Source of the DNA: an uncultured Collinsella sp.
GTDB taxonomy: Bacteria > Actinomycetota > Coriobacteriia > Coriobacteriales > Coriobacteriaceae
Reading direction: 5' to 3'
NCBI GenBank assembly: GCA_934658705.1
Contig: CAKUHP010000001.1
Location: 39,888 to 103,887 of the forward strand
DNA: 64,000 nt
A program made the translations under genes and the position numbers. The notes below the pieces were generated by a model. The model was given only the letters and a program-made list of their open reading frames with translations. It was not told the origin of the DNA and made no database searches. Positions 1-64,000 of this stretch are shown here, one piece after another (within the stretch, counting starts at the first letter, position 1; each line of letters opens with the position of its first letter).

Positions 1-594
1 CTCGCCGAGCTCACCAAGCTGCGCCAGATCTGCTGCGACCCTCATCTACACTACGAGGACTACAAGGCGGGGAGCGCCAAGCTCGATGCTTGCATGGAAC
101 TCGTTCACGGAGCTCTCGACGGCGGACACCACATTCTGCTGTTTAGCCAGTTCACGGGCATGCTCGATATCATCGGTAAGCGCCTGGCCAAGGAGGACAT
201 CGGCTTTCTTAAGCTCACGGGCGCTTCGTCCAAGGAGAACCGCGCCAAGATGGTCGCGCAGTTCCAAGCGGGTGAGGTTCCGGTCTTTTTGATTTCGCTC
301 AAGGCGGGCGGCGTGGGCCTTAACCTGACGGCTGCCGACGTGGTCATCCACTACGACCCGTGGTGGAACGTGGCGGCGCAAGACCAGGCGACCGACCGTG
401 CCCACCGCATTGGCCAGCAGCACACCGTGACCGTGTACAAGCTCATCGTCAAGGACACGATTGAGGAGCGCATCATGCAGATGCAGGAATCAAAACGCGA
501 CCTGGTCAACAGCGTGCTCGGCGGCGACGGTATCTCGTCGGCGCTGTTTACCCGCGAGGATGTCCTGGCGCTGCTGGGCGGCGACGGGCGCTAG
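1..594 (+). CDS. SNF2-family helicase, C-terminal end (5' truncated by window)
   Basis: This is the last 197 residues of a Swi2/Snf2-type ATPase; the frame is open from the first base. The visible part is the second RecA-like helicase lobe. It holds the LLFSQFT segment, the motif V region (SLKAGGVGLNLT) and motif VI (DRAHRIGQ) with its arginine finger, then the IEERIMQMQ helix typical of the family. Such proteins use ATP to translocate on duplex DNA and remodel bound proteins. The N-terminal lobe with Walker A lies outside the window, so full length and any accessory domain such as a SWIM zinc finger cannot be judged. The family call is firm; the cellular role is unknown. Confidence 0.93.
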   Translation, partial: LAELTKLRQICCDPHLHYEDYKAGSAKLDACMELVHGALDGGHHILLFSQFTGMLDIIGKRLAKEDIGFLKLTGASSKENRAKMVAQFQAGEVPVFLISLKAGGVGLNLTAADVVIHYDPWWNVAAQDQATDRAHRIGQQHTVTVYKLIVKDTIEERIMQMQESKRDLVNSVLGGDGISSALFTREDVLALLGGDGR

Positions 595-766
595 CCTGCG
601 CAGATGGCGACCGGGACTGCCGAGGTGGCTCCAGATTGCCGGCGCGCCCTGACCCCGGGCGCTCGCCTCGCTCGTTATGTGTTCATTTGCCATGCCGTGG
701 ATGGTTCGTTTGCCTTTGGGCATAAGAAGCATCGAGAACATTGGCACATCAGCAAAGGAGAACATC

Positions 767-1129
767 ATGGCGAAATTCTTTAAGGACCCCGACGGCAAGC
801 TCATTGCCGCCCTTGGCGACGACGTTGCAACCCCTGCCGGCTGCACGGAGCTGACCGCGAACACCGAGGACGCGGCGCACGAGAAACACGTGCCCGTCGT
901 CGAGAGCGAGCGCGACGGCCACGTGATTCGTGCGCGCGTGGGCTCGGTCGAGCACCCCAGCCTGCCCGAGCACTATATCGAGTGGATCGCGCTTGAGGCC
1001 GAGGGCCGTCTGGAGGTCCATTACCTCCAGCCCGGCATGAAGCCCGCGACGTTTTTTGCCGGCGGTTCCAAGACTGGCACCGTCTATGCCTATTGCAACC
1101 TGCACGGGCTGTGGTCCGCGACGTTCTAG
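767..1129 (+). CDS. Superoxide reductase (neelaredoxin/desulfoferrodoxin family)
   Basis: A 120-residue mononuclear-iron superoxide reductase, which reduces superoxide to hydrogen peroxide in the cytoplasm of anaerobes without making oxygen. The iron ligands are recognisable: His in HEKHVPV, two histidines in HPSLPEHY, and the C-terminal Cys and His in CNLHGLW. The EKH glutamate and lysine of the active site are also kept. The N-terminus lacks the CxxC pairs of the desulforedoxin domain, so it is a one-iron-centre type. The ATG at 767 is chosen because AAGGAG lies just upstream; an in-frame ATG at 677 has no such site. It is transcribed alone, between the helicase and the NAD-synthetase-like gene. 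Confidence 0.9.
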   Translation: MAKFFKDPDGKLIAALGDDVATPAGCTELTANTEDAAHEKHVPVVESERDGHVIRARVGSVEHPSLPEHYIEWIALEAEGRLEVHYLQPGMKPATFFAGGSKTGTVYAYCNLHGLWSATF

Positions 1130-1174
1130 GAGCGTGCCCCCGCTCGGGGTATCATAGCTAGCATATGCACATGC

Positions 1175-1207
1175 AAGCGCCGACTGCATCTTGCGGCCGG
1201 CGCTTTT
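1175..1207 (+). terminator. Weak rho-independent terminator after superoxide reductase
   Basis: An 8-bp perfect stem (1175-1182 with 1198-1205) encloses a 15-nt loop and is followed by only four Ts. Its position between two co-oriented genes fits a terminator, but the U-tract is short. Confidence 0.45.
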
Positions 1208-1246
1208 ACTACGATAACGACGGTTTACGACGGAAAGGGCTGAGCC

Positions 1247-3220
1247 ATGAAGCTCGCACTTGCACAGATCGATATGCGCCTGGGTGATATTGAGGGCATC
1301 TGCGGCCGCATCGAGGATCAGGCGCGCCTGGCCCACGAGCGCGGTGCGCGCGTGCTGTGCGTGCCGGCCCCGCTCTTTATGGGCGCCCTGCCCGGCGGCC
1401 TGGTGGGCGCTGCCGACTTTGAGCACGATATGCTCGCCGGCCTGACCGGCGTCGCTGAGCGCATCCAGGAGCTCGACATGATCTGCATCGTGCCCGCGGC
1501 GGTTTCGTTTGAGGGGCAGCCCCTGCTCGACTACATGATGCTCAAGGACGGTCGCGTGGTGCCCGCGCGCGCAAGCATTGCCCTGCAGCGCGGCGAGAAC
1601 AACGACGCGCGTTGGGCGCCGCCGGTGTTCGACGTGGACGGCGTGCGTATCGCGGTGATCTTCGACCTGGACCGCGAGCTCGAGATGCTGCCGACCGGCG
1701 TCGACCTCATTGCCTATTTCCAGTTCAACGCGTTCGATATGACCAACCGCGAGACCGCCGCCGTTGCTGCCGTGCGCAGCGGAGCCTACCGCAAGATCGC
1801 ATCCAAGCGCAGTGTGTGGTTTGCCTGCATGGCGCCGGTCGGCGCGTACGACGAGTCGGTGTATACCGGCGGGTCGTTTGTGCTCGATGACTGCGGCCGC
1901 GTGGTGGCCCAGGCGCCGTGTTTTGAGGAAAGCCTACTGGTTCAGGAGATTCAGCGCGGCGTGATGCTCGACGCTCTGGAGGACCATGAGCTGCCCGAGT
2001 TTCGCTCGGAGGAGTGGCTGTGGCAGGCGCTGGTGCTCGCCGTGCGCGACAACGCCCGCGCCCATGGTACGTCGCGCGCCGTGGTGGCGCTCGAGGGCGA
2101 CTTGCCGTCGTCTTTGCTGGCGGCGCTTGCCGTCGACGCCCTGGGTCCGCGCAATGTGATCGGCCTGGTGCTGGGGCGCAACCGCATCTTTACGCCGGCA
2201 CAGGAGGAGGCCGAGGCGGCTCGCTGTGCCGCCGTCCGTGCCATTGCCGAGCGCCTGCATATTCGCACGGTTGAGCGCGATGCGCCGGATGCGGCGCGCG
2301 TGCTTGACCGCGACGTGTCGGCGGGCGACGCCGAGCGCCTGCGCTCGCGCACGCTGGGGCTCATGCTGGAGGATACCGCGCTCGAGCTGGGAGCGATGGC
2401 GCTGAGCCCGCTGTCCAAAACCGAGTACGCGCTGGCGGCGCCGGCGCTTTGCGGTGGTTACCAGGGCGATTACGCGCCCTTTGGCGACGTATATCTGTCG
2501 ACGCTCGAGTTTGTGGCGCGCGTGCGCAATCGTACGTCTGCCGTGGTGCCGCAGGAGCTCGTGACGCTCAATGCGGTGGAGGATTGCATGGAGCGCGTGC
2601 TGGCGCAAGCGCTTTCGACGCTTAATGGTCCGGTTGACATGCTCGACCGCGCGGCGCAGCTGCTCGGTGGGCTTGAGCCGGGCGAGGTCGATGGAACGCT
2701 CGAGTCGCACGTGGACCGCAATCGTCCTTTCGACGATATCCCGATGGCTACCGGTAAACCCGAGGCATGTTCGCTACTGTTGATGCTCGTGCGCCAGGGC
2801 GAGGCCGCTCGCCGCCAACTGCCGACGGCACCGATTGTCTCGGCCCGTTCGTTTGCCGAGCGCTCCTGGCCGTATATGCTCGCGTGGTCCGATCTGGGAC
2901 TTAGCGGTAAAGAGCGCATGACGGTCGACTCGCTGGCACGCGCGGAGGTACGCCGCTACGCCGACGAAGATACGAGCGAGCGCATGCGAAACGAGATGAT
3001 GGGCGTGCTCGGTGAGCTGCTGGGTATTTCGCCCGAGCAGATGGAGGAGCTGCGTTCCGAGGACGGTCAGCGCCGTCTGCACGAGGGCATGAAGAAGTTT
3101 GAGGGCGAGGTCCAGGATGCCATCGATAAGATGATGGGCGGTCAGGGTGGTCCGCAAGGTGGACCGATGCCGCATCCGCCGGTGGATCCTCGTCAGTTCC
3201 CGTTTTTCAGCCAAAACTAG
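1247..3220 (+). CDS. NAD-synthetase-like (nitrilase + NadE fold) protein with eroded active sites
   Basis: A 657-residue protein laid out like glutamine-dependent NAD synthetase. A nitrilase-type amidase domain (about 1-250) starts MKLALAQIDMRLGDIEG. An NadE-type ATP pyrophosphatase domain follows (about 270-480), with AALAVDALG and YAPFGDVYLSTLEFVAR. The catalytic residues look lost. The amidase Glu of the usual PEL motif is Ala (VPAPL), the region that should carry the nucleophilic Cys reads VIFDLD, and no Lys stands where the triad needs one. The SGGxDS P-loop reads EGDLPS. The last 150 residues carry an acidic helical region and a GGQGGPQGG tail absent from normal NadE. It probably has no NAD synthetase activity and may be regulatory or scaffold-like. 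Start ATG follows GGAAAGGG. Confidence 0.8.
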   Translation: MKLALAQIDMRLGDIEGICGRIEDQARLAHERGARVLCVPAPLFMGALPGGLVGAADFEHDMLAGLTGVAERIQELDMICIVPAAVSFEGQPLLDYMMLKDGRVVPARASIALQRGENNDARWAPPVFDVDGVRIAVIFDLDRELEMLPTGVDLIAYFQFNAFDMTNRETAAVAAVRSGAYRKIASKRSVWFACMAPVGAYDESVYTGGSFVLDDCGRVVAQAPCFEESLLVQEIQRGVMLDALEDHELPEFRSEEWLWQALVLAVRDNARAHGTSRAVVALEGDLPSSLLAALAVDALGPRNVIGLVLGRNRIFTPAQEEAEAARCAAVRAIAERLHIRTVERDAPDAARVLDRDVSAGDAERLRSRTLGLMLEDTALELGAMALSPLSKTEYALAAPALCGGYQGDYAPFGDVYLSTLEFVARVRNRTSAVVPQELVTLNAVEDCMERVLAQALSTLNGPVDMLDRAAQLLGGLEPGEVDGTLESHVDRNRPFDDIPMATGKPEACSLLLMLVRQGEAARRQLPTAPIVSARSFAERSWPYMLAWSDLGLSGKERMTVDSLARAEVRRYADEDTSERMRNEMMGVLGELLGISPEQMEELRSEDGQRRLHEGMKKFEGEVQDAIDKMMGGQGGPQGGPMPHPPVDPRQFPFFSQN

Positions 3221-3240
3221 CTATGGGATAGGACCAAAGC

Positions 3241-3386
3241 TACGCGGTTTTACCAAACCGCGTAACGAGTCGACGCTGCGCGAGCCCCTGCCGGGCAATC
3301 TGCCGCTCAAACCGTCGCTTGCGTACAGAAGTACGCGGCGCTCCTCTTTCGCGACACCTTGCCACGGCAGGGACTCGCTCGCTGAC
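3241..3386. repeat. Nested palindromic repeat, copy A (subtype 1)
   Basis: A perfect 10-bp hairpin (3241-3250 with 3255-3264) is followed by a larger cruciform. The outer arms 3281-3293 and 3365-3377 pair with one mismatch. GGCAA and TTGCC pair inside them. A terminal hairpin GCGTAC-AGAA-GTACGC sits at 3321-3336. Related copies lie at 46421, 49733 and 56134. About 45 nt around the terminal hairpin is nearly identical to the 56134 copy. It lies between the NAD-synthetase-like gene and ruvC and codes for nothing credible. Confidence 0.75.
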
Positions 3387-3446
3387 TTATGCTCAACCTA
3401 TGGTTCAACCTTGCTTGCTATATATGGACCCCGTTGTGTTATTCTA

Positions 3447-3458
3447 GAACAGACGTTC
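3447..3458 (+). promoter_or_regulatory. SOS (LexA) box upstream of ruvCAB
   Basis: GAAC-AGAC-GTTC matches the Gram-positive/actinobacterial LexA box GAAC-N4-GTTC. It lies 57 bp before the ruvC start and just downstream of a possible -10 (TATTCT, 3440-3445), where LexA binding would block transcription. LexA control of ruv genes is known in many bacteria; here it is inferred from the motif and its position. Confidence 0.75.
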
Positions 3459-3514
3459 GTGAATAGTGCGCGGGGCCTTGCCTTGCGCTCGGCAAAAGGC
3501 GAGGGGAGGCTGGC

Positions 3515-4036
3515 TTGGTTATCTTGGGTATCGACCCCGGTTTGGCCCATACGGGTTGGGGGATTATCGAGGAACGGCGCGGCGAGGTTCGCTGCCGTGC
3601 CTACGGTTGTATCGAGACCAGCGCGGGCAGTCCGCTCGCGGTGCGCCTGTCGCACATTGCCCGCGACCTTAAGGACGTCGTCGAGCGGTACCGCCCCGAT
3701 ACCGCGGCCATCGAGAGCATCTACTTTGGCGCCAACGTCCGTTCGGCCATCCCCACGGCGCATGCCCGCGGCGCCGCACTTGTGGCGCTTTCGGAGTGCG
3801 CGCTCGAGATTGGCGAGTACACGCCCATGCAAATCAAACAAGCTGTGGTGGGCACCGGTGCCGCAGATAAGCGGCAGGTCGCCTACATGGTGCGCACGCT
3901 CACACAGCTCGACCACGACCCGCATCCCGACCATGCCGCCGATGCCCTGGCCTGCGCTATCTGTCATGTAAACCTCAGCCGCACCCGTGCCCTCACCGGT
4001 GGCGAGTTCTATCAACAGAGAGGAACCGGATACTAA
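3515..4036 (+). CDS. ruvC: Crossover junction endodeoxyribonuclease RuvC
   Basis: A 173-residue Holliday-junction resolvase of the RNase H/integrase fold. It works as a dimer that cleaves two strands symmetrically in the RuvABC complex. The acidic active-site residues are visible: Asp7 in LGIDPGL, Glu67 in AAIESIYF, and the C-terminal HPDHAADALA group. QIKQAVVGTG is the conserved DNA-contact segment. Translation is read from TTG at 3515, because GAGGGGAGG lies a few bases upstream and the protein then begins at the conserved VILGIDPG. The stop codon overlaps the ruvA start (TAATG), so ruvCAB is translationally coupled. The SOS box upstream suggests induction by DNA damage. Confidence 0.96.
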   Translation: MVILGIDPGLAHTGWGIIEERRGEVRCRAYGCIETSAGSPLAVRLSHIARDLKDVVERYRPDTAAIESIYFGANVRSAIPTAHARGAALVALSECALEIGEYTPMQIKQAVVGTGAADKRQVAYMVRTLTQLDHDPHPDHAADALACAICHVNLSRTRALTGGEFYQQRGTGY

Positions 4037-4656
4037 TGATTTCCCAGCTCCATGGAACGCTTGTCGAGGCCACGATGAGCTCGGCCGTCGTTGATGTGTC
4101 GGGCGTGGGCTTTGAGCTCGGCATCTCGGGCAGCACTGCGGCAACGTTGCCGACGCCCGGCGGTGAGGTCCGCCTCTACACGCGCATGCAGGTGCGTGAG
4201 GACGCCATGACGCTCTTCGGTTTTGCCTCCAAGGACGAGCGCACGATGTTCGACCGGCTCGTGTCTGTCTCGGGCGTTGGTCCGCGCCTGGCGCTCGCCG
4301 TGCTCTCCACCTATACCGTGGGACAGCTGTATTCCCTGGTAATGGCCGAGGATGACAAAGGCATGGCCAAGGTGCCCGGCGTGGGCAAAAAGACGGCGCA
4401 GCGCCTGATCTTGGAACTCAAGAGCACCTTTGCCAAGGACAAGGGCTTTGTGCCGGTCGACGTGATTCCCGGACAGGTTGCGATGCCCGTGCCCGCCGCC
4501 GCTCCCTCTGCCATCGACGATGCCCGTGCGGCACTCCTTTCCATGGGCTTTAGCCCGCAGGAGACCGATGTCGCCCTGAGCGGGTATGATGGGCAGGATA
4601 TGCGTGTCGAGGACCTGCTCGGCGCGGCGCTTAAGCGACTCGGAATGGATGCGTGA
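4036..4656 (+). CDS. ruvA: Holliday junction branch migration protein RuvA
   Basis: A 206-residue protein that tetramerises on four-way DNA junctions and loads the RuvB motor. It has the usual three parts: an OB-fold N-terminus (MISQLHGTL), paired helix-hairpin-helix motifs ([10 protein letters not shown] and [16 protein letters not shown]), and a C-terminal UBA-like domain ([19 protein letters not shown]) that contacts RuvB. Domain III is joined by a flexible Pro/Ala-rich linker. The ATG overlaps the ruvC stop by one base, and its own stop overlaps the ruvB start. Length and motif order are normal. Confidence 0.96.
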
Positions 4657-5723
4657 TGTGGGAAGCCGATGACTCTCAGGACCTGTGGGCGACGCCCGGC
4701 AACTCGCCGGCGGCATCCATGGCGCACGGCGAGCGCATGGTGGGCTCGGAGCTGACGCCCGAGGACCTCGATGTCGACCGCACCTTGCGCCCTCAGCGCT
4801 TGGACGACTACTGTGGCCAGGAGCACATCAAGCAGAGCCTGCGCGTGTTGATCGAGGCAGCTCAGAGCCGTGGCGAGACGCTCGACCACGTGATCTTCTC
4901 GGGCCCTCCGGGCTTGGGCAAGACCACGCTGGCCACCGTTATCGCCAACGAGCTGGGCGCCCAGATTAAGACGACGAGCGGTCCGGCCATCGCGCGAACC
5001 GGTGACCTGGCGGCCATCCTTACCAACCTGCAGCCGGGCGACGTTCTGTTTATCGATGAGATCCACCGCCTCAACCGTTCGGTCGAGGAGGTCCTGTATC
5101 CCGCGATGGAGGACTTTGCGCTCGATATCGTGATCGGCAAGGGTCCGGCGGCGCGCTCGATTCGCCTGGATATCCCCAAGTTTACGCTGGTGGCGGCCAC
5201 GACCCGTTCCGGTATGCTCACGGGCCCGCTGCGCGACCGCTTTGGCATCTCGTATCGCCTGGATTACTACACCGTCGAGGAACTCGCCCAGATCGTGACG
5301 CGCTCGGCGACCATCTTGGGCGTGACGATTGACCACCCCAGCGCGCTCGAGATCGGCTCGCGTTCGCGTGGCACGCCGCGTCTTGCCAACCGTCTGCTCA
5401 AGCGCGTGCGCGACTACGCGCAAGTGCGCGGCAACGGTCCCATCGAGCTCGACATCTGCCGTCAGGCGCTCGAGTTCTTCGAGATCGACGAGCTCGGTCT
5501 GGACTGGATGGATATTCGCATTTTGGAGACGCTCGCCAAGACGTTCTCCGGCCGCGCCGTGGGCCTGACCACGCTTGCCAGTGCGGTAGGCGAGGACCCG
5601 GGCACGCTCGAGGATGTCTACGAGCCCTATCTGCTGCAGTGCGGATTGATGATTCGAACGCCGCAGGGGCGTCAGGCAACCCTTCGCACCTTTGAGCATT
5701 TGGGCATCGAGCCGACCGTCTAG
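4656..5723 (+). CDS. ruvB: Holliday junction branch migration helicase RuvB
   Basis: A 355-residue AAA+ motor that forms hexameric rings either side of RuvA and pumps DNA through the junction. Walker A ([11 protein letters not shown]), Walker B ([10 protein letters not shown]), sensor 1 (AATTRSGML) and the GPLRDRFGI arginine-finger region are intact. The C-terminal winged helix has the family motif RTPQGRQAT. The start is taken as the ATG in the TGATG overlap with ruvA; a GTG one codon earlier at 4653 would add one residue. It is the last gene of the ruvCAB operon; fhs follows after a 144-bp gap. Confidence 0.96.
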
Positions 5724-5867
5724 GGGCCTTTGTGCCAGCGCGTCTGTAGGCTATCGCTGGGCATCGGGTAAACATATCGCCGTTCGTCGGTTATGGGCGT
5801 TTTACTATTGCGCGCGCGTGCTATGCTGGATTGGTCTTTTTCTCATCCGGTAACGAAAGGACCGCCC

Positions 5868-7535
5868 ATGCCTACTGACATCGAAATCGCACGTTCTGTT
5901 ACGCCGCTGCCCATTACCGAGGTGGCCAAGAACGCCGGCGTCGACGTTAAGCATCTGATTCCGTACGGCTTTGACAAGGCAAAGGTCGACTATTCCCTGC
6001 TCAACGAGCCAACTGATCACCAGGCCAAGCTTGTCCTCGTGACCGCTATCAACCCCACGCCCGCGGGCGAGGGCAAGACCACTACGACCATCGGTCTGGC
6101 CGACGGCCTGCGTCGTCGCGGCGTCAAGAGCGCCGTGGCCCTGCGCGAGCCTTCGCTCGGTCCCGTCTTTGGCGTGAAGGGCGGTGCCGCCGGTGGCGGT
6201 TGGGCCCAGGTCATCCCCATGGAGGACATCAACCTGCACTTTACCGGCGACTTCCATGCCATTGGTGCCGCCAACAACCTGCTGGCCGCCATGCTCGACA
6301 ACCATATTCAGCAGGGCAACCAGCTCGGCATCGACGTTAAGCGCATCACCTGGAAGCGCGTCGTCGACATGAACGACCGTCAGCTGCGCCACGTCATCGA
6401 CGGCATTGGCGGCAAGGCCCAGGGCGTGCCGCGCGAGGACGGCTTCGACATCACCGTCGCCTCCGAGGTCATGGCAATCCTGTGCCTGTCCACGAGCATC
6501 AACGACCTCAAGGAGCGCCTGGGTGAGATTGTCGTCGGCTACAGCTATGCCGGCGAGCCCGTCCGCGCCCGCGACCTCAAGGCTCAGGGCGCCATGGCGG
6601 CCCTGCTTAAGGATGCGCTCAAGCCCAACCTGGTGCAGACGCTCGAGGGCACGCCTGCGTTTGTCCACGGCGGCCCCTTCGCCAATATCGCCCATGGCTG
6701 CAACTCCATCATGGCCACTCGCATGGCCATGCGTTTTGGTGACGTTGCGATTACCGAGGCCGGCTTCGGTGCCGACCTGGGTGCCGAGAAGTTCCTCGAT
6801 ATCAAGTGCCGCATGACGGGTGTTCGCCCCAGCGCCGTCGTGGTCGTCGCGACTGCCCGCGCGCTTAAGTACAACGGCGGTGTCGCCAAGGCCGACCTCA
6901 ACGAGGAGAACCTCGAAGCCCTCAAAGCCGGCATGCCCAATCTGCTGCGCCACGTCGACAACATCCAGAACGTGTATGGTCTGCCCTGCGTGGTCGCCAT
7001 CAACCGCTTCCCGACGGATACTGAGGCCGAGCTCGAGCTTATCGAGTCCGAGTGCCAGAAGCTCGGCGTCAACGTTAAGCTGTCTGAGGTCTGGGCCAAG
7101 GGCGGCGAGGGCGCGCTTGAGTTGGCCGATGAGGTCATGCGCCTGATCGAGCAGCCGAGCGAGCTCAAGTTTGCCTACGAGGACGGCGCCGATGTGGCCG
7201 ACGCCCTTGAGGCCGTTGCCACCAAGGTCTACCGCGCCGACGGCGTCGACTTTACGCCGGCTGCCAAGCGCCAGCTTGCCGAGCTGCGCGAGAACGGCTT
7301 TGGCAACCTGCCGGTGTGCGTGGCCAAGACGCAGTACAGCTTTAGCGACAACGCCAAGGCGTTGGGTGCCCCCGAGGGCTTCCGCATCACGGTACGTGAA
7401 CTCAAGGTTTCCGCCGGCGCCCACTTTGTGGTCGCGCTGACCGGTAGCGTTCTGACCATGCCGGGCCTGCCCAAGGTTCCCGCGGCCGAGAACATTGACG
7501 TCGACAACGACGGCAACATCACCGGCCTGTTCTAA
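5868..7535 (+). CDS. fhs: Formate-tetrahydrofolate ligase
   Basis: A 555-residue enzyme that makes 10-formyl-THF from formate, ATP and THF. It is the entry of formate into one-carbon metabolism and a Wood-Ljungdahl methyl-branch step. The nucleotide site [18 protein letters not shown], the conserved [10 protein letters not shown] stretch and the GPFANIAHG stretch are all present, and length is typical. Start ATG 5868 follows CGAAAGG; an upstream in-frame ATG has no ribosome site. FchA and FolD at 20.4-22 kb supply the next two steps. Codon bias is strong, consistent with high expression. A clear terminator follows. Confidence 0.97.
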
Positions 7536-7560
7536 GCCCGCTGCCCATAGCCGCTTGCCC

Positions 7561-7596
7561 GCCCCGCCGCGCCCCAAGGCCCGGCGGGGCTTTTTG
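7561..7596 (+). terminator. Rho-independent terminator of fhs
   Basis: A perfect 9-bp GC stem (7561-7569 with 7582-7590) is followed directly by TTTTT. It lies 25 bp after the fhs stop codon. Confidence 0.9.
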
Positions 7597-7603
7597 ATCC
7601 CAA

Positions 7604-7827
7604 GGGGGCGGAAGAAAACGGATTATGTTGGGGCTGCTGGGTCAATAAAGCTGCGTGTACGGGGTCGCCCGCTCAAAACTATGCCGGTTTACTACGATGA
7701 ACCGGCATCCTTCGACCACACCTGCGTTTTCTGAAAATGAGCGGATCATCTACCTGCGGTTTTGTTTTTGCGTAAATTGATGTGCTCGGCTCGGGCCGAT
7801 TCATCGTAGTAAACCGGCATAGTTTTT
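7604..7827. repeat. Long inverted-repeat element, copy 1 of 2
   Basis: Perfect 26-bp arms (7675-7700 and 7801-7826) face each other across 100 bp. The left arm can also fold locally (7681-7689 with 7700-7708). A second copy at 26101-26314 shares the outer 17-18 bp of the arms, a roughly 28-bp upstream flank (from 7604) and about 90 bp of interior. That interior is in the opposite orientation relative to the flank. No coding capacity is evident. It fills most of the gap between fhs and the zinc-ribbon gene. Confidence 0.75.
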
Positions 7828-7933
7828 GGCGCGGCGTCAATGTTGCGCAACAAGAATGGGGATTTCTCTCGTACGGTGTAGTTGGAAGAACTGCGCGCGG
7901 GCGTTTGCGCCGCGCAAAGAGACGGGAGATGCG

Positions 7934-9952
7934 ATGTATTGCACCAAGTGCGGAGCTCAGATACCCGACGGCTCCATGTTCTGTACGAGCTGCGGCGCTC
8001 CTGTGGGCGGGGCCGAGGACCAGGCGGAGCCTGTGGCGTTTCCGGTAGGGGATACGCCGGCGACCGCTCCTGCGGGGCAGCACGCCCCTCTGGGTGTCCC
8101 GGCTCATATGGCAGCGCAGCCTCGTTATGAGGAGCCTATGACCGAGCCTGTCGAGGCCGCTCAGCCGTTTGTTCCGACGCTGCAGCCCAAGAAACCCAAG
8201 CACAAGGGCCGTATCGTCGCGGCCGTTATCGGCGGCGTGGCCGTTGTCGCCATTGTTGCCGCTATCGTGATCGTGCCGCGCATCGGCGCATCTTCCGAGG
8301 TAACCTCGGGTGGCAAGGGCTACGTTGTCTGCGCGTGCGAGACTAAAGTGCTGCCCAAGAACAGCAAGGGCAAAAAGCTCAACAGCTATACCGTCGAGTT
8401 GGCGCCTGCGAATGGCAAGGGCAAGAGCTACACCATCAAGGTCGATGGCGAGGACGGCTTTGCCATGGAGGACTTTGGCGAGCTGCCCGACCAGAAGTAC
8501 CAGATGACCATCACCTCGGGCAAGGGCAAAAAGAAGAGCACGACCACCATGAAGGTCGACTATACCAAGGAAGGTTCGGACGCCCCCAAGAGCGTTGAAC
8601 TCACGCAGTCCAAGAAGGAAGCCAAGGCCTCTGCCAAGGCAGCAGTCAAGACGGCAAACGAGCTATTTACCGACAAGATCCTTGAGTACCAGAAAAAGTA
8701 CGGCGAGGGCGAGGCCGTTGAGGTTTCTCAATCTACGTATGGAGCCCAGGGTGTTGCCTATGCCAAACTTGTTGACTTTGATGGCGACGGCCAAGATGAG
8801 CTACTGATTGAGTATTCCGATGAACCGGTTGATTTTGAGGACAAGGCTGCCTCTGCGAATCTTGAGGTCTGGGCGTATAAGAACGGCGAGATTGAGAAGG
8901 TCTACACGCCAGAGGCAATCGTGGGCACTCAGCAAGCGTGCGTGACTTTAGGTGCTACTGAATATGCGGGTAATATTGGATTTACGCAGTGGTTTGACCA
9001 TGGGAAGGAAATTAAACAAAGCGACGTCTCTGGCGAAAGTGGCCCTTCTACTCATGAATACCAAGTTAAATTCATCGGGTATGATGGTCAATCATTCAAG
9101 GCAATGACGGACCTTATTGATCTGAGGGAATTCAACTCTGGTTTTTCTGGCGTTTATGGCGTGCTATTTTCCGATAAGGACTTGGTAAACGAAACCATCG
9201 CATCGGTCGCCACGACGCTGGAACAGCTGAAGTCGAAGGACGATGACAGTGAGCAGGTGGGCTACGAGGCTGTTTCCGCCACGCAGGATGTCGACTTTAC
9301 GGCTGCAGTTGGCGAAGGCCCGCTGAATCCGTCTCCCGATGACACGTGCCAGATCACGGCTACGTGGACTTATCCTCAGGTGAAGGGCCAAGGCGTGGGC
9401 GTCGCCAAGTTCAACAAGGACATGGTCCAGCTTGTTGCGGACACACTCGACGCGAGCAAGCGGGCCTCGATGGATGACGAGGACAGCCGCGTGACCATGG
9501 TGTACACGGCCGAGATCGTCTCGATTGACGGCGATATCGCCTGCGTGCGCACCTACACCGATAGCTATCAACCTCCGTATCGATCGGAGCGAGTAACGAG
9601 GTCGGCGTACTATAACCTTAAGACAGGTGAGCAGGTCTCGCTTGAGGATTCGCTTGCGCAGCATGGCCTTTCGTTCGACACCCTCAAGAGCGAGGCCAAA
9701 CAGGCGATCAAAACGGCCAAGCCGAACTTGGATTCTGTATCCGAAGACAACATCGACGATGACGACAACTTTACTGAGGAGCATTTCTACTACGACGGCA
9801 AAGGCTACATCATCGTCCTCGATACCGGCGAGTTTGACTGCATGGCCTGGGATACGCACGATTTGGTGGCACACGCCTTCGACTCGAGTTATACCAGCGG
9901 CCAGGATGTAACGCCCGAGCGAGCGAAGGCTACATACGTGCCCAACGAATAG
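7934..9952 (+). CDS. Membrane-anchored zinc-ribbon protein with PdaC/RsiV-like C-terminal domain
   Basis: A 672-residue protein. A cytoplasmic zinc ribbon (residues 1-27, two CxxC knuckles: MYCTKCGAQIPDG, MFCTSCGAP) and a Pro-rich linker precede one transmembrane helix (about 95-118). The large outer part then follows. It contains a Lys-rich beta region, an FG-GAP/calcium-loop-like motif (DFDGDGQDELLI), and a C-terminal third that resembles the DUF4163/DUF3298 fold seen in PdaC and RsiV (TWTYPQV, YYNLKTGEQVSLEDSL). The last match is by eye and needs a profile search. ATG 7934 follows GGGAG. The N-terminal layout is shared with the gene at 19429. Function unknown; probably envelope-associated. 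Confidence 0.75.
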   Translation: MYCTKCGAQIPDGSMFCTSCGAPVGGAEDQAEPVAFPVGDTPATAPAGQHAPLGVPAHMAAQPRYEEPMTEPVEAAQPFVPTLQPKKPKHKGRIVAAVIGGVAVVAIVAAIVIVPRIGASSEVTSGGKGYVVCACETKVLPKNSKGKKLNSYTVELAPANGKGKSYTIKVDGEDGFAMEDFGELPDQKYQMTITSGKGKKKSTTTMKVDYTKEGSDAPKSVELTQSKKEAKASAKAAVKTANELFTDKILEYQKKYGEGEAVEVSQSTYGAQGVAYAKLVDFDGDGQDELLIEYSDEPVDFEDKAASANLEVWAYKNGEIEKVYTPEAIVGTQQACVTLGATEYAGNIGFTQWFDHGKEIKQSDVSGESGPSTHEYQVKFIGYDGQSFKAMTDLIDLREFNSGFSGVYGVLFSDKDLVNETIASVATTLEQLKSKDDDSEQVGYEAVSATQDVDFTAAVGEGPLNPSPDDTCQITATWTYPQVKGQGVGVAKFNKDMVQLVADTLDASKRASMDDEDSRVTMVYTAEIVSIDGDIACVRTYTDSYQPPYRSERVTRSAYYNLKTGEQVSLEDSLAQHGLSFDTLKSEAKQAIKTAKPNLDSVSEDNIDDDDNFTEEHFYYDGKGYIIVLDTGEFDCMAWDTHDLVAHAFDSSYTSGQDVTPERAKATYVPNE

Positions 9953-9981
9953 AACAAGGCGTCAAGCAACGAATTGAACAG

Positions 9982-10022
9982 TCCCCGGCAACGCCAGATA
10001 TAGCGTCGCCGGGGATTATTTT
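9982..10022 (+). terminator. Rho-independent terminator
   Basis: A 13-bp stem with one mismatch (9982-9994 with 10003-10015), an 8-nt loop and a T-rich tail (ATTATTTTG). It ends the zinc-ribbon gene 30 bp downstream of its stop. Confidence 0.8.
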
Positions 10023-10093
10023 GTCCGAGGCTTTTGCGCGGGTAGAATGCATGGATAACTTGATGCTTACGGGCGACGGAAAGGAATCGTTGC

Positions 10094-11074
10094 ATGGACC
10101 AGGATAAGACGACCGTAATGGGCGGATATGGCTCTCCACAGGCGGGCGACAGTGCCGATGCGACGCGTGTGGTGCAGAATCCTCGATATGCTTCGCCCGA
10201 CGCGACGCAGGTTTCGGCCAATCCTACGCGCGCTGTGAACTATGGCACGTCGTCACAGGACCCGTATGGTGTCTCGGTGCAGAGCCCCTACGGTGCCTCG
10301 TCGCAGAGCCCCTACGGCAACGCGGCGGCAGATCCTTATGATGACCTGCTGCATAATCCCATTCCGCAACCTCAGCAGACGACATATATGCCGCGCACGG
10401 CGCAGCCGCGCTACGAGTCGCGCGACCGATATGCACGCGAGCCGTATCGCGAGTATCCCAAGTCCATTCCTCAGTACGGTGAGGACGAGGAGAAGAAGCC
10501 TTCGCGTTCGTCGAGCGTGATCAAGAAGATTCTGATCGTGCTGGCGATTTTCTTTGCCCTGTCGGTTGTGTTTGCCATTGTGTCAGGCATACTCAACAAG
10601 CGGGGTGCCACGACCGACACCACGACCGAACAGACCGAGGCCACCTCATCGGCTGTGGTTGACCTGAGCGATATCCCGGGGCAGTATTGGTCCAATGCCA
10701 AGAAGCTCCTCAAGTCGCGCGGGGCCGACCTTTCGAACGCCGTCATCCTGACCGATGACGGCTCGACGCCCGTCGTCGATGCCAATTGGATCGTTACGTC
10801 TGCCTACTATAACGACAACGGCAACTTGGAGGTCCAGCTCACGCGCAAGGACAGCTCGTCGGGCAATGTGTCCGACGATCAGGGCGCTGCGGACAGCTCG
10901 AGCTCCAATTCGCTGGAGGACCTAAGCAACAAGGCCCAAGAGCTGGGGGATAAGGCCCAGCAGCTGGGCGATACGGCTCAGAATCTCGGCGATACCGCGC
11001 AGAACCTGGGCGATATGGCAACGAACGCCTGGGACACCCTGCAAAACGGCATTTCGGGCGCGCAGGGCAATTAA
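10094..11074 (+). CDS. Single-pass membrane protein with tandem short repeats
   Basis: A 326-residue protein not matched to a named family. The N-terminal cytoplasmic half is Gln/Ser/Tyr-rich and holds about four copies of an eight-residue unit built on S(Q/V)xPYGxx (residues about 52-84). A transmembrane helix follows Lys-Lys (KKILIVLAIFFALSVVFAIV, about 146-168). The outer part has a Thr-rich linker and a segment that looks weakly PASTA-like (DIPGQYWSNAKKLLKSRG). The C-terminus carries five heptads of the type xAQxLGD, which predict an amphipathic helix. ATG 10094 follows GGAAAGGA. It may be a cell-envelope sensor or scaffold; this is a guess. Confidence 0.65.
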   Translation: MDQDKTTVMGGYGSPQAGDSADATRVVQNPRYASPDATQVSANPTRAVNYGTSSQDPYGVSVQSPYGASSQSPYGNAAADPYDDLLHNPIPQPQQTTYMPRTAQPRYESRDRYAREPYREYPKSIPQYGEDEEKKPSRSSSVIKKILIVLAIFFALSVVFAIVSGILNKRGATTDTTTEQTEATSSAVVDLSDIPGQYWSNAKKLLKSRGADLSNAVILTDDGSTPVVDANWIVTSAYYNDNGNLEVQLTRKDSSSGNVSDDQGAADSSSSNSLEDLSNKAQELGDKAQQLGDTAQNLGDTAQNLGDMATNAWDTLQNGISGAQGN

Positions 11075-11086
11075 CAGCTAAGCGGG

Positions 11087-12268
11087 CTACAGCTGCTCGG
11101 CTGGACGCTCGGGCGAGCTAAAGCCCGAATCGAACGTGACGACGCACGAGGCGTCGGGCCTGCGCTCGTGCACGATACGCGTGACGAGCTCCAGCAGCTC
11201 CTCGTCGGATATGTCAAAGCCGTCGGGGCGCACCAGGTCAAAGGACACAAAGCCGTCGTGCTCATGCAAGTCGTGGATGGAAAGCGCGGGATCGATCTGC
11301 ATAACACCGCGCTTGACCCAGCCGAGCAGGTCGTCGCCGGTGGTGGCGATGGGGTCGCAGTGCAGCGTGATGTCGATGCCCATCTGATGTTTGATGTCGT
11401 GTTCGATGGTGTCCAGGATCTCGTGGTGTTCAAAGGCATCGCCCTCGCCGGGCATTTCCACGTGTGCGCTGGCAAACTGACGGCCGGGGCCGTAGTCGTG
11501 CACCATGAGGTCGTGTGTGCCCAAGACCTGGGGGTACGACATAATCCTGTCGCGGATTTCCTGGACGAGCTTGGGGTCGGGCGCTTGTCCCAACAGCGGG
11601 CTGATGGCGTCGCGCACCAGGCCCATGCCGCTGATGCAGATGAAGATGCCCACGCCCAGGCCTGCCCAGCCATCGAGGTCAAAGCTAGTCGTCTGCGAAA
11701 TAAGCGCCGCCGCTAAGACCGAGCCCGAGGTGATGACATCATTCTTGGAGTCCTGCGCCGTGGCGATGAGTGTCTCGGAATCGATGCGGTTGCCCAGCGT
11801 GCGGTTGAATGCCGCCATCCAGAGCTTAACGAGCATGGACAGGACAAGGGCTGCCATGGAGAGCGCCGAATACGCGGTGGGGGAGGGCTTGATGATCTTG
11901 GTGACCGACTCCAGGATCAGGTTGATGCCGACGGCGCAAACGAGAACGGCGACAAACAGCCCCGCTAGGTACTCGTAGCGGCCGTGGCCATAGGGGTGGC
12001 CTTCGTCGGCCGGGCGGCTGGCAAGTCGGAATCCGAGCAGGCTCACGATGTTGCTCGAGGCATCGGAGAGGTTGTTGAAGGCGTCGGCGATAAGCGAGAC
12101 GGAGCCCGCGAGCAGACCCGCGATGCCCTTGGCTAGGCACAGGGTAATGTTGAGGCCAATGCAAATGAGGCTTGCGGCAAAGCCCGCGTTGGTGCGGCGG
12201 GAAGCATCGACCGGTTCGCTCTCGCTGCCCGGAACAAGCGTATGTACCAGCCGATTTACAAATAGCAT
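11087..12268 (-). CDS. Cation diffusion facilitator (CDF) family metal exporter
   Basis: A 393-residue CDF transporter, which exports divalent metals (Zn, Fe, Mn or Co) by proton exchange. The six-helix core shows the family signature SLIADAFNNLSDASSNIVSL, with the metal-binding Asp pair in TM2. The TM5 counterpart reads AQDSKNDV, and the HPYGHGRYEYLAG loop sits between TM2 and TM3. The C-terminal cytoplasmic domain is longer than in minimal CDFs and includes a His-containing second ferredoxin-like half (from about residue 280). ATG 12268 is favoured because GAGGA lies eight bases upstream; ATG 12289 and much longer open starts lack one. It converges with the preceding gene, 12 bp between stops. 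Confidence 0.88.
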   Translation of the reverse strand: MLFVNRLVHTLVPGSESEPVDASRRTNAGFAASLICIGLNITLCLAKGIAGLLAGSVSLIADAFNNLSDASSNIVSLLGFRLASRPADEGHPYGHGRYEYLAGLFVAVLVCAVGINLILESVTKIIKPSPTAYSALSMAALVLSMLVKLWMAAFNRTLGNRIDSETLIATAQDSKNDVITSGSVLAAALISQTTSFDLDGWAGLGVGIFICISGMGLVRDAISPLLGQAPDPKLVQEIRDRIMSYPQVLGTHDLMVHDYGPGRQFASAHVEMPGEGDAFEHHEILDTIEHDIKHQMGIDITLHCDPIATTGDDLLGWVKRGVMQIDPALSIHDLHEHDGFVSFDLVRPDGFDISDEELLELVTRIVHERRPDASCVVTFDSGFSSPERPAEQL

Positions 12269-12483
12269 AACGATCGTCCTCACAATCATGTTTAAGGGGA
12301 TAGTGTAGCTCGCACAGACGCAACGTGTACCGATGCTCAGAAAATGCAGCAATGGTCTGCTGGAGCTAACGGGTGCGAGGCGGAGGGGGACGACCGCCCG
12401 CGCACCCTCGAGTTCACTGCGCCTTCCCGTCCGACCGAGTGCTCCATTTTGGGCCACATGGGTATTGGCATGTGCCTGTTTGC

Positions 12484-12502
12484 TCGACATACTTAATGTC
12501 GA
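12484..12502. promoter_or_regulatory. Candidate operator (7-bp inverted repeat)
   Basis: TCGACAT-acttA-ATGTCGA is a perfect inverted repeat 29 bp before the start of the zinc-ribbon gene at 12531. Its size and position suit a dimeric repressor, but no partner is identified. Confidence 0.4.
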
Positions 12503-12530
12503 CAGCCCCTGTGCAAAGGAGGACGTTTCC

Positions 12531-13868
12531 ATGGACGAGATGTTTGCCATTAAATGCCAAAACTGCGGCGGCCCCATGTATTCGCACCAGGCTAAACGCA
12601 GCTTTGAGTGCGCCTATTGCGGCACGGTCGTTCCGTGGCAGGCCGATGCGGGGGAGCCCAAGAGCGCCCTGGGCATTCGTCATACGCCGTTGACGGTGGT
12701 TGACGGGCTGCTTAAGCTCACGCACGTCTCGCAGCTCGAGCGCCCGGAGGACCCGGACTGGTATTTCTTTAATTCGTACTGGCGCAATCAGTCGGTTCTG
12801 GAGCATCTGCTGTGGGAGGACCGCGGCACGGCTCAGGAGTTCCAAGAAGCTACGCATGTGAGCATCCCGTGCCCCTTCTGCGGCGCATCCTTTGAAGGCG
12901 AGTCCACTCAGCGCGTGTTTGAGTGCCCGTCATGCGGCAATAAGATCGGCGTTGCCGACCTGCTTAAACCCGGTACCTTTAGTAAGCGCCTGACCATGGG
13001 CGTGGGTGCCGAATACGTTCCCGAACAGGGCGTCCCCTGTGAGATATCGCCGCAGCAGGCACGTGCCAACGCGCTGCAGCTGGTGCGCCAGTACCCCGAC
13101 GCCTTTGCCGGGCACGACGTGGAAGACGCGATTCAAAATGACATGATGCTCTTCTACTTCCCCATGGCGCTCGCGGACTTGCGCATGATGGCGTCCTTCC
13201 CGGGCAAGGGCCTGAGCAAGGAGACCTTGGTGTACTACGAGGTACTCGATTGGGCGTATCCGCGGGCAAACTACCTGGACGTTCGTCTTATGGGCATTTT
13301 GGAGCCGTGGGACTTTGGCAAGGTGGGGTCGTTCGATCCTGCCATGCAGGAAGGCGACTTCCGCGTTGTCTCCGTCGATGCGTCCACCAAGGACCAGGTG
13401 GTTATTGATAAGTTGGCGCTCGATATTGCTGGCAACGATGCCGAGGCGGTGCTGGGGCTCAATAAAAAGAGCATCCGCACCTGGGCGCGCAAGGCCCGCA
13501 AACACAAGGACGGTCTGGTTATGGTGCCGGTCTACTTTGTCGACCGTCCGGCAACGGACAGCCGCGACGGCGAGCAGGTGCGCATTGCCGTGAACGGCCA
13601 GACGGGCCGTGCGGCCGCGGTGGTGTTTAGCGACAAGCGCGAGACGCATGTGGTGGCACCGCTCAATCCTAGTGTGATGCTGTCGAGCGAAAGCACCGTG
13701 CACGCCACGCCCATCGAGGTCAAATACGTCAAATCGCCGTTTTTGTACCAGATCGTGCGACGTGGGGGTGGCGAGCAGCCACGGCAGGTGGCGGCTGCAG
13801 CCGAGGGCTCCTATCGAGAAGAAAAGCCCAAGCGCAGGGGCTTGTTCGCGGCGATTTTTGGGAAGTAG
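12531..13868 (+). CDS. Double zinc-ribbon protein of unknown function
   Basis: A 445-residue soluble protein. Two TFIIB-like zinc ribbons are clear. The first is at residues 8-34 (CQNCGG, CAYCGT). The second is at about 113-142 (CPFCGASF, CPSCGNKIG). About 300 residues of mixed alpha/beta sequence follow, with no domain I can name. The C-terminus is basic (KPKRRGLFAAIFGK). No signal peptide or transmembrane segment is seen. The ATG is set by a strong AAAGGAGGA eight bases upstream. Paired ribbons of this kind often bind nucleic acid or a partner protein. A candidate operator lies just upstream, and the CDF gene is divergent. Confidence 0.7.
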   Translation: MDEMFAIKCQNCGGPMYSHQAKRSFECAYCGTVVPWQADAGEPKSALGIRHTPLTVVDGLLKLTHVSQLERPEDPDWYFFNSYWRNQSVLEHLLWEDRGTAQEFQEATHVSIPCPFCGASFEGESTQRVFECPSCGNKIGVADLLKPGTFSKRLTMGVGAEYVPEQGVPCEISPQQARANALQLVRQYPDAFAGHDVEDAIQNDMMLFYFPMALADLRMMASFPGKGLSKETLVYYEVLDWAYPRANYLDVRLMGILEPWDFGKVGSFDPAMQEGDFRVVSVDASTKDQVVIDKLALDIAGNDAEAVLGLNKKSIRTWARKARKHKDGLVMVPVYFVDRPATDSRDGEQVRIAVNGQTGRAAAVVFSDKRETHVVAPLNPSVMLSSESTVHATPIEVKYVKSPFLYQIVRRGGGEQPRQVAAAAEGSYREEKPKRRGLFAAIFGK

Positions 13869-13899
13869 GGGAGTGAGAGCTACTGTCCGGTCGTTTAAC

Positions 13900-14062
13900 A
13901 GGTGCTAGATGTAAATAAACGGTGGAGCGGCTGCAGAAGATCCACCTCGCCGGGTAAAATCATGTTGTGCCGCGGAACCCGCTCCTCAGCTAGTCACACT
14001 TCGGAAGCGCGGGCAACGCAGGTGCTATCGTCTAAAGGGCCGGGTGCAACCGGCCCTTTTTT
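13900..14062 (+). ncRNA. Candidate small non-coding RNA
   Basis: About 160 nt with no credible frame, ending in a strong intrinsic terminator. It contains potential helices (GGTGGA with TCCACC around 13920-13950, GGAGCGG with CCGCTCC further out). The extended -10-like TGCTAGAT near 13903-13910 could be a promoter. The next gene is on the opposite strand, so the terminator has no coding partner nearer than the gene ending at 13868. It lacks the SRP RNA apical motif and I cannot assign it to 6S, tmRNA or a riboswitch. A 3' UTR of the preceding gene is the alternative. Confidence 0.35.
14034..14062 (+). terminator. Strong rho-independent terminator
   Basis: A perfect 10-bp stem (14034-14043 with 14050-14059), a GTGCAA loop and six Ts. 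It ends either the candidate ncRNA or the zinc-ribbon gene 165 bp upstream. Confidence 0.9.
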
Positions 14063-14083
14063 GTGGCAGCCAACGGGCCTACA

Positions 14084-14310
14084 TCAGACGAAGGTCGCGT
14101 GTTTACCTGTCAGGTCATGCTCGCCGGTTATAGCAAGGATATCGTCGCCGGCGTCCATGACTGGTATTGTTTTATAGCGTTGCCGTCTGCCACGATGGTG
14201 TGCCATCCCGAGGACGGCAGAGGGGCTTCGAAGACCAGTGCAGTGTGCGGGCCCACGGTGTTTCGCTCTGTGACGAACGGACCTATGACGGTGCATTCTG
14301 TAATCAACAT
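14084..14310 (-). pseudogene. Small hypothetical protein, interrupted by a -1 frameshift in an A-run
   Basis: The reading frame starts at ATG 14310 behind a perfect AGGAGG (14317-14322) and reads MLITECTVIGPFVTE onward, but ends after 60 residues at 14128. The -1 frame continues without a stop to 14084 with protein-like sequence (TIPVMDAGDDILAITGEH). The two frames would join at four As (plus-strand TTTT, 14170-14173), giving about 75 residues. It could be a frameshift mutation, an assembly error in the homopolymer, or programmed slippage. It lies 58 bp downstream of the ADP-ribosylglycohydrolase gene and is probably co-transcribed with it. No family recognised. Confidence 0.5.
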
Positions 14311-14368
14311 TTGTTTGGCCTCCTCATACCCTCACGCTGGCAGACGCCACCTTTGCCTTAGACACGAT

Positions 14369-15157
14369 TTAAAACAAACATTGTTCTATCAGCTTTTTGC
14401 CGCGCAGGGTGTCGACCCACTCCTGCGGGATGGCGTCCATACCGTATGCCACACCCGCGAGGGCGCCGGCGACGGCTGCGGTGGTGTCGGTATCGTCGCC
14501 CAGGTTGACGGCGGTGAGCTCGCACTCCTCGTAGCTGGTGGTGTTCACAAAGCACCAAGTAGCGGCTTTAAGCGTGTCGCGCACGAAGCCGCCGGACCTG
14601 ATTTTGTGCTCGGGCACGTCTTTCAGGTGGAGCGCCCACGAGGGAAGCGCGCCGTTCATCACGCCCCTCATCAGCTCGACAAATATGACGCATGCGTCGG
14701 TTGACGTTCTGTGGGCGTGCGTAATCGCGGAGACCTCGCAAATCTCTTCGTCTGTCGCGTCGGTGAACGCCAGGGGAGCGATGCGCATGAGCGAGCCGTT
14801 GCCGTTGTCGCGCTCGCCGGAGCCTCCTTTGCCGCTGCGCAGGGCGCGAGCGGTCGTGCCGCCGTAATCGAAAACGCCGTCTATCGTATATTCGCCATTG
14901 GCGATCCAGCTCACGAACTTGTTGCGCATGTCCGCGATGTCGATGCGCCCAAGCTCCCTAATCGAGTTACAGGTGGCTAGTGTCATAGACGTGTCGTCGC
15001 TCCAGGTGCCGGCGGGTTGCCCGTGCGTGCCGTAGCCGATCATGTCGGTGCATTCGAACGTGCCGCGGGGCCTAAACTCATAAGGGACGCCCAGCGCGTC
15101 GCCAACGGCGAGTCCATAGATACAGTCGCGCAGTGTGGCTTTCGGTCTGTCTGTCAT
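14369..15157 (-). CDS. ADP-ribosylglycohydrolase family protein
   Basis: A 262-residue all-alpha hydrolase of the DraG/ARH fold. It removes ADP-ribose from modified protein, nucleic acid or small molecules using two Mg ions. The metal-site motifs are intact: GDALG near the start, WSDDTSM (about residue 52), GNGSLMR, and GDDTDTTAAV near the C-terminus. The start follows CGAGGAG. It sits in an accessory patch with a YhcG-type nuclease and HicAB, so a role in reversing toxin-mediated ADP-ribosylation is possible, though housekeeping use in nucleotide metabolism is equally open. No ADP-ribosyltransferase is seen beside it. Confidence 0.9.
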   Translation of the reverse strand: MTDRPKATLRDCIYGLAVGDALGVPYEFRPRGTFECTDMIGYGTHGQPAGTWSDDTSMTLATCNSIRELGRIDIADMRNKFVSWIANGEYTIDGVFDYGGTTARALRSGKGGSGERDNGNGSLMRIAPLAFTDATDEEICEVSAITHAHRTSTDACVIFVELMRGVMNGALPSWALHLKDVPEHKIRSGGFVRDTLKAATWCFVNTTSYEECELTAVNLGDDTDTTAAVAGALAGVAYGMDAIPQEWVDTLRGKKLIEQCLF

Positions 15158-15226
15158 GAAAAACTCCTCGTATGCCAGGTGGTGCGGAACGACTTTGGGG
15201 ACGTCGGCCGTACTGTACTGTTGCCC

Positions 15227-16276
15227 TTACGCCTCGACGTTCGCCGCTTCGTTGATGGCGCGGTACTCGGCGCTCAGCTCGCGCGCCAGCTCTTCCTTGC
15301 TTGGAAGATACGGCAGATATTTGGCGGCAAACACTTGGTCGTTGTCTTCGGGCAACGTGTACTCGACAATCGAATCGCTTTTGTCCGCGCAGAGCACGAT
15401 GCCTATGGGTGGATTGTCGCCTTCGTTCATGAGCTCGCGCGTGTAGTAGTTCACGTACATTTGCATCTGGCCCAAGTCCTGATGCGTGAGATCATCGGTT
15501 TTAAGGTCGATGAGTACAAAGCAGCGCATCAGATAGTTGTAAAACACAAGGTCAATATAGAAGTGGCGACCATCGAAGGCGATGCGCTTTTGGCGCGCCT
15601 CAAAAGCGAAGCCGCGGCCAAGCTCCAGCAGAAACTTCTGAAGATGCGTGATGAGCGCTTGCTCTAGATCGCTCTCGCGAAACGCAGCGTCGTCCGAGAA
15701 GCCTAAAAACTCAAGCACATATGGGTCGCGGATGATGTCCTCGGGGCGACGAGCGGGGGCGCTCTTTTGGATTTCCTGAGCGACGGTCTCTTTGTCCTTG
15801 CTGGCAAGTAGACGCTCGCGGAACATGGTGTTGATTTGGCGCTCGAGCTGACGTGTACTCCAGCGAGAGTCGGCGCATTCGTTCATGTACCAAGTGCGCG
15901 CTTCGGAGTCGGGAATGCGCATCAACCTGCGGTAATGAGTCCAGCTCAATTCGGAACGCAGCGCGTTCCGAATTGGGAACGCAAAATAGAACTGCCGCAT
16001 GTATCGGAGGTTTCTGGTGTTGAATCCTTTGCCGAAATCCCTGGTCAGCCTAACGGCAAGCTCGTCGATCAACGCCTCTCCATATACGGCACGCTCCTCG
16101 CCGCCTTGTTCCTCAAGAATGCTCTTGCCAATTTCCCAATATGCCTCAACCATCGCAAAGTTAACGGCGGTATAGGCCTTGTCGCGAGCAGCGTTGAGAA
16201 TCGAGGAAACCTGCTTATAAAATCCTTCGGGCACAATCGTCGCTTCTCCGCGGTTTGCCAGTTCGCCCATCACCAT
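15227..16276 (-). CDS. YhcG-type (DUF1016) PDDEXK nuclease domain protein
   Basis: A 349-residue protein with the two-part YhcG layout. The N-terminal DUF1016 helical domain (AYWEIGKSILEEQ, GFNTRNLRYMRQFY, LSWTHYRRLMR) is followed by a C-terminal PD-(D/E)XK nuclease fold (FYIDLVFYN, then FVLIDLKT with the catalytic Asp and Lys). The later QMQMYVNYY helix is also typical. Family members are common in mobile and defence-linked loci; a direct role is not established here. AGGAGG ten bases before ATG 16276 sets the start, although ATG 16270 two codons on is possible. It lies 69 bp upstream of the ADP-ribosylglycohydrolase gene on the same strand. Confidence 0.88.
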   Translation of the reverse strand: MVMGELANRGEATIVPEGFYKQVSSILNAARDKAYTAVNFAMVEAYWEIGKSILEEQGGEERAVYGEALIDELAVRLTRDFGKGFNTRNLRYMRQFYFAFPIRNALRSELSWTHYRRLMRIPDSEARTWYMNECADSRWSTRQLERQINTMFRERLLASKDKETVAQEIQKSAPARRPEDIIRDPYVLEFLGFSDDAAFRESDLEQALITHLQKFLLELGRGFAFEARQKRIAFDGRHFYIDLVFYNYLMRCFVLIDLKTDDLTHQDLGQMQMYVNYYTRELMNEGDNPPIGIVLCADKSDSIVEYTLPEDNDQVFAAKYLPYLPSKEELARELSAEYRAINEAANVEA

Positions 16277-16438
16277 CGCCCACTTTCCTCCTGACGGAAT
16301 GCATATCAAACTGCGTTTAGTTTAAGGCCTCGTGGGGACATGAACTGCGCTGCTGCCCGGCGCCTTCGCGAGGAGGCCTCGAAGCGGCTAAAATGTGAGC
16401 GTGGAGACTGTTTTAACTCAACCCACGGAGTGACACGC

Positions 16439-16708
16439 ATGGACAACAATACCCTGCTGTTCCAAGACAAGGGCTCGGGCAGGTTTAAAGACGTTAAGAT
16501 CTACCCTAACCGCATCGAGGTGCTCAAGAAGGGCGCTCTCGGTGGCATGCGCACCGAGATTGTCTATCTCAAGGACATTGCGGGGGTCAATAGGGTCAAG
16601 GGTCGCGACGTTTTCCTGCGTAATCGGCTGCTGACTGCCTGCGCCTTCAGACTTCACAGCCGCGCGAAAGCCCAGGAATTCGTTAACGTGCTGAACTCGG
16701 CGATGTGA
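16439..16708 (+). CDS. Small PH-like domain protein
   Basis: An 89-residue protein with alternating beta strands and a C-terminal helix (RAKAQEFVNVLNSAM), the pattern of a bacterial PH-like domain. Segments such as KDVKIYPNRIEVLKKG and IVYLKDIAGVNRV resemble DUF4429/bPH proteins, in which a strand encodes 'physical appearance of surface'-type contacts. The match is by pattern only. ATG 16439 follows CACGGAG; a frame extending upstream to 16340 has no ribosome site. It is convergent with hicB and has no obvious operon partner. Confidence 0.6.
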   Translation: MDNNTLLFQDKGSGRFKDVKIYPNRIEVLKKGALGGMRTEIVYLKDIAGVNRVKGRDVFLRNRLLTACAFRLHSRAKAQEFVNVLNSAM

Positions 16709-16761
16709 TTGGTAGGATGCGTACTTGGCTATCGATGCCGTCCGTTGTCTTGCTCTAGACT

Positions 16762-17223
16762 CTAACTTGTTGCGACGGCGCGTTTTGGTCTGCCTGCCTT
16801 TGGGGCGTCAGCCAGGCGCGCAGCGATACTGTCGACCGTGACATACGTGCGGCGTCCCTTGCGGTAGCCCCTCAAGATACCCGAGTCGAGCATGTGCGTA
16901 ATTCTGCTAGGGGAGACGGAAAGCCTTCGGGCGGCTTCTGCTGCCGAAACCGTTTCGCCTTCGACGATGTAGCTTTCGTCGGTCGAAAAAGCGACCATCA
17001 TGGAGAGTTCGCCGTCGGCGGGGTCATTGAACTGAGCTTCGGGCACCTTGAGCCCGTCTTTTAAAAGAGCGCCCACGTAGGTGCTTGCTGCATCAACCGC
17101 CTGCTCTGCCGCTTCGGCTATAGTCTCGCCGTAAGTAAAGCAGCCTGGCAAAGACGAGAACTCAACGTCATATCCGCCTTCGGAATCGACTGTGAGAATT
17201 GCTTGGTAAACATAGGTCTTCAT
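16762..17223 (-). CDS. hicB: HicB-type antitoxin with C-terminal DNA-binding domain
   Basis: A 153-residue antitoxin. The N-terminal RNase-H-like HicB fold (YQAILTVDSEGGYDVEF, LPGCFTYGETIAEA) occupies about residues 1-75. A helix-turn-helix reading ETVSAAEAARRLSVSPSR binds the operator, and a basic tail follows. HicB neutralises the HicA mRNA interferase and represses the operon. Start ATG 17223 has AAGGA nine bases upstream; the ATG at 17232 abuts that site too closely. The hicA gene precedes it by 26 bp. The order hicA-hicB is canonical. Confidence 0.9.
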   Translation of the reverse strand: MKTYVYQAILTVDSEGGYDVEFSSLPGCFTYGETIAEAAEQAVDAASTYVGALLKDGLKVPEAQFNDPADGELSMMVAFSTDESYIVEGETVSAAEAARRLSVSPSRITHMLDSGILRGYRKGRRTYVTVDSIAARLADAPKAGRPKRAVATS

Positions 17224-17249
17224 ATAGATCATTCCTTACTGGTTTGGGC

Positions 17250-17438
17250 CTAGAGCCAACCGGCAGCCTTTGCAATCTTTCGGTACGTGCCTATCGGTAT
17301 TTCTTTTTTGGAGGTCGGTACGCTGATTTGGATGCCGTCTTTGCGCACGACAACGTGGCTGCCTTTTCCGGTATAAAGCGTCCACCCTTCCTTTCGGAAT
17401 CGTTTGAGCACCTGTGCGGGTTCCTGTTCTTTAGGCAT
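17250..17438 (-). CDS. hicA: HicA mRNA interferase toxin
   Basis: A 62-residue double-stranded-RNA-binding-fold toxin that cleaves mRNA and tmRNA. The catalytic His lies in GKGSHVVV. The C-terminal IPIGTYRKIAKAAGW is the typical HicA ending, in which IPxGTxxxI is conserved. ATG 17438 is preceded by AAAGGAGG. It is co-transcribed with hicB, and a 9-bp inverted repeat 50 bp upstream is the likely HicB operator. Confidence 0.92.
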   Translation of the reverse strand: MPKEQEPAQVLKRFRKEGWTLYTGKGSHVVVRKDGIQISVPTSKKEIPIGTYRKIAKAAGWL

Positions 17439-17487
17439 GGGACCTCCTTTCGATACTCTAATTGTAAACTATTGATAATAATGGGCA

Positions 17488-17510
17488 ATATAAATATCAA
17501 GTATTTATAT
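17488..17510. promoter_or_regulatory. Probable HicB operator
   Basis: A perfect 9-bp inverted repeat ATATAAATA-tcaag-TATTTATAT lies 50 bp upstream of hicA in an AT-rich promoter zone. Autorepression by HicB at such palindromes is established for the family; binding here is inferred. Confidence 0.6.
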
Positions 17511-17564
17511 TTATGAAATGGTGTCTTGTGATTCTGCAAGCTAATGAACGGGCGCTGTTGGACA

Positions 17565-17605
17565 CAAAAACCGGGATGCAAGGAGTCGCACCTTGCATCC
17601 CGGTT
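17565..17605 (-). terminator. Rho-independent terminator of the lipoprotein gene (minus strand)
   Basis: A perfect 15-bp stem (17569-17583 with 17591-17605). Read on the minus strand it is followed by TTTTTG. It ends the lipoprotein gene 36 bp downstream of its stop. Confidence 0.9.
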
Positions 17606-17640
17606 GAGCTAAAACGGCGCTGCTGCATGCCGTTGGAGCT

Positions 17641-18234
17641 TTAGCGCTTGATCTCGATGTCGTCGAGCTTGACGTCCATGGCCTCGGTCTTGGCCTCGGC
17701 GATGTCATCGGCAAACTCAAGGGATTTCATCATGGTCTCGACGGCGTCCTTGTGCTCTTCGACGTTGTCGATGCGCACGTACACACTGCCGCCGCCCGCC
17801 TCGGTGAAGTACTCGGTCGTCACGCCGCCCGAATGAGTGTAGGAAGCGTTGCGCCAGGTCTTGCCGTTGTACTTGACGGGGTCGTTCTCGGTCCACTCAA
17901 AGCTGGCATTCCATTTGGCCTCGTAGTCGAACAGTTCGTCGGCGTTCTTGTCGGAGTCAAAGACGGGGATGAAGCGGTCGCTGGCGTGCTCGCTTTCGGT
18001 GAACTTAAACTGGGCCCTGTCGGCGGTATCGCCGGCGACGTCGGTGATTTCGACGCCCTCGGGGACCTCGACTTTAAACCAAATGAAGTCGGTCCTCATA
18101 TCCACGGCTGGCTTTTCCGCTCCGCCGCCACCGCCGCTGCCGGTAGCGCCGCCGCTGCCACCGCAGCCCACCAGGGCAACTGCGGCAAAGAGACTGATGC
18201 AGAGGGTGAGAATCGCAAAGGCCTTCTTTTTCAT
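17641..18234 (-). CDS. Secreted lipoprotein, paralogue 1
   Basis: A 197-residue lipoprotein. The signal peptide MKKKAFAILTLCISLFAAVA ends in the lipobox LVGC (Cys24), then a Gly/Ser linker. The mature domain (about 45-195) begins RTDFIWFKVEVPEGVEI and matches the next upstream gene over its full length, for example DRFIPVF, NDPVKYNGKTW and SVYVRI. Family unknown; the beta-rich pattern suggests a small ligand- or partner-binding module on the outer face of the membrane. GAGGAGG precedes the ATG. It has its own terminator and a 19-bp upstream motif shared with its paralogue. Confidence 0.75.
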   Translation of the reverse strand: MKKKAFAILTLCISLFAAVALVGCGGSGGATGSGGGGGAEKPAVDMRTDFIWFKVEVPEGVEITDVAGDTADRAQFKFTESEHASDRFIPVFDSDKNADELFDYEAKWNASFEWTENDPVKYNGKTWRNASYTHSGGVTTEYFTEAGGGSVYVRIDNVEEHKDAVETMMKSLEFADDIAEAKTEAMDVKLDDIEIKR

Positions 18235-18306
18235 GGTCGTGTCCTCCTCGATCTGTAACCGCCCATGGATTACCTGCCTTTACTGTACGCGCGAGCGGCT
18301 CGTTCG

Positions 18307-18325
18307 GGTGGGCCATGTGTCCCAT
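18307..18325. promoter_or_regulatory. Shared 19-bp upstream motif, copy 1
   Basis: GGTGGGCCATGTGTCCCAT occurs here, 73 bp before lipoprotein paralogue 1, and identically at 19263-19281. Its core TGGG-n-CA-nn-TG-n-CCCA is an interrupted palindrome, which suits a regulator site. It could instead be a relic of the gene duplication. Confidence 0.4.
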
Positions 18326-18377
18326 TCTGGGGGCCGGATTTGCGCCGATAAGTGGCAATATATGCGGACGCAAGAGA

Positions 18378-18406
18378 GGGGAGGGCCGATGCTGTCGACC
18401 CTCCCC
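18378..18406 (-). terminator. Possible terminator of lipoprotein paralogue 2
   Basis: An 8-bp GC-only stem (18378-18385 with 18399-18406), 58 bp after the stop codon on the minus strand. It has no clear U-tract. Confidence 0.35.
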
Positions 18407-18463
18407 GGAGTTGGGTGCCCGCGCTTTTATTGGAACGCGTGCGCGGACGTGCGTGGACTCTTG

Positions 18464-19066
18464 CTACTTGATCTCGATGCTCGAAATCTCGACGCCGCGG
18501 GCCTCGCTCACGGCCGCCTTCATGTCATCGGGGAACTCAATGGAGTTGAGGAACGTCTCAGCTTCTTTCTCGTGAAGGTCGACGTTCCTCATCATGATGT
18601 AGATGCTTCCCGTGTCGACGTCGGTAAAGAGGTAGGTATAAGTACCACCATTGTCCTTGCACGTTCCGGTGAGCCATGTCCTGCCGTTGTACTCGACGGG
18701 GTCGCCGTCTTCCCACTGGAACGTACCAGTATGCCTTTCGGCCTGCTGGGCAAAGGACTCTTCGGCCGTCATCTTCTCTTCCCAAACGGGGATGAAACGG
18801 TCGGTTGAGTTATTCTCGTCTTCGGGGAAGGTGAGTTGGACCCTGTCGGCATTCTTGCCGGCGGAGTCGCTTACGCCGACGCCCTCGGGCATCTCGACCT
18901 TAAACCAGACAAAGTCGGTCTTCTTAGCGACGGGGGCCTTTTCCTTGCCCTCGCCCTTGGCGGCACTGCTGCCTCCGCCCGAAGCGTTCCCGCCGCAGCC
19001 CACGAGGGCGAGCGCGGCAAAGAGGGCGATGCAAAGGGAAAGGATCGATAGGGTCTTTTTCTTCAT
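18464..19066 (-). CDS. Secreted lipoprotein, paralogue 2
   Basis: A 200-residue lipoprotein, tandem paralogue of the gene at 17641. The signal MKKKTLSILSLCIALFAALA leads to lipobox LVGC (Cys24). The mature part starts KTDFVWFKVEMPEGVGV and includes STDRFIPVWEEK, GDPVEYNGRTW and GSIYIMMRN. Both end in a helix and a short strand with an EISSIEIK/LDDIEIK pattern. ATG 19066 follows AAGGAGG; an in-frame ATG at 19096 would spoil the signal peptide. Function unknown. It is divergent from the zinc-ribbon gene at 19429. Confidence 0.75.
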   Translation of the reverse strand: MKKKTLSILSLCIALFAALALVGCGGNASGGGSSAAKGEGKEKAPVAKKTDFVWFKVEMPEGVGVSDSAGKNADRVQLTFPEDENNSTDRFIPVWEEKMTAEESFAQQAERHTGTFQWEDGDPVEYNGRTWLTGTCKDNGGTYTYLFTDVDTGSIYIMMRNVDLHEKEAETFLNSIEFPDDMKAAVSEARGVEISSIEIK

Positions 19067-19428
19067 GGTGGCGTCCTCCTTGTCTCTTGGTGACATCGCG
19101 GTGCCGCAGGGCGTCGGGGCGTTGTTTTCGTTTGCGGCGGATGCCTTTGCGTATGGTGCGGCGATACCTCCGTTCGTGGTTTGCGGCCGTTGCGTGGCCG
19201 TGCCCCAACGGGTTCCTTACTTATAGATATGCCCCAGTTTGTGCTGCCGGGGAGTCTCGAAAGGTGGGCCATGTGTCCCATGTTTGTGTGTACGGGCTTG
19301 CCGCAAGGCGGGCCTGGCGCTGGGCAAGCGTGCGGCTTGGCTGATTCTCCCAATGTTGCGCAACAGCGATGCCGGCTTAAGGTTTTAGACTTGGCTCTGA
19401 TAAAGGCTAAACCACGAAAGGTCGAACG
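19067..19428. other. Divergent intergenic region with shared 19-bp motif, copy 2
   Basis: This 362-bp gap separates lipoprotein paralogue 2 from the divergent zinc-ribbon gene. The only element I can support is the second copy of the 19-bp motif at 19263-19281, 197 bp from one start and 148 bp from the other. No ORF with a ribosome site and no strong hairpin was seen. Confidence 0.4.
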
Positions 19429-20280
19429 ATGTTCTGTCAAAAATGCGGACAGCAAGTTCCCGATGGGTCGACGTTTTGCACGCATTGCGGTGCCTCGCTA
19501 GCGGGCGGTTCCGCGCCGACGCCCGCGGGCGCTGCTTCGACTTCTGCGCCCACGACCGGCCCGGGCCTGACCCAGTCGATGCCGCCGGTCGCGCCCGCGC
19601 CTCAAAAGCCAAAGAGCAAGGCGCCGATTATCGTTACGCTGGCATGCGCTGCCGTGGCGCTTATCGGTTGTGGCACAGTCTTTGCGCTTACGGTGTTCAA
19701 CGGTTCGAACGACTCGGATACACAGATTTCGGTGATCGATACCGGATCTTCGGACGAGAAAGATTCCTCGGCCAAAAAGAGCGAGAAGACCAAGTCCAAG
19801 GGCATGGAGTCCTCGGATGATGAGGCTGTTCCCGAGGACGAGTCGGAGTACTACGGCTCGGGCGATTCGGACGACTATCTGACTGACGTGCATACGTACA
19901 CGAATGACCGTTACCCATACAGCATGTCGATCCCCACGCGCTTCGAGCAAACTGTCGTGCCGACAAACAGCTGCGGCGCTACGTGGGAGGACCCCGAGAC
20001 AGGCTTCCTGATTCGGCTTTCGGCTTATTACAACGCGAACGACGAAACTGCGAGCGAGATGCTCAACGACAAAGACACCTCGGGCAAAACCGACCTCTAT
20101 ACCGCGTCAGACGACAACTGGTGCGTGGTTTCATGGCGCGAGGGCGATACGATCATTTACGAGAAGACGATTGTCGCGGATTCGACAATTGCCACGGCGC
20201 ACCTGGAGTACTCGACCGCGAACCGCGATATGGGATCGAAGATTATCGACACGCTGCTGCCGACGTTCCAGGTGGACTAG
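19429..20280 (+). CDS. Membrane-anchored zinc-ribbon protein
   Basis: A 283-residue protein. A zinc ribbon (MFCQKCGQQVPDG, FCTHCGAS, residues 1-24), an Ala/Pro/Thr linker and one transmembrane helix (about 67-87) are followed by an acidic Ser/Lys/Asp linker. The outer domain of about 130 residues (YPYSMSIPTRFEQ to the C-terminus) looks like a compact beta domain. The architecture repeats that of the gene at 7934, with a different outer domain. ATG 19429 follows CGAAAGG. Function unknown. A clear terminator follows. Confidence 0.75.
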   Translation: MFCQKCGQQVPDGSTFCTHCGASLAGGSAPTPAGAASTSAPTTGPGLTQSMPPVAPAPQKPKSKAPIIVTLACAAVALIGCGTVFALTVFNGSNDSDTQISVIDTGSSDEKDSSAKKSEKTKSKGMESSDDEAVPEDESEYYGSGDSDDYLTDVHTYTNDRYPYSMSIPTRFEQTVVPTNSCGATWEDPETGFLIRLSAYYNANDETASEMLNDKDTSGKTDLYTASDDNWCVVSWREGDTIIYEKTIVADSTIATAHLEYSTANRDMGSKIIDTLLPTFQVD

Positions 20281-20378
20281 GCGCCCGTACCTATAGCCGG
20301 CAATCGGAAACGCCGATAGCCAGAGCTCCTGACAGCCTTTGTCTTATGGGTTAGACTGGGCATCGATAAAACCGATGA

Positions 20379-20416
20379 ATGGGACAACCGCTTCCTGGCG
20401 TCGTTGTCCCATTTTT
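20379..20416 (+). terminator. Rho-independent terminator
   Basis: A perfect 10-bp stem ATGGGACAAC/GTTGTCCCAT (20379-20388 with 20403-20412) followed by TTTTTATT. It separates the zinc-ribbon gene from fchA. Confidence 0.85.
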
Positions 20417-20464
20417 ATTACGCGTGCCGCCGTGGTGCTCGGCACGGTGGGCTGAGGTGTTTCG

Positions 20465-21097
20465 ATGAGTCAAGAGATGATGGATAAAACCTGTCGCGGT
20501 TTTGCCGAGGCGCTGGCTGCGCGCGAGCCCGTTCCGGGCGGCGGCAGCGCGAGTGCATTCGTGGGCGCGTTGGGCGCTTCGCTGTGCGGAATGGTTGCCC
20601 GCTATGGTGCGACGAATCCCGCCCTTGCCGATCGCGCGGACGACTTGACGCGCGCGTTTGCACAGGCGGATGAATTGGCTCAGGAACTTGTCGACTTGGT
20701 CGCCGAGGACGTTCGTGCCTACGGGCAGGTGTCGGCGGCGTATGGTATTCCGCGCGAGGACCCGTCGCGTGCGGCAGCGATTCAGGATGCGCTGCACGTG
20801 GCCGCCATGCCGCCGTGCCGCATTATGGATGCATGCGGGCGTGCGCTGGCGCTGCTCGAGGATATGGCCGACAAGGGTTCGCGCCAGCTGTTGTCCGATG
20901 TGGCGTGCGGTGCCGTGTTTTGCCGCGCGGCTATGCAGGGTGCGAGCCTGACGCTCTTTGCGAACACCACGTCCATGAAGGATCGCGCCCGTGCCGAGGA
21001 GCTCGAGGCTGCATGTGACGAGCTGCTCGATACGTGGCTGCCGCGCGCCGATGCGCTGGCCCGCCGTGCCGCCGATGCCGCGAGGAAGAGGGGATAG
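20465..21097 (+). CDS. fchA: Cyclodeaminase/cyclohydrolase (FchA-like)
   Basis: A 210-residue all-helical protein of the formimino-THF cyclodeaminase / methenyl-THF cyclohydrolase family. The folate-binding loop EPVPGGGSASA is near residue 21, and the remaining helices (GASLCGMVARYG, LVAEDVRAYGQV, ARAEELEAACDELL) match the family. It lies two bases before folD, so the two are coupled. Since that FolD lacks the cyclohydrolase lysine, this protein most likely supplies methenyl-THF cyclohydrolase activity in the formate route begun by Fhs. Release of ammonia from formimino-THF (purine or histidine breakdown) is the other known role; no ftcD or hut genes are nearby. The ribosome site is weak (GAGGTG). 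Confidence 0.88.
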   Translation: MSQEMMDKTCRGFAEALAAREPVPGGGSASAFVGALGASLCGMVARYGATNPALADRADDLTRAFAQADELAQELVDLVAEDVRAYGQVSAAYGIPREDPSRAAAIQDALHVAAMPPCRIMDACGRALALLEDMADKGSRQLLSDVACGAVFCRAAMQGASLTLFANTTSMKDRARAEELEAACDELLDTWLPRADALARRAADAARKRG

Positions 21098-21099
21098 TC

Positions 21100-21954
21100 A
21101 TGGCCGAACTGCTGAAGGGTGCTCCCGTCGCCCGCGCGTTGACTGAGGAGCTAGCCGCTCGCTGCGCCGCCCTGTGCGAACAGGGCGTCGTGCCGACGCT
21201 TGCTATCGTGCGCGTGGGTGAGCGCGAGGACGATCTGTCCTACGAGCGCGGCGCGCTCAAACGCTGCGAAAAGGTGGGCATCGAGGCGCGTCGCGTTTTG
21301 CTGCCTGCCGATGTTTCGCAAGACGAGCTCGTGGCTGCTATCGAGAGCATTAACGAAGACCCTGCTGTGCACGGCTGCCTGATGTTCCGCCCGCTGCCCG
21401 CTGACTTGGACGAGGACGCAGTCGCCGCGGTGCTTGACCCCGCCAAGGACGTTGACTCCATGACGCCGGCTTCGCTGCTTACGGCGCTTTCGGGGCGTGG
21501 CGATGGTTTTGCCCCTTGTACGGCCGAGGCGGTGTTGGCGATTCTGGATCACTATGGCGTGGAACTGGACGGTGCCAAGATTGCCGTTGTCGGTCGCTCG
21601 CTGGTGATTGGGCGCCCCGTTGCCGCTATGCTTACGGCCCGCAATGCCACGGTGACGACGTGCCATACGCATACGCGCGATCTTGCCGCCGAGTGTCGCG
21701 CTGCCGATATTGTGGTCGCCGCTGTTGGACGTGCCCGCACGATTGGTGCGGACGCGGTCCGCGAGGGTCAGACGGTCATCGACGTTGGCATTAACTGGGA
21801 CGAGGCGGCCGGCAAGTTGGTGGGCGACGTCGATTTTGATGCTGTGGAGCCGGTTGTTGGCGCCATCACCCCCGTGCCGGGCGGCGTGGGCGCCGTGACG
21901 ACGGCGATACTCGCCAAGCACGTGATCGAGGCGGCCGAACGCGCGGCGAAATAG
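21100..21954 (+). CDS. folD: FolD-family methylene-THF dehydrogenase lacking the cyclohydrolase lysine
   Basis: A 284-residue FolD homologue. The NADP(H) Rossmann part is well kept (AVVGRSLVIGRPVAAML, VIDVGIN, ITPVPGGVGAVTTAIL). The N-terminal catalytic motif YxxxKxK reads YERGALK, so the essential lysine of the cyclohydrolase/dehydrogenase site is Ala. The QLPLP motif reads FRPLP (Gln lost), and DVDG reads DVDS. It is probably a monofunctional dehydrogenase that depends on the FchA-like protein encoded two bases upstream. ATG 21100 follows GAAGAGGGG; an in-frame upstream ATG lies inside fchA. Confidence 0.9.
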   Translation: MAELLKGAPVARALTEELAARCAALCEQGVVPTLAIVRVGEREDDLSYERGALKRCEKVGIEARRVLLPADVSQDELVAAIESINEDPAVHGCLMFRPLPADLDEDAVAAVLDPAKDVDSMTPASLLTALSGRGDGFAPCTAEAVLAILDHYGVELDGAKIAVVGRSLVIGRPVAAMLTARNATVTTCHTHTRDLAAECRAADIVVAAVGRARTIGADAVREGQTVIDVGINWDEAAGKLVGDVDFDAVEPVVGAITPVPGGVGAVTTAILAKHVIEAAERAAK

Positions 21955-21988
21955 GCGTTTCGCGGCTGTTTAGGGGGTTGGTTAGATA

Positions 21989-22227
21989 CCCCGTGGTCAA
22001 AAAATGCCAAATATGAGTACTGTTGCCTTGTTAGTTACATATTTTTGAGATTGATTTAACTCCCTAATGATATTAAGTATCGTTAGGGAGTCTCTTTTAT
22101 TGGACCTTTGGGGAATTACTTTGCTTAACTTTTGGACAAGTGGGGATTTCTAGCGTCCTGGATTGCGGGATTTGCTGCTACTAAATTTGTGACAGTACTC
22201 ATATTTGGCATTTTTTGACCACAGGGG
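21989..22227. repeat. Long inverted-repeat element, AT-rich (MITE-like)
   Basis: Arms 21989-22023 and 22192-22227 are complementary over 35 bp with a single unpaired base. The 168-bp interior is AT-rich for this genome. It includes a 14-bp hairpin ACTCCCTAATGATA/TATCGTTAGGGAGT (22059-22072 with 22078-22091) that has one G-U-compatible mismatch and a T-rich tail. It codes for nothing. It fills the gap between folD and pepD and may also end folD transcription. Confidence 0.7.
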
Positions 22228-22309
22228 TTGCCGGGGTCGCGGTTTCGCCCTTTTTGCGTCGAAGCGATACACTGTTGCCGTTTGATTTCTTCGCTCAAGG
22301 AGGATGCGC

Positions 22310-23833
22310 ATGCCGTGTACAACGATTTTGGTTGGTAAGAACGCGAGCTATGACGGGTCGACGCTGGTCGCCCGCAACGAGGACTCGTCCAACGGGGTAT
22401 TTGAGCCCAAGCGCATGCGCGTGGTGCATCCCGATGAGCAGCCGCGCGTCTATACGAGCGTTCTGAGCCACCTGGCGATCGAGCTGCCCGATAACCCCAT
22501 GCGCTACACAAGTGTCCCCGACGTCATTCCGGGTCACGGCATTTGGGCCGAGGCCGGTTTCAACGAGCTCAACGTCGGCATGTCCGCAACCGAGACGCTT
22601 ACCACCAACGAGCGCGTCCGCGGCGCCGATCCGCTCGTCGACTACGTGCCCGCCAAGGGCAACGAGGGCGAGGACGGATACGTTCCGGCACAGCCCGGCG
22701 GTCTGGGCGAGGAGGACATGGTGACCCTGGTGCTGCCGTATGCCAAGTCCGCCCGCGATGGCGTGCGTATCCTGGGCGACCTGCTCGAGCGCTACGGCAC
22801 CTACGAGAACAACGGCATCGCCTTTAGCGACGTGGACGAGATCTGGTGGCTCGAGACCATCGGCGGTCACCACTGGATCGCCAAGCGCGTGCCCGATGAC
22901 GCCTATGTGACCATGCCCAACCAGCTGGGCATCGACAGCTTTGACTTGGACGATGCCGAGGGCGCCCAGGCCGACCACATGTGCTCCGCCGACCTGCGCG
23001 CCTGGATGGCCGAGTGGCATCTGGACCTGACGTTGGGCGTTGAGGGCGATGGCCCAGCTGCGGTCTTTAACCCGCGCGAGGCCTTTGGCTCCCACAGCGA
23101 CAGCGATCACGTCTACAACACGCCGCGCGCCTGGTACATGCAGCGCTGCCTCAACCCCAGCGACGTGTGGGATGGCCCCGACGCCGACTTTACGCCCGAG
23201 AGCGATGACATCCCCTGGAGCCGCGTGCCCGAGCGCAAGGTGACCATCGAGGACATCAAGTACGTGCTCTCCAGTCATTACCAGGGCACGGAGTACGACT
23301 GCTACGGCAGCAAGGGTACGCCCGCCACGCGCGGCGCCTATCGTCCCATCGGCATCAACCGCAACAGCCAGCTCGCCGTGCTGCAGCTGCGCCCCTATGC
23401 GCAGCCGGCGTATCGCGCCGTGCAGTGGATGGCGTTTGGCTCCAACTCGTTTAACGCGTTGGTCCCGCTGTATGCCAACGTCGAGACCATGCCCGAGTAC
23501 TACGCCGACACCCAGGCGCGCGTGACGTCCGAGAACTTCTACTGGGCCAACCGCCTGATCGGCGCCCTGGCCGACGTCCGCTTCCACGAGTGCGGCCGTG
23601 CCGTCGAGGACTACCAGGAGAAGGTCGGCGGCATGGGCCACAAGCACATCCACGACGTCGATGCCGCCGTGGCAGCGCTGCCCGAGGCCAAGGTACCCAC
23701 CGAGCTCGCTCGCGCCAACGAGGCCTTTGCCGAGCGTGTGCGCGTGGAGACCGATGCCCTGCTGGGCAAGGTGCTCTACACCACGAGCTGCGCCATGAAG
23801 AACTCCTTCGCGATGAACGATAACATCAGGTAA
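22310..23833 (+). CDS. C69-family dipeptidase
   Basis: A 507-residue Ntn-hydrolase of peptidase family C69 (PepD type), which cleaves dipeptides with broad specificity. The N-terminal nucleophile is Cys3 in MPCTTILVGKNASYDG, exposed after loss of Met-Pro or a short propeptide. ARNED and the later DVDEIWWLETIGGHHW are family hallmarks. ATG 22310 is preferred because AAGGAGG then sits six bases away; the ATG at 22304 abuts that site directly. No signal peptide, so it is cytoplasmic. It stands alone between a palindromic element and the phasin-like gene. Confidence 0.92.
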   Translation: MPCTTILVGKNASYDGSTLVARNEDSSNGVFEPKRMRVVHPDEQPRVYTSVLSHLAIELPDNPMRYTSVPDVIPGHGIWAEAGFNELNVGMSATETLTTNERVRGADPLVDYVPAKGNEGEDGYVPAQPGGLGEEDMVTLVLPYAKSARDGVRILGDLLERYGTYENNGIAFSDVDEIWWLETIGGHHWIAKRVPDDAYVTMPNQLGIDSFDLDDAEGAQADHMCSADLRAWMAEWHLDLTLGVEGDGPAAVFNPREAFGSHSDSDHVYNTPRAWYMQRCLNPSDVWDGPDADFTPESDDIPWSRVPERKVTIEDIKYVLSSHYQGTEYDCYGSKGTPATRGAYRPIGINRNSQLAVLQLRPYAQPAYRAVQWMAFGSNSFNALVPLYANVETMPEYYADTQARVTSENFYWANRLIGALADVRFHECGRAVEDYQEKVGGMGHKHIHDVDAAVAALPEAKVPTELARANEAFAERVRVETDALLGKVLYTTSCAMKNSFAMNDNIR

Positions 23834-23904
23834 AACGCTTTGTCGCTTTCGCACAATCTTGGGTACAAGAAGGCCAATGCAGTTGTTCATGATTGGAGCC
23901 AACC

Positions 23905-24321
23905 ATGGTTATGAAATTCGATCAGCTTGTTAACGGCGCCATCAATGTGGGCTTTGGCGCCGCTGCCGTCGCCGTCGAGGGCGGCAAGAAGGTCCTTGAC
24001 GACCTCAACACCAAGGGCGAGCAGGTTCGCCACGACGCCGCCGCTCCCGATATCGCCCGCAGTGTGTCCGATATGTTCGAGCAGGCCGGCGGCACTATCT
24101 CCGACCTGACCGAGCGCCTGGGTATGCAGGGCGAGACCGCGGCCCAGCGCGTGCTCGACGAGCTCATCCTGGCTCGCGTCCGCGTCATGACCGCCCCCGA
24201 GCGCACGGCCTTCCTGGCCCACGTGCGCGACATCGTCGATTCGGTCGAGGACAACGTGACTTCGGTGCCCGTCGAGTCCGTTGAGCCCGACGATGCAGAG
24301 GATGCCGAAGAGGCCGAGTAG
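23905..24321 (+). CDS. Phasin-like small helical protein
   Basis: A 138-residue protein. The N-terminus (GAINVGFGAAAVAVEGGKKVLDD) resembles the amphipathic start of phasin/PHA-granule-associated family proteins; the rest is helical with an acidic tail (EPDDAEDAEEAE). A small protein of this type often precedes an AarF/UbiB kinase gene, as here with an 8-bp gap, so a functional link to the kinase (lipid, quinone or membrane homeostasis) is more likely than true PHA storage. ATG 23905 has GGAG at good spacing; TTG 23893 is a less likely start. Confidence 0.7.
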   Translation: MVMKFDQLVNGAINVGFGAAAVAVEGGKKVLDDLNTKGEQVRHDAAAPDIARSVSDMFEQAGGTISDLTERLGMQGETAAQRVLDELILARVRVMTAPERTAFLAHVRDIVDSVEDNVTSVPVESVEPDDAEDAEEAE

Positions 24322-24329
24322 CAGCGCAG

Positions 24330-26093
24330 ATGGCAGATTCCACCACCGATTACAACAATCAAGATCCCTTGTGTGACGAGGCGGCGGTTGTCGACGAGGT
24401 CGAGGCCGCCGTCTCGGGCGCACGCAAGAAGCCGCGTGCCGTGGACATGGTGCCCGAAGAGCCCGACGCCATGGCGCCGTGCGATGAGTACCAGCTCACG
24501 CCCGCTGGTCGTCGCGAGCGCATTGGACAGATCGTTCGCCTGATCAAAAAGTATCGCGTGTGGGATAACCTCACGCCGGTTCGCCTGCGTCGTCTGCTCG
24601 AAGAGCTCGGCCCCATGTTTGTCAAGATGGGACAGATCCTGGCCAACCGCTCCGAGATTCTGCCGCAGCGGTTTTGCGACGAGCTGCGCCGCCTGCGCTC
24701 CGACGTAGAGCCGGTGCCGTATGAGGTAGTGCTTCGCTGCCTGGAAGAGGAATACGGCCAGCGTTTGGGACAGATGTTCGACGCGATCGACCCCAACCCG
24801 CTCGGTAGCGCGTCACTCGCGCAGGTGCACCGCGCCCGCTTGGTGACGGGTGAGGACGTTGCCGTCAAGGTGCAGCGCCCTGGCGCGCAGCAGGTCATGG
24901 CGCAGGACATCGACATTATCCGTTCGGTGGTGCGCATCGTTTCCAAGTTTGTCAACACCGACCAGTTCGTCGACCTGCATGCCGTCGTCGAGGAACTGTG
25001 GGCCTCGTTTCGCGAGGAGACTAACTTTTTGGCCGAGGCCAAAAACCTCAACGATTTCTATGAGTTCCATAAGAGTGTTCGCGGCGTATCTTGCCCCAAG
25101 TCCTACCTGGACCTGTGCACCGAGCACGTGGTTGTCATGGATTACGTCGACGGCATCTCCATTGCCGATCCCAAACGCTTGGCAGCCGAGGGTTATGACT
25201 TGGAGAAGATTGGCGCCGCAATCGTCGAGGACTACTCGACGCAGGTGCTCGACGATGGCTTTTTCCATGCCGACCCGCATGCGGGAAACATCATCCTCAA
25301 AGACGGCATTGTCTACTTTATCGACCTGGGCATGGTCGGGCGCATGTCGAGTCACGACCGCGGTATCGTCAAGGATATGATTTTCGCCGTGGCCGAGGGC
25401 GACGTGCCCAAGCTCAAGGATTCGCTCATGCGCTTTGCCGTGACGCGCGGCGACTCGGCCGAGCTTGACCATTCGGCCTTTTTGTCCGACTTGGACTTTA
25501 TCGTCGCCGACTTTGCGGGTCTTGACCTTAAAGACCTGGATATCGGCGAGTTTTTGACCTCGCTGTTAAATCTGGCGCGCAAAAATGACGTTGAGCTGCC
25601 GAGTGTGGTGACGATGTTCGCCCGCGGCATGGTGACGCTCGAGGGCCTGCTGACCGAGTACATGCCCAACGTCAACATGATCCAGATCATCCAGACGCAC
25701 ATCAAAAACGAGAAGAGCACCTACGCGCGCGTCCGCGAAATGGGGCGCGATCTTGCCGCGAGCAGCTATCGCGCGGCAAAAGGCTCGCTCGAGGCGGCCG
25801 AGTATCTGGGCTTGGCGTCGCGCATGCTCACGCGCGGCCAGCTTAAGGTAAACACGCAGATCATGAGCAGCGATAAGGCGTTGCGGCAGCTGGGTGGAAT
25901 TATCGACCGCATGTCGATGGCAATTGTGATTGCCGGCCTGTTTATCGGCTCGTCGGTGGTGTACTACGCGCGCATCGAGCCGGTTGTGTTTGGTATCCCG
26001 GTCATTGGCTTTATGGGCTACGTGAGCGCGCTGGTGCTGGCGCTGATGCTGGGCCGCGAGATCTGGCGCAACAGTCACGGCGGCAAGCGTTAA
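24330..26093 (+). CDS. ABC1/UbiB (AarF) family atypical kinase
   Basis: A 587-residue membrane-anchored atypical kinase. The UbiB-specific KxGQ motif (KMGQILANRSEILP, about residue 95), the Ala-rich nucleotide loop (GSASLAQVHRA), the VAVKVQRPG lysine, the HADPHAGNI catalytic loop and the metal-binding FIDLGMVG are all present. Two transmembrane helices close the C-terminus (about 525-580, LMLGREIWRN at the end). Family members support isoprenoid-quinone or lipid biosynthesis through ATPase activity. The first 50 residues are a variable acidic extension. It is the second gene of a two-gene unit with the phasin-like gene. Confidence 0.93.
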   Translation: MADSTTDYNNQDPLCDEAAVVDEVEAAVSGARKKPRAVDMVPEEPDAMAPCDEYQLTPAGRRERIGQIVRLIKKYRVWDNLTPVRLRRLLEELGPMFVKMGQILANRSEILPQRFCDELRRLRSDVEPVPYEVVLRCLEEEYGQRLGQMFDAIDPNPLGSASLAQVHRARLVTGEDVAVKVQRPGAQQVMAQDIDIIRSVVRIVSKFVNTDQFVDLHAVVEELWASFREETNFLAEAKNLNDFYEFHKSVRGVSCPKSYLDLCTEHVVVMDYVDGISIADPKRLAAEGYDLEKIGAAIVEDYSTQVLDDGFFHADPHAGNIILKDGIVYFIDLGMVGRMSSHDRGIVKDMIFAVAEGDVPKLKDSLMRFAVTRGDSAELDHSAFLSDLDFIVADFAGLDLKDLDIGEFLTSLLNLARKNDVELPSVVTMFARGMVTLEGLLTEYMPNVNMIQIIQTHIKNEKSTYARVREMGRDLAASSYRAAKGSLEAAEYLGLASRMLTRGQLKVNTQIMSSDKALRQLGGIIDRMSMAIVIAGLFIGSSVVYYARIEPVVFGIPVIGFMGYVSALVLALMLGREIWRNSHGGKR

Positions 26094-26100
26094 CGACCCC

Positions 26101-26314
26101 TGGGGGACGGAGGAAAACGGATCATTTTGCCTTGCGTCGCGACGGCGTGGGCTGGTTCGAACAAAACTATGCCGGTTTACGGGGCTGGAGTGCCGAACCT
26201 CGAGCATACCGAAATTCGCGCTTTTAAAACCGCTGGTAGATGAGTCGTTGCTTTTCGAAAATGGCAGATATGGTTGCGAAGTGCTGAATCAGCCCCGTAA
26301 ACCGGCATAGTTTT
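26101..26314. repeat. Long inverted-repeat element, copy 2 of 2
   Basis: Perfect 25-bp arms (26163-26187 and 26290-26314) enclose about 100 bp. The outer 18 bp of the arms match the 7604 copy; the inner part (ACGGGGCTG against ACTACGATGA) differs but stays complementary within each copy. The flank at 26101-26130 matches that of copy 1 in the same direction, while the interior matches its reverse complement. It lies between the UbiB gene and the cobalamin riboswitch. Confidence 0.75.
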
Positions 26315-26439
26315 GAAACGGGCCGTTCTTGTAAGGTCCGATGACAGTCCTTCCTATTGCAAACCATAGCTTTTACCTTGGGCTTCGCCTGTGTGCGGGG
26401 CCCTTTTGCGTGATACCATACTGACAGTAATAATCGATG

Positions 26440-26612
26440 GCCTAGATGGTGGTGCGGAGACGCACGAATGCGTGGTTTTCCTGCGCGTTTGGGAGAATCG
26501 GGGTGCAAGTCCCCGGCTGTACCAGTAACCGTAATTCCTCTTGGCCCGGGATGGTCGCGTCGCAGATCGGACGGCGCGCCCGGGTCGGTAAGGTTAAGTC
26601 GGATCGCCTCCC
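26440..26612 (+). promoter_or_regulatory. Cobalamin riboswitch
   Basis: The core reads GGGAGAATCGGGGTGCAAGT followed by CCCCGGCTGTACCAGTAACC and GTAA (26491-26535). It closely follows the B12-box consensus of cobalamin aptamers. The 3' conserved box AAGTCGGATCGCCTCCC (26595-26611) is in place, and its CCTCCC pairs with the GGGAG at the start of the core. A 60-nt variable peripheral domain lies between. The start of the surface-protein gene is about 150 nt downstream. Cobalamin would be expected to repress that operon, as is usual for this class; the expression platform was not resolved. Confidence 0.88.
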
Positions 26613-26759
26613 ATCTTGTACGCGGCCGCGGCGCATGCCGCCGGTACGCGTTGGGCTCTGGAGGAAAGGGGGACCCCGATGGGGGTACTCGGGCGCAATA
26701 TGCGCAATGATGTGGGGCAGCCGCTGGGCAATGCTCCAAGTGCAGACAGTAGGAGACAA

Positions 26760-29700
26760 ATGGATATGTTTGTGGACGAGTGCCAGCGCGCCTCGTGGCG
26801 TCGTCATGGAGCGATTGCACACGGCGTAGCCAGGCGCGGCCTGGTGGCGTTCCTGGCCTTCGCGATGGCTTTTGGCACCACGCCTGCCCAGATGTGGGCC
26901 GACGGCGCCGAGGACATTGCCGGGGCTGTTGCTGCTGCGACGGCTGGCGAGGGCGCGTCGGCTGACGATACCCGCGTCGCTGATGCTGGCGCGAACGGCG
27001 CTGCTGCCGAGGATGGCTCGGCTGCCGATGACGCTGCTGCGAATACGGCGGACAACGATAGCACGACTGCTGGTGACACCGGTAACGCCGAGGCTGCTGC
27101 ATCGGTGGCGTCCGTTGCCCCCGAGCAGAGCGAGCCGAAGGCCGCTGCCGCTTCTGCCACGACGCTTTCGAGCGAGGCCAAGGTCTACATTCAGGATTCC
27201 AAGGATAAGGACAACGCCTCTTCTCTCCAGTGGAAGTCGGGCGCTCTCAGCGTGGGCGATACGCTTTGGGCCAATATGTACGACGAGGATGAGGACGACT
27301 ACTATAGCTCGTCCTATTCTGTCGCCAATCCTGGCACTGGCACCTGGACCTATACCTGGCTTGCCGGCACGGTTAGGGACAGCAACAACATCGCCGATTA
27401 CACTGAGGACGTCGGCCACGAACAGTCGCTCACCGTTACCGACGCCATGGCGGGCAAGTACTTCATCTGTAAGGTGACGGCGGGTGGCAAGGACTACTAC
27501 GGTCCGTCCGTTTCTTACGGCTCGGGCATCAACGCCAATTACATCCCCGGTCCCGTGCTGGGCGCCGGGCAGGCGAGCCTCTACTCTGTCAAACTGAGCA
27601 ATTCCTCGCCGACCGTAGGCGACGAGGTCACCGCGACGGCATACACTGCGTACAACACGCCCGCCTCGAGCGACACCAAGGTGACCTACACCTGGTACGA
27701 GTCGACCAACAAATACTCCGGCTGGACCGAGATTAAGGGCGCGACGACCGCCTCCCTCACGCTAACCGACGCCCTTGAGGGCAAGTACGTCAAGGTCAAG
27801 GCAAACGCCGGCGTGAACGACGTCGAGGCCACGACCAGCGACGTCGTGCTCAAGGCTGGCGCGGTCAAGCTCGCGGGCGTCGAGCTCTCCGCTTCCTCCA
27901 CGGAGATCGGCGCGACCCTCACGGCTAAGGCGTACACAGGCTCGAGCTACAGCCCCTCCTACGTCGACAACTCCAAGGTCACCTACACCTGGAAGAAGTA
28001 CAAGGGCACCTCGACGCCCAGCAGCTCCACGAAGTGGGAGACTATCGAGGGCGAGTCTGGCCCTACGCTTACGGTGTCCGATAACCTCGAGGGCTACTAC
28101 GTTAGCGTCTCCGCCAATGCGGGCGCGAACGATGTCTCGTTCGGCAACTGGTCGACCGGCTATGGCGTTGGTCCATTCAAGCAGGCCGGTGCCGTGGATA
28201 TCCACACCGCCATCCTGGCCCCCGAAGGCTCTACCTCCGGTACCTATGTCTATACCGTTGACGATACCGTTCAGGCTCTTGCTAAAGAGAAGGGTGCGTC
28301 CGATTACATCGATGCGACCAAGCTGAACTATCAGTGGCAGGTTTCGGACAAGAAGAACGGTACCTACACCGATATCGAGGGTGCGACGTCGAGCACCCTC
28401 GAGCTCTCGGCTTACGAGGGCAAGTCGGTTCGTTGCCACATCGCCTCAAAGATCGGCAATAGCGAGTACAACACCAAGGGCACGAGCCTTATCGGTGCTG
28501 CTGGCTCCATCAGCATCACGAAGGTCACGCTTGACCGCACCGGCGAGGCGACGGTCGGCCAGAAGATCACCGCTACGGCGAAGTCGGGCTCCGACGACGT
28601 GACCTCGAGCCCCAAGGTTACGTGGTCCTGGTATTACGGGGACTCCTCGAGTGCCTGCAACACGAAGATCGAGGGCGCGAACACTAACTCGTTTACGCCC
28701 GATGCGACGCTGGCGAACAAATACGTCCACGCGCGCGCCAACGGCGGCTTCGGTGACGAGCAATCGAGCGCATTGCCCGTTGTGGAGGCTGGGGCGGTCG
28801 ATCTCTACGGCGTTACGGTCACGGGTGCCCTGGCATCCGGACAGATTGCTGCAGGCAAGGTTCTGACCGCGAAGGCGACCAAAGGCAACTCCTACACCGA
28901 CGTCCTCGCGACGGACACGGTCCACTATCAGTGGCAGTACTCCAACGACAAGAGCTCCTACGACAGCCACTTCGTCAACATTCCCGATGCGACCGACTCC
29001 GCGACGTATGCGCCGACCAACGACATGGTGGGCAAGTACATTCGTGTGATCGCCACGAGCAAGAACTCGGTGAAGAGCACCGAGAAGAAGAGCACCTACT
29101 ACGGTACGCAGTCTGTCGACCCCGTTGGCCCAGTGACGCTTGCCGGTCAGTACAAGCTCAAGTCCGTTGCGCCCAACGAGGCTTCTTCGACGACGCTCTC
29201 CGTCGGCTCAGTGCTCACTCCACGCGTGAAGATCCCTGGTTCTTCGAGCTGGTCCGATTCTGATCTGCCCGAGGACGCTAAGCTCACGCTCGCTTGGTAT
29301 GCCAAGGGTGAGGGTGATTCAGACTGGGTGGAACTCACCGAAGGCATTGACGCCGAGACCGTCGCGCTGACGCTCAACGATTCTCTCGTCGGAAAGCGCA
29401 TCAAGCTCACCGCACGCGCTCTCGACAACACGGTTGAATGGGTTTCGTCCGATAGCGTCACCACGGCGGGGGAGTACAACCTGCTGCGCGTGATCGCCAA
29501 CCCGCAGATCAATAGCGATTCGGTCCATCTCGTTTCGGGCGACGGCGTCAAGGCGACAGTGCAGGCCAAGCGCGCTGACGGTTCGGCCACCAACGGTATC
29601 GACGTAACCGCTCAGACGACGGTTGCCTGGTATGCGGCTGACGATGCGAAGGCTGCGGCGGCCGACTGGACGCTGCTGTCCGACATGTCGGGCGCCACGG

Positions 29701-32700
29701 CGACGGTCTCGGCTTCTGCTGCGGGCAAGTATCTGAAGGCTGTCGCTACGAGTGGCAGCTCGACGGTCGAGCTCATCTCCGCTAACAAGGTTATCGCCGC
29801 AGGCTCGCTCGAGGCTGCGGTTCAAAAGCTCACCGATGCCAACAAGCAGATTGTTGTTGATTACAACGCCAAGGGCGGCAATGTCAACGATGTCCTGAAG
29901 GCGCAGCTTGCCGAGCTTGGCTTTGATGGCGTTGACGTTAAGGTCGTCGAGGACGGTGTTGCCTTCAAGGCCGAGGATGCCAAGGCTACGGTCGCCATCT
30001 CCGATGCCCAGGACAAGACCAACGGCGATGTGACATTCTTCTACATCGATCCCAACGACTACACCGGCTACAACATCGACGGCCTGCGCAGTGCGGATGT
30101 GGTGTTTGAGCTATCGCGTGGCGACGAGCTCGAATACTACCAGCCCAACAAGACGGTGCAGGTTGCTTGGGACGAGGCTCGTGTGCAGCAGATGCTCGAC
30201 GATGCTGCCGAGCAGGTTGCCATCGGCTATGCTTCGGGCGATTCGGCTGGGTCCGTCACGTCCAACCTCACGCTGCCGTATCGCGCGGGTTCCAAGAGCA
30301 AGTTCGAGGTCAGCTGGAAGAGCTCCGACGGCGATGTTATTTGGCCGTCCGGTTATGGCTGGAGCGACTACACCGGAAAGGTGACGCGCCTCTCGAGCGA
30401 TCGTGACATTACGCTCACGGCGACCGTTTCGTTTGTGAGCGGCGGCCCGTCTGACGTTAAGGGCACGCACGACTTCACGGTGACGGTCAAGGGCGATCCC
30501 GAGAAGGTCGCCGCCGACAAGAAAGCGCTGCAGGAGAAAGTCGACGCAGCCTTTACCTACAACACTATCAAGTACTTCGACACCAAAAGGGATGCGGACA
30601 AGGACGGCTTAAACGCCGACCTGCAAATGCCGCTCCCAAAGGACATCGGCGTTGATGGCAAGTACTACGATGTCAAGTACTCCGCCAGCACCAACGACAT
30701 CACGTTTAACGGTTACAAGGGCACGGTCTACCAGCCGCTGCCGGGCGCCGAGGCGGCGAAGACCAAGGTTACCCTTACGGTGACCGATAAGTCCAACGCC
30801 GAGGTCACGGCAAGCAAGACCCTCGACTTTGCGATTGCCCCGCAGGACCAGTCCGAGCTCAAGGCTGAGCTGTTCTACCTCGGCCTTGCGAAGTCTTCGT
30901 TCTACCTGGGTATTCTTGACGGGCAAAATATCTCCGATGTGACGGGAAACCTACATGCGCCGCTGAAGGTGTATGGTCAAGGGTCCGGTCTGGGATCTGC
31001 TGTTAATTGGTGCTACACCACCGAGGAAGCCGCTGGCCATTATGGTTTCGTGTTCAGCGAGCTCCCCGGCGGCACGGAGAGTACCTATCGTCTGCTTAAG
31101 TCGAGCAAGCCGAGTGTTATCTCGCACGAGAACCTTCTGCTTAAGCAGCCCAAGTACAACACGAAGGTTACGATCAGCGGTCGCTTGAAGAGCGAGCGAT
31201 TCGCTCGTTATGCCGAGCGCTATCCCGACGATCCTGACTACGCGGTGCTTGCCGGCCTGGATGTATCCGCGACGGTCACCGTCAAGGGAACGACGGGTCT
31301 CGATAACCCCAACGAGGGCAAGACCATTACGGTAACGGCCAAGGTCACGGGTGTGTCGGCAAGCGATGCCGACGGCAGCTACACCGAGCAGTCGGTGGTG
31401 CCGCTGACCGAGGTCACGCTTCCTGCCGATAAAGACACGACGGCCGAGTCGGTGCTCGAGCAGCTTATGACGACTGCCGGCTGCACTGACCTCAAGGCAA
31501 ATGGTTTGGGCCTTACGAGCGCGACGATGCCTGATGGTCGCGTGCTTAGCATGACAGACACCGTGCCGCGCAGCTATTGGTCGTTCTATGTGAACAATGA
31601 GTACTCGAATAATGCTGGCGCTCTGAGCTACTACCTCAAGAATGGCGATTGCGTCGAGTTCCGTTACGTCAAGGGCGACGGCACGCAGAAACCCTTGACG
31701 GCTCCTGCTACCAATCCTAAGACGGGGCATCCCGATGTCGATACGGCATGGAATGGCTTTGCGAACGGTGGCTCGGGGTCCGCAACGGATGCCCTTACGC
31801 CTACGGCAAAGACCGATACGCCCTCATGGGCACTCAACCTCCTGACCGAAGAGCAGCAGAAGGCGGGCGCAAATGTCTCTGCGTCCGATCCCATTGTTGC
31901 AAATGGAAAGGTGTACCTTGTCACGGGCGCCTCGGTATGGAATGGAAAAACGTGGAATGCTGTCCTGAATGAGATTGATCCTGAGACGGGTTCCGTCGTG
32001 CGATCCCTCGAGCTGGGCTCTTCCATGGATAGCACGTGCCGTCCTGTTGTTGCGCAGGGCATCATTTTGATTCCGCTTTCGGGTGGCTATCTGCAGGCTG
32101 TTTCGGCAAAGACGTTCGAGACGCTGTGGTATTCCGATGCCTTCACTAAGCAGAATCTGTCTTCGTTGACCGTTGATGGCGATTACGTCTATATCAACAC
32201 CCTAGATTATTGGTCCAACAACGACGTGCAAAACGGCACCGTTAAGCGCATCAATATTCATACGGGCGCCGTTGCTGGTAGCGCTTCTGTTGACGACGGT
32301 GGCTACTACTGGTCTGGCGGCCTGATGGTCAACGGCTACTACGTTGTCGGCGGAGATTTTGGCCAGGTGCGTGTGTATTCCGCCGATCTGTCTAAGCTTG
32401 TTGGCTCGATTAAGCTCTCTGGCGGCAATATTCGTTCGGCGCTTACCGTTCATGACGGCTATGTATATGCCGTCACGCGCGATGACGGCACGTTGCACAG
32501 GCTTGCCATTGGCTCTGATGGCTCTCTTACTGAGGCTGCGGCAGTTCAGTTTGCCGCGTATTCGACTTCGACGCCTGTTTTCAGCGGAAATTACGCCTTT
32601 ATTGGCGGCGCAACCGCGAACAATTGGAACGCTAAGGGCCTGCTTTCAATCGTTGATCTTTCCGATATGAGTGTGAAGCAGATTTCGAAGGCCGATGGCG

Positions 32701-33623
32701 AAGAGCTTGGCTTTGAGTCCAAGAGCACACCGCTCGTCTCGACGCGTGATGGCGAGACGTACGTATACTTTACGCTGAACGGGGCCAAGGGCAATTGGCC
32801 TAATTACACTACCGGCGGCGGTGTGTACATGTACAGGCTGGGCGATGCCGAGGCAACCGAAGTTTTCGGTCCTGGTTCTGGATATGCCAACTACTGCATG
32901 GCATCGGTTGTCTGCGATCAGTTCGGCAATCTGTACTACACGAACGACTCGGGCCACCTGTTCTGCGTGAAGTCTCAGGCACATCGCGTCAAGTTTGATG
33001 CCAAGGGCGGTTCGTTGGTTGATAGCCAGACCCCCGCTTCGGGCTCGACTGTCACCAAGCCGGCCGATCCGACGCGTGAGGGCTATACCTTCGCTGGTTG
33101 GTATACCGATGAGGCTTGCACGGAGGCGTACAAATTTGACGCTGCGGTGACGGCCGATATGACGCTGTATGCCAAGTGGACCAAGAATGCCGTTAACCCT
33201 GGCGGCAATGGCGACTCTGGCTCCAACGGCGGCAATGGCGGATCTAACGGCGGTTCTGGCAATGGCGCGAACGGCCAGCAGGCTGGCGGCGCTGTTGCTC
33301 CGGGCCAAAAGCCGGTGTCCACCACGACTAAGACCGAGACCAAGGACGGCAAGGATTCCAAGAAGGATTCCGATAAGTCCGACAAGAAGGACGGCAAGAA
33401 GTCCGACAAGAAGTCTGACAAGAAGGACGGCAAGTCCGGCTCCAAGTCGGGCGCGGGCTCGGCTGCTACGACCGCCGCTGAGAAGTCCGTAAGGGCTTCG
33501 CAACAGGAGTCTGGCTTTAACCCGCTCGCCATCGTCGGCGTCGCGGCTGGCGTGATCGGCCTTGCCGTTATCGCCGTCTTTGTGCTGACCAAGCGCGGCA
33601 AGGGTGACAGTGATGTCCGATAA
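26760..33623 (+). CDS. Giant surface protein: Ig-like repeats, DUF4430, PQQ-like propeller, InlB-type repeat
   Basis: A 2287-residue exported protein. Order: signal peptide (about 1-48); Ala/Asp/Thr linker to 140; about eight Ig-like repeats of some 100 residues, each ending near a (K/E/T/V)AG motif (140-1015); two or three atrophied Ig-like domains (about 1110-1500, for example VTSNLTLPYRAGS); a transcobalamin-like DUF4430 domain (about 1519-1640, YWSFYVNNEY and YYLKNGDCVEFRYV); a PQQ-like beta-propeller (about 1690-2075); an InlB/Flg_new repeat (REGYTFAGWYTDEAC); a Lys/Asp/Ser stalk; and a C-terminal transmembrane helix with a basic tail. There is no LPXTG. Start ATG 26760 follows AGGAG. 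The cobalamin riboswitch upstream points to corrinoid binding or sensing. The next gene overlaps by 11 bp. Confidence 0.82.
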   Translation: MDMFVDECQRASWRRHGAIAHGVARRGLVAFLAFAMAFGTTPAQMWADGAEDIAGAVAAATAGEGASADDTRVADAGANGAAAEDGSAADDAAANTADNDSTTAGDTGNAEAAASVASVAPEQSEPKAAAASATTLSSEAKVYIQDSKDKDNASSLQWKSGALSVGDTLWANMYDEDEDDYYSSSYSVANPGTGTWTYTWLAGTVRDSNNIADYTEDVGHEQSLTVTDAMAGKYFICKVTAGGKDYYGPSVSYGSGINANYIPGPVLGAGQASLYSVKLSNSSPTVGDEVTATAYTAYNTPASSDTKVTYTWYESTNKYSGWTEIKGATTASLTLTDALEGKYVKVKANAGVNDVEATTSDVVLKAGAVKLAGVELSASSTEIGATLTAKAYTGSSYSPSYVDNSKVTYTWKKYKGTSTPSSSTKWETIEGESGPTLTVSDNLEGYYVSVSANAGANDVSFGNWSTGYGVGPFKQAGAVDIHTAILAPEGSTSGTYVYTVDDTVQALAKEKGASDYIDATKLNYQWQVSDKKNGTYTDIEGATSSTLELSAYEGKSVRCHIASKIGNSEYNTKGTSLIGAAGSISITKVTLDRTGEATVGQKITATAKSGSDDVTSSPKVTWSWYYGDSSSACNTKIEGANTNSFTPDATLANKYVHARANGGFGDEQSSALPVVEAGAVDLYGVTVTGALASGQIAAGKVLTAKATKGNSYTDVLATDTVHYQWQYSNDKSSYDSHFVNIPDATDSATYAPTNDMVGKYIRVIATSKNSVKSTEKKSTYYGTQSVDPVGPVTLAGQYKLKSVAPNEASSTTLSVGSVLTPRVKIPGSSSWSDSDLPEDAKLTLAWYAKGEGDSDWVELTEGIDAETVALTLNDSLVGKRIKLTARALDNTVEWVSSDSVTTAGEYNLLRVIANPQINSDSVHLVSGDGVKATVQAKRADGSATNGIDVTAQTTVAWYAADDAKAAAADWTLLSDMSGATATVSASAAGKYLKAVATSGSSTVELISANKVIAAGSLEAAVQKLTDANKQIVVDYNAKGGNVNDVLKAQLAELGFDGVDVKVVEDGVAFKAEDAKATVAISDAQDKTNGDVTFFYIDPNDYTGYNIDGLRSADVVFELSRGDELEYYQPNKTVQVAWDEARVQQMLDDAAEQVAIGYASGDSAGSVTSNLTLPYRAGSKSKFEVSWKSSDGDVIWPSGYGWSDYTGKVTRLSSDRDITLTATVSFVSGGPSDVKGTHDFTVTVKGDPEKVAADKKALQEKVDAAFTYNTIKYFDTKRDADKDGLNADLQMPLPKDIGVDGKYYDVKYSASTNDITFNGYKGTVYQPLPGAEAAKTKVTLTVTDKSNAEVTASKTLDFAIAPQDQSELKAELFYLGLAKSSFYLGILDGQNISDVTGNLHAPLKVYGQGSGLGSAVNWCYTTEEAAGHYGFVFSELPGGTESTYRLLKSSKPSVISHENLLLKQPKYNTKVTISGRLKSERFARYAERYPDDPDYAVLAGLDVSATVTVKGTTGLDNPNEGKTITVTAKVTGVSASDADGSYTEQSVVPLTEVTLPADKDTTAESVLEQLMTTAGCTDLKANGLGLTSATMPDGRVLSMTDTVPRSYWSFYVNNEYSNNAGALSYYLKNGDCVEFRYVKGDGTQKPLTAPATNPKTGHPDVDTAWNGFANGGSGSATDALTPTAKTDTPSWALNLLTEEQQKAGANVSASDPIVANGKVYLVTGASVWNGKTWNAVLNEIDPETGSVVRSLELGSSMDSTCRPVVAQGIILIPLSGGYLQAVSAKTFETLWYSDAFTKQNLSSLTVDGDYVYINTLDYWSNNDVQNGTVKRINIHTGAVAGSASVDDGGYYWSGGLMVNGYYVVGGDFGQVRVYSADLSKLVGSIKLSGGNIRSALTVHDGYVYAVTRDDGTLHRLAIGSDGSLTEAAAVQFAAYSTSTPVFSGNYAFIGGATANNWNAKGLLSIVDLSDMSVKQISKADGEELGFESKSTPLVSTRDGETYVYFTLNGAKGNWPNYTTGGGVYMYRLGDAEATEVFGPGSGYANYCMASVVCDQFGNLYYTNDSGHLFCVKSQAHRVKFDAKGGSLVDSQTPASGSTVTKPADPTREGYTFAGWYTDEACTEAYKFDAAVTADMTLYAKWTKNAVNPGGNGDSGSNGGNGGSNGGSGNGANGQQAGGAVAPGQKPVSTTTKTETKDGKDSKKDSDKSDKKDGKKSDKKSDKKDGKSGSKSGAGSAATTAAEKSVRASQQESGFNPLAIVGVAAGVIGLAVIAVFVLTKRGKGDSDVR

Positions 33624-34482
33624 GTCCAAAGACGCTGATGCCAAGCAGCCGGACGCTTCGTTCATCCAGCTCGATGACGCTACGCAAAAGGGCGCCGCTT
33701 CGGCGGCGTCCGCCCCTCGGCGCAAGGAACTCCTTGGCGTTCTGACCGTCGCGTGCACCATTCTGATCGTCGTCTCGCTGGGTTTCGTCCATCCTTCCGC
33801 AAGTGGTGCCTGGTCCATCGACTGGATCATTCAGACCGTGACGGGGGAGAGCGTCGTCACCAAGGACACCAAGGCGTCTGGCTCGACTACGACTTCGGGC
33901 AAGGTCGGGTCCAAGGATTCCAAATCTTCTGATGATACGAATGACGGGTCTAGGGGATCTGACAAATCTGACTCCAAGAAAGATTCCGAGTCCTCGGACA
34001 AGGAATCGGACAAGAACTCGGATAGCAAGAAGTCCGGCGAAAAAGGAGCGGGAAATAAAAAGACTGACAACAGTCAGTCGGCTTCTCAGAATTCGGCAAA
34101 CTCCAGTGGGCCTTCTGCCGTTCCTGATAACGGTAGTGCCTCCTCGGGCGGCCAGAGCGGCTCACAGGAGTCCAACTACGTTACGGTGACGGTTTCGGTC
34201 ACATCGAGCGCTGTGGGCAATCCTGTGTCTTCTAGTGGCACCTTCACCTTTAACAAGGGAGCCACGGTCTACGATGCCCTGTGCGCCCTAGGGCTTTCCG
34301 TGAATGCGCGCGGCACGTCGTACGGCACGTATGTCGCCGCTATCGGCGGCCTGGCCGAGATGGAGCACGGCGACAGGAGTGGCTGGATGTACTCCGTTAA
34401 CGGCGAAACGCCCATGACGGCCTGCAGTAGCTACGTTCTCCCCAATGGTGCCAACGTCGTCTGGTATTACGTAACAGGCTAA
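33613..34482 (+). CDS. Membrane-anchored DUF4430 (transcobalamin-like) protein
   Basis: A 289-residue protein. A short cytoplasmic N-terminus and one transmembrane helix (about 40-62, LLGVLTVACTILIVVSLGF) lead into a long Ser/Lys/Asp-rich stalk (about 80-185). The outer DUF4430 domain follows (about 190-289: TVYDALCALGL, SGWMYSVNGE, VLPNGANVVWYYV), the beta domain also found at the C-terminus of intrinsic factor and transcobalamin. ATG 33613 lies inside the end of the giant surface gene, so both share the cobalamin-riboswitch transcript. The pair may present two corrinoid-contacting domains on the cell surface; binding is inferred only. Confidence 0.85.
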   Translation: MSDKSKDADAKQPDASFIQLDDATQKGAASAASAPRRKELLGVLTVACTILIVVSLGFVHPSASGAWSIDWIIQTVTGESVVTKDTKASGSTTTSGKVGSKDSKSSDDTNDGSRGSDKSDSKKDSESSDKESDKNSDSKKSGEKGAGNKKTDNSQSASQNSANSSGPSAVPDNGSASSGGQSGSQESNYVTVTVSVTSSAVGNPVSSSGTFTFNKGATVYDALCALGLSVNARGTSYGTYVAAIGGLAEMEHGDRSGWMYSVNGETPMTACSSYVLPNGANVVWYYVTG

Positions 34483-34504
34483 ATGCCTCGACATAACACG
34501 CCAA

Positions 34505-34542
34505 ACGGGCGGCTCGGACAAACATCCGGGCCGCCCGTCTTT
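34505..34542 (+). terminator. Terminator of the DUF4430 operon
   Basis: A 13-bp stem with one G-U (34505-34517 with 34526-34538), 8-nt loop, then TCTTTA. It is 22 bp beyond the stop codon. Confidence 0.7.
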
Positions 34543-34596
34543 ATGCGAATGGGAGGCAGTTTCTCGCCTCGTACGCCTTCCTCGGCAGGCTCTGCA

Positions 34597-34636
34597 AACA
34601 AAAAACCGGTTGGAACGGGAATTCCAACCGGTTATA
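34597..34636 (-). terminator. Rho-independent terminator of gtrA-like gene (minus strand)
   Basis: A perfect 12-bp stem (34604-34615 with 34622-34633). On the minus strand it is followed by a run of Ts (the plus-strand A-run at 34597-34605). It lies 30 bp after the stop of the GtrA gene. Confidence 0.85.
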
Positions 34637-34662
34637 CCTTCAAGCAAATGTCGAATTAACTG

Positions 34663-35067
34663 CTACTGCGCACCCTCGAGGAAGAAGCGGCGGCTAAAGT
34701 AGTTGTACCAGGTGACCAGGAACGTGGCGATGGCCTTCATGGCCTGGTAGCCGATGCTCAAAAACGTGACGCCCACAAACATGTACAGGTCGTTGAGACC
34801 CAGGCCAATCACCGACAGGATGGTGAAGATCGTGAACTCGCGCTTGCGGCTCATGCCTTCGCGGTGGTCGAACACGTACTTCATGCTGAGCCAGTAGTTA
34901 ACCACGACGGATGTGGTAAACGAGACCGTGGTACTCATCAAAAAGTCGAGGTGGAACAGCTCGACGAGCGCAATGAGCATGCCCCAGTCGATGCCAAAGG
35001 AGATAAGTCCCACGACAGCGAACTTGAGGAACTGCTTCGTATGAGGTTGTGCCAGTGCCTTGCGCAC
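34663..35067 (-). CDS. GtrA family membrane protein, copy 1
   Basis: A 134-residue protein with four predicted transmembrane helices, as in GtrA/DPMS3-like proteins. These are thought to help move polyprenyl-linked sugars across the membrane or to stabilise glycosyltransferases. The characteristic first helix KFAVVGLISFGIDWGML and the loop motif VVNYWLSMKYVFDHREG are clear. It is 45 percent or so similar by eye to the neighbour at 35287 (SMKYVFAHKEGMSRRREF against SMKYVFDHREGMSRKREF). No glycosyltransferase gene lies beside it. Confidence 0.88.
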   Translation of the reverse strand: MRKALAQPHTKQFLKFAVVGLISFGIDWGMLIALVELFHLDFLMSTTVSFTTSVVVNYWLSMKYVFDHREGMSRKREFTIFTILSVIGLGLNDLYMFVGVTFLSIGYQAMKAIATFLVTWYNYFSRRFFLEGAQ

Positions 35068-35215
35068 GTAATCACATCCAATGCGTTGATGAATCGAGCA
35101 GAGGATACTTTAGAGCTTTTGCAAGGGAAACGTAAGGGCTTTGCCAAGAACTATACGAACTCGCCAAATTTTCAAGAGGCAATCCGCAAACGTGCCAAAT
35201 TTGCCCGTAAACGAA

Positions 35216-35265
35216 CGGCGCCCGCGGACAACGCCACACTGAGTGCGTGTCGTCCGCGGGCGCCG
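35216..35265 (-). terminator. GC-rich hairpin between the two gtrA-like genes
   Basis: A perfect 14-bp stem (35216-35229 with 35252-35265) closes over a 22-nt loop. It lies 21 bp after the stop of GtrA copy 2 on the minus strand. It lacks a T-run, so it may slow rather than end transcription. Confidence 0.5.
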
Positions 35266-35286
35266 TAATGCCGTGAGAAAGCCGAG

Positions 35287-35682
35287 CTACTTGGTCTCGT
35301 CACCCTCCAGGAAGATCTTGCGCGTCACAAAGTTGTAGACCATGACGAGCGCGGTGGCGCAAATCTTGGCGATATTGGCCTCGAGCCCCAGGCCGGCGTT
35401 GAGTGCCAGCACGATGCCGTCGTTAAGCGCCAGGCCGATTACGGACAGCACGACAAAGATGATGAACTCGCGGCGGCGGCTCATGCCCTCCTTGTGCGCA
35501 AACACGTACTTCATGCTCGCGACGTAGTTAAAGATGAGCGAGACGATAAAGCCGCTGGTGTTGGCTATCAGAATGTTGAGGCCCAGACCGTAGTGGAGCA
35601 GATTCATGATGCCGAAGTCGATGACCGTGGCGACGACGCCGACGACGCCAAACTTCATGATCTGCGCAAGGAGCTTTTGCAT
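35287..35682 (-). CDS. GtrA family membrane protein, copy 2
   Basis: A 131-residue four-helix membrane protein and a paralogue of the gene at 34663. MKFGVVGVVATVIDFGIMN and FNYVASMKYVFAHKEG are the family segments. The C-terminus FVTRKIFLEGDE parallels YFSRRFFLEGAQ in the neighbour. ATG 35682 follows AGGCAGG; in-frame starts further up reach into the fbp region without a ribosome site. Two adjacent GtrA genes suggest duplication and perhaps use with different glycosyltransferases elsewhere. Confidence 0.88.
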   Translation of the reverse strand: MQKLLAQIMKFGVVGVVATVIDFGIMNLLHYGLGLNILIANTSGFIVSLIFNYVASMKYVFAHKEGMSRRREFIIFVVLSVIGLALNDGIVLALNAGLGLEANIAKICATALVMVYNFVTRKIFLEGDETK

Positions 35683-35760
35683 GGTACCTGCCTTTAGGTG
35701 GCGCCGGGGCGCCGTGGGGATGACAAACTCAGCAAGTTTAGCCAATCCCCGCGGGCGGAG

Positions 35761-37677
35761 CTAGGCACGCTCCTCGATAGCACCGTTTCTATATGCATCG
35801 AGCAGCTGGCGCAGGTCTTGGATCTGACTGCGGATCTTGGCCCCGGAATCGGTGTCGCTCACCATGCGGCGGCGGTCGGCCTGGTCAAAACGGTTGGTCT
35901 CGCTCTCGATGTCCACGTTGCGCGTGAGTGCCTCGGCAACCGTCGTAAAGGCCCGGTGCGACTTGAGGCGGCAGCCGCGCGAACTCGAGATGAGCGTATA
36001 GCCGGCGATGCCCGTCTTGGGATGGTAGGCGCGGCAGAAGCCGCCATCGATGACCAGCAGCTTGCCCTCGGCGCGGATGGGCTGCTCGCCCTTGGTGGTT
36101 TTAACGGGTGTGTGGCCGTTGATGATGTGACCGGTCGGCGAGCAGGCCATGGGGACGACGCCGAATTCGTGCATGATGTCGTCGCAGACCGAGGGCGACT
36201 TGGTAAGCGTAAAGTACGGGTCCATCGGCTCGGCCCAGGTGCTTTTATCGGCGATGTAGGCGCGCTCAAAGGTACGCACCAGACGCCCGCTGGCGGGTGA
36301 CTTAAAGCCGATCCACAGGTACCACATCCAGTCGAGGGCGTCGCGGTCGCCCATGCGCCAGGCACGGCGGGCGATGTGGTCGCAAAAATCGAGATAATCG
36401 CGGCCGGCGTGCCACGTGCCCAGGCAGTTCATGCTGCTAAAAGTGCCGTCCTCGTTGAGCGGCACGCAGCCATGGAACAGCAGGTTGCCGTTGGTGACCT
36501 TGTACATCGAGCCGTGGGTGTAGAGGAAATCGATATGGCGATGCAGGTGATCGGCGGTGACAAACTCGGACACGAGCTTGTCGATGATGTGCTGTTCCTG
36601 AGGCGTGAGCGTGTAGGGGTCCACCGGGTTGACGGTGGGGAAGTCGTTGGACGTGAGCGGCCACACGCTGCCGTCGGCGAGCGTGACCGTGCCGGAGTCG
36701 TGATCGATCTTGTCGAGCAGCAGGCGGTCGGTCATGTCGAACTCGGGGTGGCGCTGGATAATCTGGCCCTCGAGCTTAAAGAGCAGCACGTTGATGGCCT
36801 TGATGAGCGGGGTGATGGACTCACCGGCGGTGTAGGTGGCGTCGGCGAAGGCGACGAGCTCGCGCAGGGAGATGCCGTAATCGTTCTCGAGGATCTCGTA
36901 GTTGTCGTAGCGCAGGTTGTTGCGCAGGACCGTGGCAATGCAGGCGGGCTCGCCGGCCGCAGCGCCCATCCACAGCAGGTCGTGGTTGCCCCACTGGATG
37001 TCGAGCGAATGGTAGGTGAGCAGGCGGTCCATAATCTTGGCCGCGCCGCCGCCACGGTCGAAGATGTCGCCCACCAGGTGCAGGTGGTCGACGGCCAGGC
37101 GTTTGATAAGCGAAGCGAGCGACTCGATAAAGTCGTCGGCGCTGGCGGTCTCCAGAATGGACTCCACGATGCGCTCGTGATAGCGCACGCGATAGTTGTT
37201 CTCGTCCGGGTGCGTGTGCAGCAACTCGTCGATGATGTAGGCGTAGTCACGCGGGATGGCCTTGCGCACCTTGGAGCGCGTGTAGCGGCTCGAAAGCGAG
37301 CGGGCGACCATGATGAGCTGGTCGAGCATCGTCTTGTACCAGGTGGGGGAGTCCTCGTGCTGGCTGCGGACCAGGTCGATTTTCTCGCGCGGGTAGTAGA
37401 TGAGCGTGCACAGCTCGCCCTTTTCGTCAAAGGAGAGCGTGTCGCCAAAGATCTCGTCGACATGCTCGCGCACGACGCCCGAGCAGTTGTTGAGGATGTG
37501 CATGAAGGCTTCGTACTCGCCGTGCACGTCGCTCATAAAATGCTCGGTGCCCTTGGGCAGGTTGAGGATGGCCGAGAGATTGATGATCTCGGTAAACGCG
37601 GATTGCTCGGTGGGGAACTGTCTCGATAGCAGACGCAGATACTTGAAGTCTTGCGGATTGCGATCGAATGCGACCAT
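35761..37677 (-). CDS. fbp: Fructose-1,6-bisphosphatase, class 3
   Basis: A 638-residue metallophosphatase-type FBPase as in Bacillus subtilis YydE/Fbp, which dephosphorylates fructose-1,6-bisphosphate in gluconeogenesis. Calcineurin-like metal motifs are visible: MSDVHGEYEAF (about residue 49), VGDIFDRGGGA, WGNHDLLWMGA, and the later INGHTPVK. Length matches the class (about 640). ATG 37677 follows AAGGTG. A 10-bp inverted repeat lies 28 bp upstream and may be an operator. It is transcribed toward the GtrA genes, 78 bp away. Confidence 0.96.
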   Translation of the reverse strand: MVAFDRNPQDFKYLRLLSRQFPTEQSAFTEIINLSAILNLPKGTEHFMSDVHGEYEAFMHILNNCSGVVREHVDEIFGDTLSFDEKGELCTLIYYPREKIDLVRSQHEDSPTWYKTMLDQLIMVARSLSSRYTRSKVRKAIPRDYAYIIDELLHTHPDENNYRVRYHERIVESILETASADDFIESLASLIKRLAVDHLHLVGDIFDRGGGAAKIMDRLLTYHSLDIQWGNHDLLWMGAAAGEPACIATVLRNNLRYDNYEILENDYGISLRELVAFADATYTAGESITPLIKAINVLLFKLEGQIIQRHPEFDMTDRLLLDKIDHDSGTVTLADGSVWPLTSNDFPTVNPVDPYTLTPQEQHIIDKLVSEFVTADHLHRHIDFLYTHGSMYKVTNGNLLFHGCVPLNEDGTFSSMNCLGTWHAGRDYLDFCDHIARRAWRMGDRDALDWMWYLWIGFKSPASGRLVRTFERAYIADKSTWAEPMDPYFTLTKSPSVCDDIMHEFGVVPMACSPTGHIINGHTPVKTTKGEQPIRAEGKLLVIDGGFCRAYHPKTGIAGYTLISSSRGCRLKSHRAFTTVAEALTRNVDIESETNRFDQADRRRMVSDTDSGAKIRSQIQDLRQLLDAYRNGAIEERA

Positions 37678-37704
37678 GAAACACCTTCCGATGGGGTTGG
37701 TAAA

Positions 37705-37734
37705 ACTGATAAACAGTGTCAAGCGTTTATCAGT
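37705..37734. promoter_or_regulatory. Candidate operator upstream of fbp
   Basis: ACTGATAAAC-N10-GTTTATCAGT is a perfect 10-bp inverted repeat (37705-37714 with 37725-37734), 28 bp from the fbp start on the minus strand. Its shape suits a dimeric repressor such as a LacI/GntR-type sugar regulator; none is identified. Confidence 0.5.
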
Positions 37735-37817
37735 ATGCGCCGCTTTTGTTTCGATTTAACGCCGGCGACTGAATTGTCAGGCGAACGGTTTGGTAAATCG
37801 ATTTAGTGGAGGTAGAT

Positions 37818-37925
37818 ATGTCGGTTGAGTGGAGACGCTGGGGGTGCTTTTGCCTATATTGGCCTACGGCGGCAATGGGGATGTTTGTGATAAAGATGTT
37901 CAATACGAATGGTTTGAATTGGTAA
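37818..37925 (+). CDS. Candidate small protein (35 residues)
   Basis: A short frame beginning MSVEWRRWGCFCLYWPTAAM, with GGAGG five bases before the ATG. It is rich in Trp and aromatic residues and partly hydrophobic. It lies in the 320-bp gap between fbp and degV, 72 bp before the degV start. It could be a leader peptide or a small membrane protein. Support is the ribosome site alone. Confidence 0.3.
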   Translation: MSVEWRRWGCFCLYWPTAAMGMFVIKMFNTNGLNW

Positions 37926-37997
37926 ATAGTGGACATTTGTACCGTATGTAGGCTTGCTGTGCGATAATTTGCGCAGCAATGATTAAGGAGCCTCAAT

Positions 37998-38888
37998 ATG
38001 AGTGATTTTGTCCTGACCTGTGAATCCGCCGCCGACCGAACCCGCGAGTTCTTTGCGTCGCGCAATATCCCTGTCGTGTGTTTTCATTACGAGATCGACG
38101 ATGTTGTCTATACGGACGATCTGTATCAGTCGGTTACGCCGGACGAGTTTTTTGCCCAGATTGCTGCGGGCGCCATGCCTAAGACGTCTCAGGTGAGCGT
38201 GGGCGAGTACGAGGAGTTTTGGGAGCCGTTCGTTGCCGAGGGCAAAGACGTGCTGCACCTGACGTTGTCGTCGGGTATTTCGGGCACGTACGGTTCTGCC
38301 TGCGTTGCGGCGCAGATGCTCGCGGATCGCTATCCCCAGGGCGGCAAGGTGCGCGTCATCGATTCGTTGGCGGCGTCTTCGGGCTTTGGTCTGCTGGCGG
38401 AATATGCCGCCGACGTGCGCGATGGCGGGGCTTCACTCGACGAGACGGCTGCCTGGATCGAGGAGCACAAGCTCAACTTGCATCACTGGTTCTTCTCGAC
38501 CGATCTGTCGAGCTATCTGCGCGGTGGGCGCATCTCGGCCGCGAGCGCGATCATCGGCACGGCACTCAAAATCTGTCCGCTTATGACGGTCGACTGCGAT
38601 GGCAAGCTGTCTCCGCGCGAGAAGATTCGCACCAAGAAGCGCGCGATTTCTGAGATGGCCAAGACCATGATGGCGCATGTGCAGGATGGTGCGAACTATT
38701 CGGGCAAGTGCATCATGTCGCACTCGGCGTGCCGCGAGGATGCCGAGGCGGTGGCGACACTGATTGAGGAGCAGATTCCGCAGCTCAAGGGCAAGATCGA
38801 GATTAACGACATCGGTGCTCTGATCGGTTCGCATACCGGACCTGGTACGGTGGCGCTTTTCTTTATGGGCGAAAAGCGCGTGGATTAA
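37998..38888 (+). CDS. DegV family fatty-acid-binding protein, copy 1
   Basis: A 296-residue two-domain DegV protein (FakB-like fold) that binds a fatty acid between its domains, usually to present it to a FakA kinase. Conserved lipid-headgroup loops are TSQVSVGEY and LSSGISGTYGSA. The end has the GSHTGPGTVALFF motif typical of the family. ATG 37998 follows AAGGAG. No fakA is in the window; a second DegV paralogue is at 52963. It is monocistronic with a bidirectional terminator. Confidence 0.93.
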   Translation: MSDFVLTCESAADRTREFFASRNIPVVCFHYEIDDVVYTDDLYQSVTPDEFFAQIAAGAMPKTSQVSVGEYEEFWEPFVAEGKDVLHLTLSSGISGTYGSACVAAQMLADRYPQGGKVRVIDSLAASSGFGLLAEYAADVRDGGASLDETAAWIEEHKLNLHHWFFSTDLSSYLRGGRISAASAIIGTALKICPLMTVDCDGKLSPREKIRTKKRAISEMAKTMMAHVQDGANYSGKCIMSHSACREDAEAVATLIEEQIPQLKGKIEINDIGALIGSHTGPGTVALFFMGEKRVD

Positions 38889-38926
38889 TTTGCCCCACCA
38901 CGTTGCTGTGAAACTACTCAAGCACA

Positions 38927-38965
38927 AAAGGGCCCGCCTCACGTTTGCGTGGGGCGGGCCTTGCT
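38927..38965. terminator. Bidirectional rho-independent terminator
   Basis: A 13-bp stem with one G-U (38931-38943 with 38948-38960) has A-rich sequence on the left and T-containing sequence on the right. It lies between convergent genes. It is stronger for the minus-strand gene, where the stem is followed by CTTTTGTG. Confidence 0.8.
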
Positions 38966-38972
38966 GTTGCGG

Positions 38973-40064
38973 TTAGCGTTTCTTGCCGCGGAAGAAGAAG
39001 CCGTGCAGCGACGGCTTGAGGCCGCGGTTGGCGCGATGCTCCTCAACGCGTTCGTGGATCGAGGCGACGCGCTCGATGACCTCGTCGGGAATCGGCACGT
39101 CGGGATTCATGTTCTCAACCTGGCTGACCTCGGCGGCGGCGACCTGATCAATAATGGGCACATCGTCGCGCGAGATGACGGGCGTGGCGTCTTCCTTCAT
39201 CTTGCGGTAGCGCTGCATCATGTCGGTCTGCAGCTGCTGGGCCGAAGGCGGCGTCCAGATGATGGCGTTGGCGCCGGCCGCGATGGTCTCGCGGATGCTC
39301 TCGGGTGTCTTGCCGCCCGGTGCGATGAGCGGCAGATTGGGGTAGTGCTCGCGCAGCTCGCGCAGGACCTGCGGCGTGTTCTTGCCGGCCGCGATGTTCA
39401 GGATCTTGGCGCCGGCGCGCACCTTGGCATGAGCATCGTCATCGCAGCGCACGACCGTGGCGATGACGGGGATGTCCGCCATGTTGGTGATGTGCTCGAC
39501 CATCTCGGCGGTAGCGGGGGAGTTGACCACGCAGCCCGCCGCGCCCTGCATCTCGGAGACGGCTGCCATCTGCACGGAGCGCTTGCCGGTGGTGGTGCCG
39601 CCGCCCACGCCCACAAAGACCGGGCACTCGGCGACGGTCAGCAGCGCCTGCGTGATGGCCGGCTGCGGTGTGAAGGGGTAAACGGCAAAGACCGCGTCGG
39701 CGTTGGAGTTGCGGATGACCGCGACGTCGGTGGTATAGATGAGCGACTTGATGCGGCGACCGAAGAGCGTAAAGCCGCTGGCCTCCTCGATCTCGTCGGG
39801 CATGCGAAGGGCCGCCTTGCGCAGGCGCCCGTCGATGGGCAGCGGCTCCATGGGGAGCAGTCCGTTGGGGGTAACGGCTACCTGCGGCTCGGTGAACTCG
39901 TCAGCGAGCTCGACCTCCGAGAAGTCAACTGAGGCGACGATGTCCTCGTGAACCTCGGCGGGTACATCGATGGGGGCTTGGTCGCTTGCCGCGCTGGGCG
40001 TGTCGAAGGAGCTGGTGCCGACAAAGGCGTCGACGCGCTCGTTTAGGCCGTTGAGGCTATCCAT
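38973..40064 (-). CDS. TIM-barrel-like protein of unknown function
   Basis: A 363-residue protein. After a variable acidic N-terminus (about 1-75) comes a 200-residue region with the strand-helix rhythm of a phosphate-binding TIM barrel. Examples are PVFVGVGGGTTTGKRS, GCVVNSPATAEMVEH, IPVIATVVRCDDD, AGAKILNIAAGKNTP, LPLIAPGGKTPESIRETI and GANAIIWTPPS. It resembles NanE/KDPG-aldolase-like barrels, and the GGKTPESI loop looks like a phosphate grip, but I see no decisive catalytic set. The C-terminus is basic (FFFRGKKR). Soluble. No operon partner. Confidence 0.65.
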   Translation of the reverse strand: MDSLNGLNERVDAFVGTSSFDTPSAASDQAPIDVPAEVHEDIVASVDFSEVELADEFTEPQVAVTPNGLLPMEPLPIDGRLRKAALRMPDEIEEASGFTLFGRRIKSLIYTTDVAVIRNSNADAVFAVYPFTPQPAITQALLTVAECPVFVGVGGGTTTGKRSVQMAAVSEMQGAAGCVVNSPATAEMVEHITNMADIPVIATVVRCDDDAHAKVRAGAKILNIAAGKNTPQVLRELREHYPNLPLIAPGGKTPESIRETIAAGANAIIWTPPSAQQLQTDMMQRYRKMKEDATPVISRDDVPIIDQVAAAEVSQVENMNPDVPIPDEVIERVASIHERVEEHRANRGLKPSLHGFFFRGKKR

Positions 40065-40255
40065 GGAGGCTCGATTCTATGTGATGGTTGCCGGCTCGAT
40101 GCAGCCGGAATTGCGAATGCTAAATCATTTGACGAGTTAATTTTTCCCCGCCGCGCCATCCGTTAGACCGAAGTGCCGTCGAACGTGAAGGAGCTGTGGT
40201 GGCGGGCGTCGAGGTGCTATCTTGAATGTCCCGTTTAAAAGAGAGGTGACGCGGT

Positions 40256-40426
40256 ATGGAATTGACAGCAATGTTGGGCTCGATTGGCCTGTGTGTGGGC
40301 GCAATCGTTGCCGCCGCGGTCATCTACTTTGTGGTCACGGCCATTAAGGGCAAAAGAGCCGAGCGCAAGGAGCGCGAGGCGCTTAAGCAGCATCGTGACC
40401 AGCAGGACAGGCGCGCACGGAAATAG
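40256..40426 (+). CDS. Small single-pass membrane protein
   Basis: A 56-residue protein. One hydrophobic helix (GLCVGAIVAAAVIYFVVTAI, about 11-30) is followed by a strongly basic, charged cytoplasmic tail (KGKRAERKEREALKQ). GAGAGG lies nine bases before the ATG. It stands between the TIM-barrel gene and the convergent methyltransferase gene. Function unknown; such proteins often tune larger membrane complexes. Confidence 0.6.
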   Translation: MELTAMLGSIGLCVGAIVAAAVIYFVVTAIKGKRAERKEREALKQHRDQQDRRARK

Positions 40427-40450
40427 TTTGTTGAGCTTTGGATCCGCGCG

Positions 40451-41554
40451 CTAGCTGCGTTTTCGGATCAGGGCCATGTAGAAGCCCTCAAAGTCGCGGC
40501 TGGGTGGAATGGTGAGCGTGCCGGGCAGGCCGTTGGCGATGGCCGAGACCTGGCCCGCGGCGATGGCCTCGGTGAGGGCGTTGCGCTCAATGCGCGGCTC
40601 CTCGCCGGCTTCTTGGGCGCGGCGTGCTTCGCTTTCGCTCGGCGTGCCGTCGAGGGGGATGAGCTCGCAGTCCATGTGCTTGTCGAGGGCCTCTTGCAGG
40701 GCGTCCTCGTTTTCCTGCGGCAAGATCGAACAAGTGGAATAGACCAGCGTGCCGCCCGGTTTGAGGGCACCCATGGCGCGGTCAAGAAGAGCGCGCTGCG
40801 AGCGGGCGCACTTGCCGAGCAGCTGCTCGGTCAGGCCGCGCAGGCTTTTCTCGTTGCCGCTGATGACGGTACCCGTGCCGGTGCAGGGGGCGTCGAGCAG
40901 GATGCGGTCAAAGCGGAAGAACTCGTCGAGCTCGCGCGCGTCGATGCGCATGACAGGCACGTTTTTGGCGCCCTGACGGTGGAGGTTAGACTCGAGCTTT
41001 TCGGCGCGGGGGATGCTCATCTCGCAGGCGGTAAGGTGCGCCTGGCCCTGCGTGAGGGCGGCGATTTGCGTCGTCTTGCCGCCGGGAGCCGCGCACATGT
41101 CCAGGATATCCTCGCCGGGCTGGGCGCCCAGCACCAACGGCGGCATCATGGACGACAGACTCTGCAGGTAGATCTTGCCGTCGCGGTAGATGTCGAGATC
41201 CCACAGGTCGGAAACCTGGGCCTCGGGCAGGATGAGGGCGTCCGGGTACCAAGCGACGGGGTTGTGGGCGATGCCGGCGGCGTCGAGCGCCGCAGCGATG
41301 TCCTCGGCGGTCGCCTTGAGCGTGTTGGCGCGCAGGGTGACCGGGCGCGTGGCCGCGGCGCCAAAGCCCTCGATCATAAGCTCGGCATCGGCCGCGGCAT
41401 AGGCGCCGGCGACCGTGTCGACCATAAAGCGCGGCAGGTCGGCGGCGGAGGGTTGGGCGGCAAGCTGGTCGGAAAGCTCGGTAGCGGCAAACTGCCTGAG
41501 CTTGAGCTCGGCCTTGACCTGCTTTTTCTGCTTACGACGACGCGGCTTGGACAT
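40451..41554 (-). CDS. RsmB/NOP-family RNA m5C methyltransferase (RsmF-like)
   Basis: A 367-residue SAM-dependent RNA cytosine-5 methyltransferase. The SAM site MCAAPGGKTTQIAAL, the catalytic DAPCTGTG (Cys that releases product) and YSTCSILPQEN (nucleophilic Cys) are intact. PVTLRANTLKA is the RNA-contact region near residue 75. The N-terminus is Lys/Arg-rich. The short length (367) and the lack of an N-terminal NusB-like domain favour an RsmF/YebU-like rRNA enzyme over RsmB. The start is the ATG at the Lys-rich N-terminus, with GGAAGG in the upstream minus-strand sequence. A 39-bp palindrome separates it from the MetRS-like gene upstream. Confidence 0.9.
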   Translation of the reverse strand: MSKPRRRKQKKQVKAELKLRQFAATELSDQLAAQPSAADLPRFMVDTVAGAYAAADAELMIEGFGAAATRPVTLRANTLKATAEDIAAALDAAGIAHNPVAWYPDALILPEAQVSDLWDLDIYRDGKIYLQSLSSMMPPLVLGAQPGEDILDMCAAPGGKTTQIAALTQGQAHLTACEMSIPRAEKLESNLHRQGAKNVPVMRIDARELDEFFRFDRILLDAPCTGTGTVISGNEKSLRGLTEQLLGKCARSQRALLDRAMGALKPGGTLVYSTCSILPQENEDALQEALDKHMDCELIPLDGTPSESEARRAQEAGEEPRIERNALTEAIAAGQVSAIANGLPGTLTIPPSRDFEGFYMALIRKRS

Positions 41555-41580
41555 CCGTCTTCCCTTCCCATTCCATCAAA

Positions 41581-41689
41581 AGTAGTCAATTTGGGACGGG
41601 GCCATTTTAGCTACCCGTCTGTTTTGGCAGGCGCTGCAGCCAAATTTGGGACGGGGTAGCTAAAATAGCCCCGTCCCAAATTGACTACT
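41581..41689. repeat. 39-bp-arm palindromic element
   Basis: Arms 41581-41619 and 41650-41689 pair over about 39 bp with one G-U-type difference and one unpaired base. The loop itself contains a TTGGC/GCCAA mini-hairpin. The arms carry TAGTCAATTTGGGACGGGGC, related in style to the TAGTCATTGGGGACG repeat at 46717. It is located between co-oriented genes on the minus strand. Confidence 0.75.
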
Positions 41690-41703
41690 GCGCCATGCTG
41701 GTT

Positions 41704-43854
41704 TTAGTACTGGCTCTCGTGCTTGCTGAAGAAGTCGAAGCGCGGGGGCAGCGGCTTCACGCGGTGCTCGCCGGGCTTCTCGCCCAGGCTCTCAACGAAC
41801 TCATCCGTGGACGCGAAGATGTTGTCCCAGCTAAAGAACGCGACCGGATCGACGTCGAAGTACTCGCAGATGAGCTCGCAGCCGGCCGGCACAATACCGT
41901 GCATCAGGACAGTCGCCACGCGCAGCTCGGTAAATGCGTCGACGAGGGCCTGCGTCATCGCGGCATTGGCCGGCTCGCCCTCGAGCTTGTTGGCGGCCTT
42001 GGAGGCGTCGCTCCAGCGCTTGTTGGCGGCGCGCAGGTAGTCGTCGCACACGGCGAGCGCGCGGTGCGTCTCGAACTTGTACATGGCCTGCTCAAAGGCA
42101 AGAGCAGCCTGCTGGGCGGCTTCGACCACGGCGTCGGAAGCGGCGCCGGCGGGGATGCAACCGTTGCGGTAGGGGCTCTCGTCGCCCTCCTTGACGGCGA
42201 CGCCGTAGAAGCAGCTGCGGGCCAGGCGGTTGAACACGCCGGTCAGCAGCGCACTCTCCTTAAGGGCCGGGTCGATAACGCGCTTGTCGTCGCAGGCGCG
42301 CACCTCGTTGCCGTCTTTGTCCTTGCCGGTCACGCGCGTGTCGTATGCCTTGGGGCTAAAGCTCACCGGCTTCTCGGACAGGCCGAGCGACAGCCAGTGC
42401 GCACGCATCTGCTCGCAGGTGTAGTGGTTGAGCAGGTCGTCTGCCGGCGGGGGAGGCGTCTGCGAGGACGAGCTGGCCTTTTTGCCCATATAGAGCAGGT
42501 GGTAGCAGGCACTGACGGTGCTCTGCGTAAGGTCCCAACCCAGGGCCTCCCACATGGCGGTCTGCGCGATGCAGTAGAAGTAGATGTTGTCCTGACCGAT
42601 GAACTGGTAGATCTGTGCGTCGTCCGAGCACCACCAGTCGCGCCAGTCGAGCGAGCTGTGCTGATAGGCGGGTGCGGGTACCTGCGTCGAATCGGCGGCG
42701 GGCTCACCCATGAGGGCGGCGTCCTGGGCGGCGACGCCCTCGGTCACACCGGCGGCCTTGGCATCGCGCGCGAGCACGGTGCGGGTGTAGCTGATGGGCG
42801 CCCACAGGCTCTCGGGCCAGCACCAGCAGGTGACGTCGGAGACGCCGTCGACCTCGGGCACCGGGACACCCCAGTCGATGTTGCCGGTGATGCGGAAGGG
42901 CACGAGCGCCTTGCCGCTGCGGAAGCGCACGCCGCCGTTGGCGAGCACCGCGTGGGCGTCGTCGCGCTCCTTCCAGCTGGGGAAGGTGACGGTAAAGCTG
43001 CTCTTGTTGCCCTCGGGCTCCAGCACGGTGTGCTCGGGGAGCTGGTCCTCGACGGCGTCGAAGGCCTCGCGGAACTTGTTCTGGATATAGAGCTGTGCCG
43101 GCAGCAGCCACTCCTCCATGGTCTTGGAGACCACGGAGCGAACCTGCGGGTTCTGGGCGAGCTTGGCGGTGTAGGTCTTCATAAAGTCGAGGTAGGCCGG
43201 CAGGTCGAAGTAGAGGTTGTCGACCGGGCGCAGCTCGGGCACCTCGCCGGTGAGCTGGCTCTTGGGCGCGATGAGCTCCTCGGGCTCAAACTGGTGGCCC
43301 AGGTCGCACTCGTCGGCATAGGCCTTCTCGGACTTGCAGCCCTGGATGGGGCAGCGGCCGATGACCTGGCGGCCGTTGAGGAACGTGCCGGCCTTGGCGT
43401 CGTAGAACTGCAGCGTGGAGCGCTTGGAGATGGTGCCCTGCTCGTGCAGGCGCTCGATAATCTCGGCGGTCACCTCGTTGTGAATCTGGACGGCCGGCTC
43501 AAGGCCCGAGCCGCCGTAGATGTCACAGCTGATGTTGTAGTTGTTGAGGGTCGCGGCCTGGCGGGAGTGATTGGACTCGACGTACTCGCTAATGGACTTG
43601 TCGTAGCCCTCGTTCTCCTTGAGCTTGCGGTAGCTCTCCATGATGGGCGAGCCGTAGCAGTCGGTGCCCGAGGTGAAGATTACGTTCTCGCGGCCCAGGC
43701 GGTCGCGCAGGAAGCGGGCGAAGAAGTCGGCGGGGACAAAGACGCCACCAACGTGGCCGAAGTGCAGGCCTTTGTTGCCGTAGGGCTCGCCGGCGGTAAC
43801 GATGGCGCGGCGCGGCCAGCTGGGACGGTCGTTCATGGAGTATTTGGATGCCAT
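41704..43854 (-). CDS. Class I tRNA-synthetase-family protein, MetRS-like with degenerate KMSKS
   Basis: A 716-residue protein resembling methionyl-tRNA synthetase. The N-terminal catalytic fold has the HIGH signature as HFGHVGG (after TAGEPYGNKGL) and SGTDCYGSPI. The CPIQGC zinc-knuckle-like insert and the WGVPVPEVDG strand follow. The KMSKS loop should fall at MGKKASSSSQTPPPPAD, where the second Lys and flanking residues differ and a Pro stretch intrudes. An anticodon-binding-like helical domain ends the protein; there is no tRBD. It may be the species' MetRS in divergent form or a paralogue with another role. ATG 43854 follows AAGGAG. Confidence 0.8.
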   Translation of the reverse strand: MASKYSMNDRPSWPRRAIVTAGEPYGNKGLHFGHVGGVFVPADFFARFLRDRLGRENVIFTSGTDCYGSPIMESYRKLKENEGYDKSISEYVESNHSRQAATLNNYNISCDIYGGSGLEPAVQIHNEVTAEIIERLHEQGTISKRSTLQFYDAKAGTFLNGRQVIGRCPIQGCKSEKAYADECDLGHQFEPEELIAPKSQLTGEVPELRPVDNLYFDLPAYLDFMKTYTAKLAQNPQVRSVVSKTMEEWLLPAQLYIQNKFREAFDAVEDQLPEHTVLEPEGNKSSFTVTFPSWKERDDAHAVLANGGVRFRSGKALVPFRITGNIDWGVPVPEVDGVSDVTCWCWPESLWAPISYTRTVLARDAKAAGVTEGVAAQDAALMGEPAADSTQVPAPAYQHSSLDWRDWWCSDDAQIYQFIGQDNIYFYCIAQTAMWEALGWDLTQSTVSACYHLLYMGKKASSSSQTPPPPADDLLNHYTCEQMRAHWLSLGLSEKPVSFSPKAYDTRVTGKDKDGNEVRACDDKRVIDPALKESALLTGVFNRLARSCFYGVAVKEGDESPYRNGCIPAGAASDAVVEAAQQAALAFEQAMYKFETHRALAVCDDYLRAANKRWSDASKAANKLEGEPANAAMTQALVDAFTELRVATVLMHGIVPAGCELICEYFDVDPVAFFSWDNIFASTDEFVESLGEKPGEHRVKPLPPRFDFFSKHESQY

Positions 43855-43986
43855 GGGACTCCTTCGCATATGGTGAGGGCGCGGCCGGGCGCGGGGCTCG
43901 GCGGCGCGGTGGTCAATTCGTGCATATCGTTCGACATTATCGCACATGCGGGCGGGTGCGTGGCAGGGGCGCTATCCTAAGATGCT

Positions 43987-44553
43987 ATGAATGAGATTTC
44001 CAACATACATGCGTTTGAGGACGAGGATTTTCTGCACGCTTGCTTCGTGTGGGGGATGGTCGTGGTCGGCGTGTTCGCTGCGTGCTTGGTGCCGGTGTTT
44101 ATGCTGATGGGCGGTCCCGCCGATCTAGATGCGGCTGAAGCGAGCGGCTGGACGGCGGTCGTGGGCTGGATGGTCGGCTTGGCTGTGGTTTCGGCGGCAT
44201 CGTTTGCCGTGCACGAGCTGGTACATGCGGTGTTCTTTAAGTTGTTTGCGCCTGCCGGTGCGCGCGTGACCTTTGGGGCTAACCGCGAGACGTGCATGAT
44301 CTATGCCTGCGCCGAGGGGATCGTGTATTCGCGCATGCGGTATATGGCGATTTGCCTGGCGCCGACGGTTGTTTTGACGGCGGCGTTTGCCCTGGGCTTT
44401 GCGTTTTCGGGCTATCCACTGCTGTGTTACCTGGCGGCAGGTCTGCACCTGTCGGGCTGTGTGGGCGATTGGTATTACGTGCGGACGATTTTGCGCGACC
44501 GTCGCATTGCCGCTTGCGAGGACACGTCCTTTGGCGTGCGCTTTTTTGGGTGA
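43987..44553 (+). CDS. DUF3267-type membrane zincin-like protein
   Basis: A 188-residue integral membrane protein with about four hydrophobic helices and a HELVHAVFF motif (HExxH, about residue 76), as in DUF3267 putative metallopeptidases. The gene starts at ATG 43987 and ends eleven bases before queH, so the two are probably co-transcribed. A second site for a third zinc ligand (for example Asp in SGCVGDWYYV) is plausible but not proven. Substrate unknown. No link with queuosine is established. Confidence 0.75.
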   Translation: MNEISNIHAFEDEDFLHACFVWGMVVVGVFAACLVPVFMLMGGPADLDAAEASGWTAVVGWMVGLAVVSAASFAVHELVHAVFFKLFAPAGARVTFGANRETCMIYACAEGIVYSRMRYMAICLAPTVVLTAAFALGFAFSGYPLLCYLAAGLHLSGCVGDWYYVRTILRDRRIAACEDTSFGVRFFG

Positions 44554-44563
44554 GGAGATGTCG

Positions 44564-45139
44564 ATGAAGCCGTTGCTGCTGCATGCTTGCTGTGCGCCGT
44601 GCTCGCTCGAGCCGGTTCGCTTGCTGCGCGAGGAGGGGTTTGAGCCCACGATCTGCTGGACCAATCCCAATATTCAGCCGCACGATGAATGGCAGCGTCG
44701 CCTGGACGAACTGCGCCGGTGGTGCGCTGACGGCGGCATCGAGCTTATCGAGGCGGGGGAGGACCGTGAGCGCTGGGAGGCTGGCGTGGCTCCGCTGGGC
44801 GCGGATCGCCCTCGTCGCTGCCGCGCTTGCTATGCTCTGCGCTTGGCTGAGGCGTGCCGCGTGGCCCAGGAGCGCGGGTTTGAATACGTGGGCACGACGC
44901 TCGCCGTCTCGCCGTATCAGCTGTTCGACACCTGCAACGACGTGCTTGAGCGTCTGGCGGAGGCGCGTGGACTTACGCCGGTGATTCGCGATTTTCGTCC
45001 GTATTATCCCGAGGCCACGCGCCGCTCGCGCGAGCTGGGAATGTATCGGCAGAACTATTGCGGTTGCCGTTTCTCGGCCGTTGAGGCGGCCATGGACCGC
45101 GCCCGTATCCGCGACGAGCGCAAGGCCGCCAAAAAGTAG
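44564..45139 (+). CDS. queH: Epoxyqueuosine reductase QueH
   Basis: A 191-residue QueH, the non-orthologous replacement for QueG. It reduces epoxyqueuosine to queuosine in tRNA using an iron-sulfur cluster. Cys pairs are clear: ACCAPCS near the start, CRACYALRL mid-protein and YCGCRFS near the end. WTNPNIQPHDEW and TTLAVSPYQ are family motifs. ATG 44564 has GAGGAG at six bases; ATG 44558 two codons earlier would leave no spacing. It is followed 64 bp later by queA, the preceding step. Confidence 0.95.
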   Translation: MKPLLLHACCAPCSLEPVRLLREEGFEPTICWTNPNIQPHDEWQRRLDELRRWCADGGIELIEAGEDRERWEAGVAPLGADRPRRCRACYALRLAEACRVAQERGFEYVGTTLAVSPYQLFDTCNDVLERLAEARGLTPVIRDFRPYYPEATRRSRELGMYRQNYCGCRFSAVEAAMDRARIRDERKAAKK

Positions 45140-45203
45140 TTCATTTGGGACGTCGGCCTGCTAGGATGTAGAGCGGACTTTAGCTATATAAGGAGAATCT
45201 GAC

Positions 45204-46420
<1,217 letters not shown>

Positions 46421-46421
<1 letters not shown>

Positions 46422-46620
46422 GTTACGGCGTTTTACAAACGCCGTAACCGGCCGACGCTGCGCTTTAGGTTCCGCCGTTCTAACGAACGGCGGACCAGCC
46501 GACGCTGCAAACCCGCCAGAGCGGCAATCTGCCTTTCAATCGTCGGGCATGACCAGAAGGTCTATGCCCTCCTCTTTCAAGGCACCTTGCTCGCTCTGGC
46601 GGGTTTTCGCTGTCGTTGCC
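46421..46620. repeat. Nested palindromic repeat, copy B (subtype 2)
   Basis: Two leading hairpins (46421-46433 with 46437-46449; 46471-46481 region with its complement to 46496) precede the main cruciform. The outer arms are a perfect 14 bp (46509-46522 with 46593-46606). The middle arms GCAATCTGCCTT/AAGGCACCTTGC pair except two bases. A terminal hairpin GGGCATGACC-AGAA-GGTCTATGCCC lies at 46545-46569. Copy C at 49733 has the same arms and a different but self-complementary terminal hairpin. It lies just after queA and could end it. Confidence 0.8.
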
Positions 46621-46644
46621 AAAACATTGGCGTCGCCTTGGCTC

Positions 46645-46681
46645 AACCTGCCAAAAAGGGACAGGTTTATTTTGGCAGGTT
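46645..46681. repeat. Palindromic element, CCTGCCAAAA family
   Basis: AACCTGCCAAAA and TTTTGGCAGGTT (46645-46656 with 46670-46681) are perfect 12-bp arms with a 13-nt loop. CCTGCCAAAAGGGGACAGG at 60289-60307 looks like a remnant of the same left half and loop. Confidence 0.65.
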
Positions 46682-46716
46682 TTATCTGGGCAAACGTTGT
46701 TGGTGCAAGGGAGACA

Positions 46717-46772
46717 TAGTCATTGGGGACGTTCTTGTTTGACTAGTCATTTAAGAACGTCCCCAATGACTA
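46717..46772. repeat. Palindromic element, TAGTCATTGGGGACGTTC family
   Basis: Perfect 20-bp arms (46717-46736 with 46753-46772) with a 16-nt loop. Half-copies (GACGTCCCCAATGACTAC at 49927-49944, ACGTTCCCAATGACTACC at 56295-56312) occur elsewhere in the window without their partner arm. No gene. Confidence 0.75.
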
Positions 46773-46780
46773 CCAAAAAG

Positions 46781-46843
46781 TTGCGGTGAGATAGTTCTTG
46801 GATTGGCCTTTTTGAGGGTTAAACAGGAACTATCTCACCGCAA
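46781..46843. repeat. Palindromic element, TTGCGGTGA family, copy 1
   Basis: Perfect 17-bp arms (46781-46797 with 46827-46843) with a 29-nt loop. The first 14 bases of the arm match the element at 52885. It ends 29 bp before the coiled-coil gene's stop codon and may act as its terminator. Confidence 0.7.
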
Positions 46844-46871
46844 CTGCGTTGGGGTGTATTTGATGTTTGGC

Positions 46872-48635
46872 TTACTTGCTCGTGAAGAGCCAGATTGCGA
46901 TGATCACCAGGACCACGGCGATGATGCAGACGATGGCTCCGGTGAATTTGATGCGTGAGTCGCGGGTTCGCTCGCGCACGTCATCCTCGGCGGCTTCGAG
47001 CTGGGTAACTTCGCGCTCGGTCTCGGCGTATTCGGCCTTGTCGCGCGCCAAGGACCCGGCGAGCGATTCGGTGATCTCGGGGTGGTCGTGTACCTCGGTC
47101 GCCTGCTCGATAATCGACTGCGCATGTGCTGCATCTGCCTGGGCATTCGCGATGGCCTGCTCTTGCTCGCGGCGTGCCTTGTCCTGCGCGGCGATCTTCT
47201 CTCGCAGTTCTCGTTGGCGCGTCGCGGCGGCAGTCTTCGCCGTCTGCAGCTCGTCGCGCGCGGCATCGGCCTCGGTCGTTACGGCCTGATGGGCGCGCTT
47301 GGCGTCGGCGATGGGAGCCTGCGCCTGCTCGACGGCTTGCTCGGCGGCGGCGAGCGAATGCTCGAGATCGGCGCTGATGCGTGGGACGTCTTCTTCGGCT
47401 TTGCGCAGGGCATCAGCCGTGTCGGAGATCTGCATCGAGAGCTCGCTGGTGCGCACGGTGTAGTTGGCTGGATTTGCCGAAGGATTGCGCTGGAGCTCGG
47501 CGTACTCGCGGCGCAGCGTCTCGAGCTGAGCGCGCGTGGCGTCGACGGTTTGCTGCGCAGCGGCAATGCCGGCGTCTCGTTCGGCTTGGACCTTGTCGCG
47601 GATTCGCTTGGAGTCCTCAAGGCGGCGAACGAGGCGGCTGCCTGTCTCGCGCGAACTCGCCTCGCGGGCCTCGACGGCATCGAGTGCGGCCTTCAGACGG
47701 AGCTCAGCCGCGTCGTCTTCTGCCTTCATCTGTTCGAGCTGGTCCTTGAGTTCCGTTGCCTTGGCGGCGTGGGCATCGCGGTCGATTTCTGCCGCTGCCG
47801 CGGTCTTTTGCGCTGTTTCGATTGCCTGACGCTGGTCGGCGACGATTTGGTCGTAGCGGCCTGCGATGTCCTGGCGCGTTTCGAGTTCTTCGGCCTGGTC
47901 GGCGATGCGCTGCTCGAGCTCGGCCAGATGGGCGCGGGCGTCGGCGAGCGCCTTCTTCGCGGCGTTCATCTCGCGCATGGCCGACGCGCCCTGGGCGATA
48001 AAAGAGCCCACGGCGTTGGCTGTGTTCGAGACAGCGGCCCCCAGGTCGCGGCTGGCAGCGGAGACGTGCGGCGCGGACGGGCGATTTGCCTCCGCCTCGC
48101 TCGCATTGGCAGCCTGCGGCGCGGCGATATTGCCAGTACCGCCCTCGATCACGGAAAAGCCTGCTGCATGTGGGTCGACTGCATCGGCGCCAATCGTGGG
48201 GTGCTCGAGCTGCAGGAACGAAGGCATGGTACTGCCCTGGTCGGCAACCGGGGTCTCGCCGGGCACAAAGGTCGAGGCGGCCTCGGCGGCTTCCTCTTCC
48301 TCGGCGTCGACATCGGCGTCGGCGACAGCGTCCTTCATAGCCTTGACGGCATCCATCATGGAGTCCATCACGGCGTCGAGCTCTTCTTCCGAAGACACCT
48401 CGATGGGGCCTGCTGCTTGCGGAGCGGCATCCTGTGCAGGGTCGTCGTCCTGAGCGGGCGCATCGTCGTTTTGCTCGTCGGCATCTTCGGCCGCAGGGAT
48501 TTCCGTCGCAGCGCCGTTATCCAGAGTGGCGTCGTCGACGTCGGTATCATTGCAGGTCGCAGCGTCAGTATCTGCGGCGACGTCTGCTGAATCATCAATA
48601 TGCTGTTGAGTCTGGGGGTCCAGCTCGTCTGTCAT
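46872..48635 (-). CDS. Tail-anchored coiled-coil protein
   Basis: A 587-residue protein. An acidic, disordered N-terminal third (Asp/Ala/Thr-rich, to about 200) is followed by some 330 residues of near-continuous heptad pattern (for example ALADARAHLAELEQRIADQA), which predict a long coiled coil. A single transmembrane helix closes the protein (IVCIIAVVLVIIAIWLF) with only three residues after it. This is the layout of a tail-anchored scaffold or tether facing the cytoplasm. No family recognised. ATG 48635 lies nine bases from GAGGAG; ATG 48641 is too close to it. Confidence 0.65.
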   Translation of the reverse strand: MTDELDPQTQQHIDDSADVAADTDAATCNDTDVDDATLDNGAATEIPAAEDADEQNDDAPAQDDDPAQDAAPQAAGPIEVSSEEELDAVMDSMMDAVKAMKDAVADADVDAEEEEAAEAASTFVPGETPVADQGSTMPSFLQLEHPTIGADAVDPHAAGFSVIEGGTGNIAAPQAANASEAEANRPSAPHVSAASRDLGAAVSNTANAVGSFIAQGASAMREMNAAKKALADARAHLAELEQRIADQAEELETRQDIAGRYDQIVADQRQAIETAQKTAAAAEIDRDAHAAKATELKDQLEQMKAEDDAAELRLKAALDAVEAREASSRETGSRLVRRLEDSKRIRDKVQAERDAGIAAAQQTVDATRAQLETLRREYAELQRNPSANPANYTVRTSELSMQISDTADALRKAEEDVPRISADLEHSLAAAEQAVEQAQAPIADAKRAHQAVTTEADAARDELQTAKTAAATRQRELREKIAAQDKARREQEQAIANAQADAAHAQSIIEQATEVHDHPEITESLAGSLARDKAEYAETEREVTQLEAAEDDVRERTRDSRIKFTGAIVCIIAVVLVIIAIWLFTSK

Positions 48636-48929
48636 AGGCATGTGCTCCTCATCGTTGTTTGTCACCCTATGATAAAGTCTCGCGTCGACATCCCGCGCGC
48701 TGCAGCAAAGTTTCAAAACGTGTTCGATGACTCGTTTGGCTGACAAAAATTCGGCCTTCTTATTCAGTTTGTGCTTGACATCCCCTTCGCCGAATGACGT
48801 TGTGCCGTTCGCCTGCTGCAGCCTTTATTTTTCACTTGAACCCGCTAAAGTTGCATTTCAGCTTTTGGCGCGTGAAGTTGGATGCGCGCAGTCGACGGGC
48901 GGGCCCGTCGCGATTTGAAAGGACTTCGT

Positions 48930-49730
48930 ATGGGACTTTTCACTGGTAAGACCGTAATCGTCACCGGCGGCGGCAAGGCCACGCTTAAGGACGGCTCCGC
49001 TGGCTCCATCGGCTACGGCATCGATATCGCTTTTGCCAAGGAGGGCGCAAACCTCGTCATTACCGGCCGCAACGTTGCCAAGCTCGAGGCTGCCAAGGAG
49101 TCCCTCGAGGCCGAGTACGGCGTCAAGGTTCTGCCTGTTCAGGCCGATGTCTCGGCTGGTCAGGACAACGAGGCCGTCGTCCAGAACGTCATCGACAAGG
49201 CCATTGAGGAGTTCGGCCGCATCGACGCCGTCGTCAACAATGCTCAGGCCAGCGCCTCGGGCGTGACCATCGCCGACCACACCATGGATCAGTTTAACCT
49301 GGCCATTTACTCTGGCCTGTATGCCACCTACCTGTACATGCAGAAGGCCTATCCGCACCTGAAGGAGACCAAGGGCTCCGTGGTCAACTTTGCTTCGGGC
49401 GCCGGCCTGTTTGGCAACTACGGCCAGTGCAGCTATGCCGCCGCCAAGGAGGGCATCCGCGGTCTGACTCGCGTTGCCGCCAACGAGTGGGGCAAGGACG
49501 GCATCAACGTCAACATCGTGTGCCCGCTTGCTTGGACCGCTGCGCTCGAGAACTTCCAGGATGCCTATCCCGAGGCGTTTAAGGCCAACGTTCACATGCC
49601 GCCGGCAGGCCACTACGGCGACGTCGAGAAGGAGATCGGCCGCGTTGTCGTTCAGCTCTGCGGTCCCGACTTTAAGTATATGAACGGCGAGACTGTCACC
49701 CTCGAGGGCGGCATGGGCCAGCGGCCGTAA
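48930..49730 (+). CDS. Short-chain dehydrogenase/reductase (SDR)
   Basis: A 266-residue classical SDR. The nucleotide loop is unusual: TGGG is separated from GSIGYGI by nine residues (KATLKDGSA), making the glycine pattern intermediate between classical SDR and enoyl-ACP-reductase-like forms. NNAQAS, FASGAGLFGNYGQCSYAAAK (catalytic Ser, Tyr, Lys in SYAAAK) and the C-terminal NGETVTLEGGMGQ are normal. The substrate is unknown; it does not match the 7beta-hydroxysteroid dehydrogenase sequence pattern known from Collinsella. ATG 48930 follows GAAAGGA. Very biased codon use suggests good expression. It ends at repeat copy C. Confidence 0.88.
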   Translation: MGLFTGKTVIVTGGGKATLKDGSAGSIGYGIDIAFAKEGANLVITGRNVAKLEAAKESLEAEYGVKVLPVQADVSAGQDNEAVVQNVIDKAIEEFGRIDAVVNNAQASASGVTIADHTMDQFNLAIYSGLYATYLYMQKAYPHLKETKGSVVNFASGAGLFGNYGQCSYAAAKEGIRGLTRVAANEWGKDGINVNIVCPLAWTAALENFQDAYPEAFKANVHMPPAGHYGDVEKEIGRVVVQLCGPDFKYMNGETVTLEGGMGQRP

Positions 49731-49732
49731 TG

Positions 49733-49880
49733 GTTACGCGGTTCTACGAACCGCGTAACGGCTCGACGCTGCAAACCCGCCAGAGCGGCAATCTGCCTTT
49801 CAACTTCGGCGGCATGATCAAAAGATCAATGCCGCCTCGTTTCAAGGCACCTTGCTCGCTCTGGCGGGTTTTCGCTGTCG
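49733..49880. repeat. Nested palindromic repeat, copy C (subtype 2)
   Basis: A leading 12-bp hairpin (49733-49744 with 49748-49759) is followed by the cruciform. The 14-bp outer arms (49773-49786 with 49858-49871) are identical to copy B. The terminal hairpin GGCGGCATGATC-AAAA-GATCAATGCCGCC lies at 49808-49836. The rest of the gap to tgt (49881-50031) holds the half-palindrome at 49927-49944 and nothing else I can support. Confidence 0.8.
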
Positions 49881-50031
49881 GTACCAAAACATCGGCGTTA
49901 CCTTGGCTGTTGCAAGTTGATGAAAGACGTCCCCAATGACTACCTTGCACCAGTTTCTGTCGAGTCGGTGCTCCTCGTTGGTTGCCCGTATAATGGTTTG
50001 CGTATGAACCGCAACCAAGGAGTTCCAGTTT

Positions 50032-51171
50032 ATGGACCAGAACCTTTTTAAATTCGACCTGATCGCCGAGGACCCGACGACGCATGCACGTGCCGGCGTG
50101 CTGCATACCCCGCACGGCGATATCGAGACGCCGATCTTTATGCCCGTGGGCACCAAGGCAAACGTCAAGGGCATCCCTACCGAGACCGTCAAGCAGCTCG
50201 GTGCCCAGATCGTGCTTGCCAACACCTATCACCTGTCCATGCGTCCCGGCGAGGACACCATCGCCGAGCTGGGCGGCCTGCATAAGTTTATGAACTGGCA
50301 CGGCCCCATCCTCACCGATTCAGGCGGCTTCCAGGTGTTCAGCCACAACGACGCCGTCAAGCTCACCGACGAGGGCGTGCGCTTTATCGTCAACGACTAC
50401 GACGGCCGCCACGTGTTCTGGACGCCCGAGGACAACATGGAAATCGCCATGAAGCTCGGTTCCGACATCTGCATGCAGCTCGACCAATGCCCCGGCTATC
50501 CCGCAACGCGCCAGTATGTCGAGCGCGCCGTGGAGCTGTCGAGTATGTGGGCAGAGCGTTGCTATAAGGCGCACACCCGCGATGACCAGGCACTCTTTGG
50601 TATCGTCCAGGGCGGTATGCACCTGGACCTGCGCCTGCGCTCGCTGCGCCACCTGGAGGAGTGCGGCGACTTCCCCGGCTACGGCATCGGCGGCTACTCG
50701 GTGGGCGAGGACCACGAGACCATGTTCGAGACACTGGCGCCGCTGGCTTCCGAGTACATGCCCAAGCACAAGCCGCGCTACCTGATGGGCGTCGGCAACC
50801 CGACTACGCTCGTGCGCGGCGTGGGCGTGGGCATCGACATGTTTGACTGCGTGCTGCCGACGCGTACCGGCCGTATGGGCACGGCGTTCTCCAGCGAGGG
50901 TCGCCTCAACTTCCGTAACGCGCGCTTTGCTCACGACGACGGCCCCATCGATCCCACCTGCACCTGCCCGGTGTGCACGGGCGGCTACAGCCGTGCGCTC
51001 ATCCGCCACATGGTCACGCAGAAGGAGATGCTCGGCGGCATCCTGCTGTCGATGCACAACATCTACTATCTGCTCAACCTTATGCAGCGTGCCCGCCAGG
51101 CCATTATCGAGGGCCGTTACGGCGCGTTTGTGAACGACTGGATGAACAGCCCGGCGGCGGTGGATTACTAA
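50032..51171 (+). CDS. tgt: tRNA-guanine transglycosylase (Tgt)
   Basis: A 379-residue zinc enzyme that swaps guanine-34 for preQ1 in GUN-anticodon tRNAs, the first tRNA-level step before QueA and QueH. TDSGGFQVFSHND (catalytic Asp), GGYSVGEDHETMFE, GIDMFDCVLPTRTG (nucleophilic Asp) and the zinc site CTCPVCTGGYSR with the later His are all present. Length is typical. ATG 50032 has a plausible AAGGAG 15 bases upstream. It is 3.6 kb from queA, separated by two unrelated genes and repeat elements. Confidence 0.97.
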   Translation: MDQNLFKFDLIAEDPTTHARAGVLHTPHGDIETPIFMPVGTKANVKGIPTETVKQLGAQIVLANTYHLSMRPGEDTIAELGGLHKFMNWHGPILTDSGGFQVFSHNDAVKLTDEGVRFIVNDYDGRHVFWTPEDNMEIAMKLGSDICMQLDQCPGYPATRQYVERAVELSSMWAERCYKAHTRDDQALFGIVQGGMHLDLRLRSLRHLEECGDFPGYGIGGYSVGEDHETMFETLAPLASEYMPKHKPRYLMGVGNPTTLVRGVGVGIDMFDCVLPTRTGRMGTAFSSEGRLNFRNARFAHDDGPIDPTCTCPVCTGGYSRALIRHMVTQKEMLGGILLSMHNIYYLLNLMQRARQAIIEGRYGAFVNDWMNSPAAVDY

Positions 51172-51182
51172 GAGCGGCACGG

Positions 51183-51282
51183 GTGCTTGCAAGGCGTGGG
51201 CAACGGCAAGGGGCGAGCACCGGCCAGTTGGCACATTCGCTGACACTGCTTGCGCGACCGCTGACCGATAGCTTGCAAGCAC
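51183..51282. repeat. Short-arm inverted repeat after tgt
   Basis: GTGCTTGCAAG (51183-51193) and its exact complement CTTGCAAGCAC (51272-51282) face each other across 78 bp. Each arm also holds the self-palindrome CTTGCAAG. Significance is uncertain. Confidence 0.4.
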
Positions 51283-51320
51283 TTGATGCATCGTGGGTAC
51301 CATACCGAATAGTTGATGTT

Positions 51321-51371
51321 CGGGCGGGTGTTTGGCGCATGGCGTCGACCCCGCCCGTTTTTCTTTTTCTC
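51321..51371 (+). terminator. Rho-independent terminator before the LOG-family gene
   Basis: An 8-bp stem CGGGCGGG/CCCGCCCG (51321-51328 with 51350-51357) is followed by a long T-rich tract (TTTTTCTTTTTC). It ends tgt and sits only 14 bases before the next ATG, inside the leader of that gene, so it could also attenuate it. Confidence 0.75.
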
Positions 51372-51384
51372 GATAGGAGTACCC

Positions 51385-52143
51385 ATGATTAAGAACGAGA
51401 ATGTCGAGGGCGAGCCCGCCTACGACGAGACGTACCGCCGCGGCCCCGTGGTCATGCGCGGCCCCATGATTCCTAAGGACAATACCTACGCCAACCTGCT
51501 GGCGCCCGAGGATTCAACCGACTGGCTGCATGCCGATCCGTGGCGCGTGCTGCGTATTCAGGCCGAGTTCGTCGATGGCTTTGGCGCGCTGGCTGAGCTC
51601 GGTCCCGCGGTGACCATCTTCGGCAGCGCCCGCACGCCCAAGACGGACCCGGTCTACAAGGCGGCGCGTACCGTCGGTCGCAAGATCGCCCAGCGCGGCG
51701 TGGCGGTTATCACCGGTGGCGGCCCCGGCATCATGGAGGCGGCCAACAGGGGAGCGGCGAGCGTTAACGGCAAGTCGGTTGGTCTGGGTATTGAGCTTCC
51801 GCACGAACAGGGGCTCAACAAATACGTGAACCTCGGCATGGACTTCCGCTACTTCTTTGTGCGCAAGACCATGTTCGTCAAATACAGCTCGGGCGCCATC
51901 GTGTTCCCCGGCGGCTTTGGCACGCTCGACGAGATGTTCGAGGTGCTCACGCTGGTGCAGACGCACAAGGTCAAGCGCATGCCGCTCGTGCTGGTAGGCA
52001 GCGAGTACTGGCAGGGCTTGTTCGACTGGCTCAACGGCCCGGTGATGGACGCCGGTATGATCAGCCCGCTCGATCCAGACCTGGTGCACATCACCGACGA
52101 CCTCAACGAGGCGGTCGACGTCGCCCTGAGCGGGTTGATGTAG
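51385..52143 (+). CDS. TIGR00730/LOG family nucleotide phosphoribohydrolase-like protein
   Basis: A 252-residue Rossmann-fold protein. The LOG motifs are intact: GGGPGIMEAANRGA (about residue 113) and FPGGFGTLDEMFE (PGGxGTxxE, about 180). Such enzymes release the base from nucleoside 5'-monophosphates (AMP or modified adenines). The N-terminal 70 residues form a family-variable cap. ATG 51385 follows ATAGGAG; upstream in-frame ATGs overlap the terminator. The gene ends 30 bp before a strong terminator. Confidence 0.92.
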   Translation: MIKNENVEGEPAYDETYRRGPVVMRGPMIPKDNTYANLLAPEDSTDWLHADPWRVLRIQAEFVDGFGALAELGPAVTIFGSARTPKTDPVYKAARTVGRKIAQRGVAVITGGGPGIMEAANRGAASVNGKSVGLGIELPHEQGLNKYVNLGMDFRYFFVRKTMFVKYSSGAIVFPGGFGTLDEMFEVLTLVQTHKVKRMPLVLVGSEYWQGLFDWLNGPVMDAGMISPLDPDLVHITDDLNEAVDVALSGLM

Positions 52144-52174
52144 AGCAATCGTGCCTGCCGCGACATGAATATGC

Positions 52175-52216
52175 ATGGCAATCTGATGCTATCTAACATC
52201 AGATTGCCATTTTTAT
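52175..52216 (+). terminator. Strong rho-independent terminator
   Basis: A perfect 14-bp stem (52175-52188 with 52197-52210) with an 8-nt loop and TTTTT. It ends the LOG-family gene. TATACT at 52220-52225 just beyond is a likely -10 for the following toxin-antitoxin operon. Confidence 0.92.
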
Positions 52217-52257
52217 TGGGTATACTGATGCAAAAGACGAGGTCGAGGAAGTCGCGT

Positions 52258-52557
52258 ATGTCTACTGCAACGGTTAAGCCCACGACGGTTCGCATCGAAG
52301 AGGGACTCAAGGAGCAGGCGACTGAGTTTTTAGATTCGGTTGGCTTGAGCCTTAATTCCTATCTCAATCTGGCTGTTCGGCAGCTTGTAAATCAGCGGAA
52401 GATTCCGTTTGAGATTGTGGGTCGACCGGAGGCACCCAACGAGACGACGAGGCGCGCCATGGTGATCGCCGAGGCTCATGAGCTGGGAATTTTGCCGGAC
52501 GACAGCCCGTCATTCGATAACGTTGATGAGCTGATGTCGTTCCTCGATGAGGACTAG
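52258..52557 (+). CDS. RelB/DinJ-family antitoxin
   Basis: A 99-residue antitoxin with an N-terminal ribbon-helix-helix (TTVRIEEGLKEQATEFLDSV, then GLSLNSYLNLAVRQLV), which binds the operator as a dimer. The acidic C-terminal tail (FDNVDELMSFLDED) should wrap the toxin. ATG 52258 follows GAGGAA; an upstream frame passes through the terminator hairpin and is discounted. The toxin gene starts four bases after its stop codon. Confidence 0.93.
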   Translation: MSTATVKPTTVRIEEGLKEQATEFLDSVGLSLNSYLNLAVRQLVNQRKIPFEIVGRPEAPNETTRRAMVIAEAHELGILPDDSPSFDNVDELMSFLDED

Positions 52558-52560
52558 GCG

Positions 52561-52869
52561 ATGTTTGAGATTAAGGTCGAGGCTCAGTTTAAGACCGACT
52601 ATAAGCGAACGATGCAGAGCCATCCGCAGTTAAAAACCGAGTTTAAGGCAGCTGTCGCCGAGCTTGTGGCTCATGGGTCGCTTCCGACGGAGTATGGTGC
52701 CCACGAGCTCTCAAACCCGGGCGGAAACTACAACGGCCACATCGATTTCCATCTATCCGACGGCCTGGTCGACGTGGTCGTTCTCTACCTGCCGCACAAA
52801 ACTTATCCAGTGATCCGACTTGTAAGAATGGGTTCGCATCAAGAACTGTTCCAGGGTCCACTGAGCTAG
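52561..52869 (+). CDS. YafQ-family (RelE superfamily) mRNA interferase toxin
   Basis: A 102-residue RelE/ParE-fold toxin of the YafQ type, a ribosome-dependent mRNA endonuclease. IKVEAQFKTDYKR starts the first strand-helix. The C-terminal region holds GGNYNGHIDFHL, the VVVLYLP strand, and VRMGSHQELF; the His near the end is a candidate catalytic residue, as in YafQ. It is coupled to the RelB-type gene. A palindromic element follows 15 bp downstream. Confidence 0.92.
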   Translation: MFEIKVEAQFKTDYKRTMQSHPQLKTEFKAAVAELVAHGSLPTEYGAHELSNPGGNYNGHIDFHLSDGLVDVVVLYLPHKTYPVIRLVRMGSHQELFQGPLS

Positions 52870-52884
52870 CTGCCCACTCCTAAG

Positions 52885-52947
52885 TTGCGGTGGAATAGGG
52901 ATTGATTTGCGGTTGATATGCCAAAAACAGTCCCTATTTCACCGCAA
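52885..52947. repeat. Palindromic element, TTGCGGTGA family, copy 2
   Basis: Arms 52885-52904 and 52928-52947 pair over 20 bp with two differences, both G-U compatible in RNA. The arm start TTGCGGTG(A/G)(A/G)ATAG matches the 46781 element, while the inner arm differs. It lies between the toxin gene and a convergent degV gene. Confidence 0.7.
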
Positions 52948-52962
52948 GTGATGAAAGTGCCC

Positions 52963-53823
52963 CTAGCGGGTGGGTTGGTAGCGGGGGCAGTAGCTGATGG
53001 CGATGGCGTCGACGCCCACGTGGGTGGCGATGGTGCAGCCGATGGGGCCGGTGCCGGCATCGACGTAGTCCTGACCCTCGAGCGCCTGATTGACGAGCTC
53101 CTGCTCCTCGGCGGCCCCGGTTGTGAGCACACGCACGCTCGAACCTGGGTGATTGGCCAAAAACGCGAGGCAGTCGGCCATGGTGTTGGCGACGATGCGC
53201 TTGGCGCCGCGGCCCTTCTTGATGGCCTTGATCTCGCCCGACTGCCACTCCGGAGAAACGGCCAGGCGAATGTTGAGCATCTGCGTGAGCTGACCGGCGA
53301 GCTTGGGGGCGCGGCCGTTCTTAACGAGGTTCTCGAGCGTGCGGGGAATCAGCAGCAGATGGGCGCCGGGCAGGGTTGCGCGAATCTGTGCCTCGGTCTC
53401 GTCCAGGCTGCGGCCGTCCTCGCGCATGGCGAGCGCGTACTCCACCAGCAGGCCCTCGGCGCCCGAGCCGGTGCGCGAATCGATGCAGCGCACGTCGAGC
53501 TCGTGGGTATCGGCCACCAGGCATGCGTTGGCGTAGCAGGCCGACCACTCACTGCACAGCGAGATAAAGATGGCGCTGTCGTGGCCGTCGGCGCGCACGC
53601 GATCGAAGAGTTCCTTGAACTCGCCGGCGCTCGGCTGCGAAGTGTGCGGCAGCTGCTCGGAACCGGCCATGCGGGCGACATACTCCTCGGCGGTGATCTG
53701 CACCTGGTCGAGCAGGTCCTCGCCTTCGATTATCACATGCAGCGGAATCACGTAGATGCCGAGCTCTTGGGCGCGGGCGGGGGAGATGTCCGACGTGGAG
53801 TCGGTTATGATGGCAAAAGACAT
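52963..53823 (-). CDS. DegV family fatty-acid-binding protein, copy 2
   Basis: A 286-residue DegV protein, distinct from the 37998 copy. AIITDSTSDISPARAQELGI opens the protein, and TSQPSAGEFKEL and SLCSEWSACYANA are the lipid-headgroup loops; the second departs from the usual SSxxSGTY. The region around GGAAEEQELV is the second-domain loop in the usual place. The C-terminus VGVDAIAISYCPRY is typical. ATG 53823 follows AAAGGTG. Two DegV proteins of different binding-loop sequence suggest different fatty-acid preferences. Confidence 0.9.
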   Translation of the reverse strand: MSFAIITDSTSDISPARAQELGIYVIPLHVIIEGEDLLDQVQITAEEYVARMAGSEQLPHTSQPSAGEFKELFDRVRADGHDSAIFISLCSEWSACYANACLVADTHELDVRCIDSRTGSGAEGLLVEYALAMREDGRSLDETEAQIRATLPGAHLLLIPRTLENLVKNGRAPKLAGQLTQMLNIRLAVSPEWQSGEIKAIKKGRGAKRIVANTMADCLAFLANHPGSSVRVLTTGAAEEQELVNQALEGQDYVDAGTGPIGCTIATHVGVDAIAISYCPRYQPTR

Positions 53824-53973
53824 AATTGCACCTTTCGATGGGGCGCCTGCGCGCCGCCGATTGAGAGCAAAGTGCGTCAAGTATAGTGGAGTTGTTCCAC
53901 ATTGCCAGCTTTAATTGTTGAATAGTCAACGGTTTGAAGCGTCGGTGTGGAAATCGCCAATTGGGGAAGAGGG

Positions 53974-54642
53974 ATGTCGATGGCGGCATTACAGCTATGC
54001 GAGCGGCCGGTCGTGCTGTTCGATTTTGACGGTACGGTGGCTGACACGGGCCGGGCGGTGATGACCTCGACGCGCAAGACGCTGGCTGCGCGCGGGTTTT
54101 CGGAAGTGCAGATGGGTGACCTGCGCCGCATGATCGGACCCCCGCTGTGGAAGAGCTTCCACGACTTTTACGGCTTTACGCGCGAGGAGTCGCTCGTGGT
54201 GGCCGACGAGTACCGCGTCTTTTTTGACGAGCTGGGGCCGGAGGAGTATCCCGTGTTCGACGGGATCCCCGGGCTGCTCGACGACCTTGCGGCACAGGGA
54301 CACCGCATGGCGGTCGCGACGTCGCGCATGGAGGCAAAGTGTATCGACATGGTACATGAACTGGGGCTTTGCCAGTTTGAAGCCGTGGTTGGCATGAATC
54401 CGCCGCAGGGACGCGAGACCAAGGCGGATTCGGTGCGCGATGCGCTGGCGGCCCTGGGTGCGACCGCGGACGAGGCCGTGATGATCGGCGATCGCTTTAA
54501 CGACGTCGAGGGCGCGCACGCGATGGGCGTGCCGTGCATCGGCATTTATTCGGGTGCGGCGGCGCCGGGGGAGCACGAGGCCGCGGGCGCCGATGCGGTG
54601 GTGCACTCGGTGGCCGAGCTTGCTAAACTTTTCGCTATATAA
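53974..54642 (+). CDS. HAD-superfamily phosphatase (phosphoglycolate phosphatase-like)
   Basis: A 222-residue HAD hydrolase of subfamily I. Motif I DFDGTVADTG carries the nucleophilic Asp, motif II is VATSRM, motif III the Lys in GRETKADSV, and motif IV MIGDRFNDVEGA. The four-helix cap domain (RKTLAARGFSE to FDELG) places it near Gph/PpaX-like phosphatases; the substrate is not determined. ATG 53974 follows GGAAGAGGG. The next gene starts 54 bp downstream on the same strand and may be co-transcribed. Confidence 0.9.
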   Translation: MSMAALQLCERPVVLFDFDGTVADTGRAVMTSTRKTLAARGFSEVQMGDLRRMIGPPLWKSFHDFYGFTREESLVVADEYRVFFDELGPEEYPVFDGIPGLLDDLAAQGHRMAVATSRMEAKCIDMVHELGLCQFEAVVGMNPPQGRETKADSVRDALAALGATADEAVMIGDRFNDVEGAHAMGVPCIGIYSGAAAPGEHEAAGADAVVHSVAELAKLFAI

Positions 54643-54696
54643 GTATGTGATGTGAGGGGCGGGTGCGCTCGCCGCTCATTGGTAAGGAGGTCGTCC

Positions 54697-56133
54697 ATGA
54701 ATCAGGTGGAGCAGAGCGTCGCCGAGTATGTCGACGAGGTCTGGGAGGATGTCGTCGCCGATATTGAGCGGTTGGTGAGTTATCCGTCCGTGGCGGTTTC
54801 TGCCAATGCGGAGCCCGGCGCGCCGTTTGGCCGACCGGTGCGTGACGCGCTCGACTGCGCGCTCGGCATCGCGCAGAAGCTCGGCTACCAGACGAGCGAC
54901 GACGAGGGCTATGTGGGTATCGCCGACATTCCGGGTCGCGGTGACAAGCAGCTCGCGACCATCTGCCACGTGGACGTGGTTCCCGCCGGTCCCGGTTGGA
55001 ACAGCGACCCGTTTGCGATGGAGCGTCGCGAGGGCTGGCTGCTTGGTCGCGGCGTGATCGACGACAAGGGCCCGGCCGTGCTGTCGCTCTACGCCGGTGC
55101 CTACCTGCTCAAACACGGCATTACCCCGCGCTATACCTTCCGCGCGCTGCTGGGCTGCGATGAGGAAGTGGGCATGTCCGACGTTCACCATTATTTGGAG
55201 AACTACGCAGATCCCGACTTTTTGTTTACGCCCGATGCCGAGTTCCCGGTCTGCAATGCCGAGAAGGGCCAGTTCGAGGCGACGTTCGTGAGCCCCAAGA
55301 TCGACGGCGGGCGCATCGTGTCCTGGAGCGGCGCCGAGGCGACCAACGCCATCCCGTCGCAGTCCATCTGCGAGCTTGCGATTGCCGTCGACGAGCTGCC
55401 GGCGCCCGTCGAGAACGCCGACCGCCTGGAGATCACGGCGCTCGACAACGGTCATGCGCAGATTTTCGCCCACGGTATCGGTGGTCATGCCTCGATGCCC
55501 GAGGGTACGGTCAACGCTGTCGGCCTGATCGTGGCGTACCTGCGCGAGGCCGAGGACGCGTTTGGCGCCCGCGGCGAGCGCCTGCTGACGCCTGCCGAGC
55601 ACGAGTTCGTCAAGTTCCTGGCCTTTGTGCATGCGGATGCTTATGGCCGCGGCCTGGGGATTGATGCGACGAGTGCGGCGTTTGGCCCGCTCACGTGCAA
55701 TCCCGGCGTCATCCGAGTGGTGGATGGCCACATTGAGCAGATCATCGACGTGCGTTTCCCCGACAGCACGAGCGCCGATACCATGTGCGAGCAGCTTGAG
55801 CCGCTCGTGGGCCGCTTTGGCGTGACGTATCGCGTGGGCCGTGCCAAGGTGCCGTTCTCGGTTTCGGCCGACGACCCGGCCGTGAAGGCGCTCATCGATA
55901 CCTATAACGAGTTTACGGGTAAGCATGCCGAGCCTTTCGCCATGGGCGGCGGCACGTATGCGCGCAACTTTGCCCGCGCCGTGTCGTTTGGTCCCGAGGA
56001 GACCGGCCTTGAGCTGCCCGCGTGGGGCGGCCAAATGCACGGCCCCAACGAGTGCGCTAACGAGGACCAGCTCAAGCAAGCGCTCAAGATCTATATTGTG
56101 GCAATCCTCCGTCTAAACGAACTTGAACTGTAG
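54697..56133 (+). CDS. M20-family dipeptidase (Sapep/PepV type)
   Basis: A 478-residue metallo-dipeptidase. ATICHVDVVPAGPGW holds the first metal His and Asp, RGVIDDKGPAVLSLYA the bridging Asp, and GCDEEVGMSDVHHY the catalytic Glu. GGGTYARNF and the final GGQMHGPNE complete the metal site. The lid domain (about 190-390) is normal. It hydrolyses dipeptides with a free N-terminus in the cytoplasm, using Zn or Mn. ATG 54697 is preceded by AAGGAGG. A palindromic repeat and a terminator follow. Confidence 0.94.
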   Translation: MNQVEQSVAEYVDEVWEDVVADIERLVSYPSVAVSANAEPGAPFGRPVRDALDCALGIAQKLGYQTSDDEGYVGIADIPGRGDKQLATICHVDVVPAGPGWNSDPFAMERREGWLLGRGVIDDKGPAVLSLYAGAYLLKHGITPRYTFRALLGCDEEVGMSDVHHYLENYADPDFLFTPDAEFPVCNAEKGQFEATFVSPKIDGGRIVSWSGAEATNAIPSQSICELAIAVDELPAPVENADRLEITALDNGHAQIFAHGIGGHASMPEGTVNAVGLIVAYLREAEDAFGARGERLLTPAEHEFVKFLAFVHADAYGRGLGIDATSAAFGPLTCNPGVIRVVDGHIEQIIDVRFPDSTSADTMCEQLEPLVGRFGVTYRVGRAKVPFSVSADDPAVKALIDTYNEFTGKHAEPFAMGGGTYARNFARAVSFGPEETGLELPAWGGQMHGPNECANEDQLKQALKIYIVAILRLNELEL

Positions 56134-56231
56134 GGCTTCCCCAGGCACCCGACCTTGCCCCTCAAACCGTCGCTTGCGTACCAAAGTACGCGGCGCTCCT
56201 CTTTCGGGGCAATCTCGGGCACCTGGGAAAC
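56134..56231. repeat. Nested palindromic repeat, copy D (subtype 1, swapped arms)
   Basis: This shares about 45 nt with copy A around the terminal hairpin GCGTAC-CAAA-GTACGC (56176-56191). The middle modules are exchanged: CCTTGC is on the left and GCAATCT on the right, opposite to copies A, B and C. The outer arms GGG(C)TTCCCCAGGCACCCGA and its partner pair over about 28 nt with a few mismatches. It begins directly at the dipeptidase stop codon. Confidence 0.7.
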
Positions 56232-56255
56232 CCCAACATTTTGCTTGGATACACG

Positions 56256-56283
56256 AGCCCGGTGCTTCGGCTCCGGGCTTTTT
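56256..56283 (+). terminator. Rho-independent terminator
   Basis: A 10-bp stem with one mismatch (56256-56265 with 56270-56279), a TTCG tetraloop and TTTTT. It ends the M20 dipeptidase transcript beyond repeat copy D. Confidence 0.9.
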
Positions 56284-56374
56284 AAGTTGTGGGAACGTTC
56301 CCAATGACTACCTTTCTCCGGTGTAAAAGGCGTGCCATGGTTGGGGTGGGGATTGTTATTCGTTTGTAAAGGCT

Positions 56375-56441
56375 GGGCAGCGCTTGCGGTAAGGGTCTAT
56401 CAAATGACCGTAAGAAACTGCAGTTGGCGTGGGCGCTGCCC
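56375..56441 (+). promoter_or_regulatory. Structured leader upstream of pstS
   Basis: GGGCAGCGC (56375-56383) and GCGCTGCCC (56433-56441) are perfect 9-bp arms. Inside, CTTGCGGT (56383-56390) pairs imperfectly with ACCGTAAG. A further hairpin GCGGGCA-GGG-TGCCCGC lies nearer pstS (about 56472-56488). It could be an operator region or an RNA leader; no PhoB-type direct repeats were recognised. Confidence 0.35.
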
Positions 56442-56513
56442 GATCGAGGCCGTATCTTTCCAAACAGCAAAGCGGGCAGGGTGCCCGCGAGTCGCATGTA
56501 TGAAAGGAAGATC

Positions 56514-57452
56514 ATGCTCGATCAGGCTTATTCTCGTCGTCAGTTCCTCGGCCTCGCTGGTGGTCTTGCCAGCATCGTCGGTCTCGGCCTCGCTGGCTGC
56601 GGTGGCGCAGGTGCTTCCGATGCCGCCGACAAGGGTAGCGCCGCCGCTGCCGAGTCCGTCTCCGGCGAGGTGACCTACGACGGCGCCTCTTCGTTCCAGG
56701 CTCTCGTCGAGGCTGCTGCCGAGAAGTTCATGGACGCCAACCCCGACGTCTCCATCTCCGGCTCGGGTAACGGTTCGGGCAAGGGCCTGACCGCCGTCGC
56801 CGCCGGCACCGTCACCATCGGTAACTCCGACGTCTTCGCCGAGACCAAGCTCGAGGCCGACCAGGTCAAGAACCTCGTTGACCACGAGGTCGCCGTCGTG
56901 GGCATGGGCCCCGTCGTCTCCAAGAACGTCAAGGTCGACGACCTGTCCCTCGAGCAGCTCAAGGGCATCTTCTCCGGCCAGATCACCAACTGGAAGGAGG
57001 TCGGCGGCGACGACGCCACCATCGTCGTCCTCAACCGCAAGGCCGGCTCCGGCACCCGCGCCACCTTCGAGGCCGCCGTCTTTGGCGACGAGGCTGTCGA
57101 CTTTAAGGGCGACGCCGAGCTCGACAAGTCCGGCGACGTCCAGACTCAGATGGCCAGCACCGACAACGCCATCTCCTACCTCGACTTCTCGCACTTCGAC
57201 GACTCCAAGTTCAACGCCATCAAGGTCGAGGGCGTCGAGCCCAAGAGCGAGAACGTCACCGACGACTCCTTCAAGATCTGGGCGACCGAGCACATGTACT
57301 GCTCCAAGGACGCCGACGAGGCCACCAAGGCTTTCCTGGACTTCATGCTTTCCGACGACGTCCAGGGCAAGCTCGTCGAGGAGCAGGGCTTCATCCCCGT
57401 CTCTGCCATGAAGGTCGTCAAGGACGCCAGCGGCAAGGTTTCCTCCAAGTAA
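56514..57452 (+). CDS. pstS: Phosphate-binding lipoprotein PstS
   Basis: A 312-residue periplasm-side phosphate receptor. The signal region shows a twin-arginine-like SRRQFLGLAGG before the lipobox LAGC (Cys about 23), so it is a lipoprotein with possible Tat export. The phosphate site segments are SGSGNGSGKGLTAVAAG and RKAGSGTRATFE. NWKEVGGDD matches the family. ATG 56514 follows AAAGGAAG. It is the first gene of pstSCAB; pstC starts 25 bp on. Confidence 0.95.
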   Translation: MLDQAYSRRQFLGLAGGLASIVGLGLAGCGGAGASDAADKGSAAAAESVSGEVTYDGASSFQALVEAAAEKFMDANPDVSISGSGNGSGKGLTAVAAGTVTIGNSDVFAETKLEADQVKNLVDHEVAVVGMGPVVSKNVKVDDLSLEQLKGIFSGQITNWKEVGGDDATIVVLNRKAGSGTRATFEAAVFGDEAVDFKGDAELDKSGDVQTQMASTDNAISYLDFSHFDDSKFNAIKVEGVEPKSENVTDDSFKIWATEHMYCSKDADEATKAFLDFMLSDDVQGKLVEEQGFIPVSAMKVVKDASGKVSSK

Positions 57453-57477
57453 TTATTCGCCCCCGGAAAGGTTTGCA

Positions 57478-58386
57478 ATGGCAAAACAGCTGCCAAAGCG
57501 CGACCTTGAGAACGTGGGCCTGGGCGTCACGGGCGCGTGCGTAGCGCTCGTGACGCTTGTCGTTGCCGCGCTCATCTTCATGGTCGCCCAAAAGGGCCTC
57601 TCGGCTTTTGTCAAGGACGGCGTCTCGGTCGTCGAGTTTTTCACCGGTACCAAGTGGGACCTGGCCAACACGGCCGAAAACGGCCTGCCCTATACCGGCG
57701 CCCTGCCCCTGATCGTTACCTCGTTTGCGGTCATGGTGCTCTCCACGCTCATCGCGCTGCCCATCGCCATCGGCTCTGCCATCTTCGCGGTCGAGATCCA
57801 GCCTAAGTTTGGCTCCAAGATCTTCCAGCCGCTCATTGAGCTTTTGACCGGCATCCCTTCGGTCGTCTTTGGCCTGATCGGCTTTCACGTGGTCGTCGGC
57901 CTTATGAAGAGCGTCTTCCACGTGAGCACGGGCCTGGGCATCCTACCCGGCGCCATCGTGTTGGCCGTCATGATCCTGCCGACCATGACCACGCTTTCGG
58001 TCGATGGCCTGCGCGCCGTGCCCGACAGCTACCGTCAGGGCTCGCTCGCGCTGGGCTACACCCGCTGGCAGACTATCTGGCACGTGGTGCTCAAGTCCGC
58101 CATACCGTCGCTCATGACCGCGGTCATCCTTGGCATGACCCGCGCCTTTGGCGAGACGCTCGCCGTGCGCATGGTCATCGGCGGTATCGAAGCCATGCCG
58201 ACGTCGCTGTTGTCGCCGGCTTCGACCATCACGACCACGCTCACCACGTCCATGGCGGTCTATGCCGAGGGCTCGGCCCAGGACGACGTCCTGTGGGCGC
58301 TCGGTCTGCTGCTGATGGGCATGAGCCTCATCTTCATCCTGATCATCCATCTCATTGGCCGCAAGGGGGCGAAGGCTCGTGGCTAG
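57478..58386 (+). CDS. pstC: Phosphate ABC transporter permease PstC
   Basis: A 302-residue inner-membrane permease with six helices. The ABC-contact EAA-like loop reads LRAVPDSYRQGSLALGYTRW, and FGLIGFHVVV and FGETLAVRMVIGG fit the family. It forms a dimer with PstA over the PstB ATPase. ATG 57478 follows GGAAAGG. Its 3' end overlaps the GTG start of pstA by eight bases, so translation is coupled. Confidence 0.95.
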   Translation: MAKQLPKRDLENVGLGVTGACVALVTLVVAALIFMVAQKGLSAFVKDGVSVVEFFTGTKWDLANTAENGLPYTGALPLIVTSFAVMVLSTLIALPIAIGSAIFAVEIQPKFGSKIFQPLIELLTGIPSVVFGLIGFHVVVGLMKSVFHVSTGLGILPGAIVLAVMILPTMTTLSVDGLRAVPDSYRQGSLALGYTRWQTIWHVVLKSAIPSLMTAVILGMTRAFGETLAVRMVIGGIEAMPTSLLSPASTITTTLTTSMAVYAEGSAQDDVLWALGLLLMGMSLIFILIIHLIGRKGAKARG

Positions 58387-59301
58387 CACGCGCATCCATA
58401 TCGACGAGGCGAGACTCGGGCGTGTCCAAAAACAGGACCGCATCGCCACGGGCGTGCTGACGGCAATCGTCGCCATCGTCATGCTCGTCGTCGTTTCCAT
58501 GGTGGCCTACATCCTGTTCGAGGGTATCTCGACGCTGTTCCAGCCGGGCTTCCTCACGGAGCCGTCGCGCGCCAACGGCACCCAGGGCGGCGTGCTCTAC
58601 CAGCTGTTCGACTCGTTCTACCTGCTGCTGATCACCCTGATCATCTCGGTGCCCATCAGCCTGGGCGGCGCGGTTTTCCTGGTCGAGTACGCACCCGACG
58701 GCCCCGTTCGCGACATCGCTTCCACCGCCATCGAGACGCTGTCCTCGCTGCCTTCCATCGTCGTCGGCATGTTCGGCTTCCTGGTGTTTTCGGTGCAGCT
58801 GGGCTGGAAGTACTCCATCATCTCCGGCGCCGTCGCACTCACCATGTTCAACATCCCCATCCTGGTGCGCGTGATTCAGCAGGCGCTCGAGGACGTGCCG
58901 CAGGCCCAGCGCGACGCGTGTCTGGCCATGGGTCTCACCCGCTGGGAGGCCACGCTGCACATCCTGATTCCCGAGGCCATGCCCGCCATCGTGACCGGCA
59001 TTGTGCTTTCGGCCGGTCGCGTGTTTGGTGAGGCCGCGGCACTGCTCTTCACCTCGGGCATGAGCTCGCCGGTTCGTCTCAACTTCTTGAGCTTTAACCT
59101 GTCGAGCCCCACTTGCGCCTGGAATGTGTTCCGTCCCGGTGAGTCGCTCGCCGTGCACATCTACAAGATCTACGGCGAGGGCAGCCCCGAGGCGCAGCAG
59201 ATCGTTTGGGGTACTGCGGCGCTGCTGATGATCTGCGTGCTGCTGTTTAACGTAATCGCCCGTATCGTGGGCAAGCAACTGGCAAGGAGGATGACGGCCG
59301 A

Positions 59302-59305
<4 letters not shown>
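58379..59305 (+). CDS. pstA: Phosphate ABC transporter permease PstA
   Basis: A 308-residue permease. Helices include VLTAIVAIVMLVVVSMVAYI, and the EAA loop reads DVPQAQRDACLAMGLTRWEA. SLPSIVVGMFGF and AGRVFGEAAALLF are family motifs. GTG 58379 is taken as start because AGGGGGCGAAGG precedes it; a TTG at 58355 lies deeper in pstC. It overlaps pstB by four bases (ATGA). Confidence 0.93.
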
Positions 59306-60174
<869 letters not shown>

Positions 60175-60229
60175 TCCGGGACATGCTTGAGGCCCGCGGC
60201 GGCCACGGTCGCCACGGGACTGATTGGAG

Positions 60230-60267
60230 AGGCGGGTCATCTCTTTTGGGAGATGGCCCGCCTTTTT
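60230..60267 (+). terminator. Rho-independent terminator of the pst operon
   Basis: A 14-bp stem with one G-U (60230-60243 with 60250-60263), a 6-nt loop and TTTTT. It closes pstSCAB 56 bp after pstB. Confidence 0.9.
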
Positions 60268-60381
60268 GTGTCGCTGTCGGCTTTCGACCTGCCAAAAGGG
60301 GACAGGCGCCTTCGTGGTGGTTTGGGGTGGTGCTCGCTGCTATCATGGACAACGTTGAATTTCTACGAAGGAGCAGGGCAT

Positions 60382-62241
60382 ATGGCGATTCTTTTGGGAT
60401 GCGATTCCGTCAGCCTAGAGTTTCCCACCAAGCATATTTTCGATAGCGTGACGCTCGGCGTGGGCGAGGGCGACCGTATTGGTATTGTCGGCAAAAACGG
60501 CGACGGCAAGTCGACGCTGCTGAGCGTACTCGCAGGCACGCTGGAGCCCGACGATGGCCGCGTGACGCATCGCCGCGGTACCACGATCGGCCTGCTCGGC
60601 CAAAAGGACCAGCTTGTCGATACCGACACCGTGCATCATGCCGTCGTGGGCGACACGCCCGAGTACGAGTGGGCCTCGAGCCCCCGCACGCGCCAGATCC
60701 TCGCCGGCCTCATTAGCGATGTGCCCTGGGAGGGCACGGTGGGTGAGCTTTCGGGCGGCCAGCGCCGCCGCGTGGACCTTGCGCGCCTGCTGATCGGCGA
60801 CTACGACGTGCTCATGCTCGACGAGCCCACCAACCACCTGGACATGCGCACCATCAACTGGCTCGCGCGCCATCTTAAGGCCCGCTGGCAGCGCGGCCAG
60901 GGCGCCATGCTCGTGGTCACGCACGACCGTTGGTTCTTGGACGAGGTTTGCACCAGCATGTGGGAGGTCCACGACGGCCAGGTCGATCCTTTCGAGGGCG
61001 GCTACTCCGCATACATCCTGCAGCGCGTAGAGCGCGACCGCATGGCCGCCGTCACCGAGGAGCGCCGTCGCAACATGGCGCGCAAGGAGCTCGCGTGGCT
61101 GAGCCGCGGCGCCCAGGCCCGCTCCACCAAGCCCAAGTTTCGCGTGGAGGCCGCCCGCGAGCTCATCGCCGACGTGCCGCCCGTGCGTGACGAGCTGGAG
61201 CTCAAGCGCCTGGCCGTGAGCCGCCTGGGCAAGCAGGTTATCGACGTCATTGACGTGGACGCCGGCTATGCGGATGCCGACGGCGCGCCCAAGCAGGTGC
61301 TCTCCGACGTGACCTGGCTTATTGGCGCGGGCGACCGCTATGGCCTGTTGGGCGAGAACGGCGCCGGCAAGTCCACGCTGCTCGACGTGATCCAGGGTAA
61401 GATCGCACCCCTGCGCGGCCGCGTGAAGATCGGCCAGACGGTGCGCTTTGGCGTGCTGTCGCAGCAGCTCGAGGAGCTCGAACCCTTTATGGGCGACACG
61501 ATCCGCGAGGTGCTGGGCAATTACAAGAAGTACTACATTATCGACGGCAAGGAGACCTCGCCCGAGAAGCTCTGCGAGCGGCTGGGCTTTACGACGCAGC
61601 AGCTTTGGAGCCGCATCGGTGACCTTTCGGGCGGCCAGCGCCGTCGTCTGTCCCTGCTGCTGACGATTCTGGACGAGCCCAACGTGCTCATCCTGGACGA
61701 GCCGGGCAACGACCTGGATACCGACATGCTGGCGATTGTCGAGGACCTGCTCGACGGCTGGCCCGGCACGCTGATCCTGGTGACGCACGACCGCTTCCTC
61801 ATGGAGCGCGTGACCGACCAGCAGTGGGCACTGCTCGACGGCCACCTGACGCACATGCCTGGCGGCGTGGACCAGTACCTGCGCCTGTGCAACGCTACCG
61901 CCGAGGGTGAGCCCGTGGGCGCGCCGAGCGCTAAGACCGGCACGTTCGACACCGGTGCGGCGGCTGCAGCGGCCGAGAAGCCCAAGTCGAGTGGTCAGCC
62001 CAACGGCCTTTCCAACGCCGAGCGCCAAAAGCTCCGCCGCGAGGTGAGCTCGCTCGAGCGCAAGATGGAGACGCAGCGCGCTCGCGTGGGGGAGGCCGAG
62101 GCCGCGATGGCCCAGGTCGACCCCACCAACTACACGGCGCTCGGTGAGCAGCAGGCAAAGATCGACGAGGCCCACGCCGCCATGGACGAGCTGGAGATGG
62201 CGTGGCTCGAGGCGAGCGAAAAGCTCGAGGGCGAGGAGTAG
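60382..62241 (+). CDS. ABC-F family ATPase (Uup/EttA-like)
   Basis: A 619-residue soluble protein with two ABC domains. The first has Walker A GKNGDGKSTLL and signature LSGGQRRRVDLARLL, with Walker B VLMLDEPTNHLD. The second has GENGAGKSTLL, LSGGQRRRLSLLL and VLILDEPGNDLD. The inter-domain linker (SRGAQARSTKPKFRVEAARE) is the ribosome-contact arm of ABC-F. A charged coiled-coil C-terminus (SSLERKMETQRARVGEAEAAM) fits Uup. Likely a translation or DNA-structure factor rather than a transporter. ATG 60382 follows AAGGAGCAGGG. The next gene follows after six bases. Confidence 0.93.
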   Translation: MAILLGCDSVSLEFPTKHIFDSVTLGVGEGDRIGIVGKNGDGKSTLLSVLAGTLEPDDGRVTHRRGTTIGLLGQKDQLVDTDTVHHAVVGDTPEYEWASSPRTRQILAGLISDVPWEGTVGELSGGQRRRVDLARLLIGDYDVLMLDEPTNHLDMRTINWLARHLKARWQRGQGAMLVVTHDRWFLDEVCTSMWEVHDGQVDPFEGGYSAYILQRVERDRMAAVTEERRRNMARKELAWLSRGAQARSTKPKFRVEAARELIADVPPVRDELELKRLAVSRLGKQVIDVIDVDAGYADADGAPKQVLSDVTWLIGAGDRYGLLGENGAGKSTLLDVIQGKIAPLRGRVKIGQTVRFGVLSQQLEELEPFMGDTIREVLGNYKKYYIIDGKETSPEKLCERLGFTTQQLWSRIGDLSGGQRRRLSLLLTILDEPNVLILDEPGNDLDTDMLAIVEDLLDGWPGTLILVTHDRFLMERVTDQQWALLDGHLTHMPGGVDQYLRLCNATAEGEPVGAPSAKTGTFDTGAAAAAAEKPKSSGQPNGLSNAERQKLRREVSSLERKMETQRARVGEAEAAMAQVDPTNYTALGEQQAKIDEAHAAMDELEMAWLEASEKLEGEE

Positions 62242-62247
62242 GCGAGG

Positions 62248-63018
62248 ATGATCAAGGCCGCGTTTTTCGATATCGACGGCACGCTGCTGAGCTTTGAGAC
62301 CCACCGGATTCCGGCGTCGGCGCAGCAGGTGCTCGACAGCTTTCACGAGCGGGGGATCGCGTGCGTGATCGCCACGGGCCGTCCGACCTACCAGATGCCG
62401 GATTGGCTGTTCGACCTGGGCTGGGATGCGTACATTACGCTCTCGGGCCAGCACTGCTTTGATGCCGAGGGCGTCTACCGCAGCTGCCCGATCGATCCGG
62501 CCGATGTCGCGGTAATCGTGGACCAGGTGGCGCAGGGGCGCTACGACTCGCTGTGCATGCAGGGCGAGAACTCGTTTGTGAACCGCCTGTCCGAGCGCGT
62601 GGTGACGGCTGGCAGTAATGCGGGAATCGTCTACCACGAGGAGCCGTTTGAGCACGCCTTCGACGCGCCGGTCTATCAGTTCTGTGCCTTTGTGGACCCG
62701 GCCGACGAGCACATCGTGACCGACGCCGTGTCGCACTCGCTTACCACGCGCTGGTGCGATTTGTTCTGCGACATTATTCCGGCCAACGGTGGCAAGGACC
62801 TGGGCGTGGCGGCGACGCTCGAGCGCCTGGGTATCGACGCGAGCGAGGCGATCGCCTTTGGCGACGGCGAGAACGACCTGTCAATGTTCTCGGCCGTGGG
62901 CACAAGTGTGGCCATGGGCAACGCGCAGGAGACGGTGAAGGCCGCCGCGACCTACGTAACGACCGCCGTAGACGACGACGGCATCTACAACGCCGCCAAG
63001 CACTTCGGTCTGATCTAG
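62248..63018 (+). CDS. Cof-type HAD phosphatase
   Basis: A 256-residue HAD hydrolase of subfamily IIB. Motif I is FDIDGTLLSF, motif II VIATGR, the motif III Lys is in NGGKDLGVAATL, and motif IV is AFGDGENDLSMF. The alpha/beta C2 cap lies between about residues 80 and 180. Such enzymes act on sugar phosphates or flavin/pyridoxal phosphates. GAGGATG at the start gives close ribosome spacing. It is probably co-transcribed with the ABC-F gene and ended by the terminator 50 bp on. Confidence 0.92.
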   Translation: MIKAAFFDIDGTLLSFETHRIPASAQQVLDSFHERGIACVIATGRPTYQMPDWLFDLGWDAYITLSGQHCFDAEGVYRSCPIDPADVAVIVDQVAQGRYDSLCMQGENSFVNRLSERVVTAGSNAGIVYHEEPFEHAFDAPVYQFCAFVDPADEHIVTDAVSHSLTTRWCDLFCDIIPANGGKDLGVAATLERLGIDASEAIAFGDGENDLSMFSAVGTSVAMGNAQETVKAAATYVTTAVDDDGIYNAAKHFGLI

Positions 63019-63068
63019 CGGCAGGCCGGCGCCCGGCATTTGGGGACGTTCCTTTTCTGCCGGCAGCG

Positions 63069-63108
63069 GGGGACACTCCTTGCGGGGAGTGTCCCCATTT
63101 TGTTTTTG
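63069..63108 (+). terminator. Rho-independent terminator
   Basis: A perfect 11-bp stem GGGGACACTCC/GGAGTGTCCCC (63069-63079 with 63086-63096) followed by ATTTTGTTTTTG. The sequence resembles the GGGGAC palindromes elsewhere in the window. Confidence 0.85.
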
Positions 63109-63235
63109 TTCCGCGCGTTTTGTGAAACACGGCTAACTTTTTAGGCAAAGTAGTAAGACGAGGGCAACTTTTGCGGTAAAGTAAGCCAAGGAAAGTATCC
63201 AAAGGCTAACTAGCAATCATCGCGAAAGGCGGCCC

Positions 63236-63625
63236 ATGGCCCTACGTGAGTCCGGAGAAGACTACCTCGAATCGATCTACGTTCTGTCACAACGTCAGGG
63301 CATCGTGCGTTCGATTGACGTCGCAGAGTACCTCGGCGTGACCAAGGCGAGCGTTTCCAAGGCCATGGCGACGCTGGAGAGCAACGGCTATGTCGAAATG
63401 GGCAAACGCGATGTTCGCCTAACGGAGCGAGGGCTGGAAGTCGCCTGTCAAATGTGGGAGCGCCATTGCTTTTTCGTGGGGCTTTTGGAGGAGGCTGGTG
63501 TTTCGGCTGAGGTCGCGTCGCAAGAGGGCTGTCACATGGAGCATTGCTTGAGTGAGGAAAGCTTCGAGAAGCTGAGGGCGATGCTGGGTCGGGAAGATGT
63601 AGCGGACTCAACAGCGGAAGCCTAA
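63236..63625 (+). CDS. DtxR/MntR-family metal-dependent regulator
   Basis: A 129-residue repressor. The winged helix-turn-helix (DVAEYLGVTKASVSKAMATLE) is followed by the metal-binding/dimerisation domain (ERHCFFVGLLEE, then EGCHMEHCLSEES). A Cys occurs where some members have a metal ligand. There is no C-terminal SH3 domain, so it is of the short MntR type. It should repress metal-uptake genes with Fe or Mn bound. ATG 63236 follows CGAAAGG. The upstream AT-rich stretch with GGCTAACTTTTTAGGC (63128-63143) is a possible operator. The target gene may lie beyond the window. Confidence 0.9.
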   Translation: MALRESGEDYLESIYVLSQRQGIVRSIDVAEYLGVTKASVSKAMATLESNGYVEMGKRDVRLTERGLEVACQMWERHCFFVGLLEEAGVSAEVASQEGCHMEHCLSEESFEKLRAMLGREDVADSTAEA

Positions 63626-63961
63626 CTGTCCCACAGTAGCGCTGAGTTCGCGCAAAGCGCGAACCAGCGAAAGGGGATAGGGGGTTCGAACAACAACAGC
63701 CACCTTTGAGTCCAAAGTAACCCAATCAATAGGTAGCGCCCTTTCAACAATGCTGCCCTTCCATCCCAAAGACACGCGCTTCCCGCGCCAAAGGCGCGGG
63801 ACAGCGACCGGGACCAAAGGCCCCATCAGCCAAGTCCAACTCAGACAAGGAACCCCGCCAGACAGCGATGCCCAAGAACCGCCAGCTGTGTCACCGCAGG
63901 CCGGAGCCGGGCTTGGTTTTGAAAACACTCCGCACTGATATCTTCTTAATTGAAGACGCCG
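63626..63961. other. Non-coding stretch with small AAA-loop hairpins
   Basis: No frame here is credible. Two hairpins with AAA loops occur: GTTCGCGC-AAA-GCGCGAAC (about 63647-63665) and CCCGCGCC-AAA-GGCGCGGG (about 63783-63801). Base composition is lower in GC than the surrounding genes. It may be a leader of the next gene or a repeat; I cannot assign it. Confidence 0.4.
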
Positions 63962-64000
63962 ATGGCGCATCCGTATACCATTGGCGTCGACACCATCAGA
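63962..64000 (+). CDS. Possible start of next gene (truncated by window)
   Basis: An ATG at 63962 opens MAHPYTIGVDTIR and runs off the end of the window. The upstream GAAGACGCC is a weak ribosome site. The sequence is too short to name; YTIGVD is reminiscent of ASKHA-type ATPases, but this is speculative. Confidence 0.25.
   Translation, partial: MAHPYTIGVDTIR

Follow-up and report, generated by a model that had tools for sequence, protein, structure and literature searches.

What does an operon of two DUF4430 genes, preceded by a cobalamin aptamer and lacking a B12 importer gene beside it, do for an uncultured Collinsella sp.? The locus was analysed within a 64,000-nucleotide stretch of the genome (hereafter the window). 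We propose that the operon encodes a surface corrinoid-scavenging apparatus that would work at the outer face of the membrane and hand its ligand over to an ECF importer, and we put the probability of this reading at about 0.78. Corrinoid capture is supported, independently of the domain guess, because four lines of evidence point the same way: the aptamer, the co-localisation of aptamer and DUF4430, the ECF genes found in the same operon in relatives, and the fold match of the DUF4430 model. The earlier note had suggested capture, storage or sensing under B12 control; storage and sensing found no support.

An AdoCbl-II-like aptamer precedes the two genes

Searching positions 26100-26900 against Rfam with permissive filters gave AdoCbl-II as the top match (26479-26589, 30.5 bits, E 5.2e-5), although this score lies below the RF01689 gathering score of 36.5 bits, and for that reason the window aptamer is named AdoCbl-II-like here. 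Across the whole window, the gathering score was reached by Collinsella-1 alone and by no other Rfam family. The RF01689 model was matched end to end (1-81 of 81) with the conserved core present; core and pairing are common to the window aptamer and the AdoCbl-II riboswitch (RF01689, clan CL00101), whereas the long variable extensions and the score below gathering set it apart. Five of the 17 distinct homologous loci passed the AdoCbl-II gathering score, and the other 12, together with the window copy, fell under it. The aptamer helices showed strong covariation in the homologue alignment, while a weak covariation measure gave 29 further pair types against 25.4, with 25 of 500 shuffles equally high. 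The AdoCbl-II match, the homologues above gathering and the strong covariation bear out the claim of a cobalamin aptamer ahead of the operon. Judged by its sequence, the aptamer reveals a Coriobacteriia branch of the cobalamin riboswitch, for which cobalamin binding is predicted.

In cobalamin riboswitches, cobalamin usually turns expression off. By the same direction of regulation, low intracellular cobalamin would leave the aptamer empty and allow the two-gene operon to be made, and cobalamin would shut it off. Elements similar to GGAGGAAAGG were present in related loci. As a candidate expression platform we considered the pairing of CCUCC, on the 3′ side of the aptamer, with GGAGG of the ribosome-binding site in the fold of 26596-26690. 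The folding energy was ordinary (z -0.41), complementarity within a locus was no better than across loci (5.50 vs 5.49 mean pairs), and 2783 of 5000 permutations were equally high (14 of 21 loci readable); the CCUCC-GGAGG switch was rejected and no expression platform is claimed.

Table 1. Features of the aptamer and the two-gene operon, in window positions.
Feature	Position	Strand	Basis or remark
Cobalamin riboswitch aptamer, AdoCbl-II-like Coriobacteriia form	26442..26617	+	Extent set by alignment A2 and model R1
Putative ribosome-binding site, GGAGGAAAGG	26660..26669	+	Sequence reading; ahead of ATG 26679
Gene 1, secreted membrane-anchored multidomain protein	26679..33623	+	2314 aa; 2287 aa from 26760 start
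Gene 1 Ig-like repeat array	27177..29909	+	Residues ~140-1050 of P0001; motif by eye
Gene 1 aBig_2, atrophied bacterial Ig domain	30198..30491	+	Residues 1147-1244; Pfam 46.9 bits, cut-off 27
Gene 1 diverged DUF4430, YW type	31398..31676	+	Pfam match 1600-1637; alignment to further copies of gene 1
Gene 1 PQQ/BamB-type beta-propeller, probably eight-bladed	31794..32984	+	Residues 1679-2075; structure model
Gene 1 Listeria-Bacteroides (InlB-type) repeat	32985..33176	+	Residues 2076-2139; Flg_new 77.5 bits
Gene 1 C-terminal transmembrane anchor and basic tail	33510..33590	+	Hydropathy and motif scan
Gene 2, stalked DUF4430 protein	33604..34482	+	292 aa from GTG 33604; overlaps 3′ end of gene 1
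Gene 2 N-terminal signal-anchor segment	33733..33801	+	Hydropathy
Gene 2 DUF4430 (transcobalamin-like SLBB)	34258..34473	+	Residues 219-290; Pfam 62.4 bits; GWMYSVNG motif
Hairpin resembling a terminator, downstream of gene 2, with short T tail	34505..34538	+	14 pairs, -30.3 kcal/mol, z -7.0

Both products carry DUF4430 and would face outward

The 2287-residue product ascribed earlier to gene 1 corresponds to the ORF 26760-33623, but the in-frame ATG at 26679, 9 bases past the ribosome-binding-site-like element, lengthens it to that of database copy P0123. The Ig repeats and propeller attributed to this protein were recovered in part: aBig_2 was found by Pfam and the propeller is visible in the structure model, but the other Ig repeats were read by eye only, with self-comparison at E 1e-4 returning no significant repeats, and Pfam gave no match to the propeller in the protein. 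The InlB-type repeat also matches internalin B chains. Both DUF4430 domains exceeded the curated PF14478 cut-off of 23.8 bits, so that each product carries one as stated before; the gene 1 match (28.2 bits) covers the second half of the profile only and lies in a region of low model confidence.

The hydropathy scan of gene 1 at threshold flagged the C-terminal segment (~2251-2277) and no other, the motif scan found no LPxTG near the C terminus, and an N-terminal signal-like segment was read by eye. Gene 2 has a single N-terminal hydrophobic segment (~40-66), followed by a flexible, Ser/Lys-rich stalk. Because of the signal-like and C-terminal segments of gene 1 and the N-terminal segment of gene 2, both products are taken to be outward-facing, which agrees with their earlier placement outside the membrane. 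For gene 2, the ATG at 33613 (289 aa, as in P0003) appears more likely than the GTG as the start. A consensus terminator scan found no + strand terminator at the hairpin that follows gene 2.

The gene 2 DUF4430 shares the fold of the beta domain of animal B12 carriers

DUF4430 is still catalogued as a domain of unknown function. In structure comparison, the gene 2 DUF4430 model (pLDDT 93.5) matched the fold of the B12-binding beta domain of the vertebrate carriers transcobalamin, intrinsic factor and haptocorrin (PDB 4kki, 3kq4, 2pmv, 5np4), from which it differs in sequence (13-24% identity), with GWMYSVNG standing where haptocorrin has YWELL. In the model, helix 38-44 is followed by strands 49-54 and 57-63, which form a hairpin inserted after the helix, and a beta-grasp with precisely such an insertion is how the cited part of Burroughs et al. 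(2007; PMC1796856) defines the transcobalamin-like SLBB clade. Sequence matches to the transcobalamin family were never significant (E 0.44 and 0.43; 0.14 with profile A5; profile A3 did not list it), and in four queries against PDB sequences haptocorrin came first in two, third in one and was unlisted in one. For the probable relationship with transcobalamin, the fold comparison of the model alone is decisive and sequence is not; the likeness to intrinsic-factor-type carriers proposed earlier thus holds for the fold of gene 2, but not as a significant sequence match.

Pfam returned no match to the alpha/alpha-toroid PF01122 at E up to 1 in gene 1 or gene 2. The locus thus lacks the pairing of PF01122 with a beta domain that marks intrinsic factor, transcobalamin and haptocorrin, and an animal-type two-domain sandwich is impossible as such. 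We infer that the DUF4430 proteins bind corrinoids: the domain of gene 2, on its flexible stalk, would do so through the face used by transcobalamin and intrinsic factor, and gene 1 would be a long anchored scaffold whose diverged DUF4430 and propeller move capture outward from the membrane, provide a second wall of the site, or both. A bolder and rather unlikely version has the propeller or the second DUF4430 act as an opposing jaw in place of the alpha/alpha-toroid, with the stalked DUF4430 of gene 2 closing the trap, in competition with host carriers in the gut. If true, such a trap could rival host haptocorrin and intrinsic factor, which share the beta-domain fold, or strip B12 from them in the human gut.

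Aptamer and DUF4430 are linked across genomes

The earlier note had called for a survey of DUF4430 genes behind B12 riboswitches, and the survey showed aptamer and DUF4430 co-localised in Coriobacteriia and Bacillota, the pairing being drawn from the 150 DUF4430 matches listed (at least 150). Model R1 gave 64 sites, whose counts are not independent because 15 are near-identical Collinsella-type copies and 10 come from training loci of R1. An ECF S component lay downstream at 28 of the 64 sites (best 107 matches, with second fragments and weak matches omitted). Seven R1 sites were without DUF4430 among the matches listed (G178, G128, G226, G157, G209, G176 and a partial second site in G192), with an S component 3.0 kb downstream in G128 and 2.6 kb in G209. 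G109 and G183 each have two aptamer sites before a single gene.

A riboswitch ahead of every DUF4430 gene of the class was rejected. No R1 match was found in 50 of the 108 DUF4430 genomes of the class or in any of 22 loci (20 from R1-less genomes, plus L012 and L013). When 10 R1-less loci were put to Rfam, RF00174 was above cut-off upstream in three (L181, L182, L187), L186 had a weak AdoCbl match and six had none. In a set of 35 genomes, 15 had DUF4430 without an RF00174 match, and in the other 20 no RF00174 lay upstream of 7 of the 36 DUF4430 clusters, a count that leaves out seven weak DUF4430 matches (G013, G016, G021) inside clusters already counted and keeps three below-cut-off RF00174 matches of G012. 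Cluster C2 of G012 was counted through one of these, and one of its two DUF4430 matches also lies directly behind an above-cut-off RF00174 site. Four clusters were distant (8-10 kb in G032, G033 and G034; 6.4 kb in G012 C10).

No EcfT or EcfS match in the window, but ECF sets in relatives

EcfT, EcfS and FecCD queries found no match in the window, and the sole transporter-query matches were generic ABC ATPases at 59.5-61.9 kb. The earlier statement that no ECF or BtuFCD gene is present holds in the window for the families queried, but the absence is local only, because an EcfT-EcfA-EcfS set occurs elsewhere in sampled Collinsella-type genomes; in G001 and G196 it lies at a locus separate from that of the aptamer and DUF4430. 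Rfam recognised no riboswitch before the separate ECF set (L201, L202, L204). In the relatives L143 and L137, ECF transporter genes stand in the same operon as DUF4430. In the source genome, bound corrinoid would pass to an ECF importer presumably encoded elsewhere, with its S component as the acceptor.

These arrangements bear on what else the operon might do. One alternative is a B12-regulated adhesin, with B12 as a mere niche signal, the Ig/propeller giant binding host or microbial polysaccharide or protein, and DUF4430 serving as a structural or sugar-binding beta-grasp. The adhesin-like architecture of gene 1 (aBig_2, InlB-type repeat) and its N-terminal region, which varies among Collinsella, would suit it, but DUF4430 occurs together with the ECF S component, often behind the same aptamer, and L137 has a small DUF4430-only protein between aptamer and ECF genes, where an adhesin is implausible; we regard this alternative as quite improbable. 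Less probable still, to the point of being hardly credible, is a surface sensor or store, serving B12 signalling or buffering without feeding uptake: gene 2 is anchored and stalked and the Collinsella-type locus stands apart from ECF genes, but Pfam found no signalling domain in either protein, and related loci unite the same genes with an importer in one operon.

The DUF4430 ligand might instead be a B12 precursor or analogue (cobinamide, other cobamides) or cobalt, within a corrinoid or cobalt salvage system. CbiQ/CbiO-like modules serve cobalt too, and the cited part of PMC1796856 left precursors open in 2007. The gene 2 model also matches the fold of 3u7z, titled 'putative metal binding protein', and cbiD was found in 10 of 12 Collinsella-type genomes, which may make their own B12 and where precursors would be useful. 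We consider this unlikely, given the cobalamin aptamer as control element, the score of the S component of relatives above the PF07155 cut-off (a vitamin-type S family), and the retention of the locus in G009 and G139, possibly incomplete genomes where the search for cbiD gave no match. Two genomes, G202 and G184, count against B12 scavenging, as the locus is present there while PF02310 had no match. Surface capture of B12 followed by ECF uptake remains our preferred reading.

Comparison with known systems

ECF-CbrT of Lactobacillus delbrueckii (PMC5997447) is an ECF transporter for B12, like the importer proposed here; the cited part of that report describes no extracellular DUF4430 partner. 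Capture of B12 at the gut-bacterial surface ahead of an importer is also described, in the parts cited, for the Bacteroides surface lipoproteins BtuG and BtuH (PMC6143338, PMC8941943, PMC13398666), but BtuG is a seven-bladed propeller paired with BtuB (PMC6143338), whereas the host here is Gram-positive. Since BtuG is a propeller that binds B12, a BtuG-like propeller, seven-bladed and related to 3DSM, was considered for gene 1; the 50 matches listed for its model were led by eight-bladed BamB/YxaL types and did not contain BtuG, which makes a BtuG-like fold somewhat less likely. Collinsella aerofaciens is a common human gut species. Because it is among the B12-requiring strains in the cited part of PMC6593275, a surface capture system would play, on the Gram-positive side, the part that BtuG/BtuH have in competing for the vitamin.

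The closest likeness is to the bacterial transcobalamin-like SLBB surface proteins, predicted as B12 scavengers in 2007 (Burroughs et al., 2007; PMC1796856); we found no report in the literature of B12-binding tests of such proteins. In the cited parts of that paper, the clade has signal peptides, surface anchoring, SLBB/DUF4430 domains and Ig and beta-propeller fusions, as in this locus, and commonly, not universally, its operons include another extracellular SLBB paralogue, as with gene 1 and gene 2. CbiO/CbiQ-type ABC genes are usually in the operon there, as a general and not a defining trait, whereas the window operon has no ECF genes; the hosts given are low-GC Gram-positives, planctomycetes and euryarchaea, against Coriobacteriia here, and the word 'riboswitch' is absent from the text of the paper, against an AdoCbl-II-like aptamer here. 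In Coriobacteriia and Bacillota, the linkage counts connect DUF4430 both with regulation by B12 and with import through ECF transporters, and make the 2007 prediction directly testable. By its gene context, the locus is very probably a surface B12-capture system of the kind already predicted in PMC1796856, here in Coriobacteriia and with an AdoCbl-II-like aptamer.

Organization of the Aptamer-Led Operon

Features of the operon and its surroundings in the window
Feature	Position	Remarks
Collinsella-1 RNA (RF01700)	13850-14056	+ strand; 160.7 bits
ABC1-kinase gene		upstream of aptamer and operon
Inverted repeat, 22 bases	26166-26187 and 26290-26311	~100 bases between arms; between ABC1-kinase gene and aptamer
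Cobalamin-type aptamer	26442-26617	5' of gene 1
Gene 1	26679 or 26760 to 33623	two candidate starts
Gene 2	33604 or 33613 to 34482	two candidate starts; overlaps gene 1 end
Hairpin, 14 pairs	34505-34538	3' of gene 2; z -7.0
Two GtrA genes		downstream of operon; opposite strand

The closest relatives of gene 2 were 11 loci titled Collinsella, which, like the Collinsella-1 RNA, points to a Collinsella origin of the window; gene order was identical to that of the window in 6 of 6 inspected among them, and 10 of these loci had a leader of 89-94% identity. The gene 1 product starts with a signal-like N terminus (recognized by eye) and an array of Ig-like repeats, in which Pfam recognizes one aBig_2. 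Next come a DUF4430 of diverged sequence (the transcobalamin-like SLBB domain, PF14478), a propeller and a repeat of the InlB type; the protein continues with a Lys-rich stretch and ends in a membrane anchor. Across Collinsella (G001-G009) the leader is conserved and the N-terminal half of gene 1 is variable, holding either an Ig array or a tandem series of three to four DUF4430 domains. Seven of the nine named Collinsella genomes have a gene 1 of 1000-1320 aa with three or four DUF4430 copies; G009 has a single DUF4430 in a long, window-like protein, and in G003 the gene is divided over contigs. The two translations read, from loci L001 and L008, have no Ig array but 'YWQLFVNG'-type DUF4430 copies in its position. 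In the gene 2 product, a Ser/Lys-rich stalk joins the N-terminal signal anchor to a DUF4430; across an alignment of 35 sequences, the motif GWMYSVNG of this domain shows little or no variation. The 13-base core of the inverted repeat also occurs once each in L132, L133, L145 and L150, from two genomes (G178 and G139).

The Aptamer Belongs With Cobalamin Riboswitches

At gathering score, Rfam found only Collinsella-1 in the window and no other family. To assess the aptamer by covariation, the window was aligned with 12 other loci, seven of them divergent. The results showed both-side changes in 14 of 33 consensus pairs, with 98.5% of cells paired, and 38 double-change cells compared with 10.8 in shuffles and at most 6 in slid controls; further pair types were less clear (29 vs 25.4, with 25 of 500 shuffles equally high). 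The core pattern matched once each in 22 of the 197 Coriobacteriia genomes searched, and its backwards control gave none among the matches listed. A covariance model built here (R1) identified 64 sites in 59 of the 197 genomes, including 10 that are the model's own loci and 15 near-identical Collinsella-type copies. The Rfam models, which are independent of R1, were run on 20 aptamer loci (17 distinct), of which 5 distinct loci reached the AdoCbl-II gathering score and 10 matched the cobalamin clan at E ≤0.05. The window aptamer is therefore homologous to accepted members. The cobalamin riboswitch called in the earlier note is thus upheld through covariation and homologues, but the window copy itself, at 30.5 bits under permissive filters against a gathering score of 36.5, is called AdoCbl-II-like only.

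An element, CTGGA..(A/G)AAGG, recurs directly 5' of the start codon and overlaps the ribosome-binding site in the window and in L137-L143, L161, L164 and L167; in these aptamer-led loci it is a possible expression platform.

Many DUF4430 Genes Lie Behind Cobalamin Riboswitches

Downstream and on the same strand, DUF4430 was found 0.3-8.2 kb from at least 57 of the 64 R1 sites among the matches listed, and the control (upstream or other strand, within 15 kb) gave 0 among the matches listed. An ECF S component lay downstream within 11 kb at 28 of the 64. DUF4430 occurred in 108 of the 197 genomes, the S component in 111 and both together in 106, as raw counts that ignore kinship. An outside set, selected by protein similarity and not by riboswitch, was drawn from 74 loci matched by the gene 2 protein; 37 were taken, covering 35 genomes. 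DUF4430 was present in 35 of 35 and RF00174, the Rfam cobalamin riboswitch, in 20, all Bacillota by titles; RF00174 was not found in the remaining 15, which by title are 11 Coriobacteriia, three archaea and one Ruminococcaceae. In the 20 Bacillota genomes, 29 of 36 DUF4430 clusters followed a cobalamin riboswitch at a distance of up to 10 kb, compared with 0.32 expected, and 25 at up to 5 kb. DUF4430 proteins also occur in Archaeoglobi-type genomes without an RF00174 match (L019, L023, L028), where their function may be different.

Importer Genes and the Need for B12

The L143 operon contains, on one strand, the aptamer, a 996-aa ORF (two DUF4430 stretches and a PQQ propeller), a 276-aa DUF4430 protein, an EcfT-like membrane protein (no Pfam match; 44% identity to the L201 copy over 273 residues), a double ABC ATPase and an S component whose best Pfam match is DUF6580 and which also exceeds the cut-offs of PF07155 and PF12822. 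In L137 the aptamer and the ECF genes are separated by a small DUF4430 protein, an arrangement that looks the same in L138, and in L187 genes for a propeller protein, an fn3 protein and a DUF4430 protein lie downstream of a recognized cobalamin riboswitch. The absence of ECF genes noted previously holds within the window, but relatives G001 and G196 have an EcfT-EcfA-EcfS set at a separate locus (Pfam assignment for G001 only), so that, as far as relatives tell, it applies to the window only. No recognized riboswitch was found at that separate locus. Near the G001 cbiD region, lipoprotein-like genes adjoin a FecCD permease and an ABC ATPase (L207, 665-6217; G001:C42).

A protein of ~855 aa with a B12-binding domain, MetH-like by eye in the one sequence read, was present in each of the 12 Collinsella-type genomes covered, of which nine are named and three were recognized by their near-identical leader. 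Ten contain cbiD, and the same ten a FecCD permease; neither was found in G009 and G139, which retain the DUF4430 locus. G184 and G202 carry aptamer and DUF4430 but gave no match to the B12-binding domain PF02310. C. aerofaciens is among the B12-requiring strains in a published list, despite a predicted complete synthesis gene set (PMC6593275).

Proposed Role and Relation to Known Systems

Switch-off by cobalamin is the usual behavior of this riboswitch family. Under low cobalamin the empty aptamer would most likely leave the operon on, and both proteins would be placed on the outer face of the membrane. Our observations comprise only the components, the fold, the genomic linkage and the covariation; we infer that the DUF4430 domains bind corrinoid and hand it over to the S component of an ECF importer.

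In the open literature, with subscription papers mostly outside the scope, we found neither a later assay of whether DUF4430 binds B12 nor a paper connecting the domain with cobalamin riboswitches. One proteomics paper contains a table row for an 'additional lipoprotein component of putative cobalamin ECF transporter' and a statement that a Lacticaseibacillus DUF4430 gene adjoins rtpR (PMC9963975). A 2007 paper, whose text does not contain the word 'riboswitch', predicted B12 scavenging by Gram-positive surface proteins of the transcobalamin-like SLBB type, which it describes as fused to Ig and propeller domains and as sharing their operon with a second paralogue and with genes of the CbiO/CbiQ type (PMC1796856). 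The window locus thus belongs to a kind already predicted, and the added value is the quantified riboswitch link.
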